Under the pieces are notes generated by a model, which made no database searches, had not been told where the DNA came from, and was given only the letters and a program-made list of their open reading frames with translations. A program made the position numbers and the translations under genes. 64,000 nucleotides of DNA. Source: Capsulimonas corticalis. Its GTDB lineage: Bacteria > Armatimonadota > Armatimonadia > Armatimonadales > Capsulimonadaceae. Positions within the stretch are counted from its first letter, which is position 1. Every line of letters begins with the position of its first letter. The stretch covers positions 2,790,001 through 2,854,000 of the forward strand of contig NZ_AP025739.1 of the NCBI RefSeq assembly GCF_003574315.2. Reading direction: 5' to 3'. Positions 1-64,000 of this stretch are shown piece after piece.

Positions 1-14
1 AAGGAAAAAACGAA

Positions 15-845
15 ATGAAGAAAACTTCATTACAATCAGGGTTTACTCTGATTGAACTTCTCGTGGTCATAGCAATCATCGCTATTCTTGCCGCAATCCT
101 GTTCCCCGTCTTCGCCAAGGCCCGAGAGAAGGCTCGCCAGATCAGCTGCGCTTCGAACGAGCGGCAGCTCGGGCTCGGATTTATGCAGTATTCCCAGGAT
201 AACGACGAGAGATATCCGCAAGGCTCGAACACCGCGACCTGGGGACAAGGGTGGGCCGGTCAGATTTACCCGTACGTAAAAAGCGCCGGCCTCTACAAGT
301 GCCCCGACGATTCGACCTCTCCGAGCTCCACGACGACGAGCGTTGTGTCTTATTGCATTAACAAGAATCTCACCCCAGATCAGGGTTTTAGCACCATCGC
401 GGGGCTGACCGCGCCCACGAACACGGTTTTGATCTGTGAGGCGACCGGGGTAAACAACGTCGACTTTACGAATGTACCGTCTTCCGACACTTCGTCGCCG
501 GACGCTTTCGGTATTGACAACTATGATGGCGGCGGCCAATGGGATACCGGCTATCTTCTGGGCACTCAGGCAAAGCCGTGGAACAATCATATCAAGAACG
601 CGACCGGTCGTCACACGGACGCTTCTAACTTCCTGCTCTGTGACGGGCATGTCAAGTGGCTCAAGGTCAGCAGTGTGTCGACGGGCTATACCGCTCAGGC
701 GGTCGACTGCAACACGCGCAGCGGATCGTCAACACCCGCCGGCGACGCGGCGTGCAATCAGGATTGGCGCGCCGCGGGAACGTCCGTTTCAAATGATTCC
801 GCGAACGGCAACGTCGGAATCGCCGCTACATTCAGCCCCATCTAA
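15..845 (+). CDS. DUF1559 prepilin-type protein (copy 1)
   Basis: A 276-residue protein with a type IV prepilin-like N-terminus: a short basic leader, then Gly-Phe-Thr-Leu-Ile-Glu at the predicted cleavage/methylation site and one hydrophobic helix (about residues 10-33). The helix is followed by the [13 protein letters not shown] block typical of DUF1559 proteins. Near residue 198 there is an H-x9-DG motif (His, nine residues, Asp-Gly-His) that marks the C-terminal part of this family. It is probably exported and assembled as a pseudopilin-like surface protein; its exact role is unknown. The ATG at 15 follows a purine-rich AAGGAAAA. Two more copies lie at 15035 and 29334, with almost identical N-termini and diverged C-terminal domains. 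No pilus assembly genes are adjacent. Confidence 0.9.
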
Positions 846-910
846 ATCTCGAACGTTTGATTAGCTAAGCTTTCTTGGCGGCCTTCGCTCCATTTTTTGA
901 GCGACGGGCT

Positions 911-1771
911 TTATTCGTCCGCGATGTTTGCCGCGCGTGCTTTTGCTATCTTCACCGCGCGAAAGCGGGCGCGGTAAGCGCGGGGGCTGAACATGGTGTA
1001 TTTCTTAAAGTGCAGAGAGAAGTAGCAGAAGTCGAAGCCGACCTGGCTCGCGATTTTATTGACGGCCTCGTCCGTGTTTTCCAGCATCGCGCGGGCGTGC
1101 TCCAAGCGCTGGATGTCGAGATACTTCATCGGGCCGATCCCCACGTGCTTGCGGAATAAGTGCGACAGGTTCGAAACCGACATACAATGCCGTTCGGCCA
1201 GATCCGGCAGCGAAATATCGCGGTCGAAGTTCTCGCGCATAAAGTCCATGGCCGCCAAAATCCGTGGATCGGTATTGTGATGCCGGGACAGCGGGTTCCA
1301 CAGATCGCACTGGAGCAGCGCCGCCTCCAGGGCGTTCGACATAAAGTGCTGCTTGCGATGGAACAGCTCCTTCGAGTATTGGACGACCCTTTCCATGTCC
1401 GAAATGATGCTTTGCCATGGCGACGCTTCCGCAATCCTGATTTCCATCAGAGCGCCGTCATGCTGGGGCCATTGCATGAGCTCCACCCACTCCTTCTGCG
1501 GCTGAAAATGAATCCAGGTATACTCCCAGAACGTTCCTTCGGCCCTGTACTCCTGTCGCCTGCCGGGCGGAACCAGGACGATCGAGCCGACGGCGACAGG
1601 CAGGTCGATGACGCCGCAGAATACCCCCTGTCCGTCGGTCGTCGCCAGGATCTGCCAGTCGTCGGTTCCGGACGGGCGCATCACTCGATGCCCGTGAAGC
1701 AGGCGCTCGTGCCCCGCGTAAATCGGGCCGTTATTTTCCAGCCATTGCCAGGCGATATGCTCTCGTTTCAT
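911..1771 (-). CDS. AraC-family transcriptional regulator
   Basis: About 286 residues. The N-terminal half is a cupin-like sensor domain, including a VLVPPGRRQEYRA segment as in arabinose-binding AraC domains. The C-terminal ~100 residues carry two helix-turn-helix motifs (DISLPDLAERHCMSVSNLSHLF and IASQVGFDFCYFSLHFKKY) ending in the usual SPRAYR signature. It is transcribed divergently from the secreted GH2 enzyme at 1992, so it most likely senses a sugar and activates that gene. The ATG at 1771 is chosen because it begins just before the sensor domain. An in-frame TTG at 1846 would add 25 low-complexity residues and is less likely. Confidence 0.88.
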   Translation of the reverse strand: MKREHIAWQWLENNGPIYAGHERLLHGHRVMRPSGTDDWQILATTDGQGVFCGVIDLPVAVGSIVLVPPGRRQEYRAEGTFWEYTWIHFQPQKEWVELMQWPQHDGALMEIRIAEASPWQSIISDMERVVQYSKELFHRKQHFMSNALEAALLQCDLWNPLSRHHNTDPRILAAMDFMRENFDRDISLPDLAERHCMSVSNLSHLFRKHVGIGPMKYLDIQRLEHARAMLENTDEAVNKIASQVGFDFCYFSLHFKKYTMFSPRAYRARFRAVKIAKARAANIADE

Positions 1772-1930
1772 GGATGTGTTTTCGCTTCGTTCATTTTCTG
1801 AGTTGATATGCGGGCGATATCGGCGGCGATTGGACACCGTCTGCAATTTTCACAAAACGCGTGAGGGACCAACTTCACTGCGGCCGCCATAGAATTGCAA
1901 AATATTATAACTTTTCTGCGCGATTTTACA

Positions 1931-1959
1931 TCGACGCAGACGGCGGAATCCTTTATAAT
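1931..1959 (+). promoter_or_regulatory. Predicted promoter of the GH2 gene
   Basis: TCGACG at 1931-1936 and a perfect TATAAT at 1954-1959 are separated by 17 bp, giving a start near 1966 and a leader of about 26 nt. The leader contains an AGGAAG ribosome-binding site just before the ATG at 1992. The AraC regulator is divergent. Confidence 0.55.
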
Positions 1960-1991
1960 TACGCCAATCTCATTGTGACAGGAAGATTTTC

Positions 1992-4835
1992 ATGCCAACT
2001 TCAGCTCTCCAAAGGGCCGCGATTGTCGCTGCGGCGGCCACCGCGTTTCTGCCCGCCGTCGGCCATGCCGCCGACTCTTCCGCGCGGGAGCGGATCTTAT
2101 TCGATGGGGACTGGCGCTTCCGCCAGGATCCCGCCACGCTCCCTCCGCTTCAGGACGGCGCCGCCGTCGCCGGCTGGCGCTGGAAGGCGGCGGACTCGCC
2201 GGCGTCGGAAGAACTCGCCGCGACGGGCGTGACGACCTCGGGCGCTGGCTGGGCGGACGCCGCCGTGGGGCAGGATATTTTCTCCGGCAAATCTGGATTT
2301 GCGTGGATCCGCGCCACGCTGCCGGACCTCGCGGGGCCGGGACGCACGCTGCGCTTCGGGGGCGTGGATGACAACGCCGACGTTTATGTCAACGGCAAGA
2401 AGCTGATCCATCACGAGGGCTGGAACCAGGCGTTTGACGTCCCTCTAGACGATGTGTGGAACGCCGCCGGCCCGAACGTCGTCGCCGTGCGCGTCGAAAA
2501 CGGGCAGGGCGCCGGCGGCCTCTCCAAGGGCGTCTCCGTTGGACTCGCGCCGATCGTGGCGGGCGCGCCCACGACCAGCCCGAGCGACCCCAAGTTCCGG
2601 GATTTCAACTGGCGCAAGGTGCATCTGCCGCATGATTATTGTGTCGAGGGGACGTTTACGCCGGACGGCGACGCCAGCCATGGCTCGCTGATCCCCACGT
2701 CCGCATGGTACCGCAAGACATTTACGCTGCCGGCGTCCGATCAGGGCAAGAGCCTCTGGATCGATTTCGACGGCGTGTATCGCCGGACGGAAGTTTACCT
2801 CAACGGCCATCTCCTGGGCGCCCATGCGTGCGGCTATACGCCGTTCCGCTTCGATCTCTCCAAAGACGCCGTTTATGGCGGCAAGAATGTGATTTCCGTC
2901 CATGTCGATCCCACCCAGGCCGAGGGCTGGTGGTATGAAGGCGCGGGCATCTACCGGCATGTCTGGCTCAACAAGGCCGCGCCCGCGCATGTCGCGCCCT
3001 GGGGAACGTTCGTCGCTTCCGATGTGAAGGACGCGCTTGGCAAACCGTCGGCGTCGCTGACGATCACTACGACGGTGGCGAACGACGGCGCGGCTTCCGA
3101 CGCCGTGGTCGTCTCCAGTGTGTTCGGGCCCGATGGGAAGCAGGCGGCGCAAACCAAATCTTCGGTCTCGCTGACCGCGGGCGCCTCGACGGATCTCACG
3201 CAGACCGTCTCGCTCGCCTCCGCGCGCCTCTGGTCTCTCCAGAAGCCGCAGCTTTACCGCCTGCACACCGAAGTGGTGCAGGGCGGCAAGGTGATCGATA
3301 CGGAAGACACAAGTTTCGGCGTGCGCTCGATCCGGTGGGACGCCGAGAAGGGCTTCTTCCTGAACGAGAAGCCGGTCAAGATCCAGGGCGTCTGCAACCA
3401 TCAGGACTTCGCCGGCGTCGGCGTCGCCGTTCCCGATACGCTGCAATACTGGCGCGTCCGCAAGCTCCAGTCGATGGGCGCGAACGCCTGGCGCACCTCG
3501 CACAATCCTCCGAACATCGCCGTGCTGGACGCCTGCGATAAGCTCGGCATGCTGGTGATGGATGAAAACCGGCATCTGGGCGACACTGAAGACGGCAAGG
3601 CGAGCATGACCACGCCGTACGAAGACCTTGCCGAAGTGCAGACCATGGTGCGGCGTGATCGCAATCACCCCAGCATTATCCTCTGGTCGATGTGCAACGA
3701 AGAGGGAATCCAGAGCACGGAGCACGGCGCCAAGATCTTCAGCGCCATGCGTGACGCCGTGCGCAAATACGACGCCACGCGTCCCGTCTCGTGCGCCATG
3801 AACGGCGGCTACGATTCCGCAGTCGGCATCACCTCCGTCGAAGATCTCCAGGGGATCAACTACAACCCCAGTGCTTACGATTGGTTCCACAAGGCGCACC
3901 CCACGCTGCCGCTCTACGGCAGCGAGACGGCCAGCCAGGTCGCGACGCGCGGAATCTACAGCTGGGATACATTCAAGAACGACACGGGATCGTTCACGGG
4001 AGTTCCGGAAAAGGGCTATGTGAGCGCCTACGACGTCAACGCCCCCAATTGGGCGGAAACGGCGGAGAACGCCTGGAAGCCCATCGGCGAGCGCTCCTAT
4101 GTCGCCGGCGGCTTCGTCTGGACCGGCTTCGACTACAAAGGCGAGCCGACGCCGTTTGGCTGGCCGGACGTCAACTCGAACTTCGGCGTGATCGACATGG
4201 CCGGCTTCCCCAAGGACACTTACTGGTACTATCAGTCGGTTTGGGGCGACAAGCCCGTCACCCACGTCCTGCCGCACTGGAACTGGGCCGGCAAGGAGGG
4301 GCAGACGGTCAAAGTCTGGGCCTTCAGCAACGCCGACAGTGTCGAGCTGTTCGTGAACGGTCAGAGCCTTGGCAAGAAGCCCGTTCCGCATCTCGGCCAT
4401 CTGGAGTGGGACGCCGTTTATGCGCCGGGAACGCTGGAGGCGCGCGGTTACGATGCGTCCGGTAAAGTCGTCTCGTCCGACAAAGTCGAGACGGCGGGCG
4501 CGCCGGCGGCGCTGACGCTGACGACCGACCGCACACAGATCGCGCCCGATGGCGAGGACCTGACGGTGGTCGAAGTGCGCGTCGTCGACGACAAAGGCCG
4601 CGTCGTGCCCGCCTCCGACGATCTCATCTCCTTTGAAGTCACGGGCGTCGGCCACATCGCCGGTGTCGGCAACGGCAATCCCAGCGATCACGATCCAGAC
4701 CAGGCGCCGACCCGCCACGCCTTCCACGGCCTGGCGGCCGTCCTCGTCGCCGCCGGCGAAGCCAAGGGCGCGATCCACCTCACCGCCACCGCGCCGGGCC
4801 TCAAGCCCGCGTCTCTTGACCTGGAAGCGAAGTAA
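1992..4835 (+). CDS. Secreted glycoside hydrolase family 2 (beta-galactosidase-like)
   Basis: A 947-residue enzyme with a signal peptide (about residues 1-26, ending VGHAA). GH2 domain order is visible: N-terminal jelly-roll sugar-binding domain, immunoglobulin-like domain (about 330-440), TIM-barrel catalytic domain (about 445-750) and C-terminal Ig-like domains resembling DUF4982 and invasin-type repeats. The catalytic acid/base pair is visible as Asn569-Glu570 (WSMCNEEG), and the probable nucleophile is Glu645 in LYGSETAS. It would hydrolyse beta-galactosides or related beta-glycosides outside the cytoplasm; the exact sugar cannot be read from the sequence. The N-terminal domain looks longer than usual, with an insertion around residues 40-90. 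It is divergent from an AraC regulator and followed by a strong terminator, so it is probably monocistronic. Confidence 0.92.
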   Translation: MPTSALQRAAIVAAAATAFLPAVGHAADSSARERILFDGDWRFRQDPATLPPLQDGAAVAGWRWKAADSPASEELAATGVTTSGAGWADAAVGQDIFSGKSGFAWIRATLPDLAGPGRTLRFGGVDDNADVYVNGKKLIHHEGWNQAFDVPLDDVWNAAGPNVVAVRVENGQGAGGLSKGVSVGLAPIVAGAPTTSPSDPKFRDFNWRKVHLPHDYCVEGTFTPDGDASHGSLIPTSAWYRKTFTLPASDQGKSLWIDFDGVYRRTEVYLNGHLLGAHACGYTPFRFDLSKDAVYGGKNVISVHVDPTQAEGWWYEGAGIYRHVWLNKAAPAHVAPWGTFVASDVKDALGKPSASLTITTTVANDGAASDAVVVSSVFGPDGKQAAQTKSSVSLTAGASTDLTQTVSLASARLWSLQKPQLYRLHTEVVQGGKVIDTEDTSFGVRSIRWDAEKGFFLNEKPVKIQGVCNHQDFAGVGVAVPDTLQYWRVRKLQSMGANAWRTSHNPPNIAVLDACDKLGMLVMDENRHLGDTEDGKASMTTPYEDLAEVQTMVRRDRNHPSIILWSMCNEEGIQSTEHGAKIFSAMRDAVRKYDATRPVSCAMNGGYDSAVGITSVEDLQGINYNPSAYDWFHKAHPTLPLYGSETASQVATRGIYSWDTFKNDTGSFTGVPEKGYVSAYDVNAPNWAETAENAWKPIGERSYVAGGFVWTGFDYKGEPTPFGWPDVNSNFGVIDMAGFPKDTYWYYQSVWGDKPVTHVLPHWNWAGKEGQTVKVWAFSNADSVELFVNGQSLGKKPVPHLGHLEWDAVYAPGTLEARGYDASGKVVSSDKVETAGAPAALTLTTDRTQIAPDGEDLTVVEVRVVDDKGRVVPASDDLISFEVTGVGHIAGVGNGNPSDHDPDQAPTRHAFHGLAAVLVAAGEAKGAIHLTATAPGLKPASLDLEAK

Positions 4836-4875
4836 CCGTTTCCGAGTTTGTGACACGGTAACGCTCATATCAGAC

Positions 4876-4908
4876 AACGCCCGGCTGCGATTTTGCAGCC
4901 GGGCGTTT
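4876..4908 (+). terminator. Rho-independent terminator after GH2
   Basis: A perfect 13-bp stem (4876-4888 with 4896-4908; core CGCCCGGCTGC) with a short T-rich loop, ending in a run of Ts. It lies 40 bp after the GH2 stop codon. Confidence 0.85.
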
Positions 4909-4997
4909 CTGTTGGACGAGATTATGCATGCTTGATAGGATTTTGTGTGAGAAAGCGAGAATAACGCTGCGGCTAGCATAATCCTCGGAGGCTATCA

Positions 4998-6437
4998 TTG
5001 AGCGACCATAAATTCCGTCTTTTGCCCCGGCCGCCCAGAGATGCATTCTTCTCCTGGCTGCTGCGCGTCTCGTCATTTGGGTTCGCGCTCTTTTGCTATG
5101 ACGCCTATCGGCATAATTTTCAGATCAACCCCAGCAAACCCGTCGGCCACATTCTGATTCAGGCGCTCTTTCTCGCGGCGCCGGTCTTGTGGGCGTTCGC
5201 TTTAGTTCGGCTGCCGCAGTCGGTGGTCGAAGGCGAGACCATCCTTTGCCGAAACTCGGTTCGGGACCTCGTCGCTCGCAATTGGTGGAGCATCCTGCTC
5301 TATCTGACGCCGGCGATGACCGGCTGTCTGTTGCTTGCCGGGCAGGCCCTTCAAAATCCCGCCGCCATCATGATTGTCCCCATGAGTCTGGGAACCGCGC
5401 TATTCACCGGCGTCGTGCTGTTCATCGCCGCCGCGTGCGCCGCCAGCGTTCGCTTTACCGGCGGGGCTCTCAGCCGGCTGAGTGACGGCTTGCGTCTGGG
5501 AATCTCCCTGTTCCTGCCCTGGGAGAAGATTGGCAGTGTGGTCCGAAGCGGGGAAGTCTATGGCTTCTGCGCTCCTGGCATGGACGGCGTCACGGGGGGC
5601 TATTACCGCATCAAAGACCCCGAGACGCGGCAATGGCTGGACGGCGCGCTGACGGAAGTCGGCGCGCGCATCCGCAATCAGCCGGCCCCGTTAGATTTCG
5701 CGCTGCAATTCGCGGCGCTCGCGATTTCTCTGGGAGCGATCGCGCTCGGCTACTGGCTTTACGGCGTCCGCCGGATGGACTGGCAGGACGTGCTGCTGAT
5801 CGAGTCCGCGATCGCCTATGGCGCCATCGCCGGCATGGAGATGCTGCGCGGCTTCGCCCGCGTCGAGCGCCTCAAGCCGGCGTCGCGGCGCCAGGACGCC
5901 GTGGCCCCGAATAAGGCGGCGGATTATACCGACGACAATGAGAGCTGGATCGTCACGGAAGAAGATGGACGCAAAGTGACTCGGCGGGTGGTGTTTGGGG
6001 AGGCGCCGGATAGGGACGCCGACGATTGGAACTCAATGGTCGATCTTGGCTTCGTGCTTCCGCGTGAACGCCAGACGCCCCTCCAGCGTGTCGCGGGCGA
6101 TGCCTTGAAATATGACGGGGAGGTGCTGAACGGCGGACATTTGCAATACTTTGAAAACCGGGGCGAAGCGCACGCCGAAGACACGATCCGCGCGCTGGAG
6201 GCGCTTGGCGCCCGCGATCATCAAGCCATACTCACGGCAGCGCTTGCGGCGTGGCGGGGACAATCGCGCAAGCCGATCCGGTCGGCGCTGGAATATTCCC
6301 GAAAGGCGAACGAGGGCGAATTCGACGCCCTCGACAGCCAGTACTACGCGGCCCAGCCGGATCTCAACAGCTACCTTCGGGCATACTTGGCGAAGAACCG
6401 TGACGGGTTTATCGTCGATCGGCCGCTTGATGGCTAG
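4998..6437 (+). CDS. Membrane protein with C-terminal DUF4375 domain
   Basis: A 479-residue protein starting at TTG with a strong GGAGG-containing site 4 to 11 bases upstream. The first ~290 residues hold several hydrophobic segments (about 45-65, 95-115, 120-150, 230-250 and 262-280), consistent with a multi-pass membrane domain. The last ~130 residues resemble DUF4375: the segment DALKYDGEVLNGGHLQYFEN followed by a helical region ending near EGEFDALDSQYY. The function of this domain is unknown; it is often seen in immunity-like or uncharacterised proteins. The gene converges with, and overlaps by 4 bp, the DHA2 transporter on the other strand. Confidence 0.7.
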   Translation: MSDHKFRLLPRPPRDAFFSWLLRVSSFGFALFCYDAYRHNFQINPSKPVGHILIQALFLAAPVLWAFALVRLPQSVVEGETILCRNSVRDLVARNWWSILLYLTPAMTGCLLLAGQALQNPAAIMIVPMSLGTALFTGVVLFIAAACAASVRFTGGALSRLSDGLRLGISLFLPWEKIGSVVRSGEVYGFCAPGMDGVTGGYYRIKDPETRQWLDGALTEVGARIRNQPAPLDFALQFAALAISLGAIALGYWLYGVRRMDWQDVLLIESAIAYGAIAGMEMLRGFARVERLKPASRRQDAVAPNKAADYTDDNESWIVTEEDGRKVTRRVVFGEAPDRDADDWNSMVDLGFVLPRERQTPLQRVAGDALKYDGEVLNGGHLQYFENRGEAHAEDTIRALEALGARDHQAILTAALAAWRGQSRKPIRSALEYSRKANEGEFDALDSQYYAAQPDLNSYLRAYLAKNRDGFIVDRPLDG

Positions 6438-8032
6438 TGCCCGCCGCCTTGCGTCGGGCCGGCGCTTGTTTTGGGCTTGCGGATCAGGAGGATCGCGGGG
6501 GCGGTGCAGACGAAGCACATCAGGATGAGCATGAAGGCGTTGTCGTAGGCCAGCGTGCGCGATTGGCGCATGAGGGTCTGTTCGAGAATGGTGTACGCTT
6601 GCTGCTGCGCGTCGACGAGCGATGAGCCATGGGAATGAAGCGTGGCCGTCAGACCCTGAAGACGCGAGGTGAAGGCGGGGTTGGCGCTGTTGTAGTTCTG
6701 GATCAGGTTGATTCGGTGGAACTGGGACATGTTCGCGACGTATGTTGCGAGCACGGCGATGCCGAAGGATCCGCCAAGCTGTCTGGACAGATTGATCAGG
6801 CCCGACGCTTGCTGGATCTCCTGCGGCTTGAGGCTGCTGAACGCCGCCATGTTGATGGGGGTGAACAGCAGGCCCAGGCCCAGACCGCGAATCAGCAGGG
6901 CGAAGCGGGCGCTCGCCTCGCCGCTCTGCGGGGTCATATGGCCGAGCATCCACATCGACGTCATGAACAGAATAACCCCGATGCACAGCAGCAGGCGCAG
7001 ATCGACCAGCGGCTTGGCGCCGTTCAAAAGGCGTCCGCAAACGAGGGCGCTGAAGGCCGTGGCGAGGCCTCCGGGCAGCAGCGCCAGACCCGTCTGCGTG
7101 GGCGTGAAGCCCAGAATATCCTGGGTGAAGACCGGGAAGATGTAGATGCCTCCAAAGAGGCCGAAGCCCAGCGAGAGAAACAGAAACAGGCAGGCCGAGA
7201 GCTGTTTGTTGTGCAGAACGCGGAAGTTGACGACCGGCGCCTTGTTGCGCGGCGACAGCTCCCAAACGAGCATCGAGATCAGGCTGACCGCCGAGACGAT
7301 CGACCAGCGTACGATCCAGGCGTCATTGAACCAGTCGTTCTTCTGGCCTTCTTCCAGCACGTATTGCAGCGAGCCGAGGCCCAGCGCGAGGAGGCCGATC
7401 CCCAGCCAGTCGATCCGCGCGGTGCTCAGCGGCGTATCCGGGTCCTGCAAAAACGTCGTGACGAGCGCGATGGAAGTCAGGCCGATCGGGATGTTGATGA
7501 AGAAGCACCAGCTCCAGGTGTAATTGTCCGTGATCCATCCGCCGAGTGTTGGGCCAATCGTCGGCGCCACGATAACCCCGAGCAGGAAGATCGCCTGCAC
7601 CAGCCCCTGTTCTTCTTTTGGGAAGATCTGCCGCAGGGTCGCCTGCGCCGTCGAGAGCAGCGCCGCGCCGCCCGCGCCTTGCAGGATGCGCCAGACGACG
7701 AGCTCTCCCAGGCTGTGCGAGGTGCCGCAGAAGAACGACGAGATGATGAACAGGAAGATCGAGAATGTCAGATAGCGTTTGCGTCCGAAGCGCGCCGTCA
7801 GGAACGCCGTCATCGGCAGCACGACGACATTGGAGAGGATATAGCCCGTGGAGACCCACGCGATGTCCTGCACCGTCGCTCCCAAGTTTCCAGCCATCGT
7901 CGGGAGGGCCACGTTGACGATGGTCGTGTCCAGCACTTCCATGATCGACGCGGTGATTAAGCCGAGCAGGATCAGCCAGCGCGCGGATACAAGCTCGCCT
8001 GGCGGATTTGCCGCAGCGATATTAGTCGCCAT
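6434..8032 (-). CDS. DHA2-family MFS drug efflux transporter (copy 1)
   Basis: A 532-residue protein with 14 predicted transmembrane segments. It has the MFS motif A region (LTARFGRKRYL), the motif C-like segment GGAALLSTAQATLRQIFP and the PTIGPTLGGWITDNYTWSWCFFINIPIG block of the EmrB/QacA subfamily. It would export hydrophobic drugs or metabolites by proton antiport. The ATG at 8032 has a GAGGAA site upstream. A close paralogue at 60363-62054 is regulated by a TetR repressor, and both upstream regions share an ACACTCGT operator core. No membrane-fusion partner (EmrA-like) is adjacent. Confidence 0.93.
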   Translation of the reverse strand: MATNIAAANPPGELVSARWLILLGLITASIMEVLDTTIVNVALPTMAGNLGATVQDIAWVSTGYILSNVVVLPMTAFLTARFGRKRYLTFSIFLFIISSFFCGTSHSLGELVVWRILQGAGGAALLSTAQATLRQIFPKEEQGLVQAIFLLGVIVAPTIGPTLGGWITDNYTWSWCFFINIPIGLTSIALVTTFLQDPDTPLSTARIDWLGIGLLALGLGSLQYVLEEGQKNDWFNDAWIVRWSIVSAVSLISMLVWELSPRNKAPVVNFRVLHNKQLSACLFLFLSLGFGLFGGIYIFPVFTQDILGFTPTQTGLALLPGGLATAFSALVCGRLLNGAKPLVDLRLLLCIGVILFMTSMWMLGHMTPQSGEASARFALLIRGLGLGLLFTPINMAAFSSLKPQEIQQASGLINLSRQLGGSFGIAVLATYVANMSQFHRINLIQNYNSANPAFTSRLQGLTATLHSHGSSLVDAQQQAYTILEQTLMRQSRTLAYDNAFMLILMCFVCTAPAILLIRKPKTSAGPTQGGGH

Positions 8033-8057
8033 GTTCTATTCCTCGAATTCGTACAAT

Positions 8058-8076
8058 CAATGACACTCGTTCATTG
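8058..8076. promoter_or_regulatory. Inverted repeat, putative operator of DHA2 copy 1
   Basis: CAATGA-N7-TCATTG immediately overlaps the predicted minus-strand -10 box (TACAAT, 8073-8078). Its centre, ACACTCGT, matches the centre of the TetR operator at 62701-62736. This suggests a TetR-type repressor site. Confidence 0.5.
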
Positions 8077-8102
8077 TATCACGACGGCCCTGGTTTCCAC
8101 AA
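8073..8102 (-). promoter_or_regulatory. Predicted promoter of DHA2 copy 1
   Basis: On the minus strand, TTGTGG (8097-8102) and TACAAT (8073-8078) are separated by 18 bp. The -10 box overlaps the inverted repeat at 8058-8076. Confidence 0.45.
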
Positions 8103-8218
8103 GTGCGCGCCGCATCAAAAACTGGTAATTTTCGTGGAAATCGTGGAAAAATATCCCTGGATTCGAATATTCTCGCTCAAAAACAGCCTTTCGGCGTGCA
8201 TACGCCTTATTCCGGTGG

Positions 8219-8224
8219 TATACT
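8219..8224 (+). promoter_or_regulatory. Extended -10 promoter element before polyamine cluster
   Basis: TGGTATACT contains an extended -10 (TGn) plus TATACT at 8219-8224. There is no good -35 element. It would start a ~64-nt leader ahead of the GTG at 8294. Confidence 0.4.
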
Positions 8225-8293
8225 GAACGGGAACAAAATAGGGTCGGTTTTTCGTAGATAACTACTTGCTACGGATGACCCTCGGGGAGAGCA

Positions 8294-9259
8294 GTGACAA
8301 TACGCGAGTTTATGGACCGGAATTACCGGCACTTCAATTCCGCAGTGTGTGTAGACGCCGCCAGAGCGTGGAATGAACACTTGGACAAGGGCGGGAAGAT
8401 GTTCCTGACTCTGGCCGGCGCCATGAGCACGGCCGAGCTGGGGATTTCCGTCGCGGAATTGATTCGCAACGACAAGGTGCACGGCATCTGCTGCACCGGC
8501 GCCAATTTGGAAGAAGACGTCTTCAACCTTGTGGCGCACACACATTACGAGCGGATTCCGCAGTATCGCGCCCTGAGCGCGGCGGATGAAGTGGCCCTGC
8601 GCGACCGGGGAATGAACCGTGTGACGGACACGTGCATTCCCGAGGACCAGGCGATCCGCCGAATCGAAGACCACGTCCTGGAGCTTTGGAAAAAGGCCGA
8701 CCAGGCGGGTGAGAGTTTCTTTCCTTATGAGTTCATGTACCAGCTGCTCGGCAGCGGGGTTCTGGAAGGATCGTACGAAATCGATCCCAAGGACTCCTGG
8801 CTGCTGGCCGCGCGGGAAAAGGGTCTGCCGATCTTTGTTCCCGGCTGGGAGGACTCGACACTGGCCAACATCTTCACGAGCCATGTGATCAGCGGTGACA
8901 TCAGTCGTTACGGCGTCGTCAAAACCGGCGTGGAACTGATGGGCTTTCTGGTTCATTGGTATAAGGAGATCACCGCCAACTCGTCGCTCGGCTTTTTCCA
9001 AGTCGGCGGCGGCATTGCCGGAGACTTCCCGATCTGCGTCGTTCCGCTGATCGCCCAGGACCTCCAGGAAGAGTGCCGGCTCTGGGGCTATTTCGCCCAG
9101 ATCAGTGACAGCACGACCTCGTATGGCTCGTACAGCGGGGCTGTGCCCAACGAAAAGATCACCTGGGGAAAACTCGATTCGTCGACCCCCAGCTTTATCA
9201 TTGAATCGGATGCGACCATCGTCGCTCCGCTCATCTTCAACTACGTCTTAGGAAACTAA
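8294..9259 (+). CDS. Deoxyhypusine synthase-like protein
   Basis: A 321-residue member of the deoxyhypusine synthase superfamily (Rossmann-like NAD-binding fold). The conserved core is visible: LAGAMSTAELG, CTGANLEED, PIFVPGWEDSTLANIF, QVGGGIAGDFP (residues 236-246), TTSYGSYSGA and KITWGKLD. Eukaryotic deoxyhypusine synthase has its catalytic lysine three residues after the third glycine of the GGG motif; here that position is Gly243. The protein therefore cannot form the classical enzyme-imine intermediate and probably acts on a free polyamine or a different substrate. It starts at GTG after a GGGGAGAG site. AdoMet decarboxylase and agmatinase genes follow, which supports a polyamine role. 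Confidence 0.88.
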   Translation: MTIREFMDRNYRHFNSAVCVDAARAWNEHLDKGGKMFLTLAGAMSTAELGISVAELIRNDKVHGICCTGANLEEDVFNLVAHTHYERIPQYRALSAADEVALRDRGMNRVTDTCIPEDQAIRRIEDHVLELWKKADQAGESFFPYEFMYQLLGSGVLEGSYEIDPKDSWLLAAREKGLPIFVPGWEDSTLANIFTSHVISGDISRYGVVKTGVELMGFLVHWYKEITANSSLGFFQVGGGIAGDFPICVVPLIAQDLQEECRLWGYFAQISDSTTSYGSYSGAVPNEKITWGKLDSSTPSFIIESDATIVAPLIFNYVLGN

Positions 9260-9337
9260 CTCAGGCGACTGGGTTAGACGACAACAGACGACGTTCTAGG
9301 CAACTAGCGGTCACACAGGAAAATTTTTATTCGAAGA

Positions 9338-9769
9338 ATGAAAAATCACACAACTTATGGCGCCCACTTAACACTACGAATTGCAAACATTGAACGACGG
9401 CACGCTCTCCAAGGCCCCCACGGGGTTTCGGACCTGCTCGTCGACCTTATCGACCGGATCGGCATGCGCATCCTGGCCGGCCCTCTCACGGCTGAAGAGA
9501 CCGGAGACCCGGAACGCCGCGGCTGGTCCAGCGTAGCGATTCTTTACGAATCCCACTGCGCGATTCACACCTACCCGGAGCTCGGGGAAGCTTTCCTCGA
9601 CGTCTTCTCCTGTAAAACATTTCCCATCGCCGCCATCACAACGCTGCTGACAGAGCGCTTTGGCGAATTCGCGATCGTCGAGCAAAGTCTCACCGACCGC
9701 GGCATTCATTGGGGACCGAACGTCGAGAAAGAGCTCGCATCTTGGGTGCTGACGCGCAGCGAGAAGTAG
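9338..9769 (+). CDS. speD: S-adenosylmethionine decarboxylase proenzyme (SpeD/SpeH type)
   Basis: A 143-residue prokaryotic AdoMet decarboxylase, which supplies the aminopropyl donor for spermidine-type polyamines. The self-cleavage site that makes the pyruvoyl cofactor is visible as Glu71-Ser72-His73 in YESHCAIHTYPE, and the conserved cysteine follows in DVFSCKTFP. The length is typical for class 1b enzymes (about 120-140 residues), with a slightly longer N-terminus. The gene lies between the deoxyhypusine-synthase-like gene and agmatinase and overlaps the agmatinase start. No spermidine synthase gene is in this cluster. Confidence 0.92.
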   Translation: MKNHTTYGAHLTLRIANIERRHALQGPHGVSDLLVDLIDRIGMRILAGPLTAEETGDPERRGWSSVAILYESHCAIHTYPELGEAFLDVFSCKTFPIAAITTLLTERFGEFAIVEQSLTDRGIHWGPNVEKELASWVLTRSEK

Positions 9770-10671
9770 GGCGAGCGCCCGGCTACTCGTTCCTGCCGCC
9801 GTCGAATTTCCTGGGCCTCGCCCCGGAAGACAGCGCTTACGAGACCAGCCGGGCTCTGATCCTCCCAATCCCATACGACGCCACGACGAGTTATAAAGGC
9901 GGAGCTAAGGACGGCCCACGGGCCATTCTGGAAGCCTCCGCCCAGATCGAACTCTATGATGTGGAATTGGACGCCGAACCGGCGCTGGAGTGGGGCGTAC
10001 ACACGCTCCCCGCTCTCGCGCCGGATCTGCGCTCGGCTGAAGCGACAATCGAATCCATCGCGGCCGCCGTGATCGATCTGCCCTGCCGCGAAAAGCTCCT
10101 TTGCGTCCTCGGCGGCGAACACTCCATCAGTGTTGGCGTCGCGCGCGGCCTTTACTCCCACTTCGGCGAATTCGTGACCGTGCAGCTCGACGCCCACGCG
10201 GACCTGCGCGACGAATACCACGAAACGCCCTACAGCCACGCCTGCGCCGCCCGGCGCATCTTAGACCTCGGCGGCGAAGTCATCCAATTCGGCATCCGTT
10301 CCCTGGACCGCACCGAAGCCGACTTCCTCAAAGAGAACCCCGCCAAAGTCACCGCGCACCTCGCGTCCGTGATGCACCGCGACCGCTCCTACCTCACGGC
10401 CTTAATCGAGAAAATCAAAGGCAAACAAGTCTTCTTGACCATCGACCTCGACGCCTTCGACCCCAGCGTTATCCCCGCCACCGGCACCCCCGAACCCGGC
10501 GGCCTGCTCTGGTACGACGTCCTCGAAATCGTCCAAACCGTCGCCCGCGAAAGCACCGTCATCGCCTTCGACGTCGTCGAACTCGCCCCCATCCCCGGCC
10601 TCCACGCCCCCGATTTCACCGCCGCGAAGCTCGTCTACAAAGTGCTGACTGCAGTTTTGGGGAAAGAATAG
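9742..10671 (+). CDS. speB: Agmatinase
   Basis: A ureohydrolase of about 309 residues that would convert agmatine to putrescine and urea. The binuclear manganese ligands of the arginase/agmatinase family are visible: GGEHSI, LDAHADLRDEY, a YSHA segment, IDLDAFDPSVIPATGTPEPGG and the closing DVVELAP. The start is uncertain. In-frame TTG codons occur at 9709 and 9742, both inside the end of speD; 9742 is preferred because a GAGAAAGAG stretch lies upstream. Either way translation is coupled to speD. It converges with the DinB gene, leaving only 4 bp between stops. Confidence 0.9.
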   Translation: MGADAQREVGRAPGYSFLPPSNFLGLAPEDSAYETSRALILPIPYDATTSYKGGAKDGPRAILEASAQIELYDVELDAEPALEWGVHTLPALAPDLRSAEATIESIAAAVIDLPCREKLLCVLGGEHSISVGVARGLYSHFGEFVTVQLDAHADLRDEYHETPYSHACAARRILDLGGEVIQFGIRSLDRTEADFLKENPAKVTAHLASVMHRDRSYLTALIEKIKGKQVFLTIDLDAFDPSVIPATGTPEPGGLLWYDVLEIVQTVARESTVIAFDVVELAPIPGLHAPDFTAAKLVYKVLTAVLGKE

Positions 10672-10675
10672 GCAG

Positions 10676-11197
10676 TCAGTCCGCGACCGTCAGGCCGGAA
10701 CTGCCGCTGTCTTCCCAGCCCCAGCCGCGCGCGACATATTCCCAGCCGAGAGCATCGCCTTCAATCACGTTTTTCAGACCTAACTTGTCCATCAGATAAA
10801 GGGCCTGGGCGCGGTGGTGCATGCTGTGCGTGAGGAGATGCGTAATCCCCGCGCCAAACGAGTGCCGATTGCCGCTTCCACCGACCCACATTTCATCCGC
10901 CCGCCCTTCGCGCTCCACCCGCGTCGCCAGTTCGGCCAATTCCTGAGAGACGAGCATGTGGCGCCTCAGCCATCCATCAATCGTATAGGTCTCCGCCAAA
11001 ACTCGTTCGGGCCGCCCCATCATCCGGTCCATATGAATCTCCGCGCATTCGATCATATGGACAAACGTATCGCGCAGACTCCGGCCGCCAATGTCGAAGA
11101 CCTGATCCAGCTTTTCGTCCGTCAATTCCCGGCATCGGAACAGCAATTGTCGGGTCGTCCAGGCGTCGTGTCCGAGCAGGCGGTCGAGAATGGTCAT
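10676..11197 (-). CDS. DinB-family protein
   Basis: A 173-residue four-helix-bundle protein of the DinB/YfiT-like family. Three putative metal-binding histidines are visible in the usual spacing: one in the FVHMIECAE helix (about residue 47) and two in THSMHHRAQ (about 126-130). Family members are nickel- or zinc-dependent and include thiol-transferases, for example those using bacillithiol or mycothiol; the substrate here is unknown. The gene is alone on the minus strand between agmatinase and trpE. Confidence 0.85.
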   Translation of the reverse strand: MTILDRLLGHDAWTTRQLLFRCRELTDEKLDQVFDIGGRSLRDTFVHMIECAEIHMDRMMGRPERVLAETYTIDGWLRRHMLVSQELAELATRVEREGRADEMWVGGSGNRHSFGAGITHLLTHSMHHRAQALYLMDKLGLKNVIEGDALGWEYVARGWGWEDSGSSGLTVAD

Positions 11198-11225
11198 GAG
11201 AGGGTGTCCTTATGAGAGCGATTAA

Positions 11226-11258
11226 TCAAAAGCGCCGCTGGATTTCTCCGGCGGCGCT
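11226..11258 (-). terminator. Rho-independent terminator after trpE
   Basis: An 11-bp stem (11231-11241 with 11248-11258, one G-T wobble; core AGCGCCGC) is followed on the minus strand by TTTT. It begins about 30 bp past the trpE stop codon. Confidence 0.75.
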
Positions 11259-11285
11259 TATTATCTTTTCTAATCTCGTATGATC

Positions 11286-12788
11286 TTATTCCAGGCCCGA
11301 CTCCGCCCATTCGACGGCGCGGACGAGTGCGCGCATTTTGGCGAGGGTCTCGCGGTATTCGTATTCTGGAACGGAGTCGGCGACGACGCCGCCGGCGGCG
11401 GCGAGGTAGATGTTGTCGCCTTTGACGAGGGCGGTGCGGATCGTGATGGCCGTGTCCATGTCGCCGCTGTAGGAGAAGTAACCGATGCCGCCGCCGTAGT
11501 GGCCGCGCCGGGTCGGTTCTAATTCCTCGATGATCTCCATCGTGCGGACTTTGGGCGCGCCGGTCAGGGTGCCGGCGGGGAAGGAGGCGCGCAGGACGTC
11601 GAACTGATCCAGGTCGTCGCGCAGCGTTCCCGTCACTTCGGAGACGATGTGCATGACGTGCGAGTACTTCTCGATCACCATCAGCTCGTCTACCGAGACG
11701 GTGCCGTATTTGGCGACGCGGCCGATATCGTTGCGGCCCAGGTCCACCAGCATGATATGCTCGGCGCGCTCTTTTTCATCGGCCAGCAGGTCGGCGGCGA
11801 TGGCGTCATCCTCGGCGGGCGTCGCGCCGCGCCCGTGGCGGGATCCGGCGATCGGCCGAATCGTCACGCGCCGGTTGATCTCGGAGACCAGCACCTCGGG
11901 GGACGCCCCCACGAGCTTGGTGTCGCCGAAGTCGAGATAGAACATATAGGGCGAGGGATTGATCGAGCGCAGAGCCCGATAAACATCGAACGGGTGGGCC
12001 GCGAGCTTCTTCGACATCCGCTGGCCGATCTGCGCCTGGAAGGTGTCGCCGGCGGCGATATACTCCTTGGCCTTCAGTACGGCGGCGAGATAGTTCTCTT
12101 CCGTGCGGTTCGGAACGAACTCCGCGCACTCCTCGGGACGGGGCGGAGCGGGCAGGGGAGTGGGACCCTTGAGCCGCGCCAGCAGCGCTTCGATTTTTGC
12201 GACGGCGCCGTCGTACGCCGCGCCGGGATCGTCGCCGCTCTCGACGCGCGCGTTGCAAAGCGCGAGCATCTTGTGCTTCACATGGTCGAACACCAAAAGC
12301 GCGTCCGTGAAGAGGAAGATGGTGTCGTCGAGACCAAGATCGTCCTTCGCCAGTTCGGGCAGCTTCTCAAAGAAGCGGACCGTGTCGTAGGCGATCATCC
12401 CCACGGCGCCGCCGACAAAGCGCGGCAGCTCCGGCGCCGGGACATAGGTGTAGCGGCTGAGCAATCCCTTGAGCACATGCAGGGGATCGCGCTCGCCGGC
12501 CTTCAAAGCGATCGTCTCCACACGATCGCCCTCGGTCACCGTCGCCGTATTGCCCTTGCTTCGGAAGACCATAAACGGGTCGCTGCCCAGGAACGAGTAG
12601 CGGGCCAGATGCTCGCCTCCCGCCACGCTTTCCAGCAGAAAGCTATTGGGCCGGTCGCCGGCGATCTTGCGGAACGCCGAAACGGGAGTCTCCAGGTCCG
12701 CCAGCACTTCGCGCCAGACCGGGATCAGGTTGCCGCGCTGGGACTTTTCGATAAATTCGTCACGTGTTGGATACAGCATTGTCGCCAT
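11286..12788 (-). CDS. trpE: Anthranilate synthase component I
   Basis: A 500-residue chorismate-utilising enzyme that makes anthranilate from chorismate with glutamine-derived ammonia, the first step of tryptophan synthesis. The N-terminal tryptophan feedback site is visible as LLESVAGGEHLARYSF. The catalytic half carries the family signatures PSPYMFYLDF, RPIAGSRHGRG, DLGRNDIGRVA and FPAGTLTGAPKVRTMEIIEELE. Neither trpG nor other trp genes are in the window. Expression is very likely controlled by transcription attenuation: a leader peptide with three tandem Trp codons (12907-12996) and a terminator hairpin (12834-12879) precede the ATG at 12788. Confidence 0.95.
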   Translation of the reverse strand: MATMLYPTRDEFIEKSQRGNLIPVWREVLADLETPVSAFRKIAGDRPNSFLLESVAGGEHLARYSFLGSDPFMVFRSKGNTATVTEGDRVETIALKAGERDPLHVLKGLLSRYTYVPAPELPRFVGGAVGMIAYDTVRFFEKLPELAKDDLGLDDTIFLFTDALLVFDHVKHKMLALCNARVESGDDPGAAYDGAVAKIEALLARLKGPTPLPAPPRPEECAEFVPNRTEENYLAAVLKAKEYIAAGDTFQAQIGQRMSKKLAAHPFDVYRALRSINPSPYMFYLDFGDTKLVGASPEVLVSEINRRVTIRPIAGSRHGRGATPAEDDAIAADLLADEKERAEHIMLVDLGRNDIGRVAKYGTVSVDELMVIEKYSHVMHIVSEVTGTLRDDLDQFDVLRASFPAGTLTGAPKVRTMEIIEELEPTRRGHYGGGIGYFSYSGDMDTAITIRTALVKGDNIYLAAAGGVVADSVPEYEYRETLAKMRALVRAVEWAESGLE

Positions 12789-12833
12789 AGTATACCTGAG
12801 AGCCTTCCGCCTTGTTAGGGATGTACGTCACGC

Positions 12834-12879
12834 AAAAGGGGCCGGGAGATTTCCATTCGTGGAAACGTCCCGGCCCCTT
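12834..12879 (-). terminator. trpE attenuator (terminator hairpin with competing antiterminator)
   Basis: On the minus strand the arm 12879-12860 pairs with 12855-12836 around a CGAA loop and is followed by TTTT (12837-12834). This forms a strong intrinsic terminator 45 bp before trpE. The inner part of its 5' arm, GGACGTTTCC (12870-12861), is also perfectly complementary over 10 bp to GGAAACGTCC (12938-12929). That second site lies inside the leader peptide gene, 16 nt after the last Trp codon. The two pairings are mutually exclusive, as expected for a ribosome-controlled attenuator. Confidence 0.88.
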
Positions 12880-12906
12880 CTCATTTCACTGGCTGCGCGC
12901 GGCGGT

Positions 12907-12996
12907 CTATGCGGCGTGCGAAGGCGTTGGACGTTTCCCGGAAGTTTGGGACCGCCACCACCAATTCGCGCTGCGCTGCTGACCGCTCGCCATCAT
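12907..12996 (-). CDS. trpL: trp leader peptide (three consecutive Trp codons)
   Basis: A 29-codon reading frame beginning ATGATG and ending TAG, with TGG TGG TGG at codons 12-14 (12963-12955). The peptide begins MMASGQQRSANWWWRSQ. Ribosome stalling at the Trp codons would leave the following segment GGAAACGTCC free to pair with the terminator arm downstream and let transcription continue into trpE. With charged tRNA-Trp the ribosome would run on to the stop and cover that segment, so the terminator would form. The first ATG coincides with the predicted transcription start, so the peptide would be translated from a leaderless message. Confidence 0.88.
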   Translation of the reverse strand: MMASGQQRSANWWWRSQTSGKRPTPSHAA

Positions 12997-13002
12997 ACGC
13001 CA

Positions 13003-13031
13003 AGTATACCAAAGACGGACGATGGTGTCAA
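13003..13031 (-). promoter_or_regulatory. Consensus promoter of the trpL-trpE transcript
   Basis: On the minus strand, TTGACA (13026-13031) and TATACT (13003-13008) are separated by exactly 17 bp. The predicted start is at about 12996, the A of the leader peptide ATG. Confidence 0.8.
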
Positions 13032-13052
13032 CAAGTCGCGCTGGACCTCGTG

Positions 13053-13487
13053 TTATCGCGCCATCTCCAGGATCCGCACGTTTTTGCTCAGGCCGCCGAG
13101 GTGGGCGGCGATTGCGGGAAGCGCGTCGGCGATGAGTTCGGAACGCACGAATTGCGAGCCGTGTCCGTAATAGCAGGCTCCGGCGCTGTCCATCTTGATA
13201 ATGTGCCGAATATCGGCCTGAACGGCGAAATCGACGCCGCCGAGGGGGAATTTTACGATCAAGCGCGTGCCTAAATAAAACGGCGTCGGGGCCACGATCA
13301 GGATCCCCGTCAGACTCATGTTTTCGATAAACACGCTTCGGGCGATCATCGGATGCTCGTGGGCGTCCTCCGCATCCAAATCCAGGCACTCCGGCCATGC
13401 GAGCGCGGGTATCGTCACTTGAAAACGGCGAAAGCGACGCCGGCTGCCGTCGCTTTCCTTCAATCCCTCTGGCAATATCATGCTCAT
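13053..13487 (-). CDS. PilZ-domain protein (copy 1)
   Basis: A 144-residue single-domain PilZ protein, a predicted cyclic di-GMP receptor. Both ligand-binding signatures are visible: RRRFRRF (about residues 16-22, RxxxR type) and ENMSLTGI (about 55-62, D/NxSxxG type). It is about half identical to the next gene upstream on the same strand (13553-13999), so the pair is a tandem duplication. Two GGDEF/HD-GYP proteins elsewhere in the window could make and remove its ligand. The output partner is unknown. Confidence 0.85.
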   Translation of the reverse strand: MSMILPEGLKESDGSRRRFRRFQVTIPALAWPECLDLDAEDAHEHPMIARSVFIENMSLTGILIVAPTPFYLGTRLIVKFPLGGVDFAVQADIRHIIKMDSAGACYYGHGSQFVRSELIADALPAIAAHLGGLSKNVRILEMAR

Positions 13488-13552
13488 ATCGTCATTATTG
13501 GCGAATAAGCATCATGTTCTGTTACCGGGATTGTCGCGATCCAATACCAGGA

Positions 13553-13999
13553 TTATCGCGCTTTGTCTTTTTGCTGTTTTGCCGTTGCCCCGGCTTTGCT
13601 GAGCATATCGAGGTAGGCCGCGATGGAGGGGAGCGCTTCGGCGATTGTCTGGCACCGCACGAACTGTGCGCCGTAGCCGAAGTACTGCTCACCCGCCACT
13701 TCGGTTTCCGTGATGCGCCGGATATCGACCTGGAGCGCGAAATGCCGGTCTCCAAGGGAGAATTTCACGACCAGGCGCGTCCCCTGATAGAACGTCGTCG
13801 TGGATACGATCAGAAGTCCCGTCAGGCTCAAGTTTTCGATGAAGACGCTTTTGGCGATGGCCGGGTGCTCCTGGGCTTTTTCCGGCTGCAAGCCCGCCGA
13901 TTCCGGCCACGCCAGCGCGGGGACGGCCACTTTAAAACGCCGAAAGCGGCGCTTCCCCGTGTCGCTTTCTCTCAATCCGGCAGGCAGTAGCGTGTTCAT
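13553..13999 (-). CDS. PilZ-domain protein (copy 2)
   Basis: A 148-residue PilZ protein and tandem paralogue of the 13053-13487 product. It shows KRRFRRF and ENLSLTGL at the two c-di-GMP-binding positions. The N-terminal opening (xLLPAGLRESD) and the PALAWPE segment are shared with copy 1, while the C-terminal tails differ (KQQKDKAR here). The two genes are 65 bp apart on the same strand and probably co-transcribed. Confidence 0.85.
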   Translation of the reverse strand: MNTLLPAGLRESDTGKRRFRRFKVAVPALAWPESAGLQPEKAQEHPAIAKSVFIENLSLTGLLIVSTTTFYQGTRLVVKFSLGDRHFALQVDIRRITETEVAGEQYFGYGAQFVRCQTIAEALPSIAAYLDMLSKAGATAKQQKDKAR

Positions 14000-14096
14000 A
14001 GTGAGATTATCGGCGGCAGGGCATACTGTCCAGAGTCCGGGTTTTGCTGGTCGCTCGGGGTCCGCCCGCCGGCGCGCCAGAGGCGAGACGTTAAGC

Positions 14097-14684
14097 CTAG
14101 CTGTACTTCACATCGTCGAGGTAAAAGGTGACGGGGGCGCCGTCCGCGCCCAGCGTCCAGGCGAAGCCGGTCACGATGTGCTTGAGGTCCTGCCCCTTGA
14201 GATCGATTGTGTACTGCTTCCATTCCTTGGTCAGCGTCACCTTATCCAGTTTGCCGGACCCGGAATCGGAACTCGTCTTATCCTTGCCGATCAGACCAAA
14301 GAGAAATGTGACGACCTCGCCGCCTTTGGCGCCGCGCGCCCAGAATGTGAGACGCTTGGCGGCGGTCAGGTTCCACCCGCCCTGCGCGTCGCCCCAGTTG
14401 TTGACCGGGTTCTGCCATACCACGCCGCCCCAATTATCGCTGGCGGTGTAAGTGACTTTCAGGCATGTCTTACCCGCATGGGGATTGTCCTTGCAGGCGT
14501 CATCCATCTTGATCGCGCCGGTATTGCCCATATATCCCGATGGGATATATGGAAAATCCGCGCCCGCTTCGGCGTAAATGACCAGAGGCAGGGCGGCTTT
14601 CGGGGCGGCGTCCTCCGCCGCCATGGCGGCCCCGCCGGCGAGCAGAGAAAAGCCGAGCACGGCCGGCAAAACGGTCCACTTCAT
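14097..14684 (-). CDS. Secreted jelly-roll (carbohydrate-binding-like) protein
   Basis: A 195-residue exported protein. The ATG at 14684 has an excellent AAGGAGAAA site and opens a clean signal peptide (KWTVLPAVLGFSLLAGGAAMA). The mature part has the strand pattern of a carbohydrate-binding or concanavalin-like jelly roll: paired Trp/Asn segments (NWGGVVWQNPVNNWGD), a TFWARGAKGGE strand, EWKQYTIDLKGQDL and a closing PVTFYLDDVKYS. These resemble the non-catalytic binding domains of Planctomycetes and Armatimonadota glycan-degrading proteins. No catalytic domain is attached. It has its own consensus promoter and a long leader containing a hairpin. Confidence 0.7.
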   Translation of the reverse strand: MKWTVLPAVLGFSLLAGGAAMAAEDAAPKAALPLVIYAEAGADFPYIPSGYMGNTGAIKMDDACKDNPHAGKTCLKVTYTASDNWGGVVWQNPVNNWGDAQGGWNLTAAKRLTFWARGAKGGEVVTFLFGLIGKDKTSSDSGSGKLDKVTLTKEWKQYTIDLKGQDLKHIVTGFAWTLGADGAPVTFYLDDVKYS

Positions 14685-14725
14685 GATGTTTCTCCTTGGG
14701 TGCGCAAGATTGTCATTGTCGCGAA

Positions 14726-14763
14726 AATACGCGGCAACGCTCTCGGTTGGTAATCCGCGTATT
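14726..14763 (-). other. Hairpin in the 5' leader of the jelly-roll gene
   Basis: AATACGCGG (14726-14734) and CCGCGTATT (14755-14763) form a perfect 9-bp stem around a 20-nt loop inside the ~88-nt leader of the 14097-14684 gene. Its function is unknown; it could stabilise the message or bind a regulator. Confidence 0.4.
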
Positions 14764-14778
14764 CGTATGTGCAAAATG

Positions 14779-14807
14779 ATTGTATCATAGGGCTTGAGCT
14801 GTGTCAA
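14779..14807 (-). promoter_or_regulatory. Consensus promoter of the jelly-roll gene
   Basis: On the minus strand, TTGACA (14802-14807), 17 bp, TACAAT (14779-14784). The predicted start is near 14772. The rest of the 14685-15034 gap holds only this promoter, the leader hairpin and the divergent promoter of the second DUF1559 gene. Confidence 0.75.
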
Positions 14808-14922
14808 GAAGAAATTTTGATTTTCATATTATGCTGTGCGAACGCCGCTCCGCACTGTTCTGTCACAATACGAGCGAAGGATTCCTATGTCAAAAAGTGC
14901 TATACAATTGCCAATTAGTGCA

Positions 14923-14951
14923 TTGACTGTCGCATTCTCCCATGATATACT
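14923..14951 (+). promoter_or_regulatory. Predicted promoter of DUF1559 copy 2
   Basis: TTGACT (14923-14928), 17 bp, TATACT (14946-14951) with an extended -10 TGA just before it. The start would be near 14958, about 77 nt before the ATG. Confidence 0.7.
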
Positions 14952-15034
14952 GCAACTGTCCGAAACACAAAATTCCATCGGCTCGCTCCCCGGCGGAAAC
15001 ACTGATTATTGTCGCCTACTCTGGAGGGAGATTC

Positions 15035-15751
15035 ATGAAATCCAAAAATCGTCGGTCTAATTCGTATGGATTTACTTTGATTGAACTGCTAGTTGTCATT
15101 GCAATTATTGCTATTCTTGCGGCGATACTGTTTCCGGTTTTCGCCAAGGCGCGTGAGAAGGCGCGGCAGATCAGCTGCCTGTCCAACATGAAGCAGCTTG
15201 GGCTCGGCTTTATGCAGTATATCCAAGACAACGACGAGACGTGGCCTGGAGTCAACAGCGGCGCTGTCAACTACCAAGGCGGGTGGGCCTCGCAGATCTA
15301 TCCCTACGTCAAGTCGACTAACGTTTACAAATGTCCCGATGAAAGCGGCATTGTCGCCGGTATTCCATACACCATTGCCTACGTCATGAATTACGAGATT
15401 TATTTCGACGATGGGCTCTCGTACAAGGACAACGCAAATGGATTGAACCTGTCGCAAATGGTGACCCCTGCCTCCACGCTTGTGCTATACGAAGGACAGA
15501 ATGGGGCTGCCTACACTCTGGACAACAAGGACCCGTCCATCGCGCCGGTTACGCCCGCGAACGCGGCGGGATGGGCCAACGGCAATTCCATCGAAATCAG
15601 CGATCGTCATGACAGCACTCCAACCAGAATGTCCAACTTCACGTTCGCCGACGGGCACTCAAAGTTCATCAAGCGAGCCGCCGTTTCTTTCTTCCCAGGA
15701 GTTTCTCCCGACAACTTGGGCAGCTATTCGATCACCTTTGCCTACAAATAG
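15035..15751 (+). CDS. DUF1559 prepilin-type protein (copy 2)
   Basis: A 238-residue protein with a prepilin-like N-terminus (basic leader, then GFTLIE and one hydrophobic helix) and the [13 protein letters not shown] block shared with the copies at 15 and 29334. The C-terminal domain ends with a histidine and ADGHSKF; the spacing between them is longer (13 residues) than in the other two copies. The ATG at 15035 is chosen because GGAGGGAG lies 5-13 bases upstream. An upstream in-frame ATG at 14942 would place an implausible 31-residue extension before the leader and lies inside the predicted promoter. Confidence 0.9.
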
Positions 15752-15787
15752 TCGCGCTGCTTCGCCGTCATGAGAAAAATGAAGTTA

Positions 15788-15826
15788 CACGAGCCATCCC
15801 AAATTTTGGGATGGCTCGTGCTTTTT
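15788..15826 (+). terminator. Rho-independent terminator after DUF1559 copy 2
   Basis: A 13-bp stem CACGAGCCATCCC with its complement (15788-15800 with 15808-15820) and a TTTTT run at 15822-15826. Confidence 0.85.
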
Positions 15827-15874
15827 CGGTCATAATGCAGACAGCATCTATGAGGGCGAGCGGAGGCTGAAGCG

Positions 15875-16534
15875 TTGCGAGCACGGATTGCGCCGAAGAT
15901 TAAGTTACAGAAGCATATTGCGGACAGGCTGCTGCTCGCCGTGGACCTTGCCGGCACGTTCGTCTTCGCCGTCGGCGGCGCGATGGCGGGCATCCGGAGC
16001 CACCTGGATGTCTTTGGCGTGATGGTCGTCTCATTCGCCTCGGCGGCGGGCGGCGGCATCATTCGCGATCTGCTGATCGGCGCGGTCCCGCCGGCGTCGA
16101 TCCGCGACCGCCGCTACGCTCTCGCCGCCTTCGCGGGCGGCGCCGTTGTGTTTTTTCTGCATCGTTACGTGGGGGAGATCCCTTATCCGATGATGATCGG
16201 TTTTGATGCGGCGGGATTGGCGCTGGTGGCCGTTTCGGGCGCGGCGAAGGCGCTGGATCATAAGATCGACCCGTTCATGTCGGTCCTGCTCGGCGCGATC
16301 TCCGGATCGGGCGGCGGCACGATCCGGGATGTCCTTCTCACCCATGTCCCGGCCATCCTGCGCGTGGACGTCTACGCCGTCGCCGCGCTCGCGGGCGCCG
16401 GCGTGATGGTCGCCGGAATCCAGCGCGGCCTGCCCCGCAACGTAATGATGGGCGTCGGCTTCGCCGTTTGCTTTCTCCTGCGCGTGGTCAGTGTCTGGCG
16501 GCACTGGAACCTGCCCACGGTAAGCGGGCCGTAA
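15875..16534 (+). CDS. TRIC cation channel family protein (UPF0126/YicG-like)
   Basis: A 219-residue membrane protein with about seven hydrophobic segments and the internal two-fold repeat of the prokaryotic TRIC family. Each half carries the glycine signature (GGGIIRDLLIG and GGGTIRDVLLT). Homologues form homotrimeric potassium-permeable channels in the inner membrane. Translation probably starts at TTG 15875, with CGGAGG 9 bases upstream; an ATG at 15850 is followed quickly by a stop. The gene stands alone after a terminator. Confidence 0.9.
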   Translation: MRARIAPKIKLQKHIADRLLLAVDLAGTFVFAVGGAMAGIRSHLDVFGVMVVSFASAAGGGIIRDLLIGAVPPASIRDRRYALAAFAGGAVVFFLHRYVGEIPYPMMIGFDAAGLALVAVSGAAKALDHKIDPFMSVLLGAISGSGGGTIRDVLLTHVPAILRVDVYAVAALAGAGVMVAGIQRGLPRNVMMGVGFAVCFLLRVVSVWRHWNLPTVSGP

Positions 16535-16789
16535 TGCGCCGGGAGGCTTCGTGTCAAACCCAAAGGCCCGCCAGAAGAAACAAAGATCGGATCTTTATCA
16601 TCCTCCCTCGGAACGGCGATAACGGATTGTCGGTCGCGGCCTCGGGGCCGCGCCGCAATCTGCGATAGGGGTGTTTTATGTATAGATCCACCAGTCTCCG
16701 AGTTGTTCAGACGCCTTCGGAAGGCGTCGCGTCTCCAATGATCGGCCGGGCGCGCCGCGCCTGGTCAAGACGTTCGACAGGAGAATCCC

Positions 16790-17170
16790 TTGAAGCCAAG
16801 ACCCGAACGCGGAGCGAAGCGTCGCTCCGTGACCCCGCAGTGGTTCCAGTGTGTCCATTGCGGCCAGCCGGTCGTTCCCGACGCCTGCGGTACGGAGCAC
16901 CGTAACCATTGTTCCCGATGCTTATGGAGCAAGCATGTCGACGACGCTCCCGGTGACCGCGCGGCGGACTGCGGCGGCGCGATGGAGCCCGTCGCCGTGT
17001 GGGTGCGCAAGGGCGGGGAGTGGGCGATCATCCATCGCTGCGTCCGCTGCGGCGCCATGCACTCCAACCGCATTGCCGGCGACGACAGCGAGCTTGTTCT
17101 GATCTCGCTCGCCGTGCGGCCCCTCAGCCAGCCGCCGTTTCCATTGGAGCGGCTGGCCGGGCAGGAATGA
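16790..17170 (+). CDS. RNHCP-domain zinc-ribbon-like protein
   Basis: A 126-residue protein matching the small RNHCP family. Paired cysteines lie in FQCVHCGQPV and NHCSRCLWSKH, followed by a PGDRAADCGGAMEP segment and a HRCVRCGAMHSNRIAGDD block. These suggest a two-zinc-ribbon fold. The RNHCP signature itself appears as RNHCS. The family function is unknown. It starts at TTG 16790 with AGGAGAA upstream and is followed by a strong bidirectional terminator. The 250-bp gap before it contains short GC-rich hairpins (for example 16711-16729) but no recognisable gene. Confidence 0.8.
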   Translation: MKPRPERGAKRRSVTPQWFQCVHCGQPVVPDACGTEHRNHCSRCLWSKHVDDAPGDRAADCGGAMEPVAVWVRKGGEWAIIHRCVRCGAMHSNRIAGDDSELVLISLAVRPLSQPPFPLERLAGQE

Positions 17171-17175
17171 TTGTC

Positions 17176-17219
17176 AAAAAAAACGCCTCTCGGCATATGC
17201 GCCGAGAGGCGTTTTTTTT
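17176..17219. terminator. Bidirectional rho-independent terminator
   Basis: An 11-bp stem, CGCCTCTCGGC with its complement (17184-17194 with 17201-17211), is flanked by A and T runs of eight on both sides, so it can act in either direction. Confidence 0.88.
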
Positions 17220-17319
17220 GCCGCCGTTGCGGCATTCGCCGCCATTCGAGAAGGATTGTTTATCTCGCAAAGCGAACTTCCTGTAAATGTCCGATTAATT
17301 GAACAAAGGTATTTCTCGC

Positions 17320-19113
17320 ATGAACGCCCTCTTTCACGCGCCATTCTTCGATATCTCCATGAAGGCTTTTTTCGTCGCTCTCTGTGTCGGCCTGCCGTCC
17401 GCGCTTGTCGCGGCGCCGGCGGACGCCGCGCCGATCGTGATCGACATCGGCGCCTTGAATATCCCGGCGGGCGGGGACGCCACGCCCTATGTGAATAAGA
17501 TCCTGATGAACGCCGATCGCGGCAAGTCTTATAAGATTGTTTTCCCACAGCGCACGTATGACTTTTATCCGGACAAGGCGTTCGAGAAGTTCGCCTTTAT
17601 CTCCAACAACAATAGCGGCCTGCGCCGCACGGCGTTCCCGATCATCGGCCTGAAGAATATCCAGATCGAGGGAAACGGATCGCTGTTCTTATTCCATGGC
17701 AAGATGATCCCCTTTCTCATCGAGGATTCGACCAACGTCTCGCTGACGAACTTTCAGATCGACTGGGCGGACCCGCTGCACTTTGAGGCGACGGTGATCG
17801 CGAGCGATCCGGAGCGCCATACGTTCGATGTCAAAGTGCTCGATGAGGTCAAGTACTCCATTCGCAATCACACGCTCACATATCACGGGTACGAATGGGA
17901 TCAGGCGCTCCAGTACAGCTACTTCTTCGACTCCCAAACGAAGCGCCCTTTGTACGATATCGGCCGCTACGCCGTGGACCGGGACGCCCAAGTTGAGGAG
18001 CTGTCGCCGGGCGTGCTGCGCGTGTCCGGCGCCGGAAACCGGGCGCTTCCCGTGGGAGCCGTCTGGATCGATTACACCGGGCGGGATGTTCCTGGGATCC
18101 GCGTACTGCGCTGCGCCGATGTGACTATCGAGGACGTGACGCTGCGGCACGCGCTGGGGATGGGGCTGATCGCCGAGCGCACCAAAAATATCACGCTCAA
18201 CCGATACAATGTGACGCTGCCGCCGGGTTCAAAGCGGCTGGTGACGCTGACGGCCGACGCGACGCACTTCGTCAACTGCAAAGGGAAGCTGGAGATTGAG
18301 AACGGCGTGTTTGAGAACATGCTGGACGACGCCGCGAATATCCACGGCATTTATGAAGAGGTGGTGGATTACCTTGGCGATCGTGTCATTGGCGTTCGTC
18401 TCAAGCACATCGAGCAAAACGGATTCACATTCGCGGAGCCGGGAGACCGGATCGGCTTTATCGACAGTCAGACGATGATGCCGGTGATGAGCGCCAGAGT
18501 CGTCCATATTACTCCGGTCAATTCAAAGTACACGCTGATCGAATTTGACAAGAAAATCAAAGGCAATCTGCCGGCGAAGGCGGCTGTGGAGAACTTAACC
18601 TGGAGTGTGGACAGCGCGACGATCAAAAACTGCACGGTGCGTCAAAACCGAGCCCGCGCGATCTTGATCCAGACAACCGGCAAGGTCGTTGTCGAAAACT
18701 GCTACTTCAGTCCAACCATGGATGGGATCATCATCGGCGGGGAATCCGATTACTGGTTCGAATCCGGCCCCGTGAACGATGTGGTGATCCGCCATAACGT
18801 CTTCGAGGACTTCGGGACCGAGGGCGTCTCCTACGCGCTCAATATCGACCCGTCGATCAAAGACGAGAACTTGAGCGCCGGCTTCTTTCACAAAAACGTC
18901 GTCTTTGAGAACAACACCATCAAGACGTTCGACACGCCGATCGTCCACGCGAAATCCATCGACGGCCTGACGATCCAGGGCAATGTCGTGACGAAGACAA
19001 ACACGCATCCGGGCTTCTCCCAGGACGCCGCGCAGTACCGTGTGCGATCTTCGCAAAACGTCATAATCGCCGGAAACCGCAACACCGACGGCTCCGAGCC
19101 GACGGTGAAGTAG
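17320..19113 (+). CDS. Secreted parallel beta-helix glycosidase, GH110-like (alpha-1,3-galactosidase)
   Basis: A 597-residue exported protein. The start at 17320 follows AAAGGT and opens a signal peptide ending ADAAP. The body is a right-handed beta-helix with many short repeats. Several segments match what I know of GH110 alpha-1,3-galactosidases: VFPQRTYDFYPDKAFEKF, an ISNNNSG segment, LKNIQIEGNGSLFLFHGKMIPF, a LTNFQIDW strand and the C-terminal RHNVFEDFG and VVENCYFSPTMDGI repeats. GH110 enzymes release alpha-1,3-linked galactose with inversion. The substrate in this organism is unknown. It is a single-gene unit between two terminator/regulatory regions. A generic pectate-lyase-like beta-helix is the alternative, but the N-terminal matches favour GH110. 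Confidence 0.75.
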   Translation: MNALFHAPFFDISMKAFFVALCVGLPSALVAAPADAAPIVIDIGALNIPAGGDATPYVNKILMNADRGKSYKIVFPQRTYDFYPDKAFEKFAFISNNNSGLRRTAFPIIGLKNIQIEGNGSLFLFHGKMIPFLIEDSTNVSLTNFQIDWADPLHFEATVIASDPERHTFDVKVLDEVKYSIRNHTLTYHGYEWDQALQYSYFFDSQTKRPLYDIGRYAVDRDAQVEELSPGVLRVSGAGNRALPVGAVWIDYTGRDVPGIRVLRCADVTIEDVTLRHALGMGLIAERTKNITLNRYNVTLPPGSKRLVTLTADATHFVNCKGKLEIENGVFENMLDDAANIHGIYEEVVDYLGDRVIGVRLKHIEQNGFTFAEPGDRIGFIDSQTMMPVMSARVVHITPVNSKYTLIEFDKKIKGNLPAKAAVENLTWSVDSATIKNCTVRQNRARAILIQTTGKVVVENCYFSPTMDGIIIGGESDYWFESGPVNDVVIRHNVFEDFGTEGVSYALNIDPSIKDENLSAGFFHKNVVFENNTIKTFDTPIVHAKSIDGLTIQGNVVTKTNTHPGFSQDAAQYRVRSSQNVIIAGNRNTDGSEPTVK

Positions 19114-19133
19114 GGACGGGGCCTGATGAGCCC

Positions 19134-19565
19134 CTATGGCAGTTCGCTGAGCATCCAGTAGTGGTTCAGGGCGGCCATGGTCTCGATGAAGCTGGTCAGC
19201 GTGACGGGCTTGAGGATATAGCCGGCGACATTCAGCTCGTAGGCGGCGACTTTGTCGCGGTCTTCGTCGGAGGTGGTCAGAACGACGACGGGGATCTTTT
19301 GCAGCTTGGCGTCGCCGCGCAATTCGCGCAGAAACTCGATACCGTTCATCTTCGGCATGTTGAGGTCCAGAAGGATCAGGCGGCGGTCCTCGGGAATCGC
19401 CGGCGGGGCGCCGTTGACGCCGCGCAGCATGTCGAGCGCCTCCAGGCCGTTGCCGGCGATATAAAGGGGGTTGACGACGTTGTTGCGCTTGAACGAGCGC
19501 TGGACGTTCATGACGTCCACTTCGTCATCCTCCACAAGCAGGATGTTCAGAATCTTATTCGACAT
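19134..19565 (-). CDS. Single-domain response regulator (Rcp1-like)
   Basis: A 143-residue receiver domain with no output domain. The acidic pocket (EDDE, residues 13-16), the phospho-acceptor aspartate in LLDLNMP (about residue 68), the conserved threonine in VVLTTSDE and the lysine in YILKPV are all present. It resembles the small response regulators that accompany bacteriophytochrome kinases. Its ATG overlaps the end of the upstream REC-kinase gene by 11 bp, so it is the last gene of the phytochrome operon and the likely final phospho-acceptor. Confidence 0.92.
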   Translation of the reverse strand: MSNKILNILLVEDDEVDVMNVQRSFKRNNVVNPLYIAGNGLEALDMLRGVNGAPPAIPEDRRLILLDLNMPKMNGIEFLRELRGDAKLQKIPVVVLTTSDEDRDKVAAYELNVAGYILKPVTLTSFIETMAALNHYWMLSELP

Positions 19566-20709
19566 TCGCGTGCGTATCTTTCCGTGATGACTTTGGCCAG
19601 GTGAACCGAAACGTCGTCCCGCCGCTCGGCGGGGACTCGACTATGACCTGGCCGCCTTGCTCCTCGACAATCTTTTTCACCAGCGACAGCCCGATGCCGG
19701 TGTTTTCCATCTTATCGCGCGCCAGCAGCGTCTGGAAGATCGTGAAGATCTTCTGATGATACTGCGGTTCGATCCCCGGGCCGTCGTCCGCGACGGAGAA
19801 CTGGTAAAAGCTCCCCAGGTCTTCCGAGGCGATCGTGATCTGTCCATCCTGGCGATGATGATGTTTTACCCCATTGCCGATCAAATTCAAAAATACTTGC
19901 TGTAACCGCAGGCGCTCGGCGACGATTGCCGGCATGCCGGGGCCAATCACAAAATGAAAGGTCTTCGGCGCGGCGAGCAGGTCGATCGTTTCCTGAATGA
20001 GCGCGCCAACATCCACGCGCTCCGGCGGGACGAGGACCCGCCCCACGCGGGCGTATTGCAGCAGGCCGTCGATCAGGCCCTCCATGCGGCTGACGCGGCC
20101 GCTGAGACGTTTGAGCTGACCCGCGATCTCCGGCGTGAGCTGCGCGCCCAGGTCTTCATGGATCCAATTGGCGATGGTGGCGATCCCGCGCAGCGGCGCT
20201 TTCAAATCGTGGGAGGCGACATAGGCGAACTGGTCGAGCTCCGCGTTGCGCCGTTCAAGCTCCGCGTTCTTCGCCTCCAGATTGCGCCGCTGCTCGTCGA
20301 GGATTGTCAGCATGCTGGTGCGGTCCATGGCGTTGCGCACGGCGCGCGCGACTTCCTCGGGGCCGGCTTGCCCCTTGATCAGATAGTCCTGCGCGCCGAG
20401 CTTCATTGCTTGCAGGGCGACGCTCTGGCTGGCGACGCCGGTGAGCAGGACGATTGGGAAGACGCCGAACGGCGACGCCTCGCGCAGCGCCTCCAGCACC
20501 TCCACGCCGTTCATATCCGGCATTTGATAGTCCAGCAGAACGCAGTCCGGCCGATGATCGAAATAGCGCTGAAGGCCCTCTTCGCCCGTCTCGGCTTCCA
20601 CGAACGTATTGGCGTAATCCGTCTCCGCCTGAAGGCAGCGCCGGAAAACCGCGCGGTCTTCGGGAGTGTCGTCGATGATCAGGATTTCGCGCGGCATGCG
20701 GGATGTCAT
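19555..20709 (-). CDS. Hybrid receiver-histidine kinase (REC-HisKA-HATPase)
   Basis: A 384-residue cytoplasmic protein. Residues 5-120 form a receiver domain with IIDDTPEDR, the phospho-acceptor in LLDYQMPDMNG and KGQAGPEE. A coiled-coil linker follows (about 130-160), then a HisKA domain with phospho-acceptor His in YVASHDLKAPLRG (about 168) and an HATPase domain with NLIGNGVKHHH, VADDGPGIE and GIGLSLVKKIV. It has no membrane segment. Between a phytochrome kinase and a single-domain regulator, it could act as a phosphorelay intermediate with its own kinase output. Confidence 0.92.
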   Translation of the reverse strand: MTSRMPREILIIDDTPEDRAVFRRCLQAETDYANTFVEAETGEEGLQRYFDHRPDCVLLDYQMPDMNGVEVLEALREASPFGVFPIVLLTGVASQSVALQAMKLGAQDYLIKGQAGPEEVARAVRNAMDRTSMLTILDEQRRNLEAKNAELERRNAELDQFAYVASHDLKAPLRGIATIANWIHEDLGAQLTPEIAGQLKRLSGRVSRMEGLIDGLLQYARVGRVLVPPERVDVGALIQETIDLLAAPKTFHFVIGPGMPAIVAERLRLQQVFLNLIGNGVKHHHRQDGQITIASEDLGSFYQFSVADDGPGIEPQYHQKIFTIFQTLLARDKMENTGIGLSLVKKIVEEQGGQVIVESPPSGGTTFRFTWPKSSRKDTHANVE

Positions 20710-20750
20710 AGTGCGCGCTCGGCGCGGATGTTGCGCCGGGCTTCTCCGTT

Positions 20751-23033
20751 CTAACGCGGCTGAGCCAGCGTGAAGTAAAACGTCGTTCCAGCGCCGGGGG
20801 CGCTGTCGATCCAGATCGCGCCGTCGTGGCGCTCGACGATGCGTTTGACGATCGTCAGGCCCGCGCCGCTGCCGCCGCCGTACTTATCGCGTCCATGCAG
20901 TCGCCGGAAGATCTGGAACACATCGCCCCAGCGCCGCTCCGGAATCCCAATGCCGTTGTCCCGGACCCAGAGGACGAGAGGCGCGGCCTCGCCGTCCTCC
21001 TCGCCGGGCGGGCGTATGGAGCCGTCATCCGCATACCCCAGCTCAATCCATCCGCCGTCCTCATCCCGGTACTTCAGCGCATTGCCGATCAAGTTCTGGT
21101 AGACGTGGGCGATGCGCACGTGGTCGGCGAGAAGGGTGGGCAGCGGGCGTGGAATACGCAGCTCCACGCCGCGCTGCTCCATCTGCGCGTGAAGGATCCG
21201 CGCCGTATCTTCCACGACTTTATTCAGATCCACCGGCTCGAACTCCAGATCGACGCGGCCGACGCGAGAATACTCCAGAAGCGAATCGATCAATGTCTCC
21301 ATGCGGATCGTGAGGCCGGAGAGCGTCGCGAGCTGTTCGCGTCCTTCGCCCACCAGCGCTTCCGCCTGGTCCTCGGCCAGAATGCTCGCGTAGTTGCGGA
21401 CGCCGCGCAGCGGCTCCTTCAGATCGTGCGAGACGATGTACGCAAAGGCGTCCAGCTCCGCGTTGCTGGACTGCAATTCGCGGTTGAGGCGGCTGACATC
21501 GCCGAAGGCGCGGCGCAGGGCGGCGCTGAGCAGCGCGGCTCGCAGCTCGGCCGCCGCGGTCAGGTCGGCGGCGCGCCAGGCCAGCGATCGTCCCCGCACC
21601 GACTGTTTCCACAGCTCAAACGACTTGCGCGGATGCAGAACCATCGAGTCGCCCTCGGGATCGACGGGCTTATGCGGATCGCCGGCCCAGTCGACCGTCC
21701 GGATCACCTCGGGGCGGAACCATACAAAGCAGTCGCCTCGGTCACGGTCGATAAAGAGGGCGAGCATCCCGCTCGCGGTCTCGGGAGCGATCTCCAGCGC
21801 GGGGATGGAGGCCGCCAGAGAATCCGTGGCGTAACTCTCCTCCTCCGGGCGCGTCTTCAGCCACTCCACGATGGCCGGGAGATCGGCAGGCGCCGGCGCC
21901 TGACCGATGCGCGCGATCTCTCCGCCGATGCAGACCGCCGCGCCCGTCGCGTCGAAGAGGCCGAGCAGATCGCTTTCCAGCGACTGCGGGAAGCGATCGC
22001 TCGCGTTCCAGTCGCGCAGGCCGTCTTGAAGGCGCAGACGGATATCGCGCAGGCGCGCGACATAGCGCTGCTCTTCAACATCCTCACTGGCCGCGATCTG
22101 GATGGAGAGGATCTGTCCCAGAAACTCGCAGGCGGCGCGTGTCTCATACGACACAAAGCGCGCGGTCTCATGGTGACACGCGATCAGCCCCCAGAGCTTG
22201 TCGCCGCGCATGATGGAGACGGACATCGACGCGCCGACGCCCATATTCTTGAGATACTGGATATGAATGGGCGAGACGCTGCGCAGCACCGAATGGCTCA
22301 GGTCCAATGGCTCGCCGCTGTCCGGGGCCGCCAGCAGGTCCGCCGGCGTGTAAGAAACATCCGAGGCGATCCGCAGCCAGTTGCGCGTGTAGAGCGCGCG
22401 CGCCTGACTGGGGATGTCCGACGCGGGGTAACGCAGCCCGAAGAACGGCGCCATGTCCGCGCGCTTCGATTCGGCGATTACCGTGCCGTTCCACTCCTCA
22501 TCGAACCGGTACCCCATCACCCGATCAAAGCCCGTGATGCGGCGGACCTCCTCGGCGGCGAACTGGCAAAGAGCGTCCACTCCGGATGTTTTTTGGAGGC
22601 GGGTAAGCGAGTCCCGGACGGCGTGATAGAAGCCCAGAAACTCCACTCCGCGTCCGCCCACCGACGGCTCCAGCTCCATAATGAGCGCCTGATCCGTTCG
22701 GTGTACGATGCCGTCAAAACTGGACGCGCCGTTCGGCGTGTTCAGCGTGAGCTTGACCGGGTTCATACGGCTCGGGTCGAGGCCGCCCAAACAGGTGCGC
22801 AGGTGCAGGATCCCGCGCGCGCCCAGCAGCGCCGATCCGTCCGCGCCGAGCAGTGATGCGGCGGGAATTCCAAACAGCGCCTCGGTGTTGTCGCTGATGT
22901 GGGTCAGTCGAAGCTGCGGGACGGCGAAGGCGAGCAGCGCGCCGTGCGGCTGGACGCGGCCCGGGATATGAATCGGTTCGCGATCGCAGTTTGTCAGGTC
23001 GATCGCCGCTCCGGTCGTGGAAGCTTCAGGCAT
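20751..23033 (-). CDS. bphP: Bacteriophytochrome histidine kinase
   Basis: A 760-residue red/far-red photoreceptor with PAS-GAF-PHY-HisKA-HATPase architecture. The biliverdin-attachment cysteine is visible at Cys16 in NCDREPIHIPGRVQPHG, ahead of the PAS domain as in bacterial phytochromes. The GAF domain carries PASDIPSQARALY and SVSPIHIQYLKNMGV. The kinase part has VSHDLKEPLRG (phospho-acceptor His) and a complete HATPase domain (NLIGNALKYRDE, DNGIGIP, GGGSGAGLTIVKRI). The start at 23033 has GAGGAA just upstream and overlaps the end of the heme oxygenase gene by 8 bp, so translation is coupled. An upstream in-frame GTG at 23060 is less likely. Confidence 0.95.
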   Translation of the reverse strand: MPEASTTGAAIDLTNCDREPIHIPGRVQPHGALLAFAVPQLRLTHISDNTEALFGIPAASLLGADGSALLGARGILHLRTCLGGLDPSRMNPVKLTLNTPNGASSFDGIVHRTDQALIMELEPSVGGRGVEFLGFYHAVRDSLTRLQKTSGVDALCQFAAEEVRRITGFDRVMGYRFDEEWNGTVIAESKRADMAPFFGLRYPASDIPSQARALYTRNWLRIASDVSYTPADLLAAPDSGEPLDLSHSVLRSVSPIHIQYLKNMGVGASMSVSIMRGDKLWGLIACHHETARFVSYETRAACEFLGQILSIQIAASEDVEEQRYVARLRDIRLRLQDGLRDWNASDRFPQSLESDLLGLFDATGAAVCIGGEIARIGQAPAPADLPAIVEWLKTRPEEESYATDSLAASIPALEIAPETASGMLALFIDRDRGDCFVWFRPEVIRTVDWAGDPHKPVDPEGDSMVLHPRKSFELWKQSVRGRSLAWRAADLTAAAELRAALLSAALRRAFGDVSRLNRELQSSNAELDAFAYIVSHDLKEPLRGVRNYASILAEDQAEALVGEGREQLATLSGLTIRMETLIDSLLEYSRVGRVDLEFEPVDLNKVVEDTARILHAQMEQRGVELRIPRPLPTLLADHVRIAHVYQNLIGNALKYRDEDGGWIELGYADDGSIRPPGEEDGEAAPLVLWVRDNGIGIPERRWGDVFQIFRRLHGRDKYGGGSGAGLTIVKRIVERHDGAIWIDSAPGAGTTFYFTLAQPR

Positions 23034-23619
23034 CAAATTCCTCGTGTGGGGATTCGTCACAGAGCCACGTTTCGAGCGTGCGGAAGACGCCTTGCGCCAC
23101 CCGCGTCATGGCTTCCTGTTCGGTGGGAGAGAGAAGCGCCCCGTCGATCGCCGCGCACAGCGCGCGCCAATGGGAGCCCGTCCGCGCGCCGTATCCCTCG
23201 AAGAACGCCGTCGGCGGCGCTTCGCTCCCATACATTTCGTGAATTCGGCGGCGGATGATCTGTCCGCCGAGCGTCGATCCTTCCGTGACATAGAGGCAGC
23301 CCAGGATCTCGGCGCGAGTTTCGGGGCGCGGAGCGCCGGGGCAGCGCGCGAGCCGCTCGCATTGGCGCGCCGGGACGCCCATCGCGGCCAAGTCGTCGAT
23401 CAGGCGAGGAAGGCGGACGCGCGATTCCCAGTGCAGCGAGTCGGGGAGCAGTGAGGCGCTCCGTTTCAAGGCCGCTTCATAAGGCGCATAAAAGCCATGG
23501 AAGCGCTCCAGAAGCCGGCGATAAGAGCGCGCCGTGGCGCATCGCGCGTGGATATCGAGCCTGTCTTCCAGGCGCTGGTGGTCTTGTCGAGTTTCGCGGC
23601 GCAGAAGTTCGATGGACAT
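23026..23619 (-). CDS. bphO: Biliverdin-producing heme oxygenase
   Basis: A 197-residue all-helical heme oxygenase that would open heme to biliverdin IX-alpha, iron and CO. The proximal heme-ligand histidine lies in RRETRQDHQRLEDRL near the N-terminus, and the distal-helix glycine-rich motif is YVTEGSTLGGQII. It directly precedes and overlaps the phytochrome gene, so its product supplies the chromophore. The ATG at 23619 matches the normal N-terminus; a longer frame from 23670 adds 17 residues unrelated to the family. Confidence 0.93.
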   Translation of the reverse strand: MSIELLRRETRQDHQRLEDRLDIHARCATARSYRRLLERFHGFYAPYEAALKRSASLLPDSLHWESRVRLPRLIDDLAAMGVPARQCERLARCPGAPRPETRAEILGCLYVTEGSTLGGQIIRRRIHEMYGSEAPPTAFFEGYGARTGSHWRALCAAIDGALLSPTEQEAMTRVAQGVFRTLETWLCDESPHEEFDA

Positions 23620-23810
23620 ATGGCGTTCCCAGCGGGGCGCATGAGCGCCAATAGAAATTATGTACCACAAATTGGCGCCGTGAGTCGCGCGTTTGTAAAA
23701 TATCGTCGCGATTGCCAGGAAGATATGAAGCCTGTTTGCCGATAACTAAGAATGCAGGGGAATGTATCCGTTCGTGCGTCGCCGCCGGACGAGACCTAAG
23801 AAATGGGTGA

Positions 23811-26800
23811 GTGATAGTCGTGGATATTGCGATGATCAAGGATCAGGCCTGGGAAACGGCGCGTTTGGAAGAGCTTCATGCGTACGAGATTCTCGACAGC
23901 GAAGAAGAGGCGATCTATAGCGATTTGGCGAAGCTCGCCTCGCACATCTGCGGAGTCCCGATTGCGCTGATCACGTTCGTGGATGAGGGGCGCCAGTGGT
24001 TCAAGGCGAAGGTCGGGCTGGAGATTTCGGAGACGCCGCTCAGCATGGCCTTCTGCGCGCATGCGATCCTTCAAGATGACGTGCTGGTGGTTTCGGACAC
24101 TACGCAGGACTTACGGTTTGCCGATAATCCATTTGTCACCGGCGATTCGCATATTCGTTTTTACGCCGGCGCGCCGCTCATCACTCCGTCGGGGTACGCC
24201 CTCGGGACCATCTGCGCCGTCGATACGGTCGTTCGCACGCTGGAGCCCGAACAAATTGAGGCGCTTGCGGCGCTGAGCCGGCAGGTGGTGAATCTGCTGG
24301 AGACGCGCCGCAAGCTGCGGCTGAGCGATGAAGCGCTGACGATGCGGGACGCCTCGGCGGCCGCGCTGCGCACGGGGCAGGGGCGCTCGCACGCGATTTT
24401 GAAATCGGCGCTGGACTGCATCATCTCTATCGACTCCTTCGGCAACATTCTTGAGTTCAATCCCGCCGCCGAGGAGACGTTCGGCTACACCGCTGAAGAG
24501 GCGATGGGCCGGGAGCTGGCGGCATTGATTGTCCCCGAGCGGTTCCGCGACGCGCATCGGCAGGGTTTGTCGCGCTGTTTGGAAACGGGGACTGGATCGC
24601 TGCTGGGGAGCCGCGTGGAGGTTGTCGCCCAGCGAAAAGACGGCGCCGAGCTTTCCGTCGAGCTCGCGCTGGTGGCGTTCGACAACGCCGGCAAAACCGA
24701 GTTCACGGCCTATCTTCGCGATATCACGGAACGTGTCGCGACGCTGGAGGCGCTCCAGGCGAGCGAGCGGCAGTTCCGCGCCGTTTTCGACAGCGCGCTG
24801 GACGCCATTTTGGTCTCCAGCAACGGCGAATTTGTCTACGCCAACTCCTCGCTTTTGAACTTGTTCGGTTTCCTCTCCGAGGAGGAGCTGGCCAAGGTTC
24901 CCATGTGGACGCTGGTCGCTCCCGAGGACCGGGAGATGGTGGCGACGCGCGGGATGCTGCGCGCGCAGGGACATGATGTCCTGGCGTCCTATGAAGTGCG
25001 CTGCGTACGCGCCGACGGCAGCATGATCGATGTGGAGCTTTACGCGTCGGCGTACACCTATCAAGGCCGGAACTATTCGGTCGTGAGCCTGCGCGACATT
25101 ACCGACCGCAAGCGCATGGAGGAGGCGATCTCCGAGAGTGAGGAGCGTTACCGGCTGCTCGCGGAGTTCGGCTCGGATATTATCACGGTCATCGCGTTCG
25201 ACGGCACCGTCCTTTATGAAAGCCCGTCGCTGACGCGCGTCCTCGGGTATGAGCCTTCGGAGTTCGTGGGCAGCGCCAGCGCGCGCGTCATCCATCCGGA
25301 GGATCTCGAACTGGTCAACATGGCGTTTCACGACGCCATGTGGAAGGGCGGGTTCGCCGAACCCGTCACCTATCGGATCCGCCACAAGAATGGCTCCTGG
25401 CGCTATCTGGAGATGACGGGCAATACGCTCACCGGACATCCGACCATGGAAGGCATGATCGTTCATTCCCGCGATGTCACCGACCGGCGCCTGGCCCAGA
25501 TCGAGCTGGAAAGCGCGCATGAGTATCTGGAAGCGCGGGTCGAGGAGCGCACGGCCGCCGTGGAGGAGGCGAACGCCAGCCTTCAGGCGGAAATCGCGGA
25601 GCGCATGGAGATCGAGAGGACGCTGCGCGCGACGGAGGAGAAGTTCCGAGGGATTTTTGAGAACGCCAGCGAGGGCATCTTCCAAACCACGCCCGAAGGA
25701 AAGTACATCAGCGCCAATCCGGCGCTCGCGCGCATCTACGGCTACTCCACACCCGCCGATCTGGTCGCGGGCCTTACGGACATCGCGGATAAGCTTTATG
25801 TTTCTCCGGGGCGCCGCCAGGAGTTCGTGGCGCGAATTTCGGACGACGGATCCGTTTCAAATTTCGAGTCCCAGGTGCTGCGCGCGGACGGCGAAGTGGT
25901 TTGGATCTCGGAAAACGCGCGCGTGGTTCGCGGCGACGAAGGCGAGATCCTTTACTATGAAGGAACCGTTGAGGACATCACGCAGCGCAAAGTGCTGGAG
26001 GTGGAGCGCGAAAGCATGCTTCGTGAAGCGATCGAGCGCGCCGATCACGATCCGCTGACGGGCTTGCTCAATCATCGCGCCTTCCACAAGCGCTGGAACG
26101 AGGAAGCGGACCGCGCCCAGCGCGACGGCTCGCCTCTGGGCGTCGCGATCCTCGACCTGGACAACTTCTCGTTTTTCAATGATGCGTACGGCCACGCCGT
26201 CGGCGACGATGTCCTGCGCCGCGTCGCCCAGACCCTGGTGGCGTGCTGCCGTGGCTACGATATCCTGGGACGGTACGGCGGCGATGAGTTTATTATGATC
26301 CTGCCCGGGATGGACGCCGATGAGATGGTGATCCTGGAAGAGCGCCTGAACGACGGGCTTTCCCGCACCGGCTTCCGTCCGCCGGGCTCGGACAATTTGA
26401 TTCCGCTGACGGTTTCGATCGGCGCCGCGGTCTTCCCCGACGACGGCGGCAGCCGGACCGACGTGCTGGCCTGCGCCGCCGAGCGGCTGGGGCGCGCGAA
26501 ATCCGGCGGCGGCGGCGGCGCTTCGGACACGGTGCGCGCCGCGCTGAACCGCACGGTGGAAGGCTTCCCGATGCTGAACGCGCTCGTGAGCGCCGTGGAC
26601 AACAAAGACCGCTACACAAGGCGCCATTCCGAGGATGTGCTGGTCTACTGTCTGGAGATCGCCGAGGAAATGGGGATGGACGACGCCGCGAAGCAGAGGA
26701 TCGAGATCGCCGCGCTGCTGCACGATGTCGGCAAGATCGGTGTCCCCGACGATATCCTGCGCAAGCCCGGGAAGCTGACCGACGAGGAGTTTGAAGCGGT

Positions 26801-27170
26801 CAAGCAGCATCCGACGATCGGCGCCGTGATCGTCGGCGCCGTGCCGGGCCTGTCGGATACGCTGGACGCCGTGCGCCATCACCATGAACGCTGGGATGGG
26901 CGAGGCTATCCGGCGGCGCTGCGCGGCCTGGAGATACCGCTCATCGCCCGCGTGATGGCGGTCGCCGACGCCTTCAGCGCCATGACCACCAACCGGCCGT
27001 ATCGCAAAGGCATGCCCGAGGAAAAAGCGCTCGCGATTCTTGCGGACGGCGCCGGAACGCAGTGGGATCCCGCCTGCGTCCAGGCGTTCCTGGCGGCGCA
27101 TCCGCCCGCGCCGATGGTCTCCGACGAGGGCGAAGCCCGTCTGGCGGAAGAGCCGCCGGCGGATAATTAG
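23811..27170 (+). CDS. GAF/multi-PAS/GGDEF/HD-GYP c-di-GMP signalling protein
   Basis: A 1119-residue cytoplasmic sensor. The order is GAF (about 25-175), four PAS modules (about 185-310, 315-440, 445-570 and 605-735) with a coiled coil near 565-605, GGDEF (about 740-905) and HD-GYP (about 930-1100). The diguanylate cyclase signature is intact (GRYGGDEF near residue 823). The phosphodiesterase HD and GYP motifs are also intact (ALLHDVGKIG and HHHERWDGRGYP). It could therefore both make and break cyclic di-GMP. The start is uncertain: GTG at 23811 or 23820, or ATG at 23832, none with a strong ribosome-binding site. A terminator follows. Confidence 0.92.
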   Translation: MIVVDIAMIKDQAWETARLEELHAYEILDSEEEAIYSDLAKLASHICGVPIALITFVDEGRQWFKAKVGLEISETPLSMAFCAHAILQDDVLVVSDTTQDLRFADNPFVTGDSHIRFYAGAPLITPSGYALGTICAVDTVVRTLEPEQIEALAALSRQVVNLLETRRKLRLSDEALTMRDASAAALRTGQGRSHAILKSALDCIISIDSFGNILEFNPAAEETFGYTAEEAMGRELAALIVPERFRDAHRQGLSRCLETGTGSLLGSRVEVVAQRKDGAELSVELALVAFDNAGKTEFTAYLRDITERVATLEALQASERQFRAVFDSALDAILVSSNGEFVYANSSLLNLFGFLSEEELAKVPMWTLVAPEDREMVATRGMLRAQGHDVLASYEVRCVRADGSMIDVELYASAYTYQGRNYSVVSLRDITDRKRMEEAISESEERYRLLAEFGSDIITVIAFDGTVLYESPSLTRVLGYEPSEFVGSASARVIHPEDLELVNMAFHDAMWKGGFAEPVTYRIRHKNGSWRYLEMTGNTLTGHPTMEGMIVHSRDVTDRRLAQIELESAHEYLEARVEERTAAVEEANASLQAEIAERMEIERTLRATEEKFRGIFENASEGIFQTTPEGKYISANPALARIYGYSTPADLVAGLTDIADKLYVSPGRRQEFVARISDDGSVSNFESQVLRADGEVVWISENARVVRGDEGEILYYEGTVEDITQRKVLEVERESMLREAIERADHDPLTGLLNHRAFHKRWNEEADRAQRDGSPLGVAILDLDNFSFFNDAYGHAVGDDVLRRVAQTLVACCRGYDILGRYGGDEFIMILPGMDADEMVILEERLNDGLSRTGFRPPGSDNLIPLTVSIGAAVFPDDGGSRTDVLACAAERLGRAKSGGGGGASDTVRAALNRTVEGFPMLNALVSAVDNKDRYTRRHSEDVLVYCLEIAEEMGMDDAAKQRIEIAALLHDVGKIGVPDDILRKPGKLTDEEFEAVKQHPTIGAVIVGAVPGLSDTLDAVRHHHERWDGRGYPAALRGLEIPLIARVMAVADAFSAMTTNRPYRKGMPEEKALAILADGAGTQWDPACVQAFLAAHPPAPMVSDEGEARLAEEPPADN

Positions 27171-27190
27171 GATTGTTACGCTCCAAAGAA

Positions 27191-27225
27191 GAAAGGCGCC
27201 AGGACCCCCTGGCGCCTTTCTTGTT
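27191..27225 (+). terminator. Rho-independent terminator
   Basis: A perfect 13-bp stem, GAAAGGCGCCAGG with its complement (27191-27203 with 27208-27220), with a 4-nt loop and a T-rich tail. Confidence 0.82.
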
Positions 27226-27335
27226 ACTTCCGGCGCTCCCGCCTCGTCCTCTCCAGTTTCCCCGTATTCCCGCCGATAATGGATCTATCCGAAACACCGT
27301 TTTGTGAGCACATGTCGATGTGCGAGGATCTGTTC

Positions 27336-28232
27336 TTGGCTACTACAATCGAAACTAAATTGAAACAAGAGCGCCTGCTGCGCATCATTGAGGACGAGCT
27401 GCAGGACTTGCCTCCGCTGCCCGCCGTGGTTGTGCGCGTGATGCAGACGATCAACGACCCGACGACGTCGGCGTCCGACCTGAACCGCTTGATTTCCAGC
27501 GACCAGGCGATCGCGAGCAAAGTTCTGCGTCTCGTCAACTCGTCCTACTATGGGTTCCCTCGCCGGATCACCACGATTACGCATGCGGTGGTCATCCTTG
27601 GCTTCAACACCGTGCGCAATCTGGTGACGTCGCTGGGCGTGTTCAACAGTTTTGATGGCGATGGAACGCCGACCGCCCTGGACCGAAACGCCTTCTGGGC
27701 GCATTCGATCGGGACCGCGGTCGCGGCGAGCGTGATCGCCAAGCGCAAGGCGATCCCCACAAAGCTCGCCGAGGAAGTGTTTGTCGGCGGCCTGCTGCAC
27801 GATATCGGCAAGCTTTTCCTGGACCAGTATTTCCCCGACCAGTATGCGATCTCCATTAAGCTGGCCCGCGCGGCGAAGATCTCCATCTGGGATTCCGAAA
27901 AGACGGCGCTGGGGGTGGGGCACGCTCTCGTCGGCAAGCGCATCGCGGAGAAGTGGAACCTGCCGCCTTCGCTGACGTCCATGGTGACCCTGCACCATCA
28001 GCCGGCGTTCGCCAAGGATCACTTTGAAATCACGGCGATCGTTCACGCCGCCGACAGGATCGCGCACAAGCTGAAGCTGGGATTTGCCGGCGACGACTTG
28101 GTGCCGACGCTCGCTCCGGAAGTCCAGCAGTGGCTCGCGCTGCCGCCGGCGACCTGGGAGAGCATCGAGGCGGAAACGATGCAGAAGTTTGAAGATGCGA
28201 AAGAGTTTATGAAGATGGCTACGGGGGCCTGA
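27336..28232 (+). CDS. HDOD-domain signalling protein (copy 1)
   Basis: A 298-residue protein built on an HDOD domain (about 20-220), a degenerate HD-phosphohydrolase fold used in signal transduction. Conserved segments are LPPLPAVVVRVMQTINDP, DLNRLISSDQAIASKVLRLVNSSYYGFP and GGLLHDIGKLFLDQYFP. The TTG at 27336 is preferred over an upstream ATG at 27279: it gives a start colinear with the paralogue at 28280 and has GAGGAT upstream. The two genes are 47 bp apart and about 70 percent identical by eye, so this is a recent tandem duplication. Confidence 0.88.
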   Translation: MATTIETKLKQERLLRIIEDELQDLPPLPAVVVRVMQTINDPTTSASDLNRLISSDQAIASKVLRLVNSSYYGFPRRITTITHAVVILGFNTVRNLVTSLGVFNSFDGDGTPTALDRNAFWAHSIGTAVAASVIAKRKAIPTKLAEEVFVGGLLHDIGKLFLDQYFPDQYAISIKLARAAKISIWDSEKTALGVGHALVGKRIAEKWNLPPSLTSMVTLHHQPAFAKDHFEITAIVHAADRIAHKLKLGFAGDDLVPTLAPEVQQWLALPPATWESIEAETMQKFEDAKEFMKMATGA

Positions 28233-28279
28233 CGCTATCCCGCGAAATCAATTCGAAACCAAAAGTTGGAACATGCGAT

Positions 28280-29173
28280 ATGGCGACAACAATAGAAACG
28301 AAACTTAAGCAGGAAGCCCTGCTGGCGGTCATCGCCAATGAGCTCCAGGACCTGCCGCCGCTCCCGGCCGTGATTGTGCGCGTGATGCAGACCATCAACG
28401 ATCCGCGAACTTCCGCGCAGGACTTGAACCGGCTGATCTCGGCAGATCAGGCAATCACATCCAAGATCCTGCGGCTGGTGAACTCCTCCTACTACGGCTT
28501 CCCGCGCAAGGTCTCCACGGTGACCGACGCCGTCGTCATTCTTGGGTTCAACACGGTCCGCGACCTGACGACTTCCATCGGCGCGTTCAACGCCTTCCGC
28601 GCCCGGCGCGGCTCCACGGCGCTGGACCGCGAGATGTTCTGGGCGCACTCCATTGCGGTCGGCGTGGCGGCGGGAGTGATCGGCCGTCAGAAAAAGCTTT
28701 CGTCCAAAGCGCAGGAAGAGCTGTTTGTCGGCGGTCTGATGCACGATATCGGCAAGCTGTTCCTGGACCAGTTCTTCCCGGATCAGTACGCGATTGTCCT
28801 GAAACTCGCCTTGGCCGCGAACATCTCGATCTGGGAGTCCGAAAAGAAGGCGCTCGGCGTAGGCCATGCGCTCGTCAGCAAGCGAATCGCCGAGAAGTGG
28901 AACCTGCCGCCGACACTGACGGCCATGATCGCGCTGCATCACCAGCCGACCTCCGCCGGAGAGCACGTGCAGATCGCCGCCGTCATTCACGCCGCCGACA
29001 TCGTCGCGCGCCGCCTCGCCCTGGGTAACGGCGGCGACCGCATGATCCCGACGATGGCGCCCGAAGTGGAGAAGTGGCTTGGCTTTGGACCGCAAGCCTG
29101 GGAAGCGATCGACGGCGAAACAAAGCGCAAATTCCAGGACTGCCAGGAATTCCTCAAGATGGCGGCCGGTTAA
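28280..29173 (+). CDS. HDOD-domain signalling protein (copy 2)
   Basis: A 297-residue paralogue of the preceding gene, colinear over its full length. The N-terminal MATTIETKLKQEALL and the core GGLMHDIGKLFLDQFFPDQYA are nearly shared; divergence is greatest around residues 115-150. HDOD proteins often act with chemotaxis, c-di-GMP or stress-signalling proteins and usually lack catalytic activity, although the HD pair is retained here (MHDIGK). Its immediate upstream neighbour after copy 1 is the GGDEF/HD-GYP gene. Confidence 0.9.
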   Translation: MATTIETKLKQEALLAVIANELQDLPPLPAVIVRVMQTINDPRTSAQDLNRLISADQAITSKILRLVNSSYYGFPRKVSTVTDAVVILGFNTVRDLTTSIGAFNAFRARRGSTALDREMFWAHSIAVGVAAGVIGRQKKLSSKAQEELFVGGLMHDIGKLFLDQFFPDQYAIVLKLALAANISIWESEKKALGVGHALVSKRIAEKWNLPPTLTAMIALHHQPTSAGEHVQIAAVIHAADIVARRLALGNGGDRMIPTMAPEVEKWLGFGPQAWEAIDGETKRKFQDCQEFLKMAAG

Positions 29174-29333
29174 CGGCCGCCGCTTGCCCGGTCGATTTAC
29201 CGGAAAATCACAAAATCGCGCAAGTCTTCTTTATTCTTCATGTGATCTTCATGTTCCCTTGGTACAATAAATAGATCCTGCACCGGACAGCCCGATGCGG
29301 ACAATCTCTCTTAAAACGCCCAAGGATTCCTTC

Positions 29334-30068
29334 ATGAAAGTCAACAAAACTCACGTCCGTCACACCGTTTCAGGTTTCACGTTGATTGAACTTCTCGTTG
29401 TAATCGCCATCATTGCGATTCTTGCCGCCATTCTTTTCCCCGTCTTCGCCAAAGCCCGCGAAAAAGCCCGCCAGATCAGCTGCTCCAGCAACCTGCGCCA
29501 GATCGGTTTGGGATTTACGCAGTACGTGCAGGACAACGACGAACTGTATCCTGCGGTTAACGGCGCGAGTAATAATATCAATGCCGGCGCATTGCAATAT
29601 TGGCCTTATGCAATTTATCCCTACATCAAGAGCACTGGTGTGTATCGTTGTCCAGACGACACTCAGCCAAACGCTAATAGTTATGTCGCTAATAACTACT
29701 CGTCGCTTCAGTCGCTGGCGGCTATTCCCGCTCCATCAGTAACAATATTGGCGGCGGATGGGAGCAGCAGTGGAACCGATGCCAACAAGGCGCCAACAAA
29801 TACGGCGACAGGGAATGGATTAAACGCGGATTATTCCTTGTGGTGCGAAGGATGGCGATTGGTAAACTCAGATCATGGCATTTCTCGCCATATGGGGCGC
29901 GCGAACTTTCTGTACTTTGATGGCCATGTGAAAATTAGTCCAGTTCTTCCTATCCCGACCAGTGGAGCCGCTCCAACACCAGCCCAAATGGATCAAGCAT
30001 TGCCCATCACTCCCAACATTGTCCCTGAAGGCCAGTCGATGAGTGGATGCACTGCCTGGGTTCCTTAA
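29334..30068 (+). CDS. DUF1559 prepilin-type protein (copy 3)
   Basis: A 244-residue protein with the prepilin-like start (basic leader, then SGFTLIE and one hydrophobic helix) and the [13 protein letters not shown] block. A clean H-x9-DG motif is visible ([17 protein letters not shown]). The start at 29334 follows AAGGA by 8 bases; an in-frame ATG at 29295 would lengthen the leader. Its DNA is visibly less GC-rich in the C-terminal half (about 29570-29900) than its neighbours, which could reflect faster divergence of the exposed domain or acquisition. The gene ends at a shared bidirectional hairpin. Confidence 0.9.
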
Positions 30069-30089
30069 CACCCTGATACCCGTACGTAC

Positions 30090-30129
30090 AAAAGCCCCCT
30101 GGAGACTTCGAGGAAGTCCTCAGGGGGCT
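30090..30129 (-). terminator. Terminator between DUF1559 copy 3 and tyrA
   Basis: AGCCCCCTG is the base of a long stem (30093-30108 with 30113-30129, one small internal mismatch). On the minus strand it is followed by TTTT, which suits tyrA. It also lies 25 bp after the stop of the plus-strand gene. Confidence 0.75.
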
Positions 30130-30145
30130 GTGCTTTGTCGCTGTG

Positions 30146-31024
30146 TTACCGCCCTGCGCCCCAGGCTTCTTTCGTCTCGGCGCCGCCCGCAAACAAATCT
30201 TCAATCTTTTCTGCATCGCCGTCCGCGATCGCCTGTTCCAGTGCGTTCAATTCTCCCCGGAACTCAGCAATCGCCGCCAGGACGGCGTTTTTGTTTGTCA
30301 GGCAGATGTCGCGCCAGATGGGGGCGGGGGAGGCGGAGACGCGGGTCATATCGGCGAAGCTGCCGGCGGAGAGGCGCGGGGTCTGTGGCAGGCGCCGTGC
30401 GGCGGTGGCGGCGCTGCGCATGAGGGAAGTGGCGAGGACGTGGGGCAGGTGGCTTGTGACGGCGACCATGGCGTCGTGCGCTTTGGGGTCGAGCAGCAGA
30501 GTCGTGGCGCCGACTTCCTGCGCCAGTGCGGTGACGCCGCGCAGGGCAACGGGATCGGTGGTGTCGGTGGGAGTGATCGCCCAGGTGGCTTCCTGGTAGA
30601 GCAGGGCGGTGGCGGCTTCGACGCCGCCGCGTTCGGAGCCGGCCATCGGATGGCTGCCGACGAAACGCGGAAAATCTCCGGCGGCTTCGACAATGGTCGT
30701 CTTGGTGCTGCCGACATCGGTAACGATGGCGCCGGGTTTGACGGCTTTCAGAACGCCGGGAAGGATTTCGAGGATATGGCCGATGGTCGAGCAGAGAACG
30801 ACCACATCGGCGTCGGCGACGCCGGCGGCGATATCGGTCTGGAAGGTGTCGATCGCGCCGAGAGAGACGGCCGTCGCGAGACGACCGGCGTCACGGCCGA
30901 CGCCGATCACGCGGTGCGCGAGGCGGCGCTGGCGCAAGGCCAGACCGAGGGAGCCGCCCATCAGGCCGACTCCCACGATTGCGACAGTTCCGAAACGGGT
31001 GGGAAAGCTTCCTTCTCCGCTCAT
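30146..31024 (-). CDS. tyrA: Prephenate dehydrogenase
   Basis: A 292-residue NAD(P)-dependent enzyme that converts prephenate to 4-hydroxyphenylpyruvate in tyrosine synthesis. The Rossmann motif is VAIVGVGLMGGSLGLAL. The catalytic region carries VTDVGSTKTTIVEAA, the SHPMAGSERGGVEAA block with its substrate-binding histidine, and a C-terminal helical dimerisation domain (SHLPHVLATSL, DMTRVSASPAPIWRDI). The ATG at 31024 lies 4 bp past the aroF stop, so the two genes form a tightly coupled operon. No ACT domain is present. Confidence 0.93.
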   Translation of the reverse strand: MSGEGSFPTRFGTVAIVGVGLMGGSLGLALRQRRLAHRVIGVGRDAGRLATAVSLGAIDTFQTDIAAGVADADVVVLCSTIGHILEILPGVLKAVKPGAIVTDVGSTKTTIVEAAGDFPRFVGSHPMAGSERGGVEAATALLYQEATWAITPTDTTDPVALRGVTALAQEVGATTLLLDPKAHDAMVAVTSHLPHVLATSLMRSAATAARRLPQTPRLSAGSFADMTRVSASPAPIWRDICLTNKNAVLAAIAEFRGELNALEQAIADGDAEKIEDLFAGGAETKEAWGAGR

Positions 31025-31028
31025 AGGC

Positions 31029-32060
<1,032 letters not shown>

Positions 32061-32186
32061 GGAATTCCGCCCTGCACAAGATATTAGCGGAAAGTGTACC
32101 TGATTTTGGGGAGGGGAGTCAAGGTGGCGGGAAGCGGGCGGGCGGTATAATGGGTGAGATGTCATTCGTGAGTAAGGCGTTCGTCG

Positions 32187-32358
32187 CAATGAATTCGGGG
32201 GCTGGACTCGGGCCCCGCATTGAAATACGGGGCTGGGGGTGGCTTCGCCACCGACCGTCCGTGCCGGACGGAGGAATAAGAAACGTATACAAGCCTACTC
32301 TTCCGTCCAGCGCGGACGGTTGGCGTGAAGCGCCCTTAGCCCCGTATTTCAATGCGGG
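32187..32358. repeat. REP-like palindromic pair A1 (left flank of transposase)
   Basis: One arm (32187-32272) is followed after a short spacer by an inverted, more diverged arm (32301-32358). Each arm contains small hairpins, for example GGTGGCTTCGCCACC and CCGTCCGTGCCGGACGG, and a conserved edge CCCCGCATTGAAATACGGGG. The first arm is the inverted counterpart of the 32860-32945 copy. Confidence 0.85.
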
Positions 32359-32417
32359 ATGCCTGCCGATTATCAATTGTGGTGTGTTCACATTGCCAAT
32401 GCCGAGGGATCATCATC

Positions 32418-32855
32418 ATGGATAAGCGTAATAATATCGAGGTGTTCGTGCATTATGTTTGGACGACGGATCAGAGGCATCCGTTTCTTATGCCCGATAT
32501 TGAAAATCGCGTCCATCGTTGTATTGCGAATGAATGCGTTCGTTTAAATTGTAAAGTGCTGTCGATTGGCGGCATGCCGGATCATGTCCATTTGGCGGTT
32601 TCGTTGCCCACGACCGTTACGATTGCAAAGGTAATGCATCAAGTTAAGGGCATTTCATCGCAATTCATCAAGAATGAATTACGCCCAGACGAATACTTTG
32701 CTTGGAGAGAAGGTTACGCGGCGTTTAGCTTCGGTCGTACTCATCTCAAAGCCGTCGTTAACTATATCGAAAATCAAAAAGAGCATCATGGATTTGGCAA
32801 AATATGGCCCGCCGTAGAATTAGGCGAATATGAACCGGATGACAACGCATCCTAA
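32418..32855 (+). CDS. Y1 (HUH) transposase, IS200/IS605-REP type
   Basis: A 145-residue HUH-superfamily transposase. The metal-binding HUH motif is visible as MPDHVHL and the nucleophilic tyrosine in KAVVNYIENQKEHH. The N-terminal HYVWTTDQRHPFL block is typical of IS200 TnpA and REP-associated tyrosine transposases. The start at 32418 has a GAGGG site upstream. Its codon use is less GC-rich than its neighbours (many GAA, AAT and ATT codons), consistent with transfer. It is intact and sits inside long inverted REP arms, so it probably mobilises or once mobilised the A-family repeats. Confidence 0.88.
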   Translation: MDKRNNIEVFVHYVWTTDQRHPFLMPDIENRVHRCIANECVRLNCKVLSIGGMPDHVHLAVSLPTTVTIAKVMHQVKGISSQFIKNELRPDEYFAWREGYAAFSFGRTHLKAVVNYIENQKEHHGFGKIWPAVELGEYEPDDNAS

Positions 32856-32859
32856 ATCT

Positions 32860-32945
32860 TCCGTCCGGGACGGACGGTCGGTGGCGAAGCCACCCCCAGC
32901 CCCGTATTTCAATGCGGGGTCCGAGTCCAGCCCCCGAATTCATTG
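32860..32945. repeat. REP-like arm A2 (right flank of transposase)
   Basis: A single arm in inverted orientation relative to 32187-32272. It contains the GGTGGCGAAGCCACC hairpin and the CCCCGTATTTCAATGCGGGG edge. The downstream GNAT gene begins 23 bp past it. Confidence 0.85.
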
Positions 32946-32968
32946 CGGGGTAACGCAGAGCCTAACAG

Positions 32969-33574
32969 ATGACCAGCATCCAACCCATCACCCTCACCGC
33001 CCCTCGCGTCCAGCTTCTCCCGCTCGATCCCAGCCACGCCGCCGGCCTCCTCGAAGCCGCCCAAGGCCAGGGGATTTGGGACTATATGCCCAGCGCTGTC
33101 AATAACGAAGACGCCATGGTCCAATGGATCGAAACCGCGCTCGCGGCGCAAGCGCGCGGCGAAGAATTGCCGTTTACGATCTGGGATCAGCAGCTTGCAA
33201 AGATCGTAGGCGGCACGCGCTATCTGGATATCTCGATTTCCCACAAGAGCCTGGAAATTGGGTGGACGTGGCTGTCGCCCGAAGTCCACCGGACCTCCGT
33301 CAACACGGAGTGCAAGTATCTTCTGTTCAAGCATGCGTTTGAAACACTAGGTGTGAACCGCGTGCAGCTCAAGACGGATTCGCGCAACGAGCGTTCGCAA
33401 AAGGCGATCGAACGAATCGGCGGCGTGCGCGAGGGCGTGCTGCGCCGGCATCGCATTTTGCCGGATGGGTACGTGCGGGATTCTGTCTATTTTAGCGTGA
33501 TCGCGGAGGAGTGGCCGGTGGTGAAGGCGCGGCTGGAGGGGATGATGGGGCCGTTAGGTGCGCCTCCGCAATGA
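32969..33574 (+). CDS. GNAT-family N-acetyltransferase (RimJ/RimL-like)
   Basis: A 201-residue acetyltransferase of the RimJ-type GNAT family. Visible segments include the start ITLTAPRVQLLPL, the beta-bulge region EIGWTWLSPEVHRTSVNTECKYLLFKHAFE (acetyl-CoA-binding helix) and the NRVQLKTDSRNERSQKAIERIG signature before the C-terminal strand. The substrate is unknown. Its stop codon (TGA at 33572-33574) falls in the first bases of repeat A3, CAATGAATT, so the insertion may have replaced the original C-terminus. The gene is bracketed by REP elements on both sides. Confidence 0.9.
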   Translation: MTSIQPITLTAPRVQLLPLDPSHAAGLLEAAQGQGIWDYMPSAVNNEDAMVQWIETALAAQARGEELPFTIWDQQLAKIVGGTRYLDISISHKSLEIGWTWLSPEVHRTSVNTECKYLLFKHAFETLGVNRVQLKTDSRNERSQKAIERIGGVREGVLRRHRILPDGYVRDSVYFSVIAEEWPVVKARLEGMMGPLGAPPQ

Positions 33575-33742
33575 ATTACGGGGGGACTCGGACCCCGCAT
33601 TGAAATACGGGGCTGGGGGCGCTGCGCGCCGACCGTCCGTGCCGGACGGAGGAGTGGGTTTGTATACGTTTCTTATTCCTCCGTCCGGCACGGACGGTCG
33701 GTGGCGAAGCCACCCCTAGCCACCTATTTCAATGGGTGGTCC
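33569..33742. repeat. REP-like palindromic pair A3
   Basis: Two arms in head-to-head orientation with a spacer that is the reverse complement of the A1 spacer (both carry GAAACGTATACAA or its complement). It shares the CCCCGCATTGAAATACGGGG edge and the CCGTCCG hairpins. The second arm ends in a changed edge (CCACCTATTTCAATGGGTGG), in which both strands of the stem have co-varied. Confidence 0.85.
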
Positions 33743-33755
33743 GTTAGGGGTGGAA

Positions 33756-34460
33756 TCAACACCCCCGGCACAAAATCGCGTACAGCGCCGCCGGTCCGTG
33801 TACCCCGATACTCAGGTCATTCTCGATATCCGACGACCGGCTCGGCCCCGTGATAAAGTGCACCGAGGACGGCACGTCGCCGTGCGCGAGGGCGGTGACT
33901 TTGGCGAGGGCTTGCCCCATGCGGTCGACGAGCTGGGATTCGCGGACGATGGCGATGTGCGCGGTGGGCAGAAGGCTGACGCTGCGGGCGTGCTGGGGGG
34001 TGGTCCAGAGCATGAGCGTGCCGGTGTTGGCGATGGCGGCGTCGGCGAGGGTGAGGCCGATGTCGGCGCGCTCGGCGGCGTCGCGCAGGGATGCTTCTTC
34101 GGCTTTTGGGTTTTCGGCGACCCAGGAGCGGGCGTGGCGGTCGTCCCAGAGCCATTCGATATTGAAGTCAGCGAAGTCTTTGCGCTCCCAGGTGATGATG
34201 GTATTTGGAGCGAGCGTGTCGAGCAGGTCTTTGAGCGCCTGGGATGCGCCGGCGGGCGTTTCGACGATGGTGGCGTGGCCGCCAAGGGCGTCGAGCTCGG
34301 CGGCGAAACGCGTCACGCGATCGACGGCGCCGGCGTCGTGGCCGTAGGGGGCGTTGGCGTAGGTCTCAGAGACGCCGCGTACGGCGCGGGCAGGCGCAGT
34401 GGTGGCCATTGGCCGGCCGAGGCGGTCGGCGATGCGCTGGAAAAGCTGGTCTCGCTCCAT
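33756..34460 (-). CDS. lutC: LUD-domain protein, lactate utilisation protein C
   Basis: A 234-residue LUD-domain protein, the third component of the LutABC complex that oxidises L-lactate to pyruvate. Conserved segments are the ERKDFADFNIEWLWDDR strand-loop, DAAERADIGLTLADAAIANTGTLML and the closing FITGPSRSSDIENDLSIGVHGPAAL. It follows lutB with no gap (TAA then ATG), so translation is coupled. The last gene of the operon, it runs into repeat A3. Confidence 0.88.
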   Translation of the reverse strand: MERDQLFQRIADRLGRPMATTAPARAVRGVSETYANAPYGHDAGAVDRVTRFAAELDALGGHATIVETPAGASQALKDLLDTLAPNTIITWERKDFADFNIEWLWDDRHARSWVAENPKAEEASLRDAAERADIGLTLADAAIANTGTLMLWTTPQHARSVSLLPTAHIAIVRESQLVDRMGQALAKVTALAHGDVPSSVHFITGPSRSSDIENDLSIGVHGPAALYAILCRGC

Positions 34461-35927
34461 TTATTCGGTTTCTTTCTTCGGCTTCGGACCGCGCGGCGCC
34501 TGGGGCGGCTCGGCGGCGAGGTCGGCCCAGCGGTCCCGGAAGGCTTTCTTATTGGGTTCGGGGAGCGTGCGATATTTGGTCCAGCCGTGCATCGGCGTGT
34601 TCTTCGCCAGGGCGGACTCTTCTTTTTCGTCGCCCATCACCGTCAACTGCACCCAGCGCGCGGACTTACCCGCGAGCTTGTATGCGCCGACGCTCTTAAA
34701 CCCGGCGGCGTAGCCCTTGTACGCCATGCGCTCGCTCAGAGGCGTGAAGCCCGCTTCGACATAACGGCGGCGCAGGTGGACGAGCATGTCGTGGAGGGGG
34801 ATCTTGACCGGACAGGCTTCATGACACGCGCCGCAAAGGCTGGAGGCGTAGGCCAGTTCGCCCCACTGCTTTTTGTCTTCCATCAAGAGCGGCGTGATGA
34901 CGGCGCCGATGGGGCCGCTGTACGTGCCGCCGTAGGTGTGGCCGCCGACCTGGCGGTAGACGGGGCAGACATTGAGGCAGGCGCCGCAGCGGATGCAGTT
35001 TAGCACTTCCTGGAATTCATCGTCGCCCAGGATGGCCGAACGGCCGTTGTCCAGAATAATAATATGGACGTCTTCCGGGCCGTCGACTTCGCCCGCGCGC
35101 CGTGGTCCCGAAAGCGCGGTCATATAAACGGTGATCTTCTGGCCCGTGGCGCTGCGCGGCAGCAGGTTCGCCATCACTTCCAAATCTTCCCAGGACGGGA
35201 TGATTCGCTCCATGCCCATCATCACGATGTGGGTCTTGGGGAGCGTCGTCACCATGCGCGCATTGCCCTCGTTGCTGAAGAGCACGACGGAGCCGCTTTC
35301 GGCGAGCGCGAAGTTGCACCCCGTCATCCCGATTTCGGCCTCCGCGAATCGCTGCCGCAGCTTGCGGCGCGCATACCCCGCCAGGACTTTGGTATCCGAA
35401 GAAAGCGTCTCGCCGCTCTCCTTCTCGAACAGTTCCTGCACTTGATAGCGGTTCTTATGAATGGCCGGGATGATGATATGCGACGGCGTCTCATGCGCAA
35501 GCTGGACGATCCATTCGCCCAGGTCCGTCTCCAGACACTCAATCCCCTGCTCCTCAAAGTAGTGATTGAGGTGGACCTCTTCCGACACCATGCTCTTGGA
35601 CTTGGCGATCAGCTTGGTGTTCTTGTCCTTGGCGATTTTCAAAGAAATCGCAATCGCGTCTTCGGTGTTCTTGGCGAAGTGGACGTGAATCCCGCGCTTT
35701 TCGGCGTTCTGGATAAACTGATCGAGATAATAATCTAAGTTTTCAATGACATGCGAACGGATCGCGCGTCCGCGCTCGCGCCATTCTTCCCAGTCGCCGA
35801 GTGCGCCGGTGCTGTCGGCTTTGCGTCCGCGCAGGCGGTCGGCGGTGAAGCGCACGGCTTTGCGCAGGAAGTCGTCCTGAAAGGCGACATTCGCGCGTTC
35901 TTTGAGTGTGGATTTTTGCTGCGCCAT
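34461..35927 (-). CDS. lutB: Lactate utilisation iron-sulfur protein B
   Basis: A 488-residue protein with an N-terminal LUD domain (about 70-300) and a C-terminal ferredoxin-like domain with two 4Fe-4S motifs: CIRCGACLNVCPVYR and CGACHEACPVKIP. This matches LutB/YkgF, a subunit of the LutABC L-lactate oxidation complex. The LUD part includes VSEEVHLNHYFEEQGIECLETDLGEW and GMTGCNFALAESGSVV. The ATG at 35927 has AAGGAA upstream. A repeat pair (A4) separates it from lutA; the message can still be continuous. Confidence 0.93.
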   Translation of the reverse strand: MAQQKSTLKERANVAFQDDFLRKAVRFTADRLRGRKADSTGALGDWEEWRERGRAIRSHVIENLDYYLDQFIQNAEKRGIHVHFAKNTEDAIAISLKIAKDKNTKLIAKSKSMVSEEVHLNHYFEEQGIECLETDLGEWIVQLAHETPSHIIIPAIHKNRYQVQELFEKESGETLSSDTKVLAGYARRKLRQRFAEAEIGMTGCNFALAESGSVVLFSNEGNARMVTTLPKTHIVMMGMERIIPSWEDLEVMANLLPRSATGQKITVYMTALSGPRRAGEVDGPEDVHIIILDNGRSAILGDDEFQEVLNCIRCGACLNVCPVYRQVGGHTYGGTYSGPIGAVITPLLMEDKKQWGELAYASSLCGACHEACPVKIPLHDMLVHLRRRYVEAGFTPLSERMAYKGYAAGFKSVGAYKLAGKSARWVQLTVMGDEKEESALAKNTPMHGWTKYRTLPEPNKKAFRDRWADLAAEPPQAPRGPKPKKETE

Positions 35928-35973
35928 GGTGTGGTTCCTTGCGATGAATTACCTGGCTAGGGCGTTTCTTGTT

Positions 35974-36121
35974 TCCCCGTATTGAAATACGGGGCTGGGG
36001 GCGCTGCGCGCCGACCGTCCGTGCCGGACGGAAGAATTGGAAAGGGCAACGATTGATCTCTTCCGTCCGGCACGGACGGTCGGTGGCAAAGCCACCCCCA
36101 GCCCCGTAATTCATTGCGGGG
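35974..36121. repeat. REP-like palindromic pair A4 inside the lut operon
   Basis: Two head-to-head A arms lie between lutA and lutB, with the CCGTCCGTGCCGGACGG hairpin and the shared CCCCGTATTGAAATACGGGG edge. Such hairpins between genes can change message stability and the ratio of lutA to lutBC product. Confidence 0.83.
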
Positions 36122-36160
36122 TATTGGCTCGAAATTTATCGCGTACTTGGCTTTGCTCGC

Positions 36161-36886
36161 CTAACTACTAAACCGATACAAAAACTCCGCCAGATGCAGC
36201 GGCTCCGTCTTCAATCCCCGCTTCTTCATCTGGCCGCCCATGTTCATCAGGCACCCCATATCCCCGCTCACCAAAAAGTCCGCGTCGGTTTCCGTAATGT
36301 GATCGACCTTTTCGTTGACCATCGCGCCGGAGATGTCGCCGAGCTTGACGGAGAAAGCGCCGCCGAAGCCGCAGCAGTCCTCAGCTTTGGGGAGAGGAAG
36401 CAGGGTGATTCCTTCGACGTGCTGCAGCAGCGCCATCGGCTCATTTTTAATCCCGAGGATTCGTGAGCCGTGACAGGCGGGGTGGTAGGTGACGGTGTGC
36501 GGGCAGACGGCGCCGACGTCGGTGACGCCGAGGACGTTCACTAAGAACTGGGAGAACTCGTAAGTCTTCGCGGCAAGCGCATCGGCGCGGGCCGCAAGTC
36601 TGGGATCGTCGGCGAAGAGTTCGTGATAGTAATGGTGGACCATGCCGCTGCACGAACCCGAGGGCGAGACAACATACTCGGCGCCTTCAAAGGCGTTCAA
36701 CTGGTTGAGGGCGACTTCGCGCGCCTCGCGGACGTAGCCGCTGTTGAAGGCGGGCTGGCCGCAGCAGGTTTGCGATTGAGGGAATGAAACCTCGCAGCCA
36801 TACCGGCGCAGCAGGCGGACCATGCTGACGCCGACGTTCGGGAAAAACTGATCCACCAGACAGGTAATAAAGAGTGTGACGCGCAT
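36161..36886 (-). CDS. lutA: Lactate utilisation protein A (CCG-domain Fe-S oxidoreductase)
   Basis: A 241-residue protein with two cysteine-rich CCG domains, visible as CCGQPAFNSGY (about residue 42) and CCGFGGAFSVK (about 187). This is the LutA/YkgE type of heterodisulfide-reductase-like subunit and part of the L-lactate oxidising LutABC complex. It begins 15 bp after the DeoR regulator stop on the same strand, so regulator, lutA, lutB and lutC probably form one transcript. Confidence 0.92.
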   Translation of the reverse strand: MRVTLFITCLVDQFFPNVGVSMVRLLRRYGCEVSFPQSQTCCGQPAFNSGYVREAREVALNQLNAFEGAEYVVSPSGSCSGMVHHYYHELFADDPRLAARADALAAKTYEFSQFLVNVLGVTDVGAVCPHTVTYHPACHGSRILGIKNEPMALLQHVEGITLLPLPKAEDCCGFGGAFSVKLGDISGAMVNEKVDHITETDADFLVSGDMGCLMNMGGQMKKRGLKTEPLHLAEFLYRFSS

Positions 36887-36901
36887 AATACTGCTTCTTT
36901 G

Positions 36902-37663
36902 CTATTTCGCCGCCGTAACGGTGACGCCCAGCGCGGTCATCTCCTGCACCGTCGCCGGCTCGACACCCGTATTCGTAATCACCTCGTCCACATCGCCGAG
37001 GCTTCCAAATCGTTTCAGCGCCCGGACGCCGAATTTGCTCTTATCCACCAGCAAATAAGAACGGTCCGCGATCGCCATCATCTTTTGCTTGAGCGTCGCC
37101 TGCGCCTCATTGACATCGCTCAGGCCATGCTCCAAGTCCACACCCGTACAGGAAAAGAAGAGGCGATTGACATGGTACTCGGCAAGCGCCTGCTCGGCGC
37201 GCGCTCCCGTGAACGACAGCGACGGCGCGCTCAGCGATCCGCCGGTGCAGATGACGCGAATGCGAGGGCGGCTCGCCAGCTCGATACAAACTTGCATGGC
37301 GTTCGTAAGTACGGTCAGCGGAATATCCGGCAGCAGCTTGGTCATCTGCCAGGCCGTCGTGCTGGCGTCCACGATAATCGTGTCGCCCTCTTCGATCAAG
37401 CGCACGGCCTCCCGCGCAATCGCCGATTTCTCCGACGCAAAGCTGACCTCCCGCTCGGAATACGACGCCTCACGCCCCCCACTGCGAATGGACACGGCGC
37501 CGCCATGACTGCGCAGCAAAACCCCTTCGCCCTCCAGCTTCTCCAAATCCCGGCGAATCGTCTCTTCGGTAACCTGGAACAGCCGTGCGAGCCCGGCGAC
37601 GCGGACACTTTTTTCTTTATCGACCAGCGCGACAATCTCGCGGTGGCGTTCGGCGACTAGCAT
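36902..37663 (-). CDS. DeoR-family transcriptional regulator
   Basis: A 253-residue regulator. Residues 1-57 form the DeoR helix-turn-helix (RHREIVALVDKEKSVRVAGLARLFQVTEETIRRDLEKLE) followed by LLRSHGGAV. The C-terminal domain is the phosphosugar-sensing DeoRC fold (EGDTIIVDASTTAWQMTKLL, VICTGGSL). It heads the lut operon and lies next to the rhamnose genes, so it likely senses a rhamnose-pathway phosphosugar, as DeoR-type RhaR does in other bacteria. There is no clear ribosome-binding site, and a TATCAT box lies close to the ATG, so the message may be nearly leaderless. Repeat B1 fills the space upstream. Confidence 0.9.
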   Translation of the reverse strand: MLVAERHREIVALVDKEKSVRVAGLARLFQVTEETIRRDLEKLEGEGVLLRSHGGAVSIRSGGREASYSEREVSFASEKSAIAREAVRLIEEGDTIIVDASTTAWQMTKLLPDIPLTVLTNAMQVCIELASRPRIRVICTGGSLSAPSLSFTGARAEQALAEYHVNRLFFSCTGVDLEHGLSDVNEAQATLKQKMMAIADRSYLLVDKSKFGVRALKRFGSLGDVDEVITNTGVEPATVQEMTALGVTVTAAK

Positions 37664-37692
37664 AGTGGTTGTATGATACCTGATCGTGTGGA

Positions 37693-37827
37693 GAGGGCCC
37701 TCACTCCCCGGTCCCCTCTCCCAATTCTGGGAGAGGGGGAGTCAGAGGGAATTTTATTTGGATCTTTGATCCAACTCCTAACCCTCTCCCCGAATAAAGA
37801 GAGTTGGCGAAGGGCCGAGTGAGGGCC
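37693..37827. repeat. Intergenic palindromic repeat B1
   Basis: First of four copies of a 135-165-bp imperfect palindrome. Its ends are GAGGGCCCTCAC and its complement. It has CCCAATTCTGGGAGAGGG-type arms and an internal GGATCTTTGATCC hairpin. Confidence 0.82.
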
Positions 37828-37833
37828 ACTCTT

Positions 37834-40080
37834 CTATTTCCCTCGAACCAAATACGTCTTCCCCGCCTTCGCGGCGAACTCTACCACGCCGCCGCCGAGC
37901 GGCTTGGTCTCAATCTCTTGTCCGCCGCTGGTAATCGTGACCGGCTTCGCCGTGCGAATCTGTGTGGCGCGGGAGACCGAACTCTGGAGCGATGCGCTTT
38001 GCAGTTTGCCGCCGGCCCAGGTGAGGTCGACGATATAGCCGCCGCGCGCTTTCAGGCCGGTGACGCTGCCCGTCGGCCAGGCCGAGGGGAGGGCGGGGAG
38101 GAGATCGACGACGCCGGTTTGGCTTTGCAGCAGCATTTCGGCGATGCCGGCGGGGCCGCCGAAGTTGCCGTCGATCTGGAACGGCGGGTGGGCGTCGAAC
38201 ATATTCTGATACGTGCCGCCGCCTTCCATGTAGTCCATGCCCTTGGAGCCGGCGAGCGTCAATTGGTTGTGCAGCAGCGTGTAAGCGTGATCGCCGTCGA
38301 GCAGACGCGCCCAGAGATTGATGCGCCAGGCCATCGCCCACCCGGTGCTTTCGTCGCCGCGCCCGTTGAGCGAGACTTTGGCGGCTTCGGCGAGCGCCGG
38401 CGTGGTGCGCGGCGAGAACTGATTGCCGGGATACAGGCCGACGAGGTGCGAGACGTGGCGGTGCTTATCCGTCGGATCGTCGCGGTCCACCATCCACTCC
38501 TGAAGCTGGCCCCATTTGCCGATTTTGGGGACGAGCAGCTTGTCGCGCATGGTCTGGACCTTGGCGCGATAGTCGGCGTCGATATTTAAGTCTTTGCTGG
38601 CGGCGATGTAATTATTAAACACATCCCACACCAATTCTTGGTCGAACGAAACGCCGTCTTCATTAGGGCCGTGCTCCGGCGACCAGCCATTGGGGATGAC
38701 AAGCGTCCCGTCGGGCTGCGCCTTCAGGCGGTCTTCCCAATAGTTGCAGACTTCCTTCAGGATCGGATAAAGCTTCTGAAGATACGCCTTGTCTTGCGTG
38801 TAAGCGTAATGATCCCAGAGATTCTGGCAAAGCCAGGCGTTGGCGGCGGGAATCCAGGACCAGGTCGAGCCGCCAAATATGCCGTTCTCGGCGCGCGTGG
38901 TCCAGCCGCGCACATGATACTCTTCTTGCGTCTGCTGGGTGCGGACGCCGCGCGTACTGTCCACCCATTGGAAAAACGGATCGAAGCTTTCGGACAGATT
39001 GGCCAGATCCGTGAACCAGTAGTTCATCTGGACGTTTATGTCCGCATGGTAGTCCGAGCGCCACGGCGGGGTGTTGCTGTTGTTCCAGATGCCCTGAAGG
39101 TTGGTCGGCAGCGCGCCGGGGCGCGACGACGAGATCATCAAATAGCGGCCATATTGGAAGAACAGCGATTCCAATTCCGGGTCGCGCCCCTTGGAGTAGC
39201 CGGCGAGGCGAGCCGCCGTATCCTGAGCGGCGACGTTTGGATCGGAAGCGCCGAGATCGATCGTCATTCGGTCGTAAAGCTTCTGGTAATCGGCGACGTG
39301 CGCCTTCATCAGCGAATCGTAGCTCTTCTTGGCCGCCGAATCGACTTGACTGGCGACGCGCGCATGGGGATCCTCGCCGCGCCAGCCTTTGGCGGCGTTT
39401 TGTAAAAAGTCCGTCCCCGCGCCCAAAATCAGCGTGATGCTGTCGGCGTGGTCCACATGGATCCCAGCCGCGTCCTCGCGCACCGAGCCGCCTGCATGCT
39501 GGACGAGAACCTGGGCCTCGTACTTGAGATGGTTGTCGAGCGCGCCGACGTCGATGAGACGTCCATCGGCCGCCGTGATCTTGCCGCTATGCATGTCGGT
39601 CAGCCGGATCAAGCCGGTGTACTGTCCGGGCTTGTCCGCCGTGAGGCGCAGCACGAGCACTTCGGCCGGATGGCTTGAAAAAGCTTCGCGGGTGTAGTGC
39701 ACGCCGTTCAGGTCGTAGCTGACCCGGTGAACGGCGTGCGTGATGTCGAGTTCGCGGCGATAGTTCGTCGCGCTGGTGTGTCCGAGATCGATAAAGAGAT
39801 CGCCGAACGCCTGATAAGCTCCCGTTTCGTGCTCGTCGCCGGTCCAGAGGCTGTCCTCGTTGAACTGGACGTGCTCGCTGTCCAATCCGCCGAACAGCAT
39901 GCCGCCGAGGCGCCCGTTGCCGATCGGCAGGGCCTCGGTCATCCAGTCCTTGGCCGGCTGCGGATACCAGAGCGTAAGCGGCTTTGCGGCGTCTTTTTTT
40001 CGCGCGGCCTCGCATCCGGATGTCAGCAGTACGGCGCAGGCTGCGCCAAGGACGGCGGTGAGAACGAAACGGGTCATCAT
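37834..40080 (-). CDS. GH95-family glycosidase (alpha-L-fucosidase-like), lipoprotein
   Basis: A 748-residue protein with a lipoprotein signal peptide and a lipobox ending in cysteine (LLTSGC, about residue 23). The mature part matches GH95: the N-terminal start [31 protein letters not shown] and FNEDSLWTG, the (alpha/alpha)6-barrel segments [59 protein letters not shown] and the [20 protein letters not shown] block. Known members act on alpha-1,2-fucosyl or alpha-L-galactosyl linkages. It is the second gene of an operon with rhaE, so it may release a 6-deoxyhexose feeding the rhamnose pathway. The true substrate is not determined. Confidence 0.88.
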
Positions 40081-40113
40081 CAGTGTTGAACCTCTCTGTG
40101 ATCGCGTTCGGAA

Positions 40114-42186
40114 TTACCGGGCGAACGCGGCGGGAACGCCGCCGTCCACCGTGACGAAGCACCCGGTCGTCTTTGCCGACTGCGATCCGGCCAGGAAGGC
40201 GATGGAGTTCGCGATGTCTTCGGGCAGGATGTTCACCAGCAGCGTGGTGCGCTTGCGGTAGTACTCCTCCAGTTGATCCGGGTTGATGCCGTAGGCGGCG
40301 GCGCGCTCGTTGCGCCATCCGGAGTTCCAGATCGCCGATCCCGAAAGGACGGCGTCGGGAAGGACCGTGTTCACCCGGATGCCGTATTCGCCGCCCTCGG
40401 CGGCGATGCAGCGGGCCAGGTGCAGCTCGGCGGCCTTGGCGGTGCTGTAAGCGGCCGCGTTCTTGCCGGCGTAGACGCTGTTCTTGGAGCCGACGAACAC
40501 CATGGAGCCGCCCGTCCCCTGCGCCTTCATGATCTTGAACGCTTCCCGCGCCACCAGGAAGTAGCCGGTGCTCAAGACATTGTTGTTCAGGTTCCACTCT
40601 TTGAGCGTCGTCTGATCGAACGGGCTGGAGGTCGCCAGGCCCGCGTTGTTGACGATGACGTCCACGCCGCCATAGGCGAGAATGGCGTCCGCGTAAGCCT
40701 TTAATACCTGCTCTTCATCGGTGACGTCCAGTTTGACGGCGACCGCGCGGCCGGCTCCGGCCTTCTTGTTCAGCTCATCGGCGGCGTTCTGCGCCGTTTC
40801 CAGGTTGATATCGGCCAGCACGACATGCGCGCCCTCCTTCACCAGCTTGCGCGCGGTGGCGCTGCCGATCCCGCCGCCGCCGCCCGTGATGAACGCGATC
40901 TGGCGGGAGAACTCGACTTCCGGCGGCGCCAGGCTCATCTTGTAGAGCTCCAGCGGCCAGTACTCGACGGCAAAGGACTCGGCGGGCGAAAGCGAGATGA
41001 AGTTCCCAAGCGCCGTGCTGCCGGTCATAACGGCGATGGCCCGATTATAAAGGGCGGTGCTGACTTCCGAGACCGCCTTCGTCTTGCCGGTGCTGACCAG
41101 GCCGATGCCGGGGATGAGAATGACGCGCGGCGGCGGAGCGGACATCACGTCGCCTTCGATCTTGTTGGATTCAAAGTACGCTTTGTAATCTTCGTTGTAG
41201 GCGGCGATTCCGGACGCGAGGGCGGCTTTTAATGCTTCGACATCGCCCGTAGCCGGGCTCCAATCGACGAGCAAGGGCGTACGCTTGGTGTGGACGAGGT
41301 GATCCGGGCAGGCGGCGCCGATCTCGCCGAGCTTGCCGGCGTCGTAGCTGTTGACGAACTGGAGGACCTTCTCATTGTCATCGTAGTTCAGGATCATACG
41401 GGCGTCTTTGCCGACCAATCCACGGATCGTCGGGAAGACTTGCGCGGCGATCTCGCGGCGCGCTTCGGAGTCCAGCGCCTGGTGCTTGGCGCCGCCGAAC
41501 AGCTTGTCGCCCAGAGCCGCGACACGGGTGGCGATATAATCTTCGGCCTGCTGGATCGTCGCGATGGTTTTGTTATAGGACTCTTCCGAGGTTGCGCCCC
41601 AGGTGACGAGGCCATGCTTCGCCATCAGGACCAGTTCGGCGTTCGGGTTGTCTTTCACGCCCTGCGCGATCTGCTTGGAAAGCGTGAAGCCCGGGCGGAT
41701 GTAATCGACCCAGACGAACTTGTCGCCCCAGATCTCCTTGGCGACTTCCTTGCCATTGTCGGCGCAGCAGATGCTGATGATGGCGTCGGGGTGCGCGTGA
41801 TCCACATGGGGATAGGGGAGGAAGGCGTGCAGCAGGGTTTCGATCGACATGCGCGGGTGCTTCGGATCGATCATGCACTGCGTCAGATACGCGACCATCT
41901 CCTCGTCGACCATCTCCTCGCGCTCGAAGAGCGGCAGAACGTCGTCGAGGTCCAGCGCGGTGAAGTTCTTCGCGGTGGCGTCGGCCAGGTCCGAGCCGCT
42001 GCCCTTGACCCACATGATATTGATGGGGCGGCCCCGGAAGTCCGTCCCCGTGGTCTTGAAGGACGTATTGCCGCCGCCCCAGTTACAGACGGTGCGGTCC
42101 TGTCCCAAGAGATTCGAACGATATCTGAGTTCTTCGACGCCTTGCAGCGGCTGCGCCACGGCGTTATCCCACCGATTGATCGGCAT
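40114..42186 (-). CDS. rhaE: Bifunctional rhamnulose-1-phosphate aldolase / lactaldehyde dehydrogenase
   Basis: A 690-residue two-domain enzyme. Residues about 1-410 form a class II aldolase domain (CNWGGGNTSFK, HPDAIISICCADN, a histidine-rich HVDHAHPD site). Residues about 425-690 form a short-chain dehydrogenase (TGGGGGIGSATARKL; active-site YSTAKAAE). This matches the RhaE/RhaEW fusion, in which the aldolase half splits L-rhamnulose 1-phosphate to DHAP and L-lactaldehyde and the second half oxidises the aldehyde. The ATG at 42186 has GGAGG upstream, and the promoter is a perfect consensus. The gene is divergent from rhaB. Confidence 0.92.
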   Translation of the reverse strand: MPINRWDNAVAQPLQGVEELRYRSNLLGQDRTVCNWGGGNTSFKTTGTDFRGRPINIMWVKGSGSDLADATAKNFTALDLDDVLPLFEREEMVDEEMVAYLTQCMIDPKHPRMSIETLLHAFLPYPHVDHAHPDAIISICCADNGKEVAKEIWGDKFVWVDYIRPGFTLSKQIAQGVKDNPNAELVLMAKHGLVTWGATSEESYNKTIATIQQAEDYIATRVAALGDKLFGGAKHQALDSEARREIAAQVFPTIRGLVGKDARMILNYDDNEKVLQFVNSYDAGKLGEIGAACPDHLVHTKRTPLLVDWSPATGDVEALKAALASGIAAYNEDYKAYFESNKIEGDVMSAPPPRVILIPGIGLVSTGKTKAVSEVSTALYNRAIAVMTGSTALGNFISLSPAESFAVEYWPLELYKMSLAPPEVEFSRQIAFITGGGGGIGSATARKLVKEGAHVVLADINLETAQNAADELNKKAGAGRAVAVKLDVTDEEQVLKAYADAILAYGGVDVIVNNAGLATSSPFDQTTLKEWNLNNNVLSTGYFLVAREAFKIMKAQGTGGSMVFVGSKNSVYAGKNAAAYSTAKAAELHLARCIAAEGGEYGIRVNTVLPDAVLSGSAIWNSGWRNERAAAYGINPDQLEEYYRKRTTLLVNILPEDIANSIAFLAGSQSAKTTGCFVTVDGGVPAAFAR

Positions 42187-42231
42187 AAAAATCCTCCAAA
42201 ATTCCCACAAGGTTGGTTGGGTTTGTGTCTG

Positions 42232-42260
42232 ATTATATCTGATTTTATATAAAGTGTCAA
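42232..42260 (-). promoter_or_regulatory. Perfect consensus promoter of rhaE
   Basis: On the minus strand, TTGACA (42255-42260) and TATAAT (42232-42237) are separated by exactly 17 bp. The spacer contains TTTATATAAA, a possible regulator half-site pair. The predicted start is near 42225, with a leader of about 38 nt. Confidence 0.85.
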
Positions 42261-42355
42261 CAAATTCTTTGAAAATCAAAAGGAAATTATGGATAAACGG
42301 GCGAAATCTATGACATAATAGGACATTGCATTCAGTAGTGCGAAGGAGGGGCGGA

Positions 42356-43831
42356 GTGGCGTCTCAACGATTTTTGTCGGTGGACCTCGGGGCCGAGAGC
42401 GGGCGCGGCGTTGTCGCCGAGTTTGACGGCGAACGTGTGATATTGACCGAGCTTGGCCGCTTTACGACGGGCCGGGGCCGGGAAGACCTGGGCGCGGATG
42501 ATGTGCGCCGCTGGGATTTCGCGCGCATCGCCAGCGAGATCGAGGGTTTGCTGGCCCGCGCCGTCGAGGGCGGCGAGGTGCGCGGCGTCGGCGTGGACAG
42601 CTGGGGTGTGGACCATGGCTTTCTGGACGCCGATGGGAGCCTGCTTGCGCCGCCGGTCGCCTATCGCGATCTCTCGCACGCCGCCGCGCATGAAGAGATT
42701 CTGACGCGCATTCCCCGCGAGGAACTGTGGGACGCCACCGGTATCCAGCCCCTTTCCTTCAATACGCTGTATCAAATCGCCGCGCGCCAGAAAGACAGTC
42801 CCGAGATCTTAGATCGCGCGCATCGAATGCTGATGATCCCGGACCTGATGCACCATGTCCTGACCGGAAAGCGCTCGCTGTCCGTCGAAGCCACCAACGC
42901 CAGCACGACGCAGATGCAGCGTCCCGGCGTCGGCGGCTGGAACGTCGATCTCTTAAATCGACTCGGCCTCCCTTCGCACTTTCTCGGCGATGTCGTCTCG
43001 CCCGGAACGCGCGTCGGCGTGACGCCCGGCGGCGTCCCTGTTTATGCGCCGGGGACCCACGACACCGCCAGCGCCGTCGCCGCCGCCCCCGTACAGCCGG
43101 GATCCCGCTGGGCGTTTCTCTCGTCCGGCACCTGGTCGCTGCTCGGCGCCGAGCTTCCCGCGCCGGTGCTCAGCCGCGAGGCGATGGAGATGGGCTTCAG
43201 CAACGAAGGCGGCGTCGCAGGGACGACGCGTTTCCTCAAGAATATCATGGGCCTCTGGCTGGTGCAGGAGTGCCGCCGTTCTCTGGCGAAGACGACCGGG
43301 CGTCAGTTTACCTATCCCGAGCTTGTCACCCTGGCCGAAGCCGCGCGCCCGGACGGCCCGCTGATCGACGCCGTGGCGCCCCGCTTCCTGGCGCCCGCCG
43401 ACATGGCGGAAGAGATCCGAGCCGCCTGCGAAGAAACCGGCCAGACGCTGCCCGGCGACGCTGGCGCGCTGATCCGCTGCTGCCTCGAAAGCCTCGCCAT
43501 GGCCTACCGCCTGGCCCTGCGCGACCTCGGCCGCCTGCTCGGCCAGGAGTTCGACGTGCTGCACGTCATCGGCGGCGGCTCCCAAAACCTTTTGCTCAAT
43601 CAATGGACCGCTGACGCCTGCGGGGTGACTGTTCAAGCCGGGCCGTCCGAAGCGACCGCTGTCGGCAACGCCCTCGGCCAGCTCGTCGCCTCCGGAGCCG
43701 TGGCCGACTGGGCGCAGGCCCGCGAAGTATCCCGCCGCTCGGCGGACGTCGCGACATTCACCCCCAACCCCGCGCGGCAAGCGCACTGGGCGCAGCGGGA
43801 GCGGGAGATTGTGAAGTTGTGGGCGAAGTAG
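42356..43831 (+). CDS. rhaB: L-rhamnulokinase
   Basis: A 491-residue FGGY-family sugar kinase that phosphorylates L-rhamnulose at C1. The actin-fold phosphate loop is LSVDLGAESGRGVV near the N-terminus, followed by GVGVDSWGVDHGFLD, PYRDLSH-like PVAYRDLSHA, an ATNASTTQM segment and the second-domain ATP site SSGTWSLLGAE and HVIGGGSQNLLLNQWTADA. The GTG at 42356 is chosen because GAAGGAGGGGCGGA lies just upstream. A TTG at 42326 would add a short, unlikely extension. It is divergent from rhaE and followed by repeat B2 and rhaI. Confidence 0.93.
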   Translation: MASQRFLSVDLGAESGRGVVAEFDGERVILTELGRFTTGRGREDLGADDVRRWDFARIASEIEGLLARAVEGGEVRGVGVDSWGVDHGFLDADGSLLAPPVAYRDLSHAAAHEEILTRIPREELWDATGIQPLSFNTLYQIAARQKDSPEILDRAHRMLMIPDLMHHVLTGKRSLSVEATNASTTQMQRPGVGGWNVDLLNRLGLPSHFLGDVVSPGTRVGVTPGGVPVYAPGTHDTASAVAAAPVQPGSRWAFLSSGTWSLLGAELPAPVLSREAMEMGFSNEGGVAGTTRFLKNIMGLWLVQECRRSLAKTTGRQFTYPELVTLAEAARPDGPLIDAVAPRFLAPADMAEEIRAACEETGQTLPGDAGALIRCCLESLAMAYRLALRDLGRLLGQEFDVLHVIGGGSQNLLLNQWTADACGVTVQAGPSEATAVGNALGQLVASGAVADWAQAREVSRRSADVATFTPNPARQAHWAQREREIVKLWAK

Positions 43832-43833
43832 AA

Positions 43834-43972
43834 GAGGCCCTCACCCCCCGGCCCCCTCTCCCAATTCTGGGAGAGGGGGAGTCAGAGTTTTGAGTTTTTT
43901 TGGATCTTTGATCCAACTCTTAACCTTCTCCCAGAATTGGGAGAGGGTGGCCCGAAGGGCCGGGTGAGGGCT
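43834..43972. repeat. Intergenic palindromic repeat B2
   Basis: A 139-bp copy between rhaB and rhaI with GGCCCTCACCC and GGGTGAGGGC ends. It carries two CCCAATTCTGGGAGAGGG-type stems and a GGATCTTTGATCC hairpin. It begins 3 bp after the rhaB stop. Confidence 0.83.
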
Positions 43973-44016
43973 TTCCTCGCGCATTTGCATGAGAAATAAC
44001 CTTTGGAGAAATATTA

Positions 44017-45246
44017 ATGGCAACGACCAACTGGGCGGCGGAGTATGAATTGCTGGCGGCGCGCCTCACCGATCGCGGCGTGGATTTAGGCGCGGTGGAG
44101 ACGGCGCTGAAGGCGCAGCAAGTGGAGACCCCGTCGTGGGGGTATGCGGACAGTGGGACGCGGTTTGGCGTGTTTCGTCAGCCCGGCGCGCCGCGCGATG
44201 TCTTTGAGAAGTTTGAAGACGCCGCGCAGGCGAACCAGTACACCGGCATCGCCGCCGGCGTCGCCGTGCATATTCCGTGGGATACGGCGGATTGGGGTAA
44301 GCTCGCCCAGTACGCTCACTCGCTGGGAGTCTCTGTCGGCGCGATCAATCCGAATGTCTTCCAGGACTACGATTATCGTTTCGGCAGCTTTGGCTCCGAG
44401 CGCGCCGATGTGCGCGCCCGCGCCGTGGCGCATATGAAGGAGTGTGTCGATGTGATGAACGTCGTCGGCTCCAAGAATATCTCCCTGTGGTTTGCCGACG
44501 GCACCAACTTCCCCGGCCAGGGCGACTTCCGCCGGCGCAAGCAGTACTTCTCCGAATGCCTCGCCGAGCTTTACGGGGCGCTGGCGGGCGACCAGACTCT
44601 CCTGGTGGAGTATAAGCCCTTCGAGCCGTCGTTCTATCATACGGACATCGCCGACTGGGGCATGTCCTACGCCTTCTGCCAGAAGCTAGGCCCGAACGCC
44701 AAAGTCCTGGTGGACCTTGGGCATCACCTGCCCGGCGCGAATATCGAGCATATTGTCGCGTTCCTGCTGGATGAGGGGCGTCTTGGGGGCTTCCATTTTA
44801 ACAACCGCAAGTACGCCGACGACGATCTGACCACCGGGTCCATCAACCCTTACGAGCTTTACTTGATCTTCAACGAGCTGGTCGCCGGCGAGCAGGCGGG
44901 GATCGCCAATAATATCGCCTACATGATCGATGAAAGCCATACGCTCAAGAACAAGACCGCCGAGATGATCCAGAGCCTCGTCGCGCTTCAGACTTCTTAC
45001 GCCAAGGCGCTCCTGATCGATCGCGCCGCGCTGCGCGTGGCCCAGGAATCGGACGATCTTGTCGGCGCCGAGGAGATTATCAAGGACTCGTTCGCGTCCG
45101 ATGTTCGCCCGCTGCTGTGGAAGGTCCGATCCGACCTGAACCTGCCGAATCCCGCCGATCCGTTGCGTGGTTTCCTGGAAAGCGGGTATATCGAAGAAAA
45201 AGCCAAAGAGCGCGGCGTTGGGGGCGGCAGCGGCCTCGGCGCTTAG
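44017..45246 (+). CDS. rhaI: L-rhamnose isomerase (Pseudomonas-type RhaI)
   Basis: A 409-residue TIM-barrel isomerase that converts L-rhamnose to L-rhamnulose. It matches the Pseudomonas stutzeri-type family rather than E. coli RhaA. Visible metal-site and substrate-site segments include HIPWDT, INPNVFQDYDYRFGS, ISLWFADGTNFPGQGDFRRR, the metal ligands in LLVEYKPFEPSFYHTDIADWG and LVDLGHHLPG, and GGFHFNNRKYADDDLTTGSINPYEL. The ATG at 44017 has GGAGAAA upstream. The gene follows rhaB on the same strand after repeat B2. Confidence 0.92.
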   Translation: MATTNWAAEYELLAARLTDRGVDLGAVETALKAQQVETPSWGYADSGTRFGVFRQPGAPRDVFEKFEDAAQANQYTGIAAGVAVHIPWDTADWGKLAQYAHSLGVSVGAINPNVFQDYDYRFGSFGSERADVRARAVAHMKECVDVMNVVGSKNISLWFADGTNFPGQGDFRRRKQYFSECLAELYGALAGDQTLLVEYKPFEPSFYHTDIADWGMSYAFCQKLGPNAKVLVDLGHHLPGANIEHIVAFLLDEGRLGGFHFNNRKYADDDLTTGSINPYELYLIFNELVAGEQAGIANNIAYMIDESHTLKNKTAEMIQSLVALQTSYAKALLIDRAALRVAQESDDLVGAEEIIKDSFASDVRPLLWKVRSDLNLPNPADPLRGFLESGYIEEKAKERGVGGGSGLGA

Positions 45247-45311
45247 TTCATTCGCGCCGGGCGTCGCCGTAGACGCCCCGGCGTCATCATTCACTCGGGG
45301 GAAAGGCCGCT

Positions 45312-45854
45312 TTGTCATACCACACAATTCCCATCGGCGAGGAATCGCCCCAGGTCGTCAATATGATCGTCGAGATTCCCCAGGGCTCGTCGAACAAGTA
45401 CGAGTACGATCACGATCTTGATGTCTTCAAGCTCGACCGCACCCTTTATTCGCCTTTGTTCTATCCCTTCGACTACGGCTGGATCTGCGACACGCTGGCC
45501 CAGGACGGCGACCCGCTCGATATCCTGGTCATCACCACCCAGCCGACCTTCCCCGGCTGCCTGATCGCCGCCCGCCCGCTCGGCGTCCTAATGATGCGCG
45601 ACGAAAAAGGCCCCGACGAAAAGATCCTCGCCGTCGCCGCCGCCGACCCGCGCTTCTCCGACATCGCCAAACTTTCCGACTTGCCCTCGCATATCCTCAA
45701 AGAGATCGTCCACTTCTTCGATATCTACAAAGAGCTCGAAGAAAAGCAAACCATTGTCCTCGGCTGGCAGGACGTCGACACCGCGCACGGCGTGATTGAG
45801 AAGTTTCGCCTGACTCCTAAGCACGAATGCCCGGATGCGCCAAAGCACCCGTAA
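45312..45854 (+). CDS. ppa: Inorganic pyrophosphatase (family I)
   Basis: A 180-residue soluble pyrophosphatase that hydrolyses pyrophosphate and pulls biosynthetic reactions forward. The family I active-site signature is DGDPLDILV (about residue 59), with the preceding YPFDYGWICDT and the lysine-bearing EIPQGSSNKYEYDHD segment. The start is at TTG 45312, with GGGGGAAAGG upstream. It follows rhaI by 65 bp; whether the two share a message is unclear. Confidence 0.92.
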   Translation: MSYHTIPIGEESPQVVNMIVEIPQGSSNKYEYDHDLDVFKLDRTLYSPLFYPFDYGWICDTLAQDGDPLDILVITTQPTFPGCLIAARPLGVLMMRDEKGPDEKILAVAAADPRFSDIAKLSDLPSHILKEIVHFFDIYKELEEKQTIVLGWQDVDTAHGVIEKFRLTPKHECPDAPKHP

Positions 45855-45903
45855 CGGAAGGGAAGTATCATAACGGTTTTCGTTATGATACTTTCCTTCC
45901 GTT
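45853..45903. other. Long hairpin after ppa
   Basis: A 23-bp stem with one mismatch (45853-45875 with 45881-45903; outer AACGGAAGG, inner ATCATAACG) overlaps the ppa stop codon. There is no T run after it, so it is not a classical terminator. It may act as a message stabiliser or be a repeat relic. Confidence 0.5.
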
Positions 45904-45915
45904 AAACGTTATCAA

Positions 45916-46179
45916 ATGTCGCCCCGCGATTTTCAATCTTCATATTCCGTGATGCAGGCGCAGGATGCGCTCAGGGATTTCGAAAAATACCAGCCCGCGC
46001 CCACGGATTTGCCGGCGTTGGTTCGTCTGGCAATAATTCACTATCACTTTAAGGCTATTAACCCCTTCCTGGGCGGCAACGATCGAATTGGGCGACTTCT
46101 CCTAGTAATGCTTCATTCGATAAGAATTTCATCGAAAATTGAAAGAATGCTCTGGAAATTACTGTCGTTGATACGATAA
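45916..46179 (+). pseudogene. Fic-domain protein remnant
   Basis: An 87-codon fragment resembling the core of a Fic (AMP-transferase) domain: HYHFKAINPFLGGNDRIGRLL. The canonical motif HPFxxGNGRxxR is damaged at two key sites: the catalytic histidine is Asn and the second glycine is Asp. The N-terminal inhibitory or DUF4172-type region and everything after the motif are absent; the frame ends in an unrelated tail. It is most likely a decaying remnant without activity. The DNA is AT-richer than its neighbours. Confidence 0.6.
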
Positions 46180-46279
46180 ATTGCCCGTGTTGTGCATAAT
46201 ACATAAGAGAATAAGCGTTAAGTTTTTTCGCGCGTTGATTGCTCTTAGTTAATCTTACTATCACAACAGGCGGTAACTC

Positions 46280-47008
46280 ATGTATCAGTTCGGGCAAGCG
46301 ATTGGCGTGATCTCTATTGTCGGAGCGATCAGCGTTTTGGCGGGGTGTGGCGGCGGTGGGGGCGGAGGCGCGACAGCCGTTGCTCAAGGGGGATCGTCCG
46401 CCACTATGCATCTTTTAAGAACAGGGGACCAGTGGGATTACAATCTCTCCGGCGAATTGGATGCAACGTCCGGGCAGAAATATCCGATCACCGGAAGTGC
46501 GCACTTCGAAGTGGGAAGCGCCACCTTGAATACGCTGACATTTAATACGATGGTCGAGACGATTACGGTGACCGCCAATAACCAAACCGCGACAACCACG
46601 GAAACCGTTTATTTCACCCAAGACCCCACAAACCACAGCATAACGGAGATCGCCGATAAAGCAAGCGACACGGCGGCTCTGAAGATTGTGAGCACGCCGC
46701 AAGTCATCTATCCAGGGACATGGACTTCGCCGCTGTCGCAGCGCAGCCAAATCACGTTCAACGATGGAACGTTTGAGAATACACTTCTGTCTGTCAACAA
46801 CATAGAGACAGTGAACACGTCCGGCGGTAATTATAACGCCTATAAGGCCGTCCTCGCCGAGACGGCGTCGTCGGGTAGCACGACGCATACAGAGTGGTGG
46901 GCTCCTGAAATCGGAAATTTCGTGAAGACAACTGAGTCGGCCCCGATTAGTCTGGGACAGCTCACGGTGACATTGCAATTAGTCTCGACAAATGTCTCGG
47001 CAAGCTAA
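46280..47008 (+). CDS. Hypothetical lipoprotein
   Basis: A 242-residue protein with a lipoprotein signal peptide and lipobox (VLAGC near residue 23) followed by a run of seven glycines. The rest is beta-rich with no family I recognise; it has an N-terminal LRTGDQWDYNLSG segment and a C-terminal HTEWWAPEIGNFVKT segment typical of bacterial surface lipoproteins that end in a beta-sandwich. The ATG at 46280 has AGGCGG upstream. A hairpin with a 15-bp stem follows the stop. Function unknown. Confidence 0.8.
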   Translation: MYQFGQAIGVISIVGAISVLAGCGGGGGGGATAVAQGGSSATMHLLRTGDQWDYNLSGELDATSGQKYPITGSAHFEVGSATLNTLTFNTMVETITVTANNQTATTTETVYFTQDPTNHSITEIADKASDTAALKIVSTPQVIYPGTWTSPLSQRSQITFNDGTFENTLLSVNNIETVNTSGGNYNAYKAVLAETASSGSTTHTEWWAPEIGNFVKTTESAPISLGQLTVTLQLVSTNVSAS

Positions 47009-47030
47009 TTGCCGCGCCTCATCCATCATC

Positions 47031-47080
47031 AGGCTTCGTACGCCATGCTTCATCCGCTTGGCGTACGAAACCTGATATTT
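47031..47080 (+). terminator. Probable terminator after the lipoprotein gene
   Basis: A 15-bp stem with one wobble (47031-47045 with 47059-47073; core TTCGTACGCCA) and a 13-nt loop. The tail is only weakly T-rich. Confidence 0.55.
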
Positions 47081-47091
47081 ATGATCTCAGC

Positions 47092-47205
47092 TTGACAATC
47101 GACTGCGTAATTCGTCACAATCCCTATTAAGTTTATATCAAAAGTGTCGTAGTTTGCCGACTCGTCCACGGGAGGCCCAAAGCAGTATTGCTTTGGGCCT
47201 TTTTT
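47092..47205 (+). ncRNA. Candidate small RNA or attenuated leader before the flavoprotein gene
   Basis: TTGACA at 47092-47097 and CACAAT 18 bp later could start a transcript near 47128. It would reach the strong terminator at 47174-47205 after about 75 nt. There is no reading frame in this span. It could be an independent small RNA or a regulated leader of the gene at 47240. The -10 match is poor, so support is limited. Confidence 0.3.
47174..47205 (+). terminator. Strong rho-independent terminator 35 bp before a gene
   Basis: A perfect 11-bp stem GGCCCAAAGCA with its complement, a GTAT loop and TTTTTT (47200-47205). It lies ahead of, not behind, an annotated gene. Confidence 0.85.
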
Positions 47206-47239
47206 CGTTTCGGATTTCTCGGAGAAAGGTCGTGTTGGG

Positions 47240-48889
47240 ATGGGGGATGGAATCGCGCTGGCGAACTCTTCAGATTTGGGTGAGCCGCTGGAGCTTATCG
47301 CGGATGTCCTGGTGATCGGCGGCGGGCCGGCGGGGGCGTGGGCGGCTTGGAGCGCGGCGTCGCGGGGCGCGCGGGTGGTGCTGGCGGACAAAGGGTATTT
47401 GGGCAGCTCGGGCGCGGCGGCGTCGGGCGGCATGACTCTCTGGCATTCGGAGCCGGACGCGGATTCGCGGGAGCGGGCGAAGGAGAACCGACGCAAGGTG
47501 GATGGGCTGCTCTCGGATCTGGGATGGATGGACCGGGTGCTGGAGCAGACGTATCAGAACGTGCGGCGGATCGAGCAGTTCGGGTATCCATTCCCGACCG
47601 ACGCCGAAGGGAATATCCGTCGGGAAAGTCTGCAAGGGCCGGAGTATCTGCGCACGATGCGCCGCGTTGTGAAGGACGCGAAGGTGACGGTGCTGGACCA
47701 GAGCCCGGCGCTGGAGCTGCTGCTGGACGCCGATGGGGTGGTCGCGGGAGCGCGGGGCGTGCAGCGGCAGGAGAACCGTTTTTGGACGGTGCGGGCCGGC
47801 GCGGTGGTGATTGCGACCGGCGGCTGCGCGTTTCTCAGCAAGTCGCTGGGGTGCAATGTGCTGACGGGCGACGGAGCGTTGATGGCGGCGGAGGCGGGAA
47901 GCGCCTTCAGCGGGATGGAGTTTTCCAATCACTATGCGCCGTCGCTGCCGTTCGCGTCGGTCACGAAGGGCTTGATGCTGGGGTGGGCGACGTATTCGCG
48001 CGAGGACGGAACCGTGATCGCCGGACGCGGGCGCGGTCCCGGCGGCAATCCCTTGGGGGCGGCCCTGCTGGAGGGACCGGTCTATGCGATCCTGGACAAA
48101 GCCGATCCGGAGTTCCGGAAGATCATGCGGACCGCGCAGCCGAATTTCTTCGTGCCGTTCGACCGATCGGGGATCGACCCCTTCACACAACGGTTCCCAT
48201 TGAAACTGCGTTTGGAAGGGACGGTGCGCGGGACGGGCGGGCTTCAGATCGCCGGTCCTAACTGCGAAACGACCGTTCCTGGTCTTTATGCGGCGGGCGA
48301 CGCGGCGAGCCGCGAGATCATCGCCGGCGGCGTCAGCGGCGGCGGCGCGCTGAACGCGGCGTGGTCCATGTCGTCGGGCTATTGGTCCGGCGCGGGCGCG
48401 GCCGCGTACGCGAAGTCGCTCGGAGGACGCGTCCACACGCGCACCGTTCGCGGCGTTGGGCGCGCGGCGCTTCGCCCGCAGGGATATGAGGCGGGCCTGG
48501 ATTCGAGCGAGATCGTCTCTCAGGTGCAGCAGGAGGTCTTTCCCTATGATCGCAATCTATTCCGGACCGGGCCGAAGCTCACGGCGTCCCTGGAGCGTCT
48601 CCATGCGCTCTGGCCGCAGGTCCTCGCGCACGAGCCGTCCACTCTGCGCGGACTCATACGGGCGCGGGAGGCGGCGGCGATGGTCGCGCACGCCCGCTGG
48701 ATGTACGCTTCGGCGCTGGAGCGCACCGAAAGCCGAGGAATGCACGTGCGCCTCGACTATCCCGATCTCGATCCCCGTCAGCAGCATCGACTGATCAGTT
48801 ACGGCCTGGACCGTGTATCGGTCCGCCTGGAGCGTTTGACGTCGGCGGCGTTGGCGCCCGAAAACGAGAAAGAGCTGGTGGCGGCATGA
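47240..48889 (+). CDS. FAD-dependent oxidoreductase (fumarate reductase/AprA-like flavoprotein)
   Basis: A 549-residue flavoprotein of the succinate dehydrogenase/fumarate reductase/adenylylsulfate reductase superfamily. The FAD-binding motif is DVLVIGGGPAGAWAAWSAASRGARVV. The capping and second FAD segments include SGAAASGGMTLWH, VIATGGCAF, and the C-terminal VPGLYAAGDAASREI and GVSGGGALNAAWSM. It lacks the canonical fumarate-reductase active-site block, so its substrate is unknown. It overlaps the following two-cluster ferredoxin gene by 4 bp (ATGA), which is therefore its likely electron partner. Confidence 0.85.
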   Translation: MGDGIALANSSDLGEPLELIADVLVIGGGPAGAWAAWSAASRGARVVLADKGYLGSSGAAASGGMTLWHSEPDADSRERAKENRRKVDGLLSDLGWMDRVLEQTYQNVRRIEQFGYPFPTDAEGNIRRESLQGPEYLRTMRRVVKDAKVTVLDQSPALELLLDADGVVAGARGVQRQENRFWTVRAGAVVIATGGCAFLSKSLGCNVLTGDGALMAAEAGSAFSGMEFSNHYAPSLPFASVTKGLMLGWATYSREDGTVIAGRGRGPGGNPLGAALLEGPVYAILDKADPEFRKIMRTAQPNFFVPFDRSGIDPFTQRFPLKLRLEGTVRGTGGLQIAGPNCETTVPGLYAAGDAASREIIAGGVSGGGALNAAWSMSSGYWSGAGAAAYAKSLGGRVHTRTVRGVGRAALRPQGYEAGLDSSEIVSQVQQEVFPYDRNLFRTGPKLTASLERLHALWPQVLAHEPSTLRGLIRAREAAAMVAHARWMYASALERTESRGMHVRLDYPDLDPRQQHRLISYGLDRVSVRLERLTSAALAPENEKELVAA

Positions 48890-49218
48890 TCGAATTAGTC
48901 AGCGCATCCCGCTGCATCGAATGCAACTTATGCGTAAAAGTCTGCCCGACGAACGTCTTCGACGAAGTTCCGGGCGGCGTTCCCGCGATCGCGCGTCAGG
49001 AAGACTGCCAGACATGCTACCAGTGCGAAATTCATTGCCCGGTCGACGCGATGTACGTCGCGCCTGAGGCCGAAGTCTCCGTGCCTGTAAACGAAGAAGC
49101 GCTGATCGCATCCGGGCTGCTGGGAAGCTATCGCAAGGAGATCGGGTGGGGCAAAGGCCGCGAGCGCGGCTCAAAGTTCGATACGAGCTATCTGGTGAGG
49201 CCCCGGTTTCCGGGGTAG
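48886..49218 (+). CDS. Two-cluster 4Fe-4S ferredoxin
   Basis: A 110-residue ferredoxin with two intact CxxCxxCxxxCP motifs: CIECNLCVKVCP and CQTCYQCEIHCP. The C-terminal ~40 residues are an extension ending in a short FDTSYLVRPRFPG tail. It resembles the beta subunit of adenylylsulfate-reductase-like or flavoprotein-linked electron carriers and shares an ATGA overlap with the preceding flavoprotein. The pair is a two-subunit oxidoreductase of unknown substrate. Repeat B3 starts 5 bp after the stop. Confidence 0.88.
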   Translation: MIELVSASRCIECNLCVKVCPTNVFDEVPGGVPAIARQEDCQTCYQCEIHCPVDAMYVAPEAEVSVPVNEEALIASGLLGSYRKEIGWGKGRERGSKFDTSYLVRPRFPG

Positions 49219-49222
49219 GAGG

Positions 49223-49384
49223 GAGGGCCCTCACCCGGCCCTTCGGGCCACCCTCTCCCAATTCTGGGAGAGGGTTCAGAGTAAGAGATTAAGATTTGGA
49301 TCTTTGATCCAAAAGATCTTATGACTTAAACTCTGACTCCCCTTCTCCCAGAATTGGGAGAAGGGGCTGGGGGATGAGGGCCTC
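49223..49384. repeat. Intergenic palindromic repeat B3
   Basis: A 162-bp copy with GAGGGCCCTCACC and GATGAGGGCCTC ends. It has CCCAATTCTGGGAGAGGG-type stems, a GGATCTTTGATCC hairpin and a TGACTTAAACTC segment shared with B4. Confidence 0.83.
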
Positions 49385-49387
49385 TCC

Positions 49388-51685
49388 TCATTGCGTCCGT
49401 AAGAACGCCGCGACGCATTCTTGGCACCATTGCGATCCCGCGCCTTCGGCCAAAATCGCTCGCGCTCGCTCTTTGTCCATGCCTTGACGGTAAGGACGGT
49501 CGGTGGTCATGGCGCTGTAGGCGTCGGCGACGGCCATGAGGCGGGCGATGATGGGCGTTTCTTCGGCGCGCAGGCCGGCGGGGTAACCGCGCCCGTCCCA
49601 GCGTTCGTGGTGGTGGCGCACGGCGTCGAGGACGTCGTGGAACTGGGGGACGGCGGAGACGATGGCGGCGCCCATCTCCGGATGCTGCTTGATCGCTTCA
49701 AACTCGGCTTCGGTGAGCTGCCCCGGCTTGCGCAGAATGGCGTCGGGGACGCCGATCTTGCCGACATCGTGCAGCAGGGCGGCCACGGCGACCGTGCGCT
49801 GGTCCGCTTCCTCCAGTTCCAATTCTCTCGCGATCGCCAGGCTGTGCGCCATGACGTCCTCGGAGTGGCGGCGTGTGTAGCGGTCTTTGTTGTCCACGGC
49901 CGTCACCAGGGCGTCCAGCATGGAGAAACCGGCCACGTTCACCATTTCGTGACGGATATGATCGGCCTCGGTTTCGACGGCGGCGCCGGTCTTGGCGCGG
50001 CGCAGGCGCTCGTCGGCGATCCGAACGGCTTCGTGGCGATCCACGCTATGGTTCGGGATCAGGGAGACGCCGACGGAAAGGCCGATCGGGATCCCGGTCT
50101 CCTGGCCGTCGGGACGGTAGAGCAGACCGCTGAGGTCCGCGCGCAGGCGCGCTTCGATCTCGCCGCGCGTCGAGTGTCCCACCGACGGCAGCAGCAGCGC
50201 GAACTCATCGCCGCCGAAACGTGCGAGCGTGTCGTAGGGGCGGCAGATGTGAATCAAGCGCTCGGCGACCGTGCGCAGCACGTTGTCGCCGATGGCGTGG
50301 CCGTAAGCGTCATTGAAGAACTTGAAATGGTCCATGTCCAGCATGACGACGGCGAGCACGGAGCCGTCGCGCTGGGCGCGGGAGCTTTCCTCCGCGAGGC
50401 GCTTGTGGAACGCCCGGTGGTTCAGCAGACCGGTCACGGGATCGCGGTCCGCCCGCTCCTCCGCCTCGCGCAGAGCTTCTCCCTGGCGCGCCTCCGCTTC
50501 CTTGCGCTGCGTAATATCTTCCGTCACGCCGATCATACGGACCGGTTTGCCGTCCTCGCCGCGGATCAGGCGCGCTTGCGCTCCGATCCAGCGGATCTCG
50601 CCGTCCGGGCGAATGATGCGGTACTCGGCGGAATAATCGGCCCGGTTGTCCAGGGCGTTCCGATAAGCCGCCCGGACTATCTCCGCGTCGTCCGGATGCA
50701 GAAGCTTGAGAAAATCGGCGTTGGTGAATGACGACTGGGGCGATACTCCCAGGTGCATGAGGTTGCTGTTGGAGAGATCGAGATACTCGCCGGCGTCGAT
50801 ATCCAGATGCCAGGAGCCGAGCTGACCGCTTTCCAGCGCCAATTGCAGCCGCTGGTTGCTTTCGCGCAGGGCGTGGGCGGCGCCCTTGAGGGCTTCTTCG
50901 GCGCCGCGCCGCGCCGTGGCGTCCTGGAGCACCTTGCCGAATCCACGCAGCTCCCCGCCGTCGTCGCGCAGGGCATGGATCACGCCCTCCGTGAAGATAA
51001 GCTCGCCGTCCTTGCGGCGCAGCCAGCATCGGCTTTCCAGTCGTCCGTCGGCCAGTGTCCGATCCAGCTCCCGGCGCAATAGCCCTGCCGCTCGCTCTTC
51101 TTCCGTCAGAATAAGCTCGGCCGACTGACCGAGCGCTTCTTCTGAAGTGTATCCTAAGATACGCGCCGCGCCGTCGCTCCAGTACGTGACGCGGCCCTCG
51201 GGATCCGTCATCATCATGGCGTAATCGCGGGCGCCGTCCACCAGGAGGCGCAAAAGCTCCTCGCTCTGACGCAGCGCGGCCTCGGCGCGCTTGCGGTCGC
51301 TGATATCTCGCGCGATCGCGCAGAGACCGATCAGGTCGCCTTCCGTATTGCGAACGGGGCTGATGCGGACCGAAACGCTCACCCGGCTTCCGTCTTTGCG
51401 GATACGCTCCGTCTCGGTGATGACGCTGACCTCCCCCTGCTGGACCTGTGCGCGAAAGTCCACGAACTCGCGATATTTGTCTTCAGGGACGAGGATCTCA
51501 AATGGCTGGTTGACCATCTCCGCGGCGGTGTAGCCATAGATGGTGTGCGCTCCGGAGTTCCAGCCCAAAATAACGGCGTCCAGAGTCATGGGGATAATGG
51601 CGTCGTCTGAGTTCAGCGCGGCGGCCGCGAAAAACGAATCGTCGACGTGCGCGTGAAATAATCTGTCGGCTGCTGGTTGAGACAC
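49388..51685 (-). CDS. PAS/PAS/PAS-GGDEF-HD-GYP c-di-GMP signalling protein
   Basis: About 765 residues. Three PAS modules come first (about 25-145, 150-270 and 285-405), then a GGDEF domain with intact FGGDEF (near residue 495) and an HD-GYP domain with intact LLHDVGKIG and HHHERWDGRGYP. It has both cyclase and phosphodiesterase signatures, like the protein at 23811, and the two share a near-identical VDNKDRYTRRHSEDV segment. The start is uncertain: GTG at 51685 has GGAGAA upstream, while a TTG at 51748 lacks one. No membrane segment is visible, so it is a cytoplasmic sensor. Confidence 0.9.
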   Translation of the reverse strand: MSQPAADRLFHAHVDDSFFAAAALNSDDAIIPMTLDAVILGWNSGAHTIYGYTAAEMVNQPFEILVPEDKYREFVDFRAQVQQGEVSVITETERIRKDGSRVSVSVRISPVRNTEGDLIGLCAIARDISDRKRAEAALRQSEELLRLLVDGARDYAMMMTDPEGRVTYWSDGAARILGYTSEEALGQSAELILTEEERAAGLLRRELDRTLADGRLESRCWLRRKDGELIFTEGVIHALRDDGGELRGFGKVLQDATARRGAEEALKGAAHALRESNQRLQLALESGQLGSWHLDIDAGEYLDLSNSNLMHLGVSPQSSFTNADFLKLLHPDDAEIVRAAYRNALDNRADYSAEYRIIRPDGEIRWIGAQARLIRGEDGKPVRMIGVTEDITQRKEAEARQGEALREAEERADRDPVTGLLNHRAFHKRLAEESSRAQRDGSVLAVVMLDMDHFKFFNDAYGHAIGDNVLRTVAERLIHICRPYDTLARFGGDEFALLLPSVGHSTRGEIEARLRADLSGLLYRPDGQETGIPIGLSVGVSLIPNHSVDRHEAVRIADERLRRAKTGAAVETEADHIRHEMVNVAGFSMLDALVTAVDNKDRYTRRHSEDVMAHSLAIARELELEEADQRTVAVAALLHDVGKIGVPDAILRKPGQLTEAEFEAIKQHPEMGAAIVSAVPQFHDVLDAVRHHHERWDGRGYPAGLRAEETPIIARLMAVADAYSAMTTDRPYRQGMDKERARAILAEGAGSQWCQECVAAFLRTQ

Positions 51686-51792
51686 GTCTGCTTTATTCTC
51701 CGTTTTGCGTCTGGGATCGCCGAATGGAACGAATTTATGTATACCCAATTGCAGGAAGAATTCGCCGCTCTGGAAACAGCCGAGTTTTCAAA

Positions 51793-53208
51793 TTACGCGC
51801 CGCCCGCTCGCTTCCATCGGGCGATCCAGGGGTGCGCGGCCACGATTTGCCGGGCCTTTTCCGGATCGACCATGTGGATAAAGGCGACGTATCCGGCGGC
51901 GTACGCCTGAGCGTTCTGGCCGAGGCGCTCGCTGACGGCGGGGAGACCGTCGCGTTCGCACTGGTGCAGCATCGCCCGGAACCGACGCAGATTTTCGCGG
52001 GACAGACGCGGCGCGCCGCCGTTGACCACGAGACCCGTCACCGTTTGGCGATGCTGGCCGCGCTGGACCGACGTCTTTTCTTCATTCACCGTCAAGCCCT
52101 CATCGGCAATGATGCGGCGTGTGAGATCGAGCAGCATGCCGACAGGCGCGTCGGGCTTGGCGTGCGAGAAGACCAAGTCGTCGGCGTAGCGGGTGTAGAC
52201 GAAGCCCATCGCCTCGGCGGCCCCGGTCAAGCGGGCGTCGAGCTTGCGGCACAGCAAGTTAGTGACGGCGGGCGAGGTGCACGCGCCCTGCGGCAGACTG
52301 CGGCCGCCGACCGCGACGAACCGGCGCGCCCCGTCCAGCGTCGCCGCCACGCGCGGCGCTTCCGTGGTTAGCAAAGCGAGCAGGGTGGCGACGCCGCCGT
52401 TATAACCGAGCGATCGGAACAGCGTCCGCACGCGCGGCAGGGTGATGGACGGGAAGAAGTCCTTCAGGTCGATTCGGATGACGACCGCCTGGCCCTGATG
52501 GCGCCGGGCGTTGTCCGCCACCGAGCGGGCAGGGCGGAACGCCATCGCGGCGTCGTGTACAGGGACCGGGGAAAGCACGGATTCCAGCACCCAGGACTGC
52601 GCCGTGCGCAGACGGCGCTTGGGCGAGGAGATCACGCGTACGCCGCCGCGCTTCTTGGGGATCGTGAAACGGGAGTAGTGATCGATCGTGGCCGCGCCCC
52701 GGTGATAGGTCAGCCAGGCGAGATCGGATTCCGAAATCCCGATCGCGGCGGCGACATCGGATGCCGTTGTAAGCGCCGGCAGTCCCAGCGTCGCCGTCTT
52801 CTCCGGATCGCCGCCTTTATAGACCAGCGCGTCGGAGACGCCGTGTCCGAGATAGGGAAGGGCGCGCTTGCGCCATTCGGTATCTTTGGCGTGCGATTCG
52901 ATCTTCTCCTGGGCGCGGCGCTCGCGACGGGCGATGCGTTCGGCGCGGACACGTTCGATCCGTTTGCGCCGAACTTCGGCGAGCAGCGCCGGGATATTGC
53001 CCGCCTCGGCGATCTTTGCTTCGACGCCGTTTAGCTCCGTGCGCAGCGCGATCATCTCATCGTAGTAGACACGCAGCTCTTTCTCCGCGCCCGCCGCCAG
53101 CTCCGCGACCTCGGGGCTGGGCGGCCAGAAGCCGAGCCGGACCATCTCTTCCCGGACGAACGCGGACTTGCCGATCGCCGCTAGCTGTTTTCGCTGTTCC
53201 GAATTCAT
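51793..53208 (-). CDS. Retron reverse transcriptase
   Basis: A 471-residue reverse transcriptase. Catalytic aspartates are in IDLKDFF (Asp247) and YADD (Asp343-Asp344). Two retron hallmarks are present: an NAxxH motif (Asn233-His237, DNARRHQGQ) and VTG (390-392). The first ~110 residues are an Arg/Glu-rich coiled-coil-like extension. There is no maturase X domain, endonuclease or DGR signature, so group II intron and diversity-generating types are excluded. The ATG at 53208 overlaps the stop of the WH-SWIM-BRCT gene by 4 bp. The RT would prime from an ncRNA and make msDNA. It is the last gene of the operon ARM, WH-SWIM-BRCT, RT. Confidence 0.9.
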
Positions 53209-55208
53209 TGCGCGCGATCCTCCAACATGGCTTGAAACTGCTGCTCCGTCAGGACGGGTACGCCGAGATCGCGCGCCTTTGTCAATTTCGATCCGGCCTT
53301 GTCTCCGGCGACCAGATACGTCGTCGTGCGGCTGACGCTGCCCGACGCCTTGCCGCCGCCCTGCGCCACGAGCGCCTCGGCCTGCTCGCGCGTGAACAGC
53401 GTCAATGCTCCCGTGAAGACGAAGTTCTGTCCTTTGAACCGGTCCGGGCGCAGCGCGGCCCCGCCTCCGCTTCCGCCGCTCTCCGTGGCGGCCGCGCCGG
53501 CGCCGACGCTTTGCTGGGACGCCAGCACCGTCGCCGCAAGAATGTGCGCGCACGGTCCCTTGCGCAGCTTCTCCCGCCGGTGCCACGAGCAGTTGCACTG
53601 GACGAAGCGGGCGCGCCCATCGGCGTCCAGATCCAGCACCACATGGAACTTGCGCTCGCGCTTCTCCTCGCCGCCGCGCACCTGGGCGCGATAACGCGTC
53701 GTTTGTTCGCCTTGTTCGGGGACGCCGAACGTTTCTTCTTCGTCCTCCTCGCCGGCCTTCAGCCATTTGACGCCGCCGGTCGCCACCAATCGGCGAGCGA
53801 GGTTGAGGCGCTGATCGCTTTCGTCCTCCTCGGGCGCGGGGAAGGGGAGGAGCTGCCGCCAGCGGTAGACGCCGCCCGCCAGGTCGTACATCGCGCGCCC
53901 TTCGCGGGTGAGCTTTTGCAGCGCGGTCGTCGCGGCCTCGCGCGACATATCCGTGCTCGCCGCCAGCTCCTCGGGCGTCAGCTTGAGCCGTGTTTCCAAT
54001 GTCTGGGCCGCCTGCGCGATGTCGCCGTCGGAGACGGAGCCGGTGGAGGCAAGCAGATCGAAGCGCGCCGCGCGCGACCAGTCGTTTTGCGTCCACCCCG
54101 ACAGTCCCAGGTCGAAGCGGTGATCTTTCAGGAAAACGGTCCAGTAGGACGGCATGCCCGTTCCCAGCAACCGCGCCTGGACTTTCTCCGCATGCGGCAT
54201 CAATGATTCCAGCACGAAGAGGCGGCGACGGCCCCAGATGCGGATATCGCCCGAGTAATCTCCGGAGAAGACCTGCTCGGATTCCAATACTTCAATATTC
54301 CAGGGTTCAATAACAATCTTCGGTTTCTCGCCAGGCGCGAGCACGAAGCGCAGGGAGCGCGGGCCTTTGTCCTCGCGGCGGCTGCGCAGGGCGGCGAGCA
54401 CTTCGGCGACGGTGGCGGCGCTGAGCGTGACGTCGACGCCCGAGAAGGCCGCCGCCGACTGCACCTGAAGAAATCCGCGCACCCAGGTCGGCGGCAGATC
54501 GATCTTCTTCTCCATATGCTCGCCCGCGCCCGTCGCCACCGTCACGCCCTCGCCGGCGATCTGGATAAAGGCGGGGCGGTAGTCGCGCACGCGGCGGATC
54601 TCATCGGCCAGCGCGCGGCTGTAATCGACATTCGTCGTGCCGAAGACCGTGGCGCCGAACACGTCCAATTTGTCCATCGGCACGGTCACGCGGCCATAGC
54701 TCGACTCATCGATGGAAAAAACTTCAAAGACAACGCAGTCGGGGTGGACGCTGACCACGGGGTCGAGGATCATCCAGGCGTCTTTGTCGTTGTCCCAGAG
54801 CCATTTGTAATACTTGGCGCGCGACGCCATAAAGTCCGCCGAGTTCAGTTGCTTTTCCAGCGGGTAAGACAGCTTGCGCAGGTCGGTAAGGCGCGTCTTC
54901 AGGGTTTCACGCTTTTCCGTTAGGCCCGGAAGCGCGCGCATCCGTCCTGCCATCTCGACCGACATTTCTTCTAAATAACGCTGCTGCACCCATTCTTGAT
55001 ACGCCGCGTGATCCTTGGGCTTGACTCGATGATCGCCGGAGACGACCGCGTAGAGCGCGAGCATCAGGCGCGCGTAGGCGAGGCTGTCGCGCACCATGGC
55101 GTTGAGCGCCACTTTGGGACGGGACAGCTCCGCCGAAACGTCCAGCCGCAGCCCTTCTGGACTCATGGACGCGCTGCTGGGGCGCGCGTAGCTTTGGGTG
55201 ACTTCCAT
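53205..55208 (-). CDS. WH-SWIM-BRCT protein, retron-associated
   Basis: A 667-residue accessory protein. The N-terminal ~390 residues show no known domain to me. A winged-helix-like region follows (about 395-455, [24 protein letters not shown]), then a SWIM zinc finger with the CxCxnCxH ligands Cys538, Cys540, Cys553 and His555. After a Gly/Ala linker comes a LigA-type BRCT domain (about 588-665, [25 protein letters not shown] and VPVLTEQQF). WH-SWIM proteins are known retron partners; the BRCT fusion is unusual and suggests binding to nicked or phosphorylated DNA structures. The start has GGAGGA upstream, 5 bp after the ARM stop. Confidence 0.85.
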
Positions 55209-55213
55209 GGCGC

Positions 55214-58200
55214 CTATCCTCCCGCTGGTCCGTCCAGCGTAAATCCGTCAATCGTTTCGCCGGCAAGAGCGCGCTTGGCAAGCTCCGCAAACGCCCACTC
55301 GGAATCGCGCGCGGCCCGGCCGCGCGCCAGCGCCAGCAGCGTCGGCGCATCCACGGTCGGCGCCGCGCTCTGCCGCGTTTTGACCTGTTCCTTGGCGCGG
55401 CGTCCGCGATGACGGGCGCGCAGCACCGTCTGATCGAACAAGACGGCTTCCGGGGAGGCGTCGTCCGCGCCGGTGAGCAGCGCGGCGACGAACGCCTGCA
55501 TGTCCGTGGCGTCGTGCTCGAACAGCGCGCGCAAGATTTCCGTCATCGGCAGCGACTTCTGATGTTCGAGCACGAACTCGCGCCCGATTTCCCGCACGGA
55601 GGATTTGGGGCTGTCGCAGAGCGCCAGGGCGTAATTGCGCTCCTGCCGGTCGCCTGGGATAACTGAGTCGAAGTATGTCTTTCCGACGACAACGCTTTGC
55701 GGGACTTCGGATTCCAGCAAGCGCAGCGCGAATGGCGTCTCCATGCCGAGGGCGGAAACGCGCGCGAGGCCCCACTGCCGAACTTCGGGAAGAACATGCG
55801 TGGCGGCTTGCAGCAAGAGCGCCGAATCACGCGCGAAGAGCGCCTCATGACCGCGCGCCCAGCGCTCCAATAAGAAGCCGAACGCCGGCTCTCGGATATT
55901 TAAGAACGAGGAGTCATCGGAAGAGATCAATGTGTGCGCCACATCGGCGTCGAGCAGCAGGCGGCGCTCCAGGCGATCGTCGGCGGCGCTCGCGATAGCC
56001 CCCTCGGCCGCACGCCAGAGCTCCTCCAGGCCAATGCCTTCCTGGAGATTGCGCAGCCAGCCGCCGCGCAGCGTTTCCCATTGCGCGTCCGATGCGGCGG
56101 CGATCAGCGTGAGCGTCACCGTGGCGGGCATCGTCTGCGTCATGCGCGCGAAGGTGGACGACGTCAGCAGGTCGACCAGGAACGGCCGCTCCGCCAGGCG
56201 CTCGGCGACGGCGTCTGGCCCAAAGCCCGCCCGCTCCAGCAAGGACAGCGCGGCGGCGGAGCTCATGGCGGTTCTGAGAACTGCGTTCGGCTCCGTGCTG
56301 GCGAGGAGACTCGTCCAGATGGGCTGCAAGACGCCAAGGCCGGTCGCGCTCGCCGCCAGCAAGCGCCATCCGGCCATCCGGACGGCTTCGTTTTCATGCA
56401 TCACCAGGCAGCGCGCCGCAGGCGCGCTGACGCTTTTGCCCGCAATCGCCGCTTCCAGGGCCTGTGTGACAGCTTCCTGCTGAGCCGCATCGGCGCCCGA
56501 CAGAGTGAGCGCCCAGGAGGGCGCATCGCTGGCGTCCGCCGCGCGCGCGGCGGCGACCACCATCTCCGTCAGGGGGCTTCGGCGGGCGGCGAGGAATGCG
56601 CCCGCCGCATCCAGCAGCCGGAGCTGACCGGCGGTATCGGCGAAGAGGGTCGCCAGCAGCATCGCTCCGCCGACGGAGCGGCGCGCCATGACGTCCTGTG
56701 TGAGCTGCGCGACGATCTGGGCGAGCATGCGCCGCGCGAACGCCACGCGCCAGGCGCCGTCGCCGGGATTGACCCTCAGGCCGTCTTCAATCGTCCGCCG
56801 CAGGCGAACGCCCGCCCGCAGATAGGCGTCGGCGGCGATCGATGGATCCATGGCCGACCGGGCGGCGATTCGCGCGGCGACCTCCCGCAGCGCGAACCGC
56901 GCCAGCAGCGGCGACGGGCTCGTCAGAAGGCTTGTCAGCATCGGTGTGGAGAGAGGCGGGGGCGGTGTGTTTGTATCGCGCAGGATCTTCCACGCGGCTT
57001 CATGCGTTTGCCAGGGCAGCGCGGGATTTTGCAGCAGCGACGCCGCGAGATCCGGGCGCCGATTCCAGGCTTCCGGCGCGCGCTCCTCGCGCGTGCGCAG
57101 CCGGAGACGCGTTTTCCCGAGCACATAGGCGCCGCGCCCATGGCGTGTCTGGCGGTACCGGTCCGACTGGCCGAACAGGATATCGATCGTGGCCCACTGG
57201 CGCCGCAGGTCAAGCTCCGCTGACCCTGTGGACGAGAGAACGTCGTGCGCCAGCCGCACATAACGGTCCGGGTCGCGTTTGGCGAGCCCGCGCAGCAGAC
57301 GCCGCGCGCGCCGTTTCATGTAAGCGAACGTTTCGGGGGTCGGAGGCCGGCCGATGGGCGTCGGATGGTCCGGGCGCGAAATGTCCAGAATGGAGACGCC
57401 CTGATAACTCACGACGTAGATTTTGTCGCCGCGCATTATGAATGATTGGGGATAAACGCCGGGCAGCGGGGAGCGCCCGATCACGCGCGGCGCGAGCAGA
57501 TCGGTGGCGTCGATCAGATACAAGCCACGTCCCTGCGAATACGCCAGGACGCGATTCCCGTCCACGGCGATATGGTCCGGCGCGAACCCCAGGTTAAGAA
57601 AGCCGAGCTTACGCGGGCGGCGCGGATCCGCCGCATCCACGATTTGCAGCCCTGCGTCTCCCCGCTGCCCCTCCGGGGCGATCGTAGCGTAAACCAGCAG
57701 TCCCGCTGTCACCGCTTTGACGACCGGGCCCAGGGTGATCGATCCGACAATGGAGGGCTTCGCGGGATTGAAGGCGTCGACAAAGCGCAAGCCGCCGTCC
57801 TTCGGCAGGGAGCTCCAAGTGAAGCCGAGCTTGCCGACGACGACGCAGGTTACGCCGTCTCCCATCGTCAGAGTGCTTCCGCCAGGGATATCGATCTTGC
57901 CGCCGGGGACTGGCTGATCCGGATTCTGAAGATCATAAATCTGAAGCGTCGCGTCCTTGCCGCCGGCGTTGGGGACAAAATACCCTAGCCGAAAACGATC
58001 GCCGGCGACCAGGCCGTTGGGCAAGAGGGAGATGACGCCGCGCAGACGCGGCTCAGTTGGGTCCGAGATGTCATACAGGGAAACGCCCGGGCGTTGCTGT
58101 CCGAAGTCTTGGGCGCACAACAAATCTCCGGCGAAGAAATAAAACTGCGTCTGCCCGGTCGTTTCAAACTTCGCCAGATTCGCCGGTCGCAACGGGTCGG

Positions 58201-58555
58201 CGTCGCTCAGGGCGAAGACGCCGACGCGCGCCGCCTGCCGCATGGTGCGCCGGGCGGCGATGAGAGTATCTCCATGGATGACGATCTGCTGAAGATTGTT
58301 GGCCCCTTCGAGCTCCATGACGACCGGGGCCGAGGGCGCGGCTTGCAGCGGAACGCCATCGAGCCGCGCGATCAGCGCGGCGAGCAGCTCCATATCAGCG
58401 CCGGAGTCGGCTTCCTGCTGCTTGTAGAGCGCCTTGAAGCGCGCCCATTCTCCGTAACCCAGCTGGGATCTTCGGATGAAATCGATGAGGATATCCCGTG
58501 AGACATCGCTGGAGGAAGAGTTGGGGGAAGTCGGCTCCCCGGCGGGCGTGGACAT
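55214..58555 (-). CDS. LVIVD beta-propeller/ARM-HEAT repeat protein, retron-associated
   Basis: An approximately 1113-residue protein. After a helical N-terminus (about 20-75), residues ~85-420 carry LVIVD-type beta-propeller repeats (for example [30 protein letters not shown] and [16 protein letters not shown]). The remaining ~680 residues are alpha-helical repeats resembling armadillo/HEAT arrays, broken by Ala-rich linkers. It has no signal peptide. It is the first gene of the retron operon and corresponds to the ARM component. The ATG at 58555 has GGAGG 8 bases upstream; a TTG at 58561 is not needed. It is a likely scaffold or effector for recognition by the other two proteins. Confidence 0.82.
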
Positions 58556-58630
58556 GGTCAAACCTCCGCAGCGCTGCTCAGATCAAAGATCGGGCCAAAG
58601 ATTCGGACTTGAATATCAGAGGTGTTGCCA

Positions 58631-58861
58631 TTTCGGGAGCGACGGCTACTTGACACGGAGGACCGGCGCCGTTCACTGTAGGCCCGGCGACGGGGTAGTG
58701 CACCCCTCTGTTGGTGGGCCACGTCCGACTCAGCGCCGGCAGAGGGGTGCACTACCCCGTCGCCGGGCTGAGTAGAAACGGTGACCGGTGAAGTGAAGCC
58801 ATCTTCACGGCAGCCGCGGCGAAACGCCGCAGACGAATTGCTAACCACACCGCTCCCGAAA
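58631..58861 (-). ncRNA. Candidate retron msr-msd RNA
   Basis: Bounded by an 11-nt inverted repeat: a1 (58861-58851, TTTCGGGAGCG) and a2 (58641-58631, CGCTCCCGAAA). A TTAGCA motif follows a1 closely; its G (58841) is the candidate branching guanosine. Two short hairpins follow, with UUU (58830-58816) and AUGG (58808-58793) loops. Next comes a long hairpin (58789-58662) whose inner 28-bp stem is perfect (58682-58709 with 58741-58768) around a 31-nt loop. Total length of 231 nt suits a retron ncRNA. The promoter start lies ~7 nt before a1, and the ARM gene begins 75 nt after a2. Confidence 0.8.
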
Positions 58862-58874
58862 CGACAATGACGAC

Positions 58875-58903
58875 AGTATATCTGCTTGGCGTGCGTCTGT
58901 CAA
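58875..58903 (-). promoter_or_regulatory. Consensus promoter of the retron operon
   Basis: On the minus strand, TTGACA (58898-58903) and TATACT (58875-58880) are separated by exactly 17 bp. Transcription would start near 58868, a few bases before a1. The stretch 58904-59092 further upstream holds only a GC-rich hairpin. Confidence 0.82.
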
Positions 58904-59015
58904 GGGGTTGCGAACAAAAGTTCGTAAAATATTGTAAGAGTGTAAAGATCGCAACCGATGCGGATGTGCGTTTGCCGATTTTGTGACATAAAACCTTGGC
59001 GCATTTCGTAGTAAG

Positions 59016-59037
59016 GCCGGCGAATTCATTCGCCGGC
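59016..59037 (-). terminator. Possible terminator after the LLM oxidoreductase gene
   Basis: A compact hairpin (GCCGGCGAAT with its complement) 55 bp past the stop of the minus-strand gene at 59093. The tail has few Ts, so it is a weak terminator or a spacer hairpin upstream of the retron promoter. Confidence 0.45.
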
Positions 59038-59092
59038 TATTAAAGCAGTTGGCTAGCGTTCAAACTCACTCTTCCGCGTTCTATTCAACTGT

Positions 59093-60136
59093 CTACTTAA
59101 TCGCGCTCTGATGAATCTGAAACGCCTCCGCCAGCAACTCGTAAGAGCGCCGCCGGTGCGCGTGGCTGTGCGTCATGGTGGTGATCATTAATTCGGAGAC
59201 TCCCGCTTCTTTGGCGAAGGCGCTCAGACGCGCGCGCAGTGTTTCGGGGGATCCTGTAAAGAGGCGCTGGCGGTTGTGGCGGATGGCCTCGCGCTCCTGC
59301 GCGCTGTAATCGACGGCGAGGGCTTCCTCCACGGTGGCGAGCGGGGAGTAGCGGCCCTGGACGAGTCGCAGCAGCGCGAGATCGATGGGGGCGGCGAGGG
59401 TGCTTGCTTCATCATCGTCCGGCGCGCAGATCACGGAGACTCCGACAAACGAATGGGGCTCGGCGAAGTAGTCCGACGGACGGAAGTATTCGCGATAGAG
59501 TCTCAGGGAGTCCATCGCCGGCTCGGGGTTGATATGGTGCGCGAAGGCGAAGCCCAGGCCCAGCTGTCCGGCCAGGCGGGCGCTGAAGTCGCTGGAGCCC
59601 AGCAGCCAGACCTCCGGCGCTTCGACGCCGTTTGGAATCGCGACGATCCGTTGGAAGGGATGGTTGCGCGGAAACTCGCCGCTGAAAAACGAGAGCAGGT
59701 CGCTCAGTTGTTCAGGGAAGTCATCGGCGTTCAGCGCCTCACGGGAGCCGCGCAGGGCCAGCGCCGTCAGCGAATCCGTGCCGGGGGCGCGTCCCAGCCC
59801 CAGATCGATGCGCCCCGGATGCAGCGCCTCCAGCGTCTTGAACGTCTCGGCGACTTTGAGCGGCGCATGATTGGGCAGCATCACGCCGCCCGAACCCACG
59901 CGCATGCGCTTGGTGACGCTGGCGACATGCCCGATCATCACCTCCGGCGCGCCGCTCGCGATCAGCGCCGTATTGTGATGCTCGGCGAGCCAGTAGCGAT
60001 GGTAGCCCAGATCATCGGCGAGCCGGGCGAGGTCCAGAGTATTGTTCAGCGCATCGCGCCCGGAGGAGCCAGAAGCGACGGGGGAAAGGTCAAGTACGGA
60101 AAGCCGAAGAGAGTTGTCGGAATTTTGTGCGGTCAT
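59093..60136 (-). CDS. LLM-class flavin-dependent oxidoreductase
   Basis: A 347-residue luciferase-like monooxygenase-superfamily enzyme, probably using F420 or FMN. The family signature is visible as [65 protein letters not shown], and [26 protein letters not shown]. The substrate is not clear. The ATG at 60136 has GGAGAA upstream. It lies upstream of the retron on the same strand and is separated from it by its own hairpin. Confidence 0.9.
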
Positions 60137-60200
60137 GGGTTCGTTCTCCACACATCTTCCAACGCTATGGGGTCGGGAGGCGTTCCCGGGAAGGGTGGCG

Positions 60201-60357
60201 CGCCCTCACCCGGCCCTTCGGGCCACCCTCTCCCAAAGGTCTGGGCGAGGGTTAAGATTTGGATCAAAGATCCAAAAGATCTTATGACTTAAACGCTAAC
60301 TCCCTCTGACTCCCCCTCTCCCAGAATTGGGAGAGGGGGTTGGGGGGTGAGGGCCTC
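60201..60357. repeat. Intergenic palindromic repeat B4
   Basis: A 157-bp copy with CGCCCTCACC and GGTGAGGGCC ends. It has CCCAAAGGTCTGGGCGAGGG and CCCAGAATTGGGAGAGGG stems and a GGATCAAAGATCC hairpin that is the complement of the other copies. Confidence 0.82.
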
Positions 60358-60362
60358 CCCCG

Positions 60363-62054
60363 CTACTCCATCACCGCTTCCACGTGCACCGCCGCCGCCT
60401 TGTTCTTGCGCAGCAGGAACACCGCTGGGAGCGTGATCATGCTGATGATCAGCATCGTCAGAAAGGCGTCGGCGTAGCTCATGGTCATGGCCTGGCGCAT
60501 CAGGCTACGGTCGAGGAGGGAGAGCGCGGCGCCGTGGGCTTCCGAGGCGCCGAGGCCGTGGGACATGAAACCGCCGGTGAGGGCGTGCAGGCGCTGGGTG
60601 AAGATCTGATTGGCGTCGTTGTAGTTTCCGAGCAGATCCACGCGGTGCATCTGGATGTGCTGCTGGACGAAGGTCGCGAGCGCCGCAATGCCGAAGGAGC
60701 CGCCGAGCTGGCGCGACAGGCTCAGCAGGCCCGACGCCTGCTGAAGCTCAGACTTTTGCAGGCTGGCGAACGCCATCTGGTTGATCGGAATGAACAGGAA
60801 GCCCGCGCCCAGTCCCCGGATCAGGAGCGCCAGGGCAGTGTCGGACTGTCCCGATTGGCTGGAGATATGGCCGAGCATCCACATCGACAGCATCGTCATG
60901 AAGGTGCCGAAGACGATGATGATTCGCGGATCGATCAGCGGCTTTGGCCGGTTCAGGATCGCGCCGCAGATCACGATGGCCGACGCTGTCGCCATGCCGC
61001 CCGGCAGCAGCGCGAGGCCCGTCTGGAACGACGTGAAGCCCAGGACCGTCTGCGCGAGCAGCGGGAACAGATAGGTGCCGCCGTAAAGGCCGAAGCCCAG
61101 GACGATGAAGAGGAACAGACACGCCGAGAGCGTCGGATTCTTCAGGACGCGGAAGTCCACGACCGGATTATGGTTGCGCGGCGACAGCTGCCAGAAGATC
61201 AGACCGGCGACGCAGACGATGGACAGCACTGAAAGCGAGACGATCATATTGCTCTGGAACCAATCGTTGCGCTCGCCTTCCTCCAGAACGTACTGCATGG
61301 CGCCCAGTCCCGTCGCGAGCAGACCGATGCCGAGCCAGTCGACCGAGCCGGACTTGCTGGGCGCTTCGGCGTCATGCAGGAACATCACCACGAGGACGGT
61401 CGCGACAATGCCGATGGGGACATTGATCAGGAAGCACCAGTTCCAGGTGTAATTGTCCGTGATCCATCCGCCGAGGGTCGGCCCCAGGGTGGGAGCGACG
61501 GTGAGGCCCATCATGAACATCGATTGGACGAAGCCCTGCTCGTTTTTGGGGAAAACCTGAACGAGCGTCGCCTGCGCCGTCGAAAGCAGCGCCGCGCCGC
61601 CCGCGCCTTGCAGAATACGCCAGAAGACGATCTCGCCCAGGCTGTGCGAGGCGCCGCAGAAAAACGATGCGATGGTGAACAGGATGATCGACGCCGTTAA
61701 ATAGCGTTTGCGGCCAAAACGCTGTGTCAAAAACGCCGTCATCGGCAGGAAAATGACGTTGCTCAGGATATAGCCCGTCACGACCCAGCCGATCTCCTCG
61801 CTGGTCGCGCCCAGATTCCCCGCCATCTGCGGCAGGGCGACATTGACGATGGTCGTGTCCAGCACCTGCAAGATCGCGGCCGTGATCAGGCCGGCGAGGA
61901 TGAACCACCGATACGGATTTAGAGAATCGCCCGTGACATGGTGGGACGACGCGGGCGGCGGGGCGCTCGGCGGCGCGGGAATCTCTTCCCTCAGGACGCC
62001 GCCGGGCTCGACTTCAAGCTCCGGGACTTCCTTGACGATCGTTTGTGTAGCCAT
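60363..62054 (-). CDS. DHA2-family MFS drug efflux transporter (copy 2)
   Basis: A 563-residue 14-transmembrane MFS transporter and paralogue of the 6434-8032 protein (shared APTLGPTLGGWITDNYTWNWCFLINVPIG and PRNHNPVVDFRVL-type blocks). The start at 62054 has an AAGGTGAG site. The first ~45 residues are a hydrophilic extension rich in proline and alanine. It follows a TetR repressor gene by 14 bp on the same strand, so the two form a self-regulated efflux operon. It likely exports drugs or toxic metabolites by proton antiport. Confidence 0.93.
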   Translation of the reverse strand: MATQTIVKEVPELEVEPGGVLREEIPAPPSAPPPASSHHVTGDSLNPYRWFILAGLITAAILQVLDTTIVNVALPQMAGNLGATSEEIGWVVTGYILSNVIFLPMTAFLTQRFGRKRYLTASIILFTIASFFCGASHSLGEIVFWRILQGAGGAALLSTAQATLVQVFPKNEQGFVQSMFMMGLTVAPTLGPTLGGWITDNYTWNWCFLINVPIGIVATVLVVMFLHDAEAPSKSGSVDWLGIGLLATGLGAMQYVLEEGERNDWFQSNMIVSLSVLSIVCVAGLIFWQLSPRNHNPVVDFRVLKNPTLSACLFLFIVLGFGLYGGTYLFPLLAQTVLGFTSFQTGLALLPGGMATASAIVICGAILNRPKPLIDPRIIIVFGTFMTMLSMWMLGHISSQSGQSDTALALLIRGLGAGFLFIPINQMAFASLQKSELQQASGLLSLSRQLGGSFGIAALATFVQQHIQMHRVDLLGNYNDANQIFTQRLHALTGGFMSHGLGASEAHGAALSLLDRSLMRQAMTMSYADAFLTMLIISMITLPAVFLLRKNKAAAVHVEAVME

Positions 62055-62068
62055 TCGTGCGCTCACCT

Positions 62069-62701
62069 TTATGCTTCTGAGCGGCGCTCGACGCCGCGAC
62101 GGAAAAAGAGCGCGACGGATTCCGCCACTTCGGCGGGCGTCGCTTTTCCAGCATCGACCATCTCTTCGTACGAAGGATCGCAGACCAGCGCGAGCAGGAT
62201 CTGCACGACCATGGCGCTGGAAAGGCCCTGCTGGATCTGGCCCGCCTCCACCGCCGCATCGGCGATATCCTGAATGGCCCGCGCCCGGCGGTCAAACGCC
62301 TCTCGGTACTCGGGACTCGCCTTGATGCGCGCCAGCATGGGGCGTGCCCGTACGAAGGCGGCGCGCGTCGGCGTAAATCGAATCTCCATCATCCACCGGA
62401 TAATGCGCTCCAGGCGGTCGATGGGCGGCAGCAGGGGATCGATCGCGCGGATCGATTGGATGCCTTCCTCCGCGAAGATCATCACCGCGCGCAGCGCGAT
62501 GTCCTCCTTGGAGGCAAAGTGATGGTAGAGCGTCTGGCGGGAGATGCCCACCCGCTCGGCCAGCTCCTCCATCGTCAGCGCATCGTATCCTTTTTCCGCG
62601 AGCAGCGCGAACGCCGCCTGCAAGATCGTATCGCCTCGCTCGCGCCGCTGGCGCTCGCGCAGTCCCGATTTCGCCGTCACTGCTAATTCTTCGACAATCA
62701 T
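62069..62701 (-). CDS. TetR-family repressor
   Basis: A 210-residue regulator. The N-terminal helix-turn-helix (about residues 22-65) shows GDTILQAAFALLAEKGYDALTMEELAERVGISRQTLYHHFASKEDI. The C-terminal ligand-binding domain is helical. The ATG at 62701 lies inside the half-site of a perfect operator, and the predicted transcription start is one base upstream, so the message is effectively leaderless and self-repressed. The longer frame from 62875 extends into the operator and promoter and is not the real start. Confidence 0.92.
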   Translation of the reverse strand: MIVEELAVTAKSGLRERQRRERGDTILQAAFALLAEKGYDALTMEELAERVGISRQTLYHHFASKEDIALRAVMIFAEEGIQSIRAIDPLLPPIDRLERIIRWMMEIRFTPTRAAFVRARPMLARIKASPEYREAFDRRARAIQDIADAAVEAGQIQQGLSSAMVVQILLALVCDPSYEEMVDAGKATPAEVAESVALFFRRGVERRSEA

Positions 62702-62736
62702 GACAAATATTTTACACTCGTGTAAAATATTTGTCA
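62701..62736. promoter_or_regulatory. TetR operator (17-bp perfect inverted repeat)
   Basis: TGACAAATATTTTACAC and its exact complement surround a 2-bp centre. The site overlaps the TetR -35, spacer and -10 region, so binding would block the promoter. Its centre (ACACTCGT) matches the centre of the 8058-8076 site before the other DHA2 pump. Confidence 0.85.
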
Positions 62737-62737
62737 A
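62709..62737 (-). promoter_or_regulatory. Leaderless promoter of the tetR-DHA2 operon
   Basis: On the minus strand, TTGACA (62732-62737) and TAAAAT (62709-62714) are separated by exactly 17 bp. The start would be at 62702, one base before the ATG. Confidence 0.78.
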
Positions 62738-62798
62738 GCAAGTTAAGAATTTTGTCGATTCGACGCTTTTTGACGGAAAACCGTCATAATAACGGACA

Positions 62799-63848
62799 AT
62801 GAATGATATTTCCGCCACACCCGTCAACGTGGATGCGCTGACCGCCGCGCTCCAGGCCGCGCTCTCCGCCCGCAAGCACCTGCTGGATCAGCGCCACGAG
62901 ATGCCGCTGCGCCTTTTCAACGGCTTTTACGAGGGTTTTCCAAACCTCGTCGTCGATCTTTACGGGCGTACGCTCGTGCTGTACAACTACGCGCATAAGC
63001 CGTCCGACGCCGATGACGCTCTCGAAGCGGCGTCGGAGTTCTTTCAGTACGCGCTGCCCTGGCTGAGCGCGATCCTGGTGAAGGCGCGCCATGGCGCGCT
63101 GGAGGAGGAAAAGAAGGGGCGGCTGCTCTGGGGTTCCGGCATCGACAGGCGCGTGCGTGAAAACGGCGTGGCCTACGCCGTGGATCTGCGGCTCAATCAG
63201 GACGCCAGCTTTTACCTGGACACCCGTCACCTGCGGGAATGGGCGAAGGACAATCTGGAAGGCAAGACGGTTCTGAATACCTTCGCCTATACGGGCAGTA
63301 TCGGCGTGGCGGCGCGCGCGGGCGGCGCGAGCCGCGTCGTGCAGCTCGACCTCAGCCGCACCTTTTTGAATGTCGCCAAAGAGTCCTGTACGATCAACGG
63401 CTTCCCCATCGACCGCTTGGACTACCTCGCCGGCGACTTCTTCCCCCGCGTCAGCCACTTAAAGCGCGACGGCGCCCGTTTCGACTGCGTTTTCGTGGAC
63501 CCGCCGCTTTACTCCAAGACACGCGGCGGCAAAGTTGACTTGATCGAAGAGAACCATCGCATCCTGAATAAAGTCCGCCCACTGATCAATGACGGCGGCT
63601 GGCTTGTCACGATCAACAACGCCCTGTTCGTGAGCGGCGGCGAATATTGGCAGATGCTGGATTCCCTCTGCGCCGACGGCTACCTCTCCGTCGAAGCAAC
63701 CATCCCTGTCCCGCAAGACTTCATCGGCTTCTCCGAAACCCCCGCCGGCGTCCTGCCCGCCGACCCCGCGCCGTTCAACCACGCCACCAAGATCGCCATC
63801 TTGCGCGTCCGTCGCAAAGACGCGATGGCGAAGGCGGATACTGAGTAG
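62799..63848 (+). CDS. Class I SAM-dependent rRNA methyltransferase (RlmI-like)
   Basis: A 349-residue methyltransferase that resembles the 23S rRNA m5C methyltransferase RlmI/YccW family. A degenerate N-terminal region precedes RLFNGFYEGFPNLVVDLYGRTLVLYNYA. The SAM-binding domain shows DASFYLDTRHLREW, LNTFAYTGSIGVAARAGGA, an acidic VVQLDLSR motif and the catalytic VFVDPPLYSKT. No cysteine nucleophile is obvious at the usual position, so activity may differ. The ATG at 62799 is divergent from tetR, with a CATAAT box nearby. Confidence 0.85.
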   Translation: MNDISATPVNVDALTAALQAALSARKHLLDQRHEMPLRLFNGFYEGFPNLVVDLYGRTLVLYNYAHKPSDADDALEAASEFFQYALPWLSAILVKARHGALEEEKKGRLLWGSGIDRRVRENGVAYAVDLRLNQDASFYLDTRHLREWAKDNLEGKTVLNTFAYTGSIGVAARAGGASRVVQLDLSRTFLNVAKESCTINGFPIDRLDYLAGDFFPRVSHLKRDGARFDCVFVDPPLYSKTRGGKVDLIEENHRILNKVRPLINDGGWLVTINNALFVSGGEYWQMLDSLCADGYLSVEATIPVPQDFIGFSETPAGVLPADPAPFNHATKIAILRVRRKDAMAKADTE

Positions 63849-63855
63849 GACTGGA

Positions 63856-64000
63856 TTATATTGCGTCCGAATGGGCTTCCACTCTTATGGCTAGCCCTTT
63901 TAAGCTGGTTGCCTTGAGCGTTTGGATATAATCCGCAACGTTTTTCGGTGGATTGCGAAGCGAAGCGCGGTGTATTTGAAGGCCATGCAGAAATAGAGCC
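63856..64000 (-). CDS. Possible C-terminal fragment of a gene running off the edge
   Basis: A minus-strand frame ends in TAA at 63856-63858 and remains open to the window edge (~47 codons: ...NPPKNVADYIQTLKATSLKG...). The segment looks like a real protein end, but its codon use is mixed and no family is recognised. Only the C-terminal part is present. Confidence 0.3.
   Translation of the reverse strand, partial: ALFLHGLQIHRASLRNPPKNVADYIQTLKATSLKGLAIRVEAHSDAI

Follow-up and report, generated by a model that had tools for sequence, protein, structure and literature searches.

Retron RNAs serve a bacterial immune system as the templates from which a DNA hairpin is copied. They comprise an msr with one to three hairpins and an msd with a long hairpin of about 10-50 bp, flanked by complementary ends, a1 and a2, of 8-30 nt; the retron types are said to have been defined in Mestre et al. 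2020. In the systems described so far, TAGC is the commonest priming context, the reverse transcriptase (RT) carries NAXXH (region X), YxDD and VTG (region Y) motifs, and mismatches or wobbles are generally present in the msd stem; ORFs between the msr-msd and the RT are already known in other retrons (PMC6868368). A limited literature search found no paper on type XIII retrons, nor on any retron that has a SWIM domain, a clamp fold or an array of msr-msd copies.

The locus described here lies in a 64,000-nucleotide stretch of the Capsulimonas corticalis genome, here called the window. Its operon is a type XIII retron with a propeller-HEAT protein, a SWIM protein and an RT bearing NAXXH, YADD and VTG motifs, encoded in this order downstream of the RNA and on the same (minus) strand. 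The 471-aa RT (51793-53208) matches the PADLOC profile RT_XIII with an E-value of 1.4e-149; this profile tops the 67 PADLOC profile matches to the protein, with 497 bits against 315 for the runner-up, and the RT motifs are found at NARRH 233, YADD 341 and VTG 390. The 667-aa SWIM protein (53205-55208) matches SWIM_XIII at 2.2e-168. The first protein, of 1113 aa (55214-58555), is predicted to combine a beta-propeller with a HEAT-like alpha-solenoid and is a distant relative of the PADLOC families WGR_XIII (1.6e-26) and HEAT-ARM_XIII (4.4e-20). Both matches are partial, the best stretch of the former covering profile positions 309-643 of 973; the N-terminal WGR part remains unmatched, and the predicted structure has the beta-propeller there instead. 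A structure search with the HEAT model returned only generic propeller-solenoid coats and scaffolds, which are little informative. The first two genes are separated by a 5-bp gap, and the last two overlap by 4 bp (ATGA). Because the SWIM stop overlaps the RT start there is no space for an RNA beside the RT, and an RNA adjoining the RT, which was looked for, is ruled out. The earlier note on this DNA held that two effector genes intervene between RNA and RT. The propeller-HEAT and SWIM genes do occupy that position, but an effector role has not been shown, and no catalytic toxin domain was recognised.

We consider it highly probable (about 0.92) that the RNA at 58631-58861 is the msr-msd of this type XIII retron, read from the operon head, a judgement made without RNA-seq or msDNA data. 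All of its elements are encoded on the minus strand. The inverted repeats a1, TTTCGGGAGCG (58851-58861), and a2, CGCTCCCGAAA (58631-58641), are exactly complementary over the 11 nt that the earlier note had given them, and flank pairing of this length was reached in only 2 of 400 dinucleotide shuffles. A plausible branching G had been proposed just after a1 in TTAGCA. The predicted priming (branch) G, at 58841, indeed stands in a TAGC context, in GTTAGCA within GGTTAGCAA, and GTTAGC is kept in near relatives. Both of the short msr hairpins that had been claimed are present and show covariation. Hairpin 1 (58832-58814; 8 bp with a UUU loop) is paired in 97.5% of cells across 10 relatives, with both-side changes in 3 pairs, and hairpin 2 (58808-58793; 6 bp) is paired in 75% of cells in 10 relatives, with both-side changes in 2 pairs and weaker support in the distant rows of the alignment. 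The msd hairpin (58682-58768) has a 29-nt loop and a stem in which 58768-58740 pairs with 58710-58682; it is perfect, as previously described, over 29 bp, one more than the 28 bp given. No other perfect inverted repeat in the window is as long as this stem; shuffled windows reach 10-13 bp. At its base runs a conserved strand, GCCTACAGTG...CGCCGGTCC (58660-58683), which is near-invariant across five close relatives. A folding energy of -152.5 kcal/mol (z -12.2) was computed for the whole RNA, and none of 200 shuffles was as low.

Upstream of a1 stands a sigma-70 type promoter, TTGACA-17-TATACT (58875-58903, minus strand), with a consensus match of 11/12. As it ends at 58875, the transcription start is predicted about 7 nt upstream of a1, just where it had been placed before. 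The RNA thus lies between the promoter and the first gene, 75 nt upstream of the start codon, and the distance from a2 to the RT start (53208) measures 5.42 kb, in agreement with the 5.4 kb reported. No family, and no retron family, was matched in Rfam at gathering thresholds. Relaxed Rfam matches were microRNA models and one weak sRNA match, drawn by the hairpin.

The same RNA is found upstream of the homologous first gene in L017 (Capsulimonas sp.), L018, L100 and L101, and a scan of all relatives added further operon-head RNAs in L024, L026 (Prochlorococcus), L027 (two copies), L028, L029 (Aureivirga) and L098. Two more genomes, G016 and G018, also fit head placement, but their contigs are cut off soon after the operon begins or within the hairpin. 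The promoter upstream of a1 recurs in L017, L018, G016, G018 and five of the six copies in G010. A covariance model of the msr, R1, recovers the head-position RNAs with E-values as low as 1e-23 (L024 gives only a weak match, at 22.8 bits) and has one match in the window's own genome; it misses or scarcely detects distant members, and absence by R1 is weak evidence. The earlier note had proposed covariance modelling of homologous upstream regions, with loss of a1/a2 pairing in homologous operons as a refutation. The msr-msd reading withstands both: compensatory changes are seen in a1/a2, in the msr hairpins and in the msd stem, and a1/a2 pairing is kept despite changed sequence in L017, L018, L100 and L101. 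Across ten sequences there are 11 double-changed cells against 3.1 in shuffles (0 of 500 as high), more than in any of six slid versions, and pairing falls from 88% to 31-59% when partners are slid by 1-3 columns.

A tree built from 75 RTs places the window in a clade of 19 rows (SH-aLRT 100), and in this clade the RNA stands at the operon head in 12 of the 12 rows where it could be placed. One of these, L097, is counted as head since its contig begins inside the hairpin just upstream of the first gene. Members of the other clade whose RNA was placed have it between SWIM and RT or immediately upstream of the RT, the exception being L046 (Helarchaeota), with three RNA copies downstream of the RT. 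At minimum two changes of position are required on the tree, which is a quick one with several long branches and unsure deep joins. The sister-clade loci also have WGR and SWIM genes, the chief difference being the place of the RNA. Head placement is therefore a clade-wide variant and not a new kind of layout, because other retrons, too, have accessory ORFs that separate msr-msd from RT. In the window's clade the RNA physically goes with the HEAT gene and not with the RT; therefore the RT must be capable of finding the RNA in trans. In the head-class HEAT protein of the window, the predicted beta-propeller occupies the place of the N-terminal WGR region of the sister-clade proteins. Hairpins near the RT in L060 and L023 are probably not msd.

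RNA and RT need not lie together and can be unlinked. In G323 and G324 (Microscillaceae and Microscilla), four and three tandem RNAs, respectively, lie directly upstream of a HEAT/WGR gene. Neither SWIM nor RT was found within the 17-18 kb read of these contigs; they lie on other contigs with unrelated neighbours. In G325 SWIM and RT are together and the RNAs are elsewhere, and in G322 and G326 the parts are scattered in the same way. Binning errors are possible for MAGs with unlinked or orphan RNAs.

Split type XIII retrons, with RNA plus HEAT/WGR, SWIM and RT on separate contigs, were observed in Microscillaceae and relatives at L131 7080-11136, L132 6409-10365 and L019-L023. Tandem arrays at a single retron comprise four copies in L030 (8892-9729), three in L039 (706-1293), three in L046 (11396-11968), two in L049 (8793-9454) and two in L027 (2945-3409). 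The msr is similar within an array and every stem is distinct, and the copies mostly pair best with their own a1/a2, most clearly in L030. Six msr copies are dispersed over the genome G010 (L117-L122). At least four of them come with a full msd hairpin, and five are preceded by the conserved promoter; neither a type XIII RT nor SWIM was detected in this MAG, which is 80% complete.

The letters of the msd stem change fast, and its pairing is kept. Compared with L017, the window is 97% identical over the 75 nt upstream of the hairpin against 55% for the stem arm, where 13 of 29 pairs have changed on both sides and none is broken. A second pair of relatives, L100 and L101, is 97% identical before the hairpin and 56% in the stem, with both sides changed in 11 of 25 pairs. 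Stems without mismatch reach 44 bp (L024) and 53 bp (L097) in the head class; strict perfection is not universal, since sister-clade stems often have one mismatch. Some words recur: ACTA, AGTA, TAGTA and GTAC are above dinucleotide shuffles in the stems, with kinship only crudely thinned. Among 49 type XIII stems of differing sequence, GTAC is reused in 18, ACTA/TAGT in 23 and TAGTA in 14, and GATC occurs in none of the 49. At the start of L097 and the end of L123 (G018), the assembly appears broken inside a retron hairpin with a 53-bp perfect stem, and long msd palindromes may consequently be lost from short-read assemblies.

The layout of the SWIM protein, as far as it can be predicted, is a PCNA-like clamp fold (34-373), a winged helix, a SWIM zinc finger (CxC...CxH) and a BRCT domain. 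In the AlphaFold model, built with 16 sequences (mean pLDDT 70), residues 34-373 are predicted to form a two-domain PCNA-like chain. The best 50 Foldseek matches in the PDB are all sliding clamps of the PCNA or DnaN type, and VIA-align superposes 232/246 residues of the model region 34-373 and human PCNA with a Z of 18.8 and an rmsd of 2.7 Å. A PDB sequence search with the SWIM profile found no clamp, only weak and mostly winged-helix-like matches; the clamp is visible by fold alone because sequence profiles miss it. The BRCT domain (4.9e-12) is present in the Armatimonadota rows checked (window, L018), and two motifs of the protein, WGRRR/WGRKR and PRS(L/I/M), scarcely vary. The presumed inner helices of the clamp model are not strongly basic. 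Ring clamps such as PCNA encircle DNA. Here the evidence for the clamp fold is a predicted model, and likeness of fold is no proof of likeness of function; whether a ring forms is unknown.

In the mechanism that we propose, a strong promoter would start one message at the operon head, carrying the RNA and the propeller-HEAT, SWIM and RT genes; a single message is inferred because the gene junctions are so tight. The RT would bind the folded msr and prime from the 2'-OH of G58841, as suggested by the anatomy and by the retron RT motifs, and would copy the msd into msDNA with a 29-bp perfect duplex, whose production and ends are inferred. The SWIM protein, with its predicted PCNA fold, might then hold or encircle the duplex stem by shape and not by letters. 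By analogy with the studied retrons, of which Eco8, Ec86 and Ec83 have an effector held inactive by msDNA (PMC13158370), the RT-msDNA may keep HEAT/SWIM inactive for as long as no phage product disturbs the msDNA. This guarding step, and phage protection by the system, are inferred only.

That the SWIM clamp grips the perfect msDNA duplex by shape, blind to its sequence, is an inference without binding data, and we hold it tentatively, with more doubt than conviction. A shape-based grip would explain why the stem sequence is free while perfect pairing is kept. The recurring stem words, however, fit poorly with purely sequence-blind binding and are the main observation that the clamp idea leaves unexplained. 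The full proposal for type XIII retrons, in which a PCNA-like SWIM ring encircles or caps a long perfect RT-made msDNA duplex, the RNA forms a module independent of the RT, whether at the operon head, in tandem arrays or at unlinked loci, and one RT plus clamp can serve several msDNAs with fast-changing stems, must be considered unlikely as it stands. It is also possible, if no safer a guess than the grip itself, that the RNA is a true msr-msd and the clamp-like domain has some other role, the stem diverging by recombination between copies or by template-directed correction of the palindrome, with selection on pairing only or on recurring words that some protein of phage or host reads. Arrays and dispersed copies would supply the recombination donors, and the excess of GTAC, TAGTA and ACTA over shuffles would suit words that are read; the window's genome, however, has a single copy, and the word counts are uncorrected for relatedness.

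Both of these possibilities accept the RNA as a retron msr-msd. A structured leader placed between a promoter and the first gene, so shortly before its start codon, could also be a cis regulator (an attenuator, a riboswitch-like element or a processing hairpin) and no template for reverse transcription. We find this very improbable: the gene set is that of a retron, the anatomy matches an msr-msd point by point, a terminator-like site is absent, and sister lineages have a like RNA after the RT or between SWIM and RT, orphan cassettes of it being known as well. The idea that the palindrome is a dispersed genomic repeat which landed by chance before the operon has practically nothing left to support it and was rejected, for although palindromic repeats of ~150 bp do form a large family in this genome (77 match rows, both strands counted), the retron palindrome is single-copy and matches only itself, so that the recurrence which the earlier note had named as a refutation is not found, and the whole RNA is kept with the operon in other genera. 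Two copies of the unrelated ~150-bp repeat lie in the window, at 33629-33701 and 36011-36083.

With this RNA read as a type XIII msr-msd, a little-studied kind of retron has its RNA in a place that a search confined to the sequence directly before the RT would not reach, and the tree shows RNA position to be a character of the clade. The perfect pairing of a fast-changing stem is tied to a testable partner, the clamp-fold protein, which opens the role of the msDNA to direct experiment, and several msDNA templates per RT in arrays would be a natural multi-template system. Known type XIII retrons (PADLOC) share the RT and SWIM families, the gene set and an msr-msd with a like UUU/UAU-loop hairpin; here, in contrast, the RNA is at the operon head, a beta-propeller replaces the N-terminal WGR part and a BRCT is added to SWIM. 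Eco3/Ec73, Sen2/St85 and Vch2/Vc81 likewise have one or more accessory genes between msr-msd and RT (PMC6868368), whereas the present locus has other effector types, two genes of 5.3 kb and a layout common to a clade that spans several phyla. Retron-Eco1 (Ec86; PMC8989520) likewise has a1/a2, is primed from the 2'-OH of a conserved G and groups the RNA, an accessory gene and the RT in one operon, but its effector is unrelated, and the msd stem here is without mismatch or wobble. The likeness to the PCNA and DnaN sliding clamps lies in the predicted two-domain clamp fold of SWIM 34-373, from which the SWIM protein differs by an identity of only ~10%, a long helical insertion and the added winged helix and SWIM finger.
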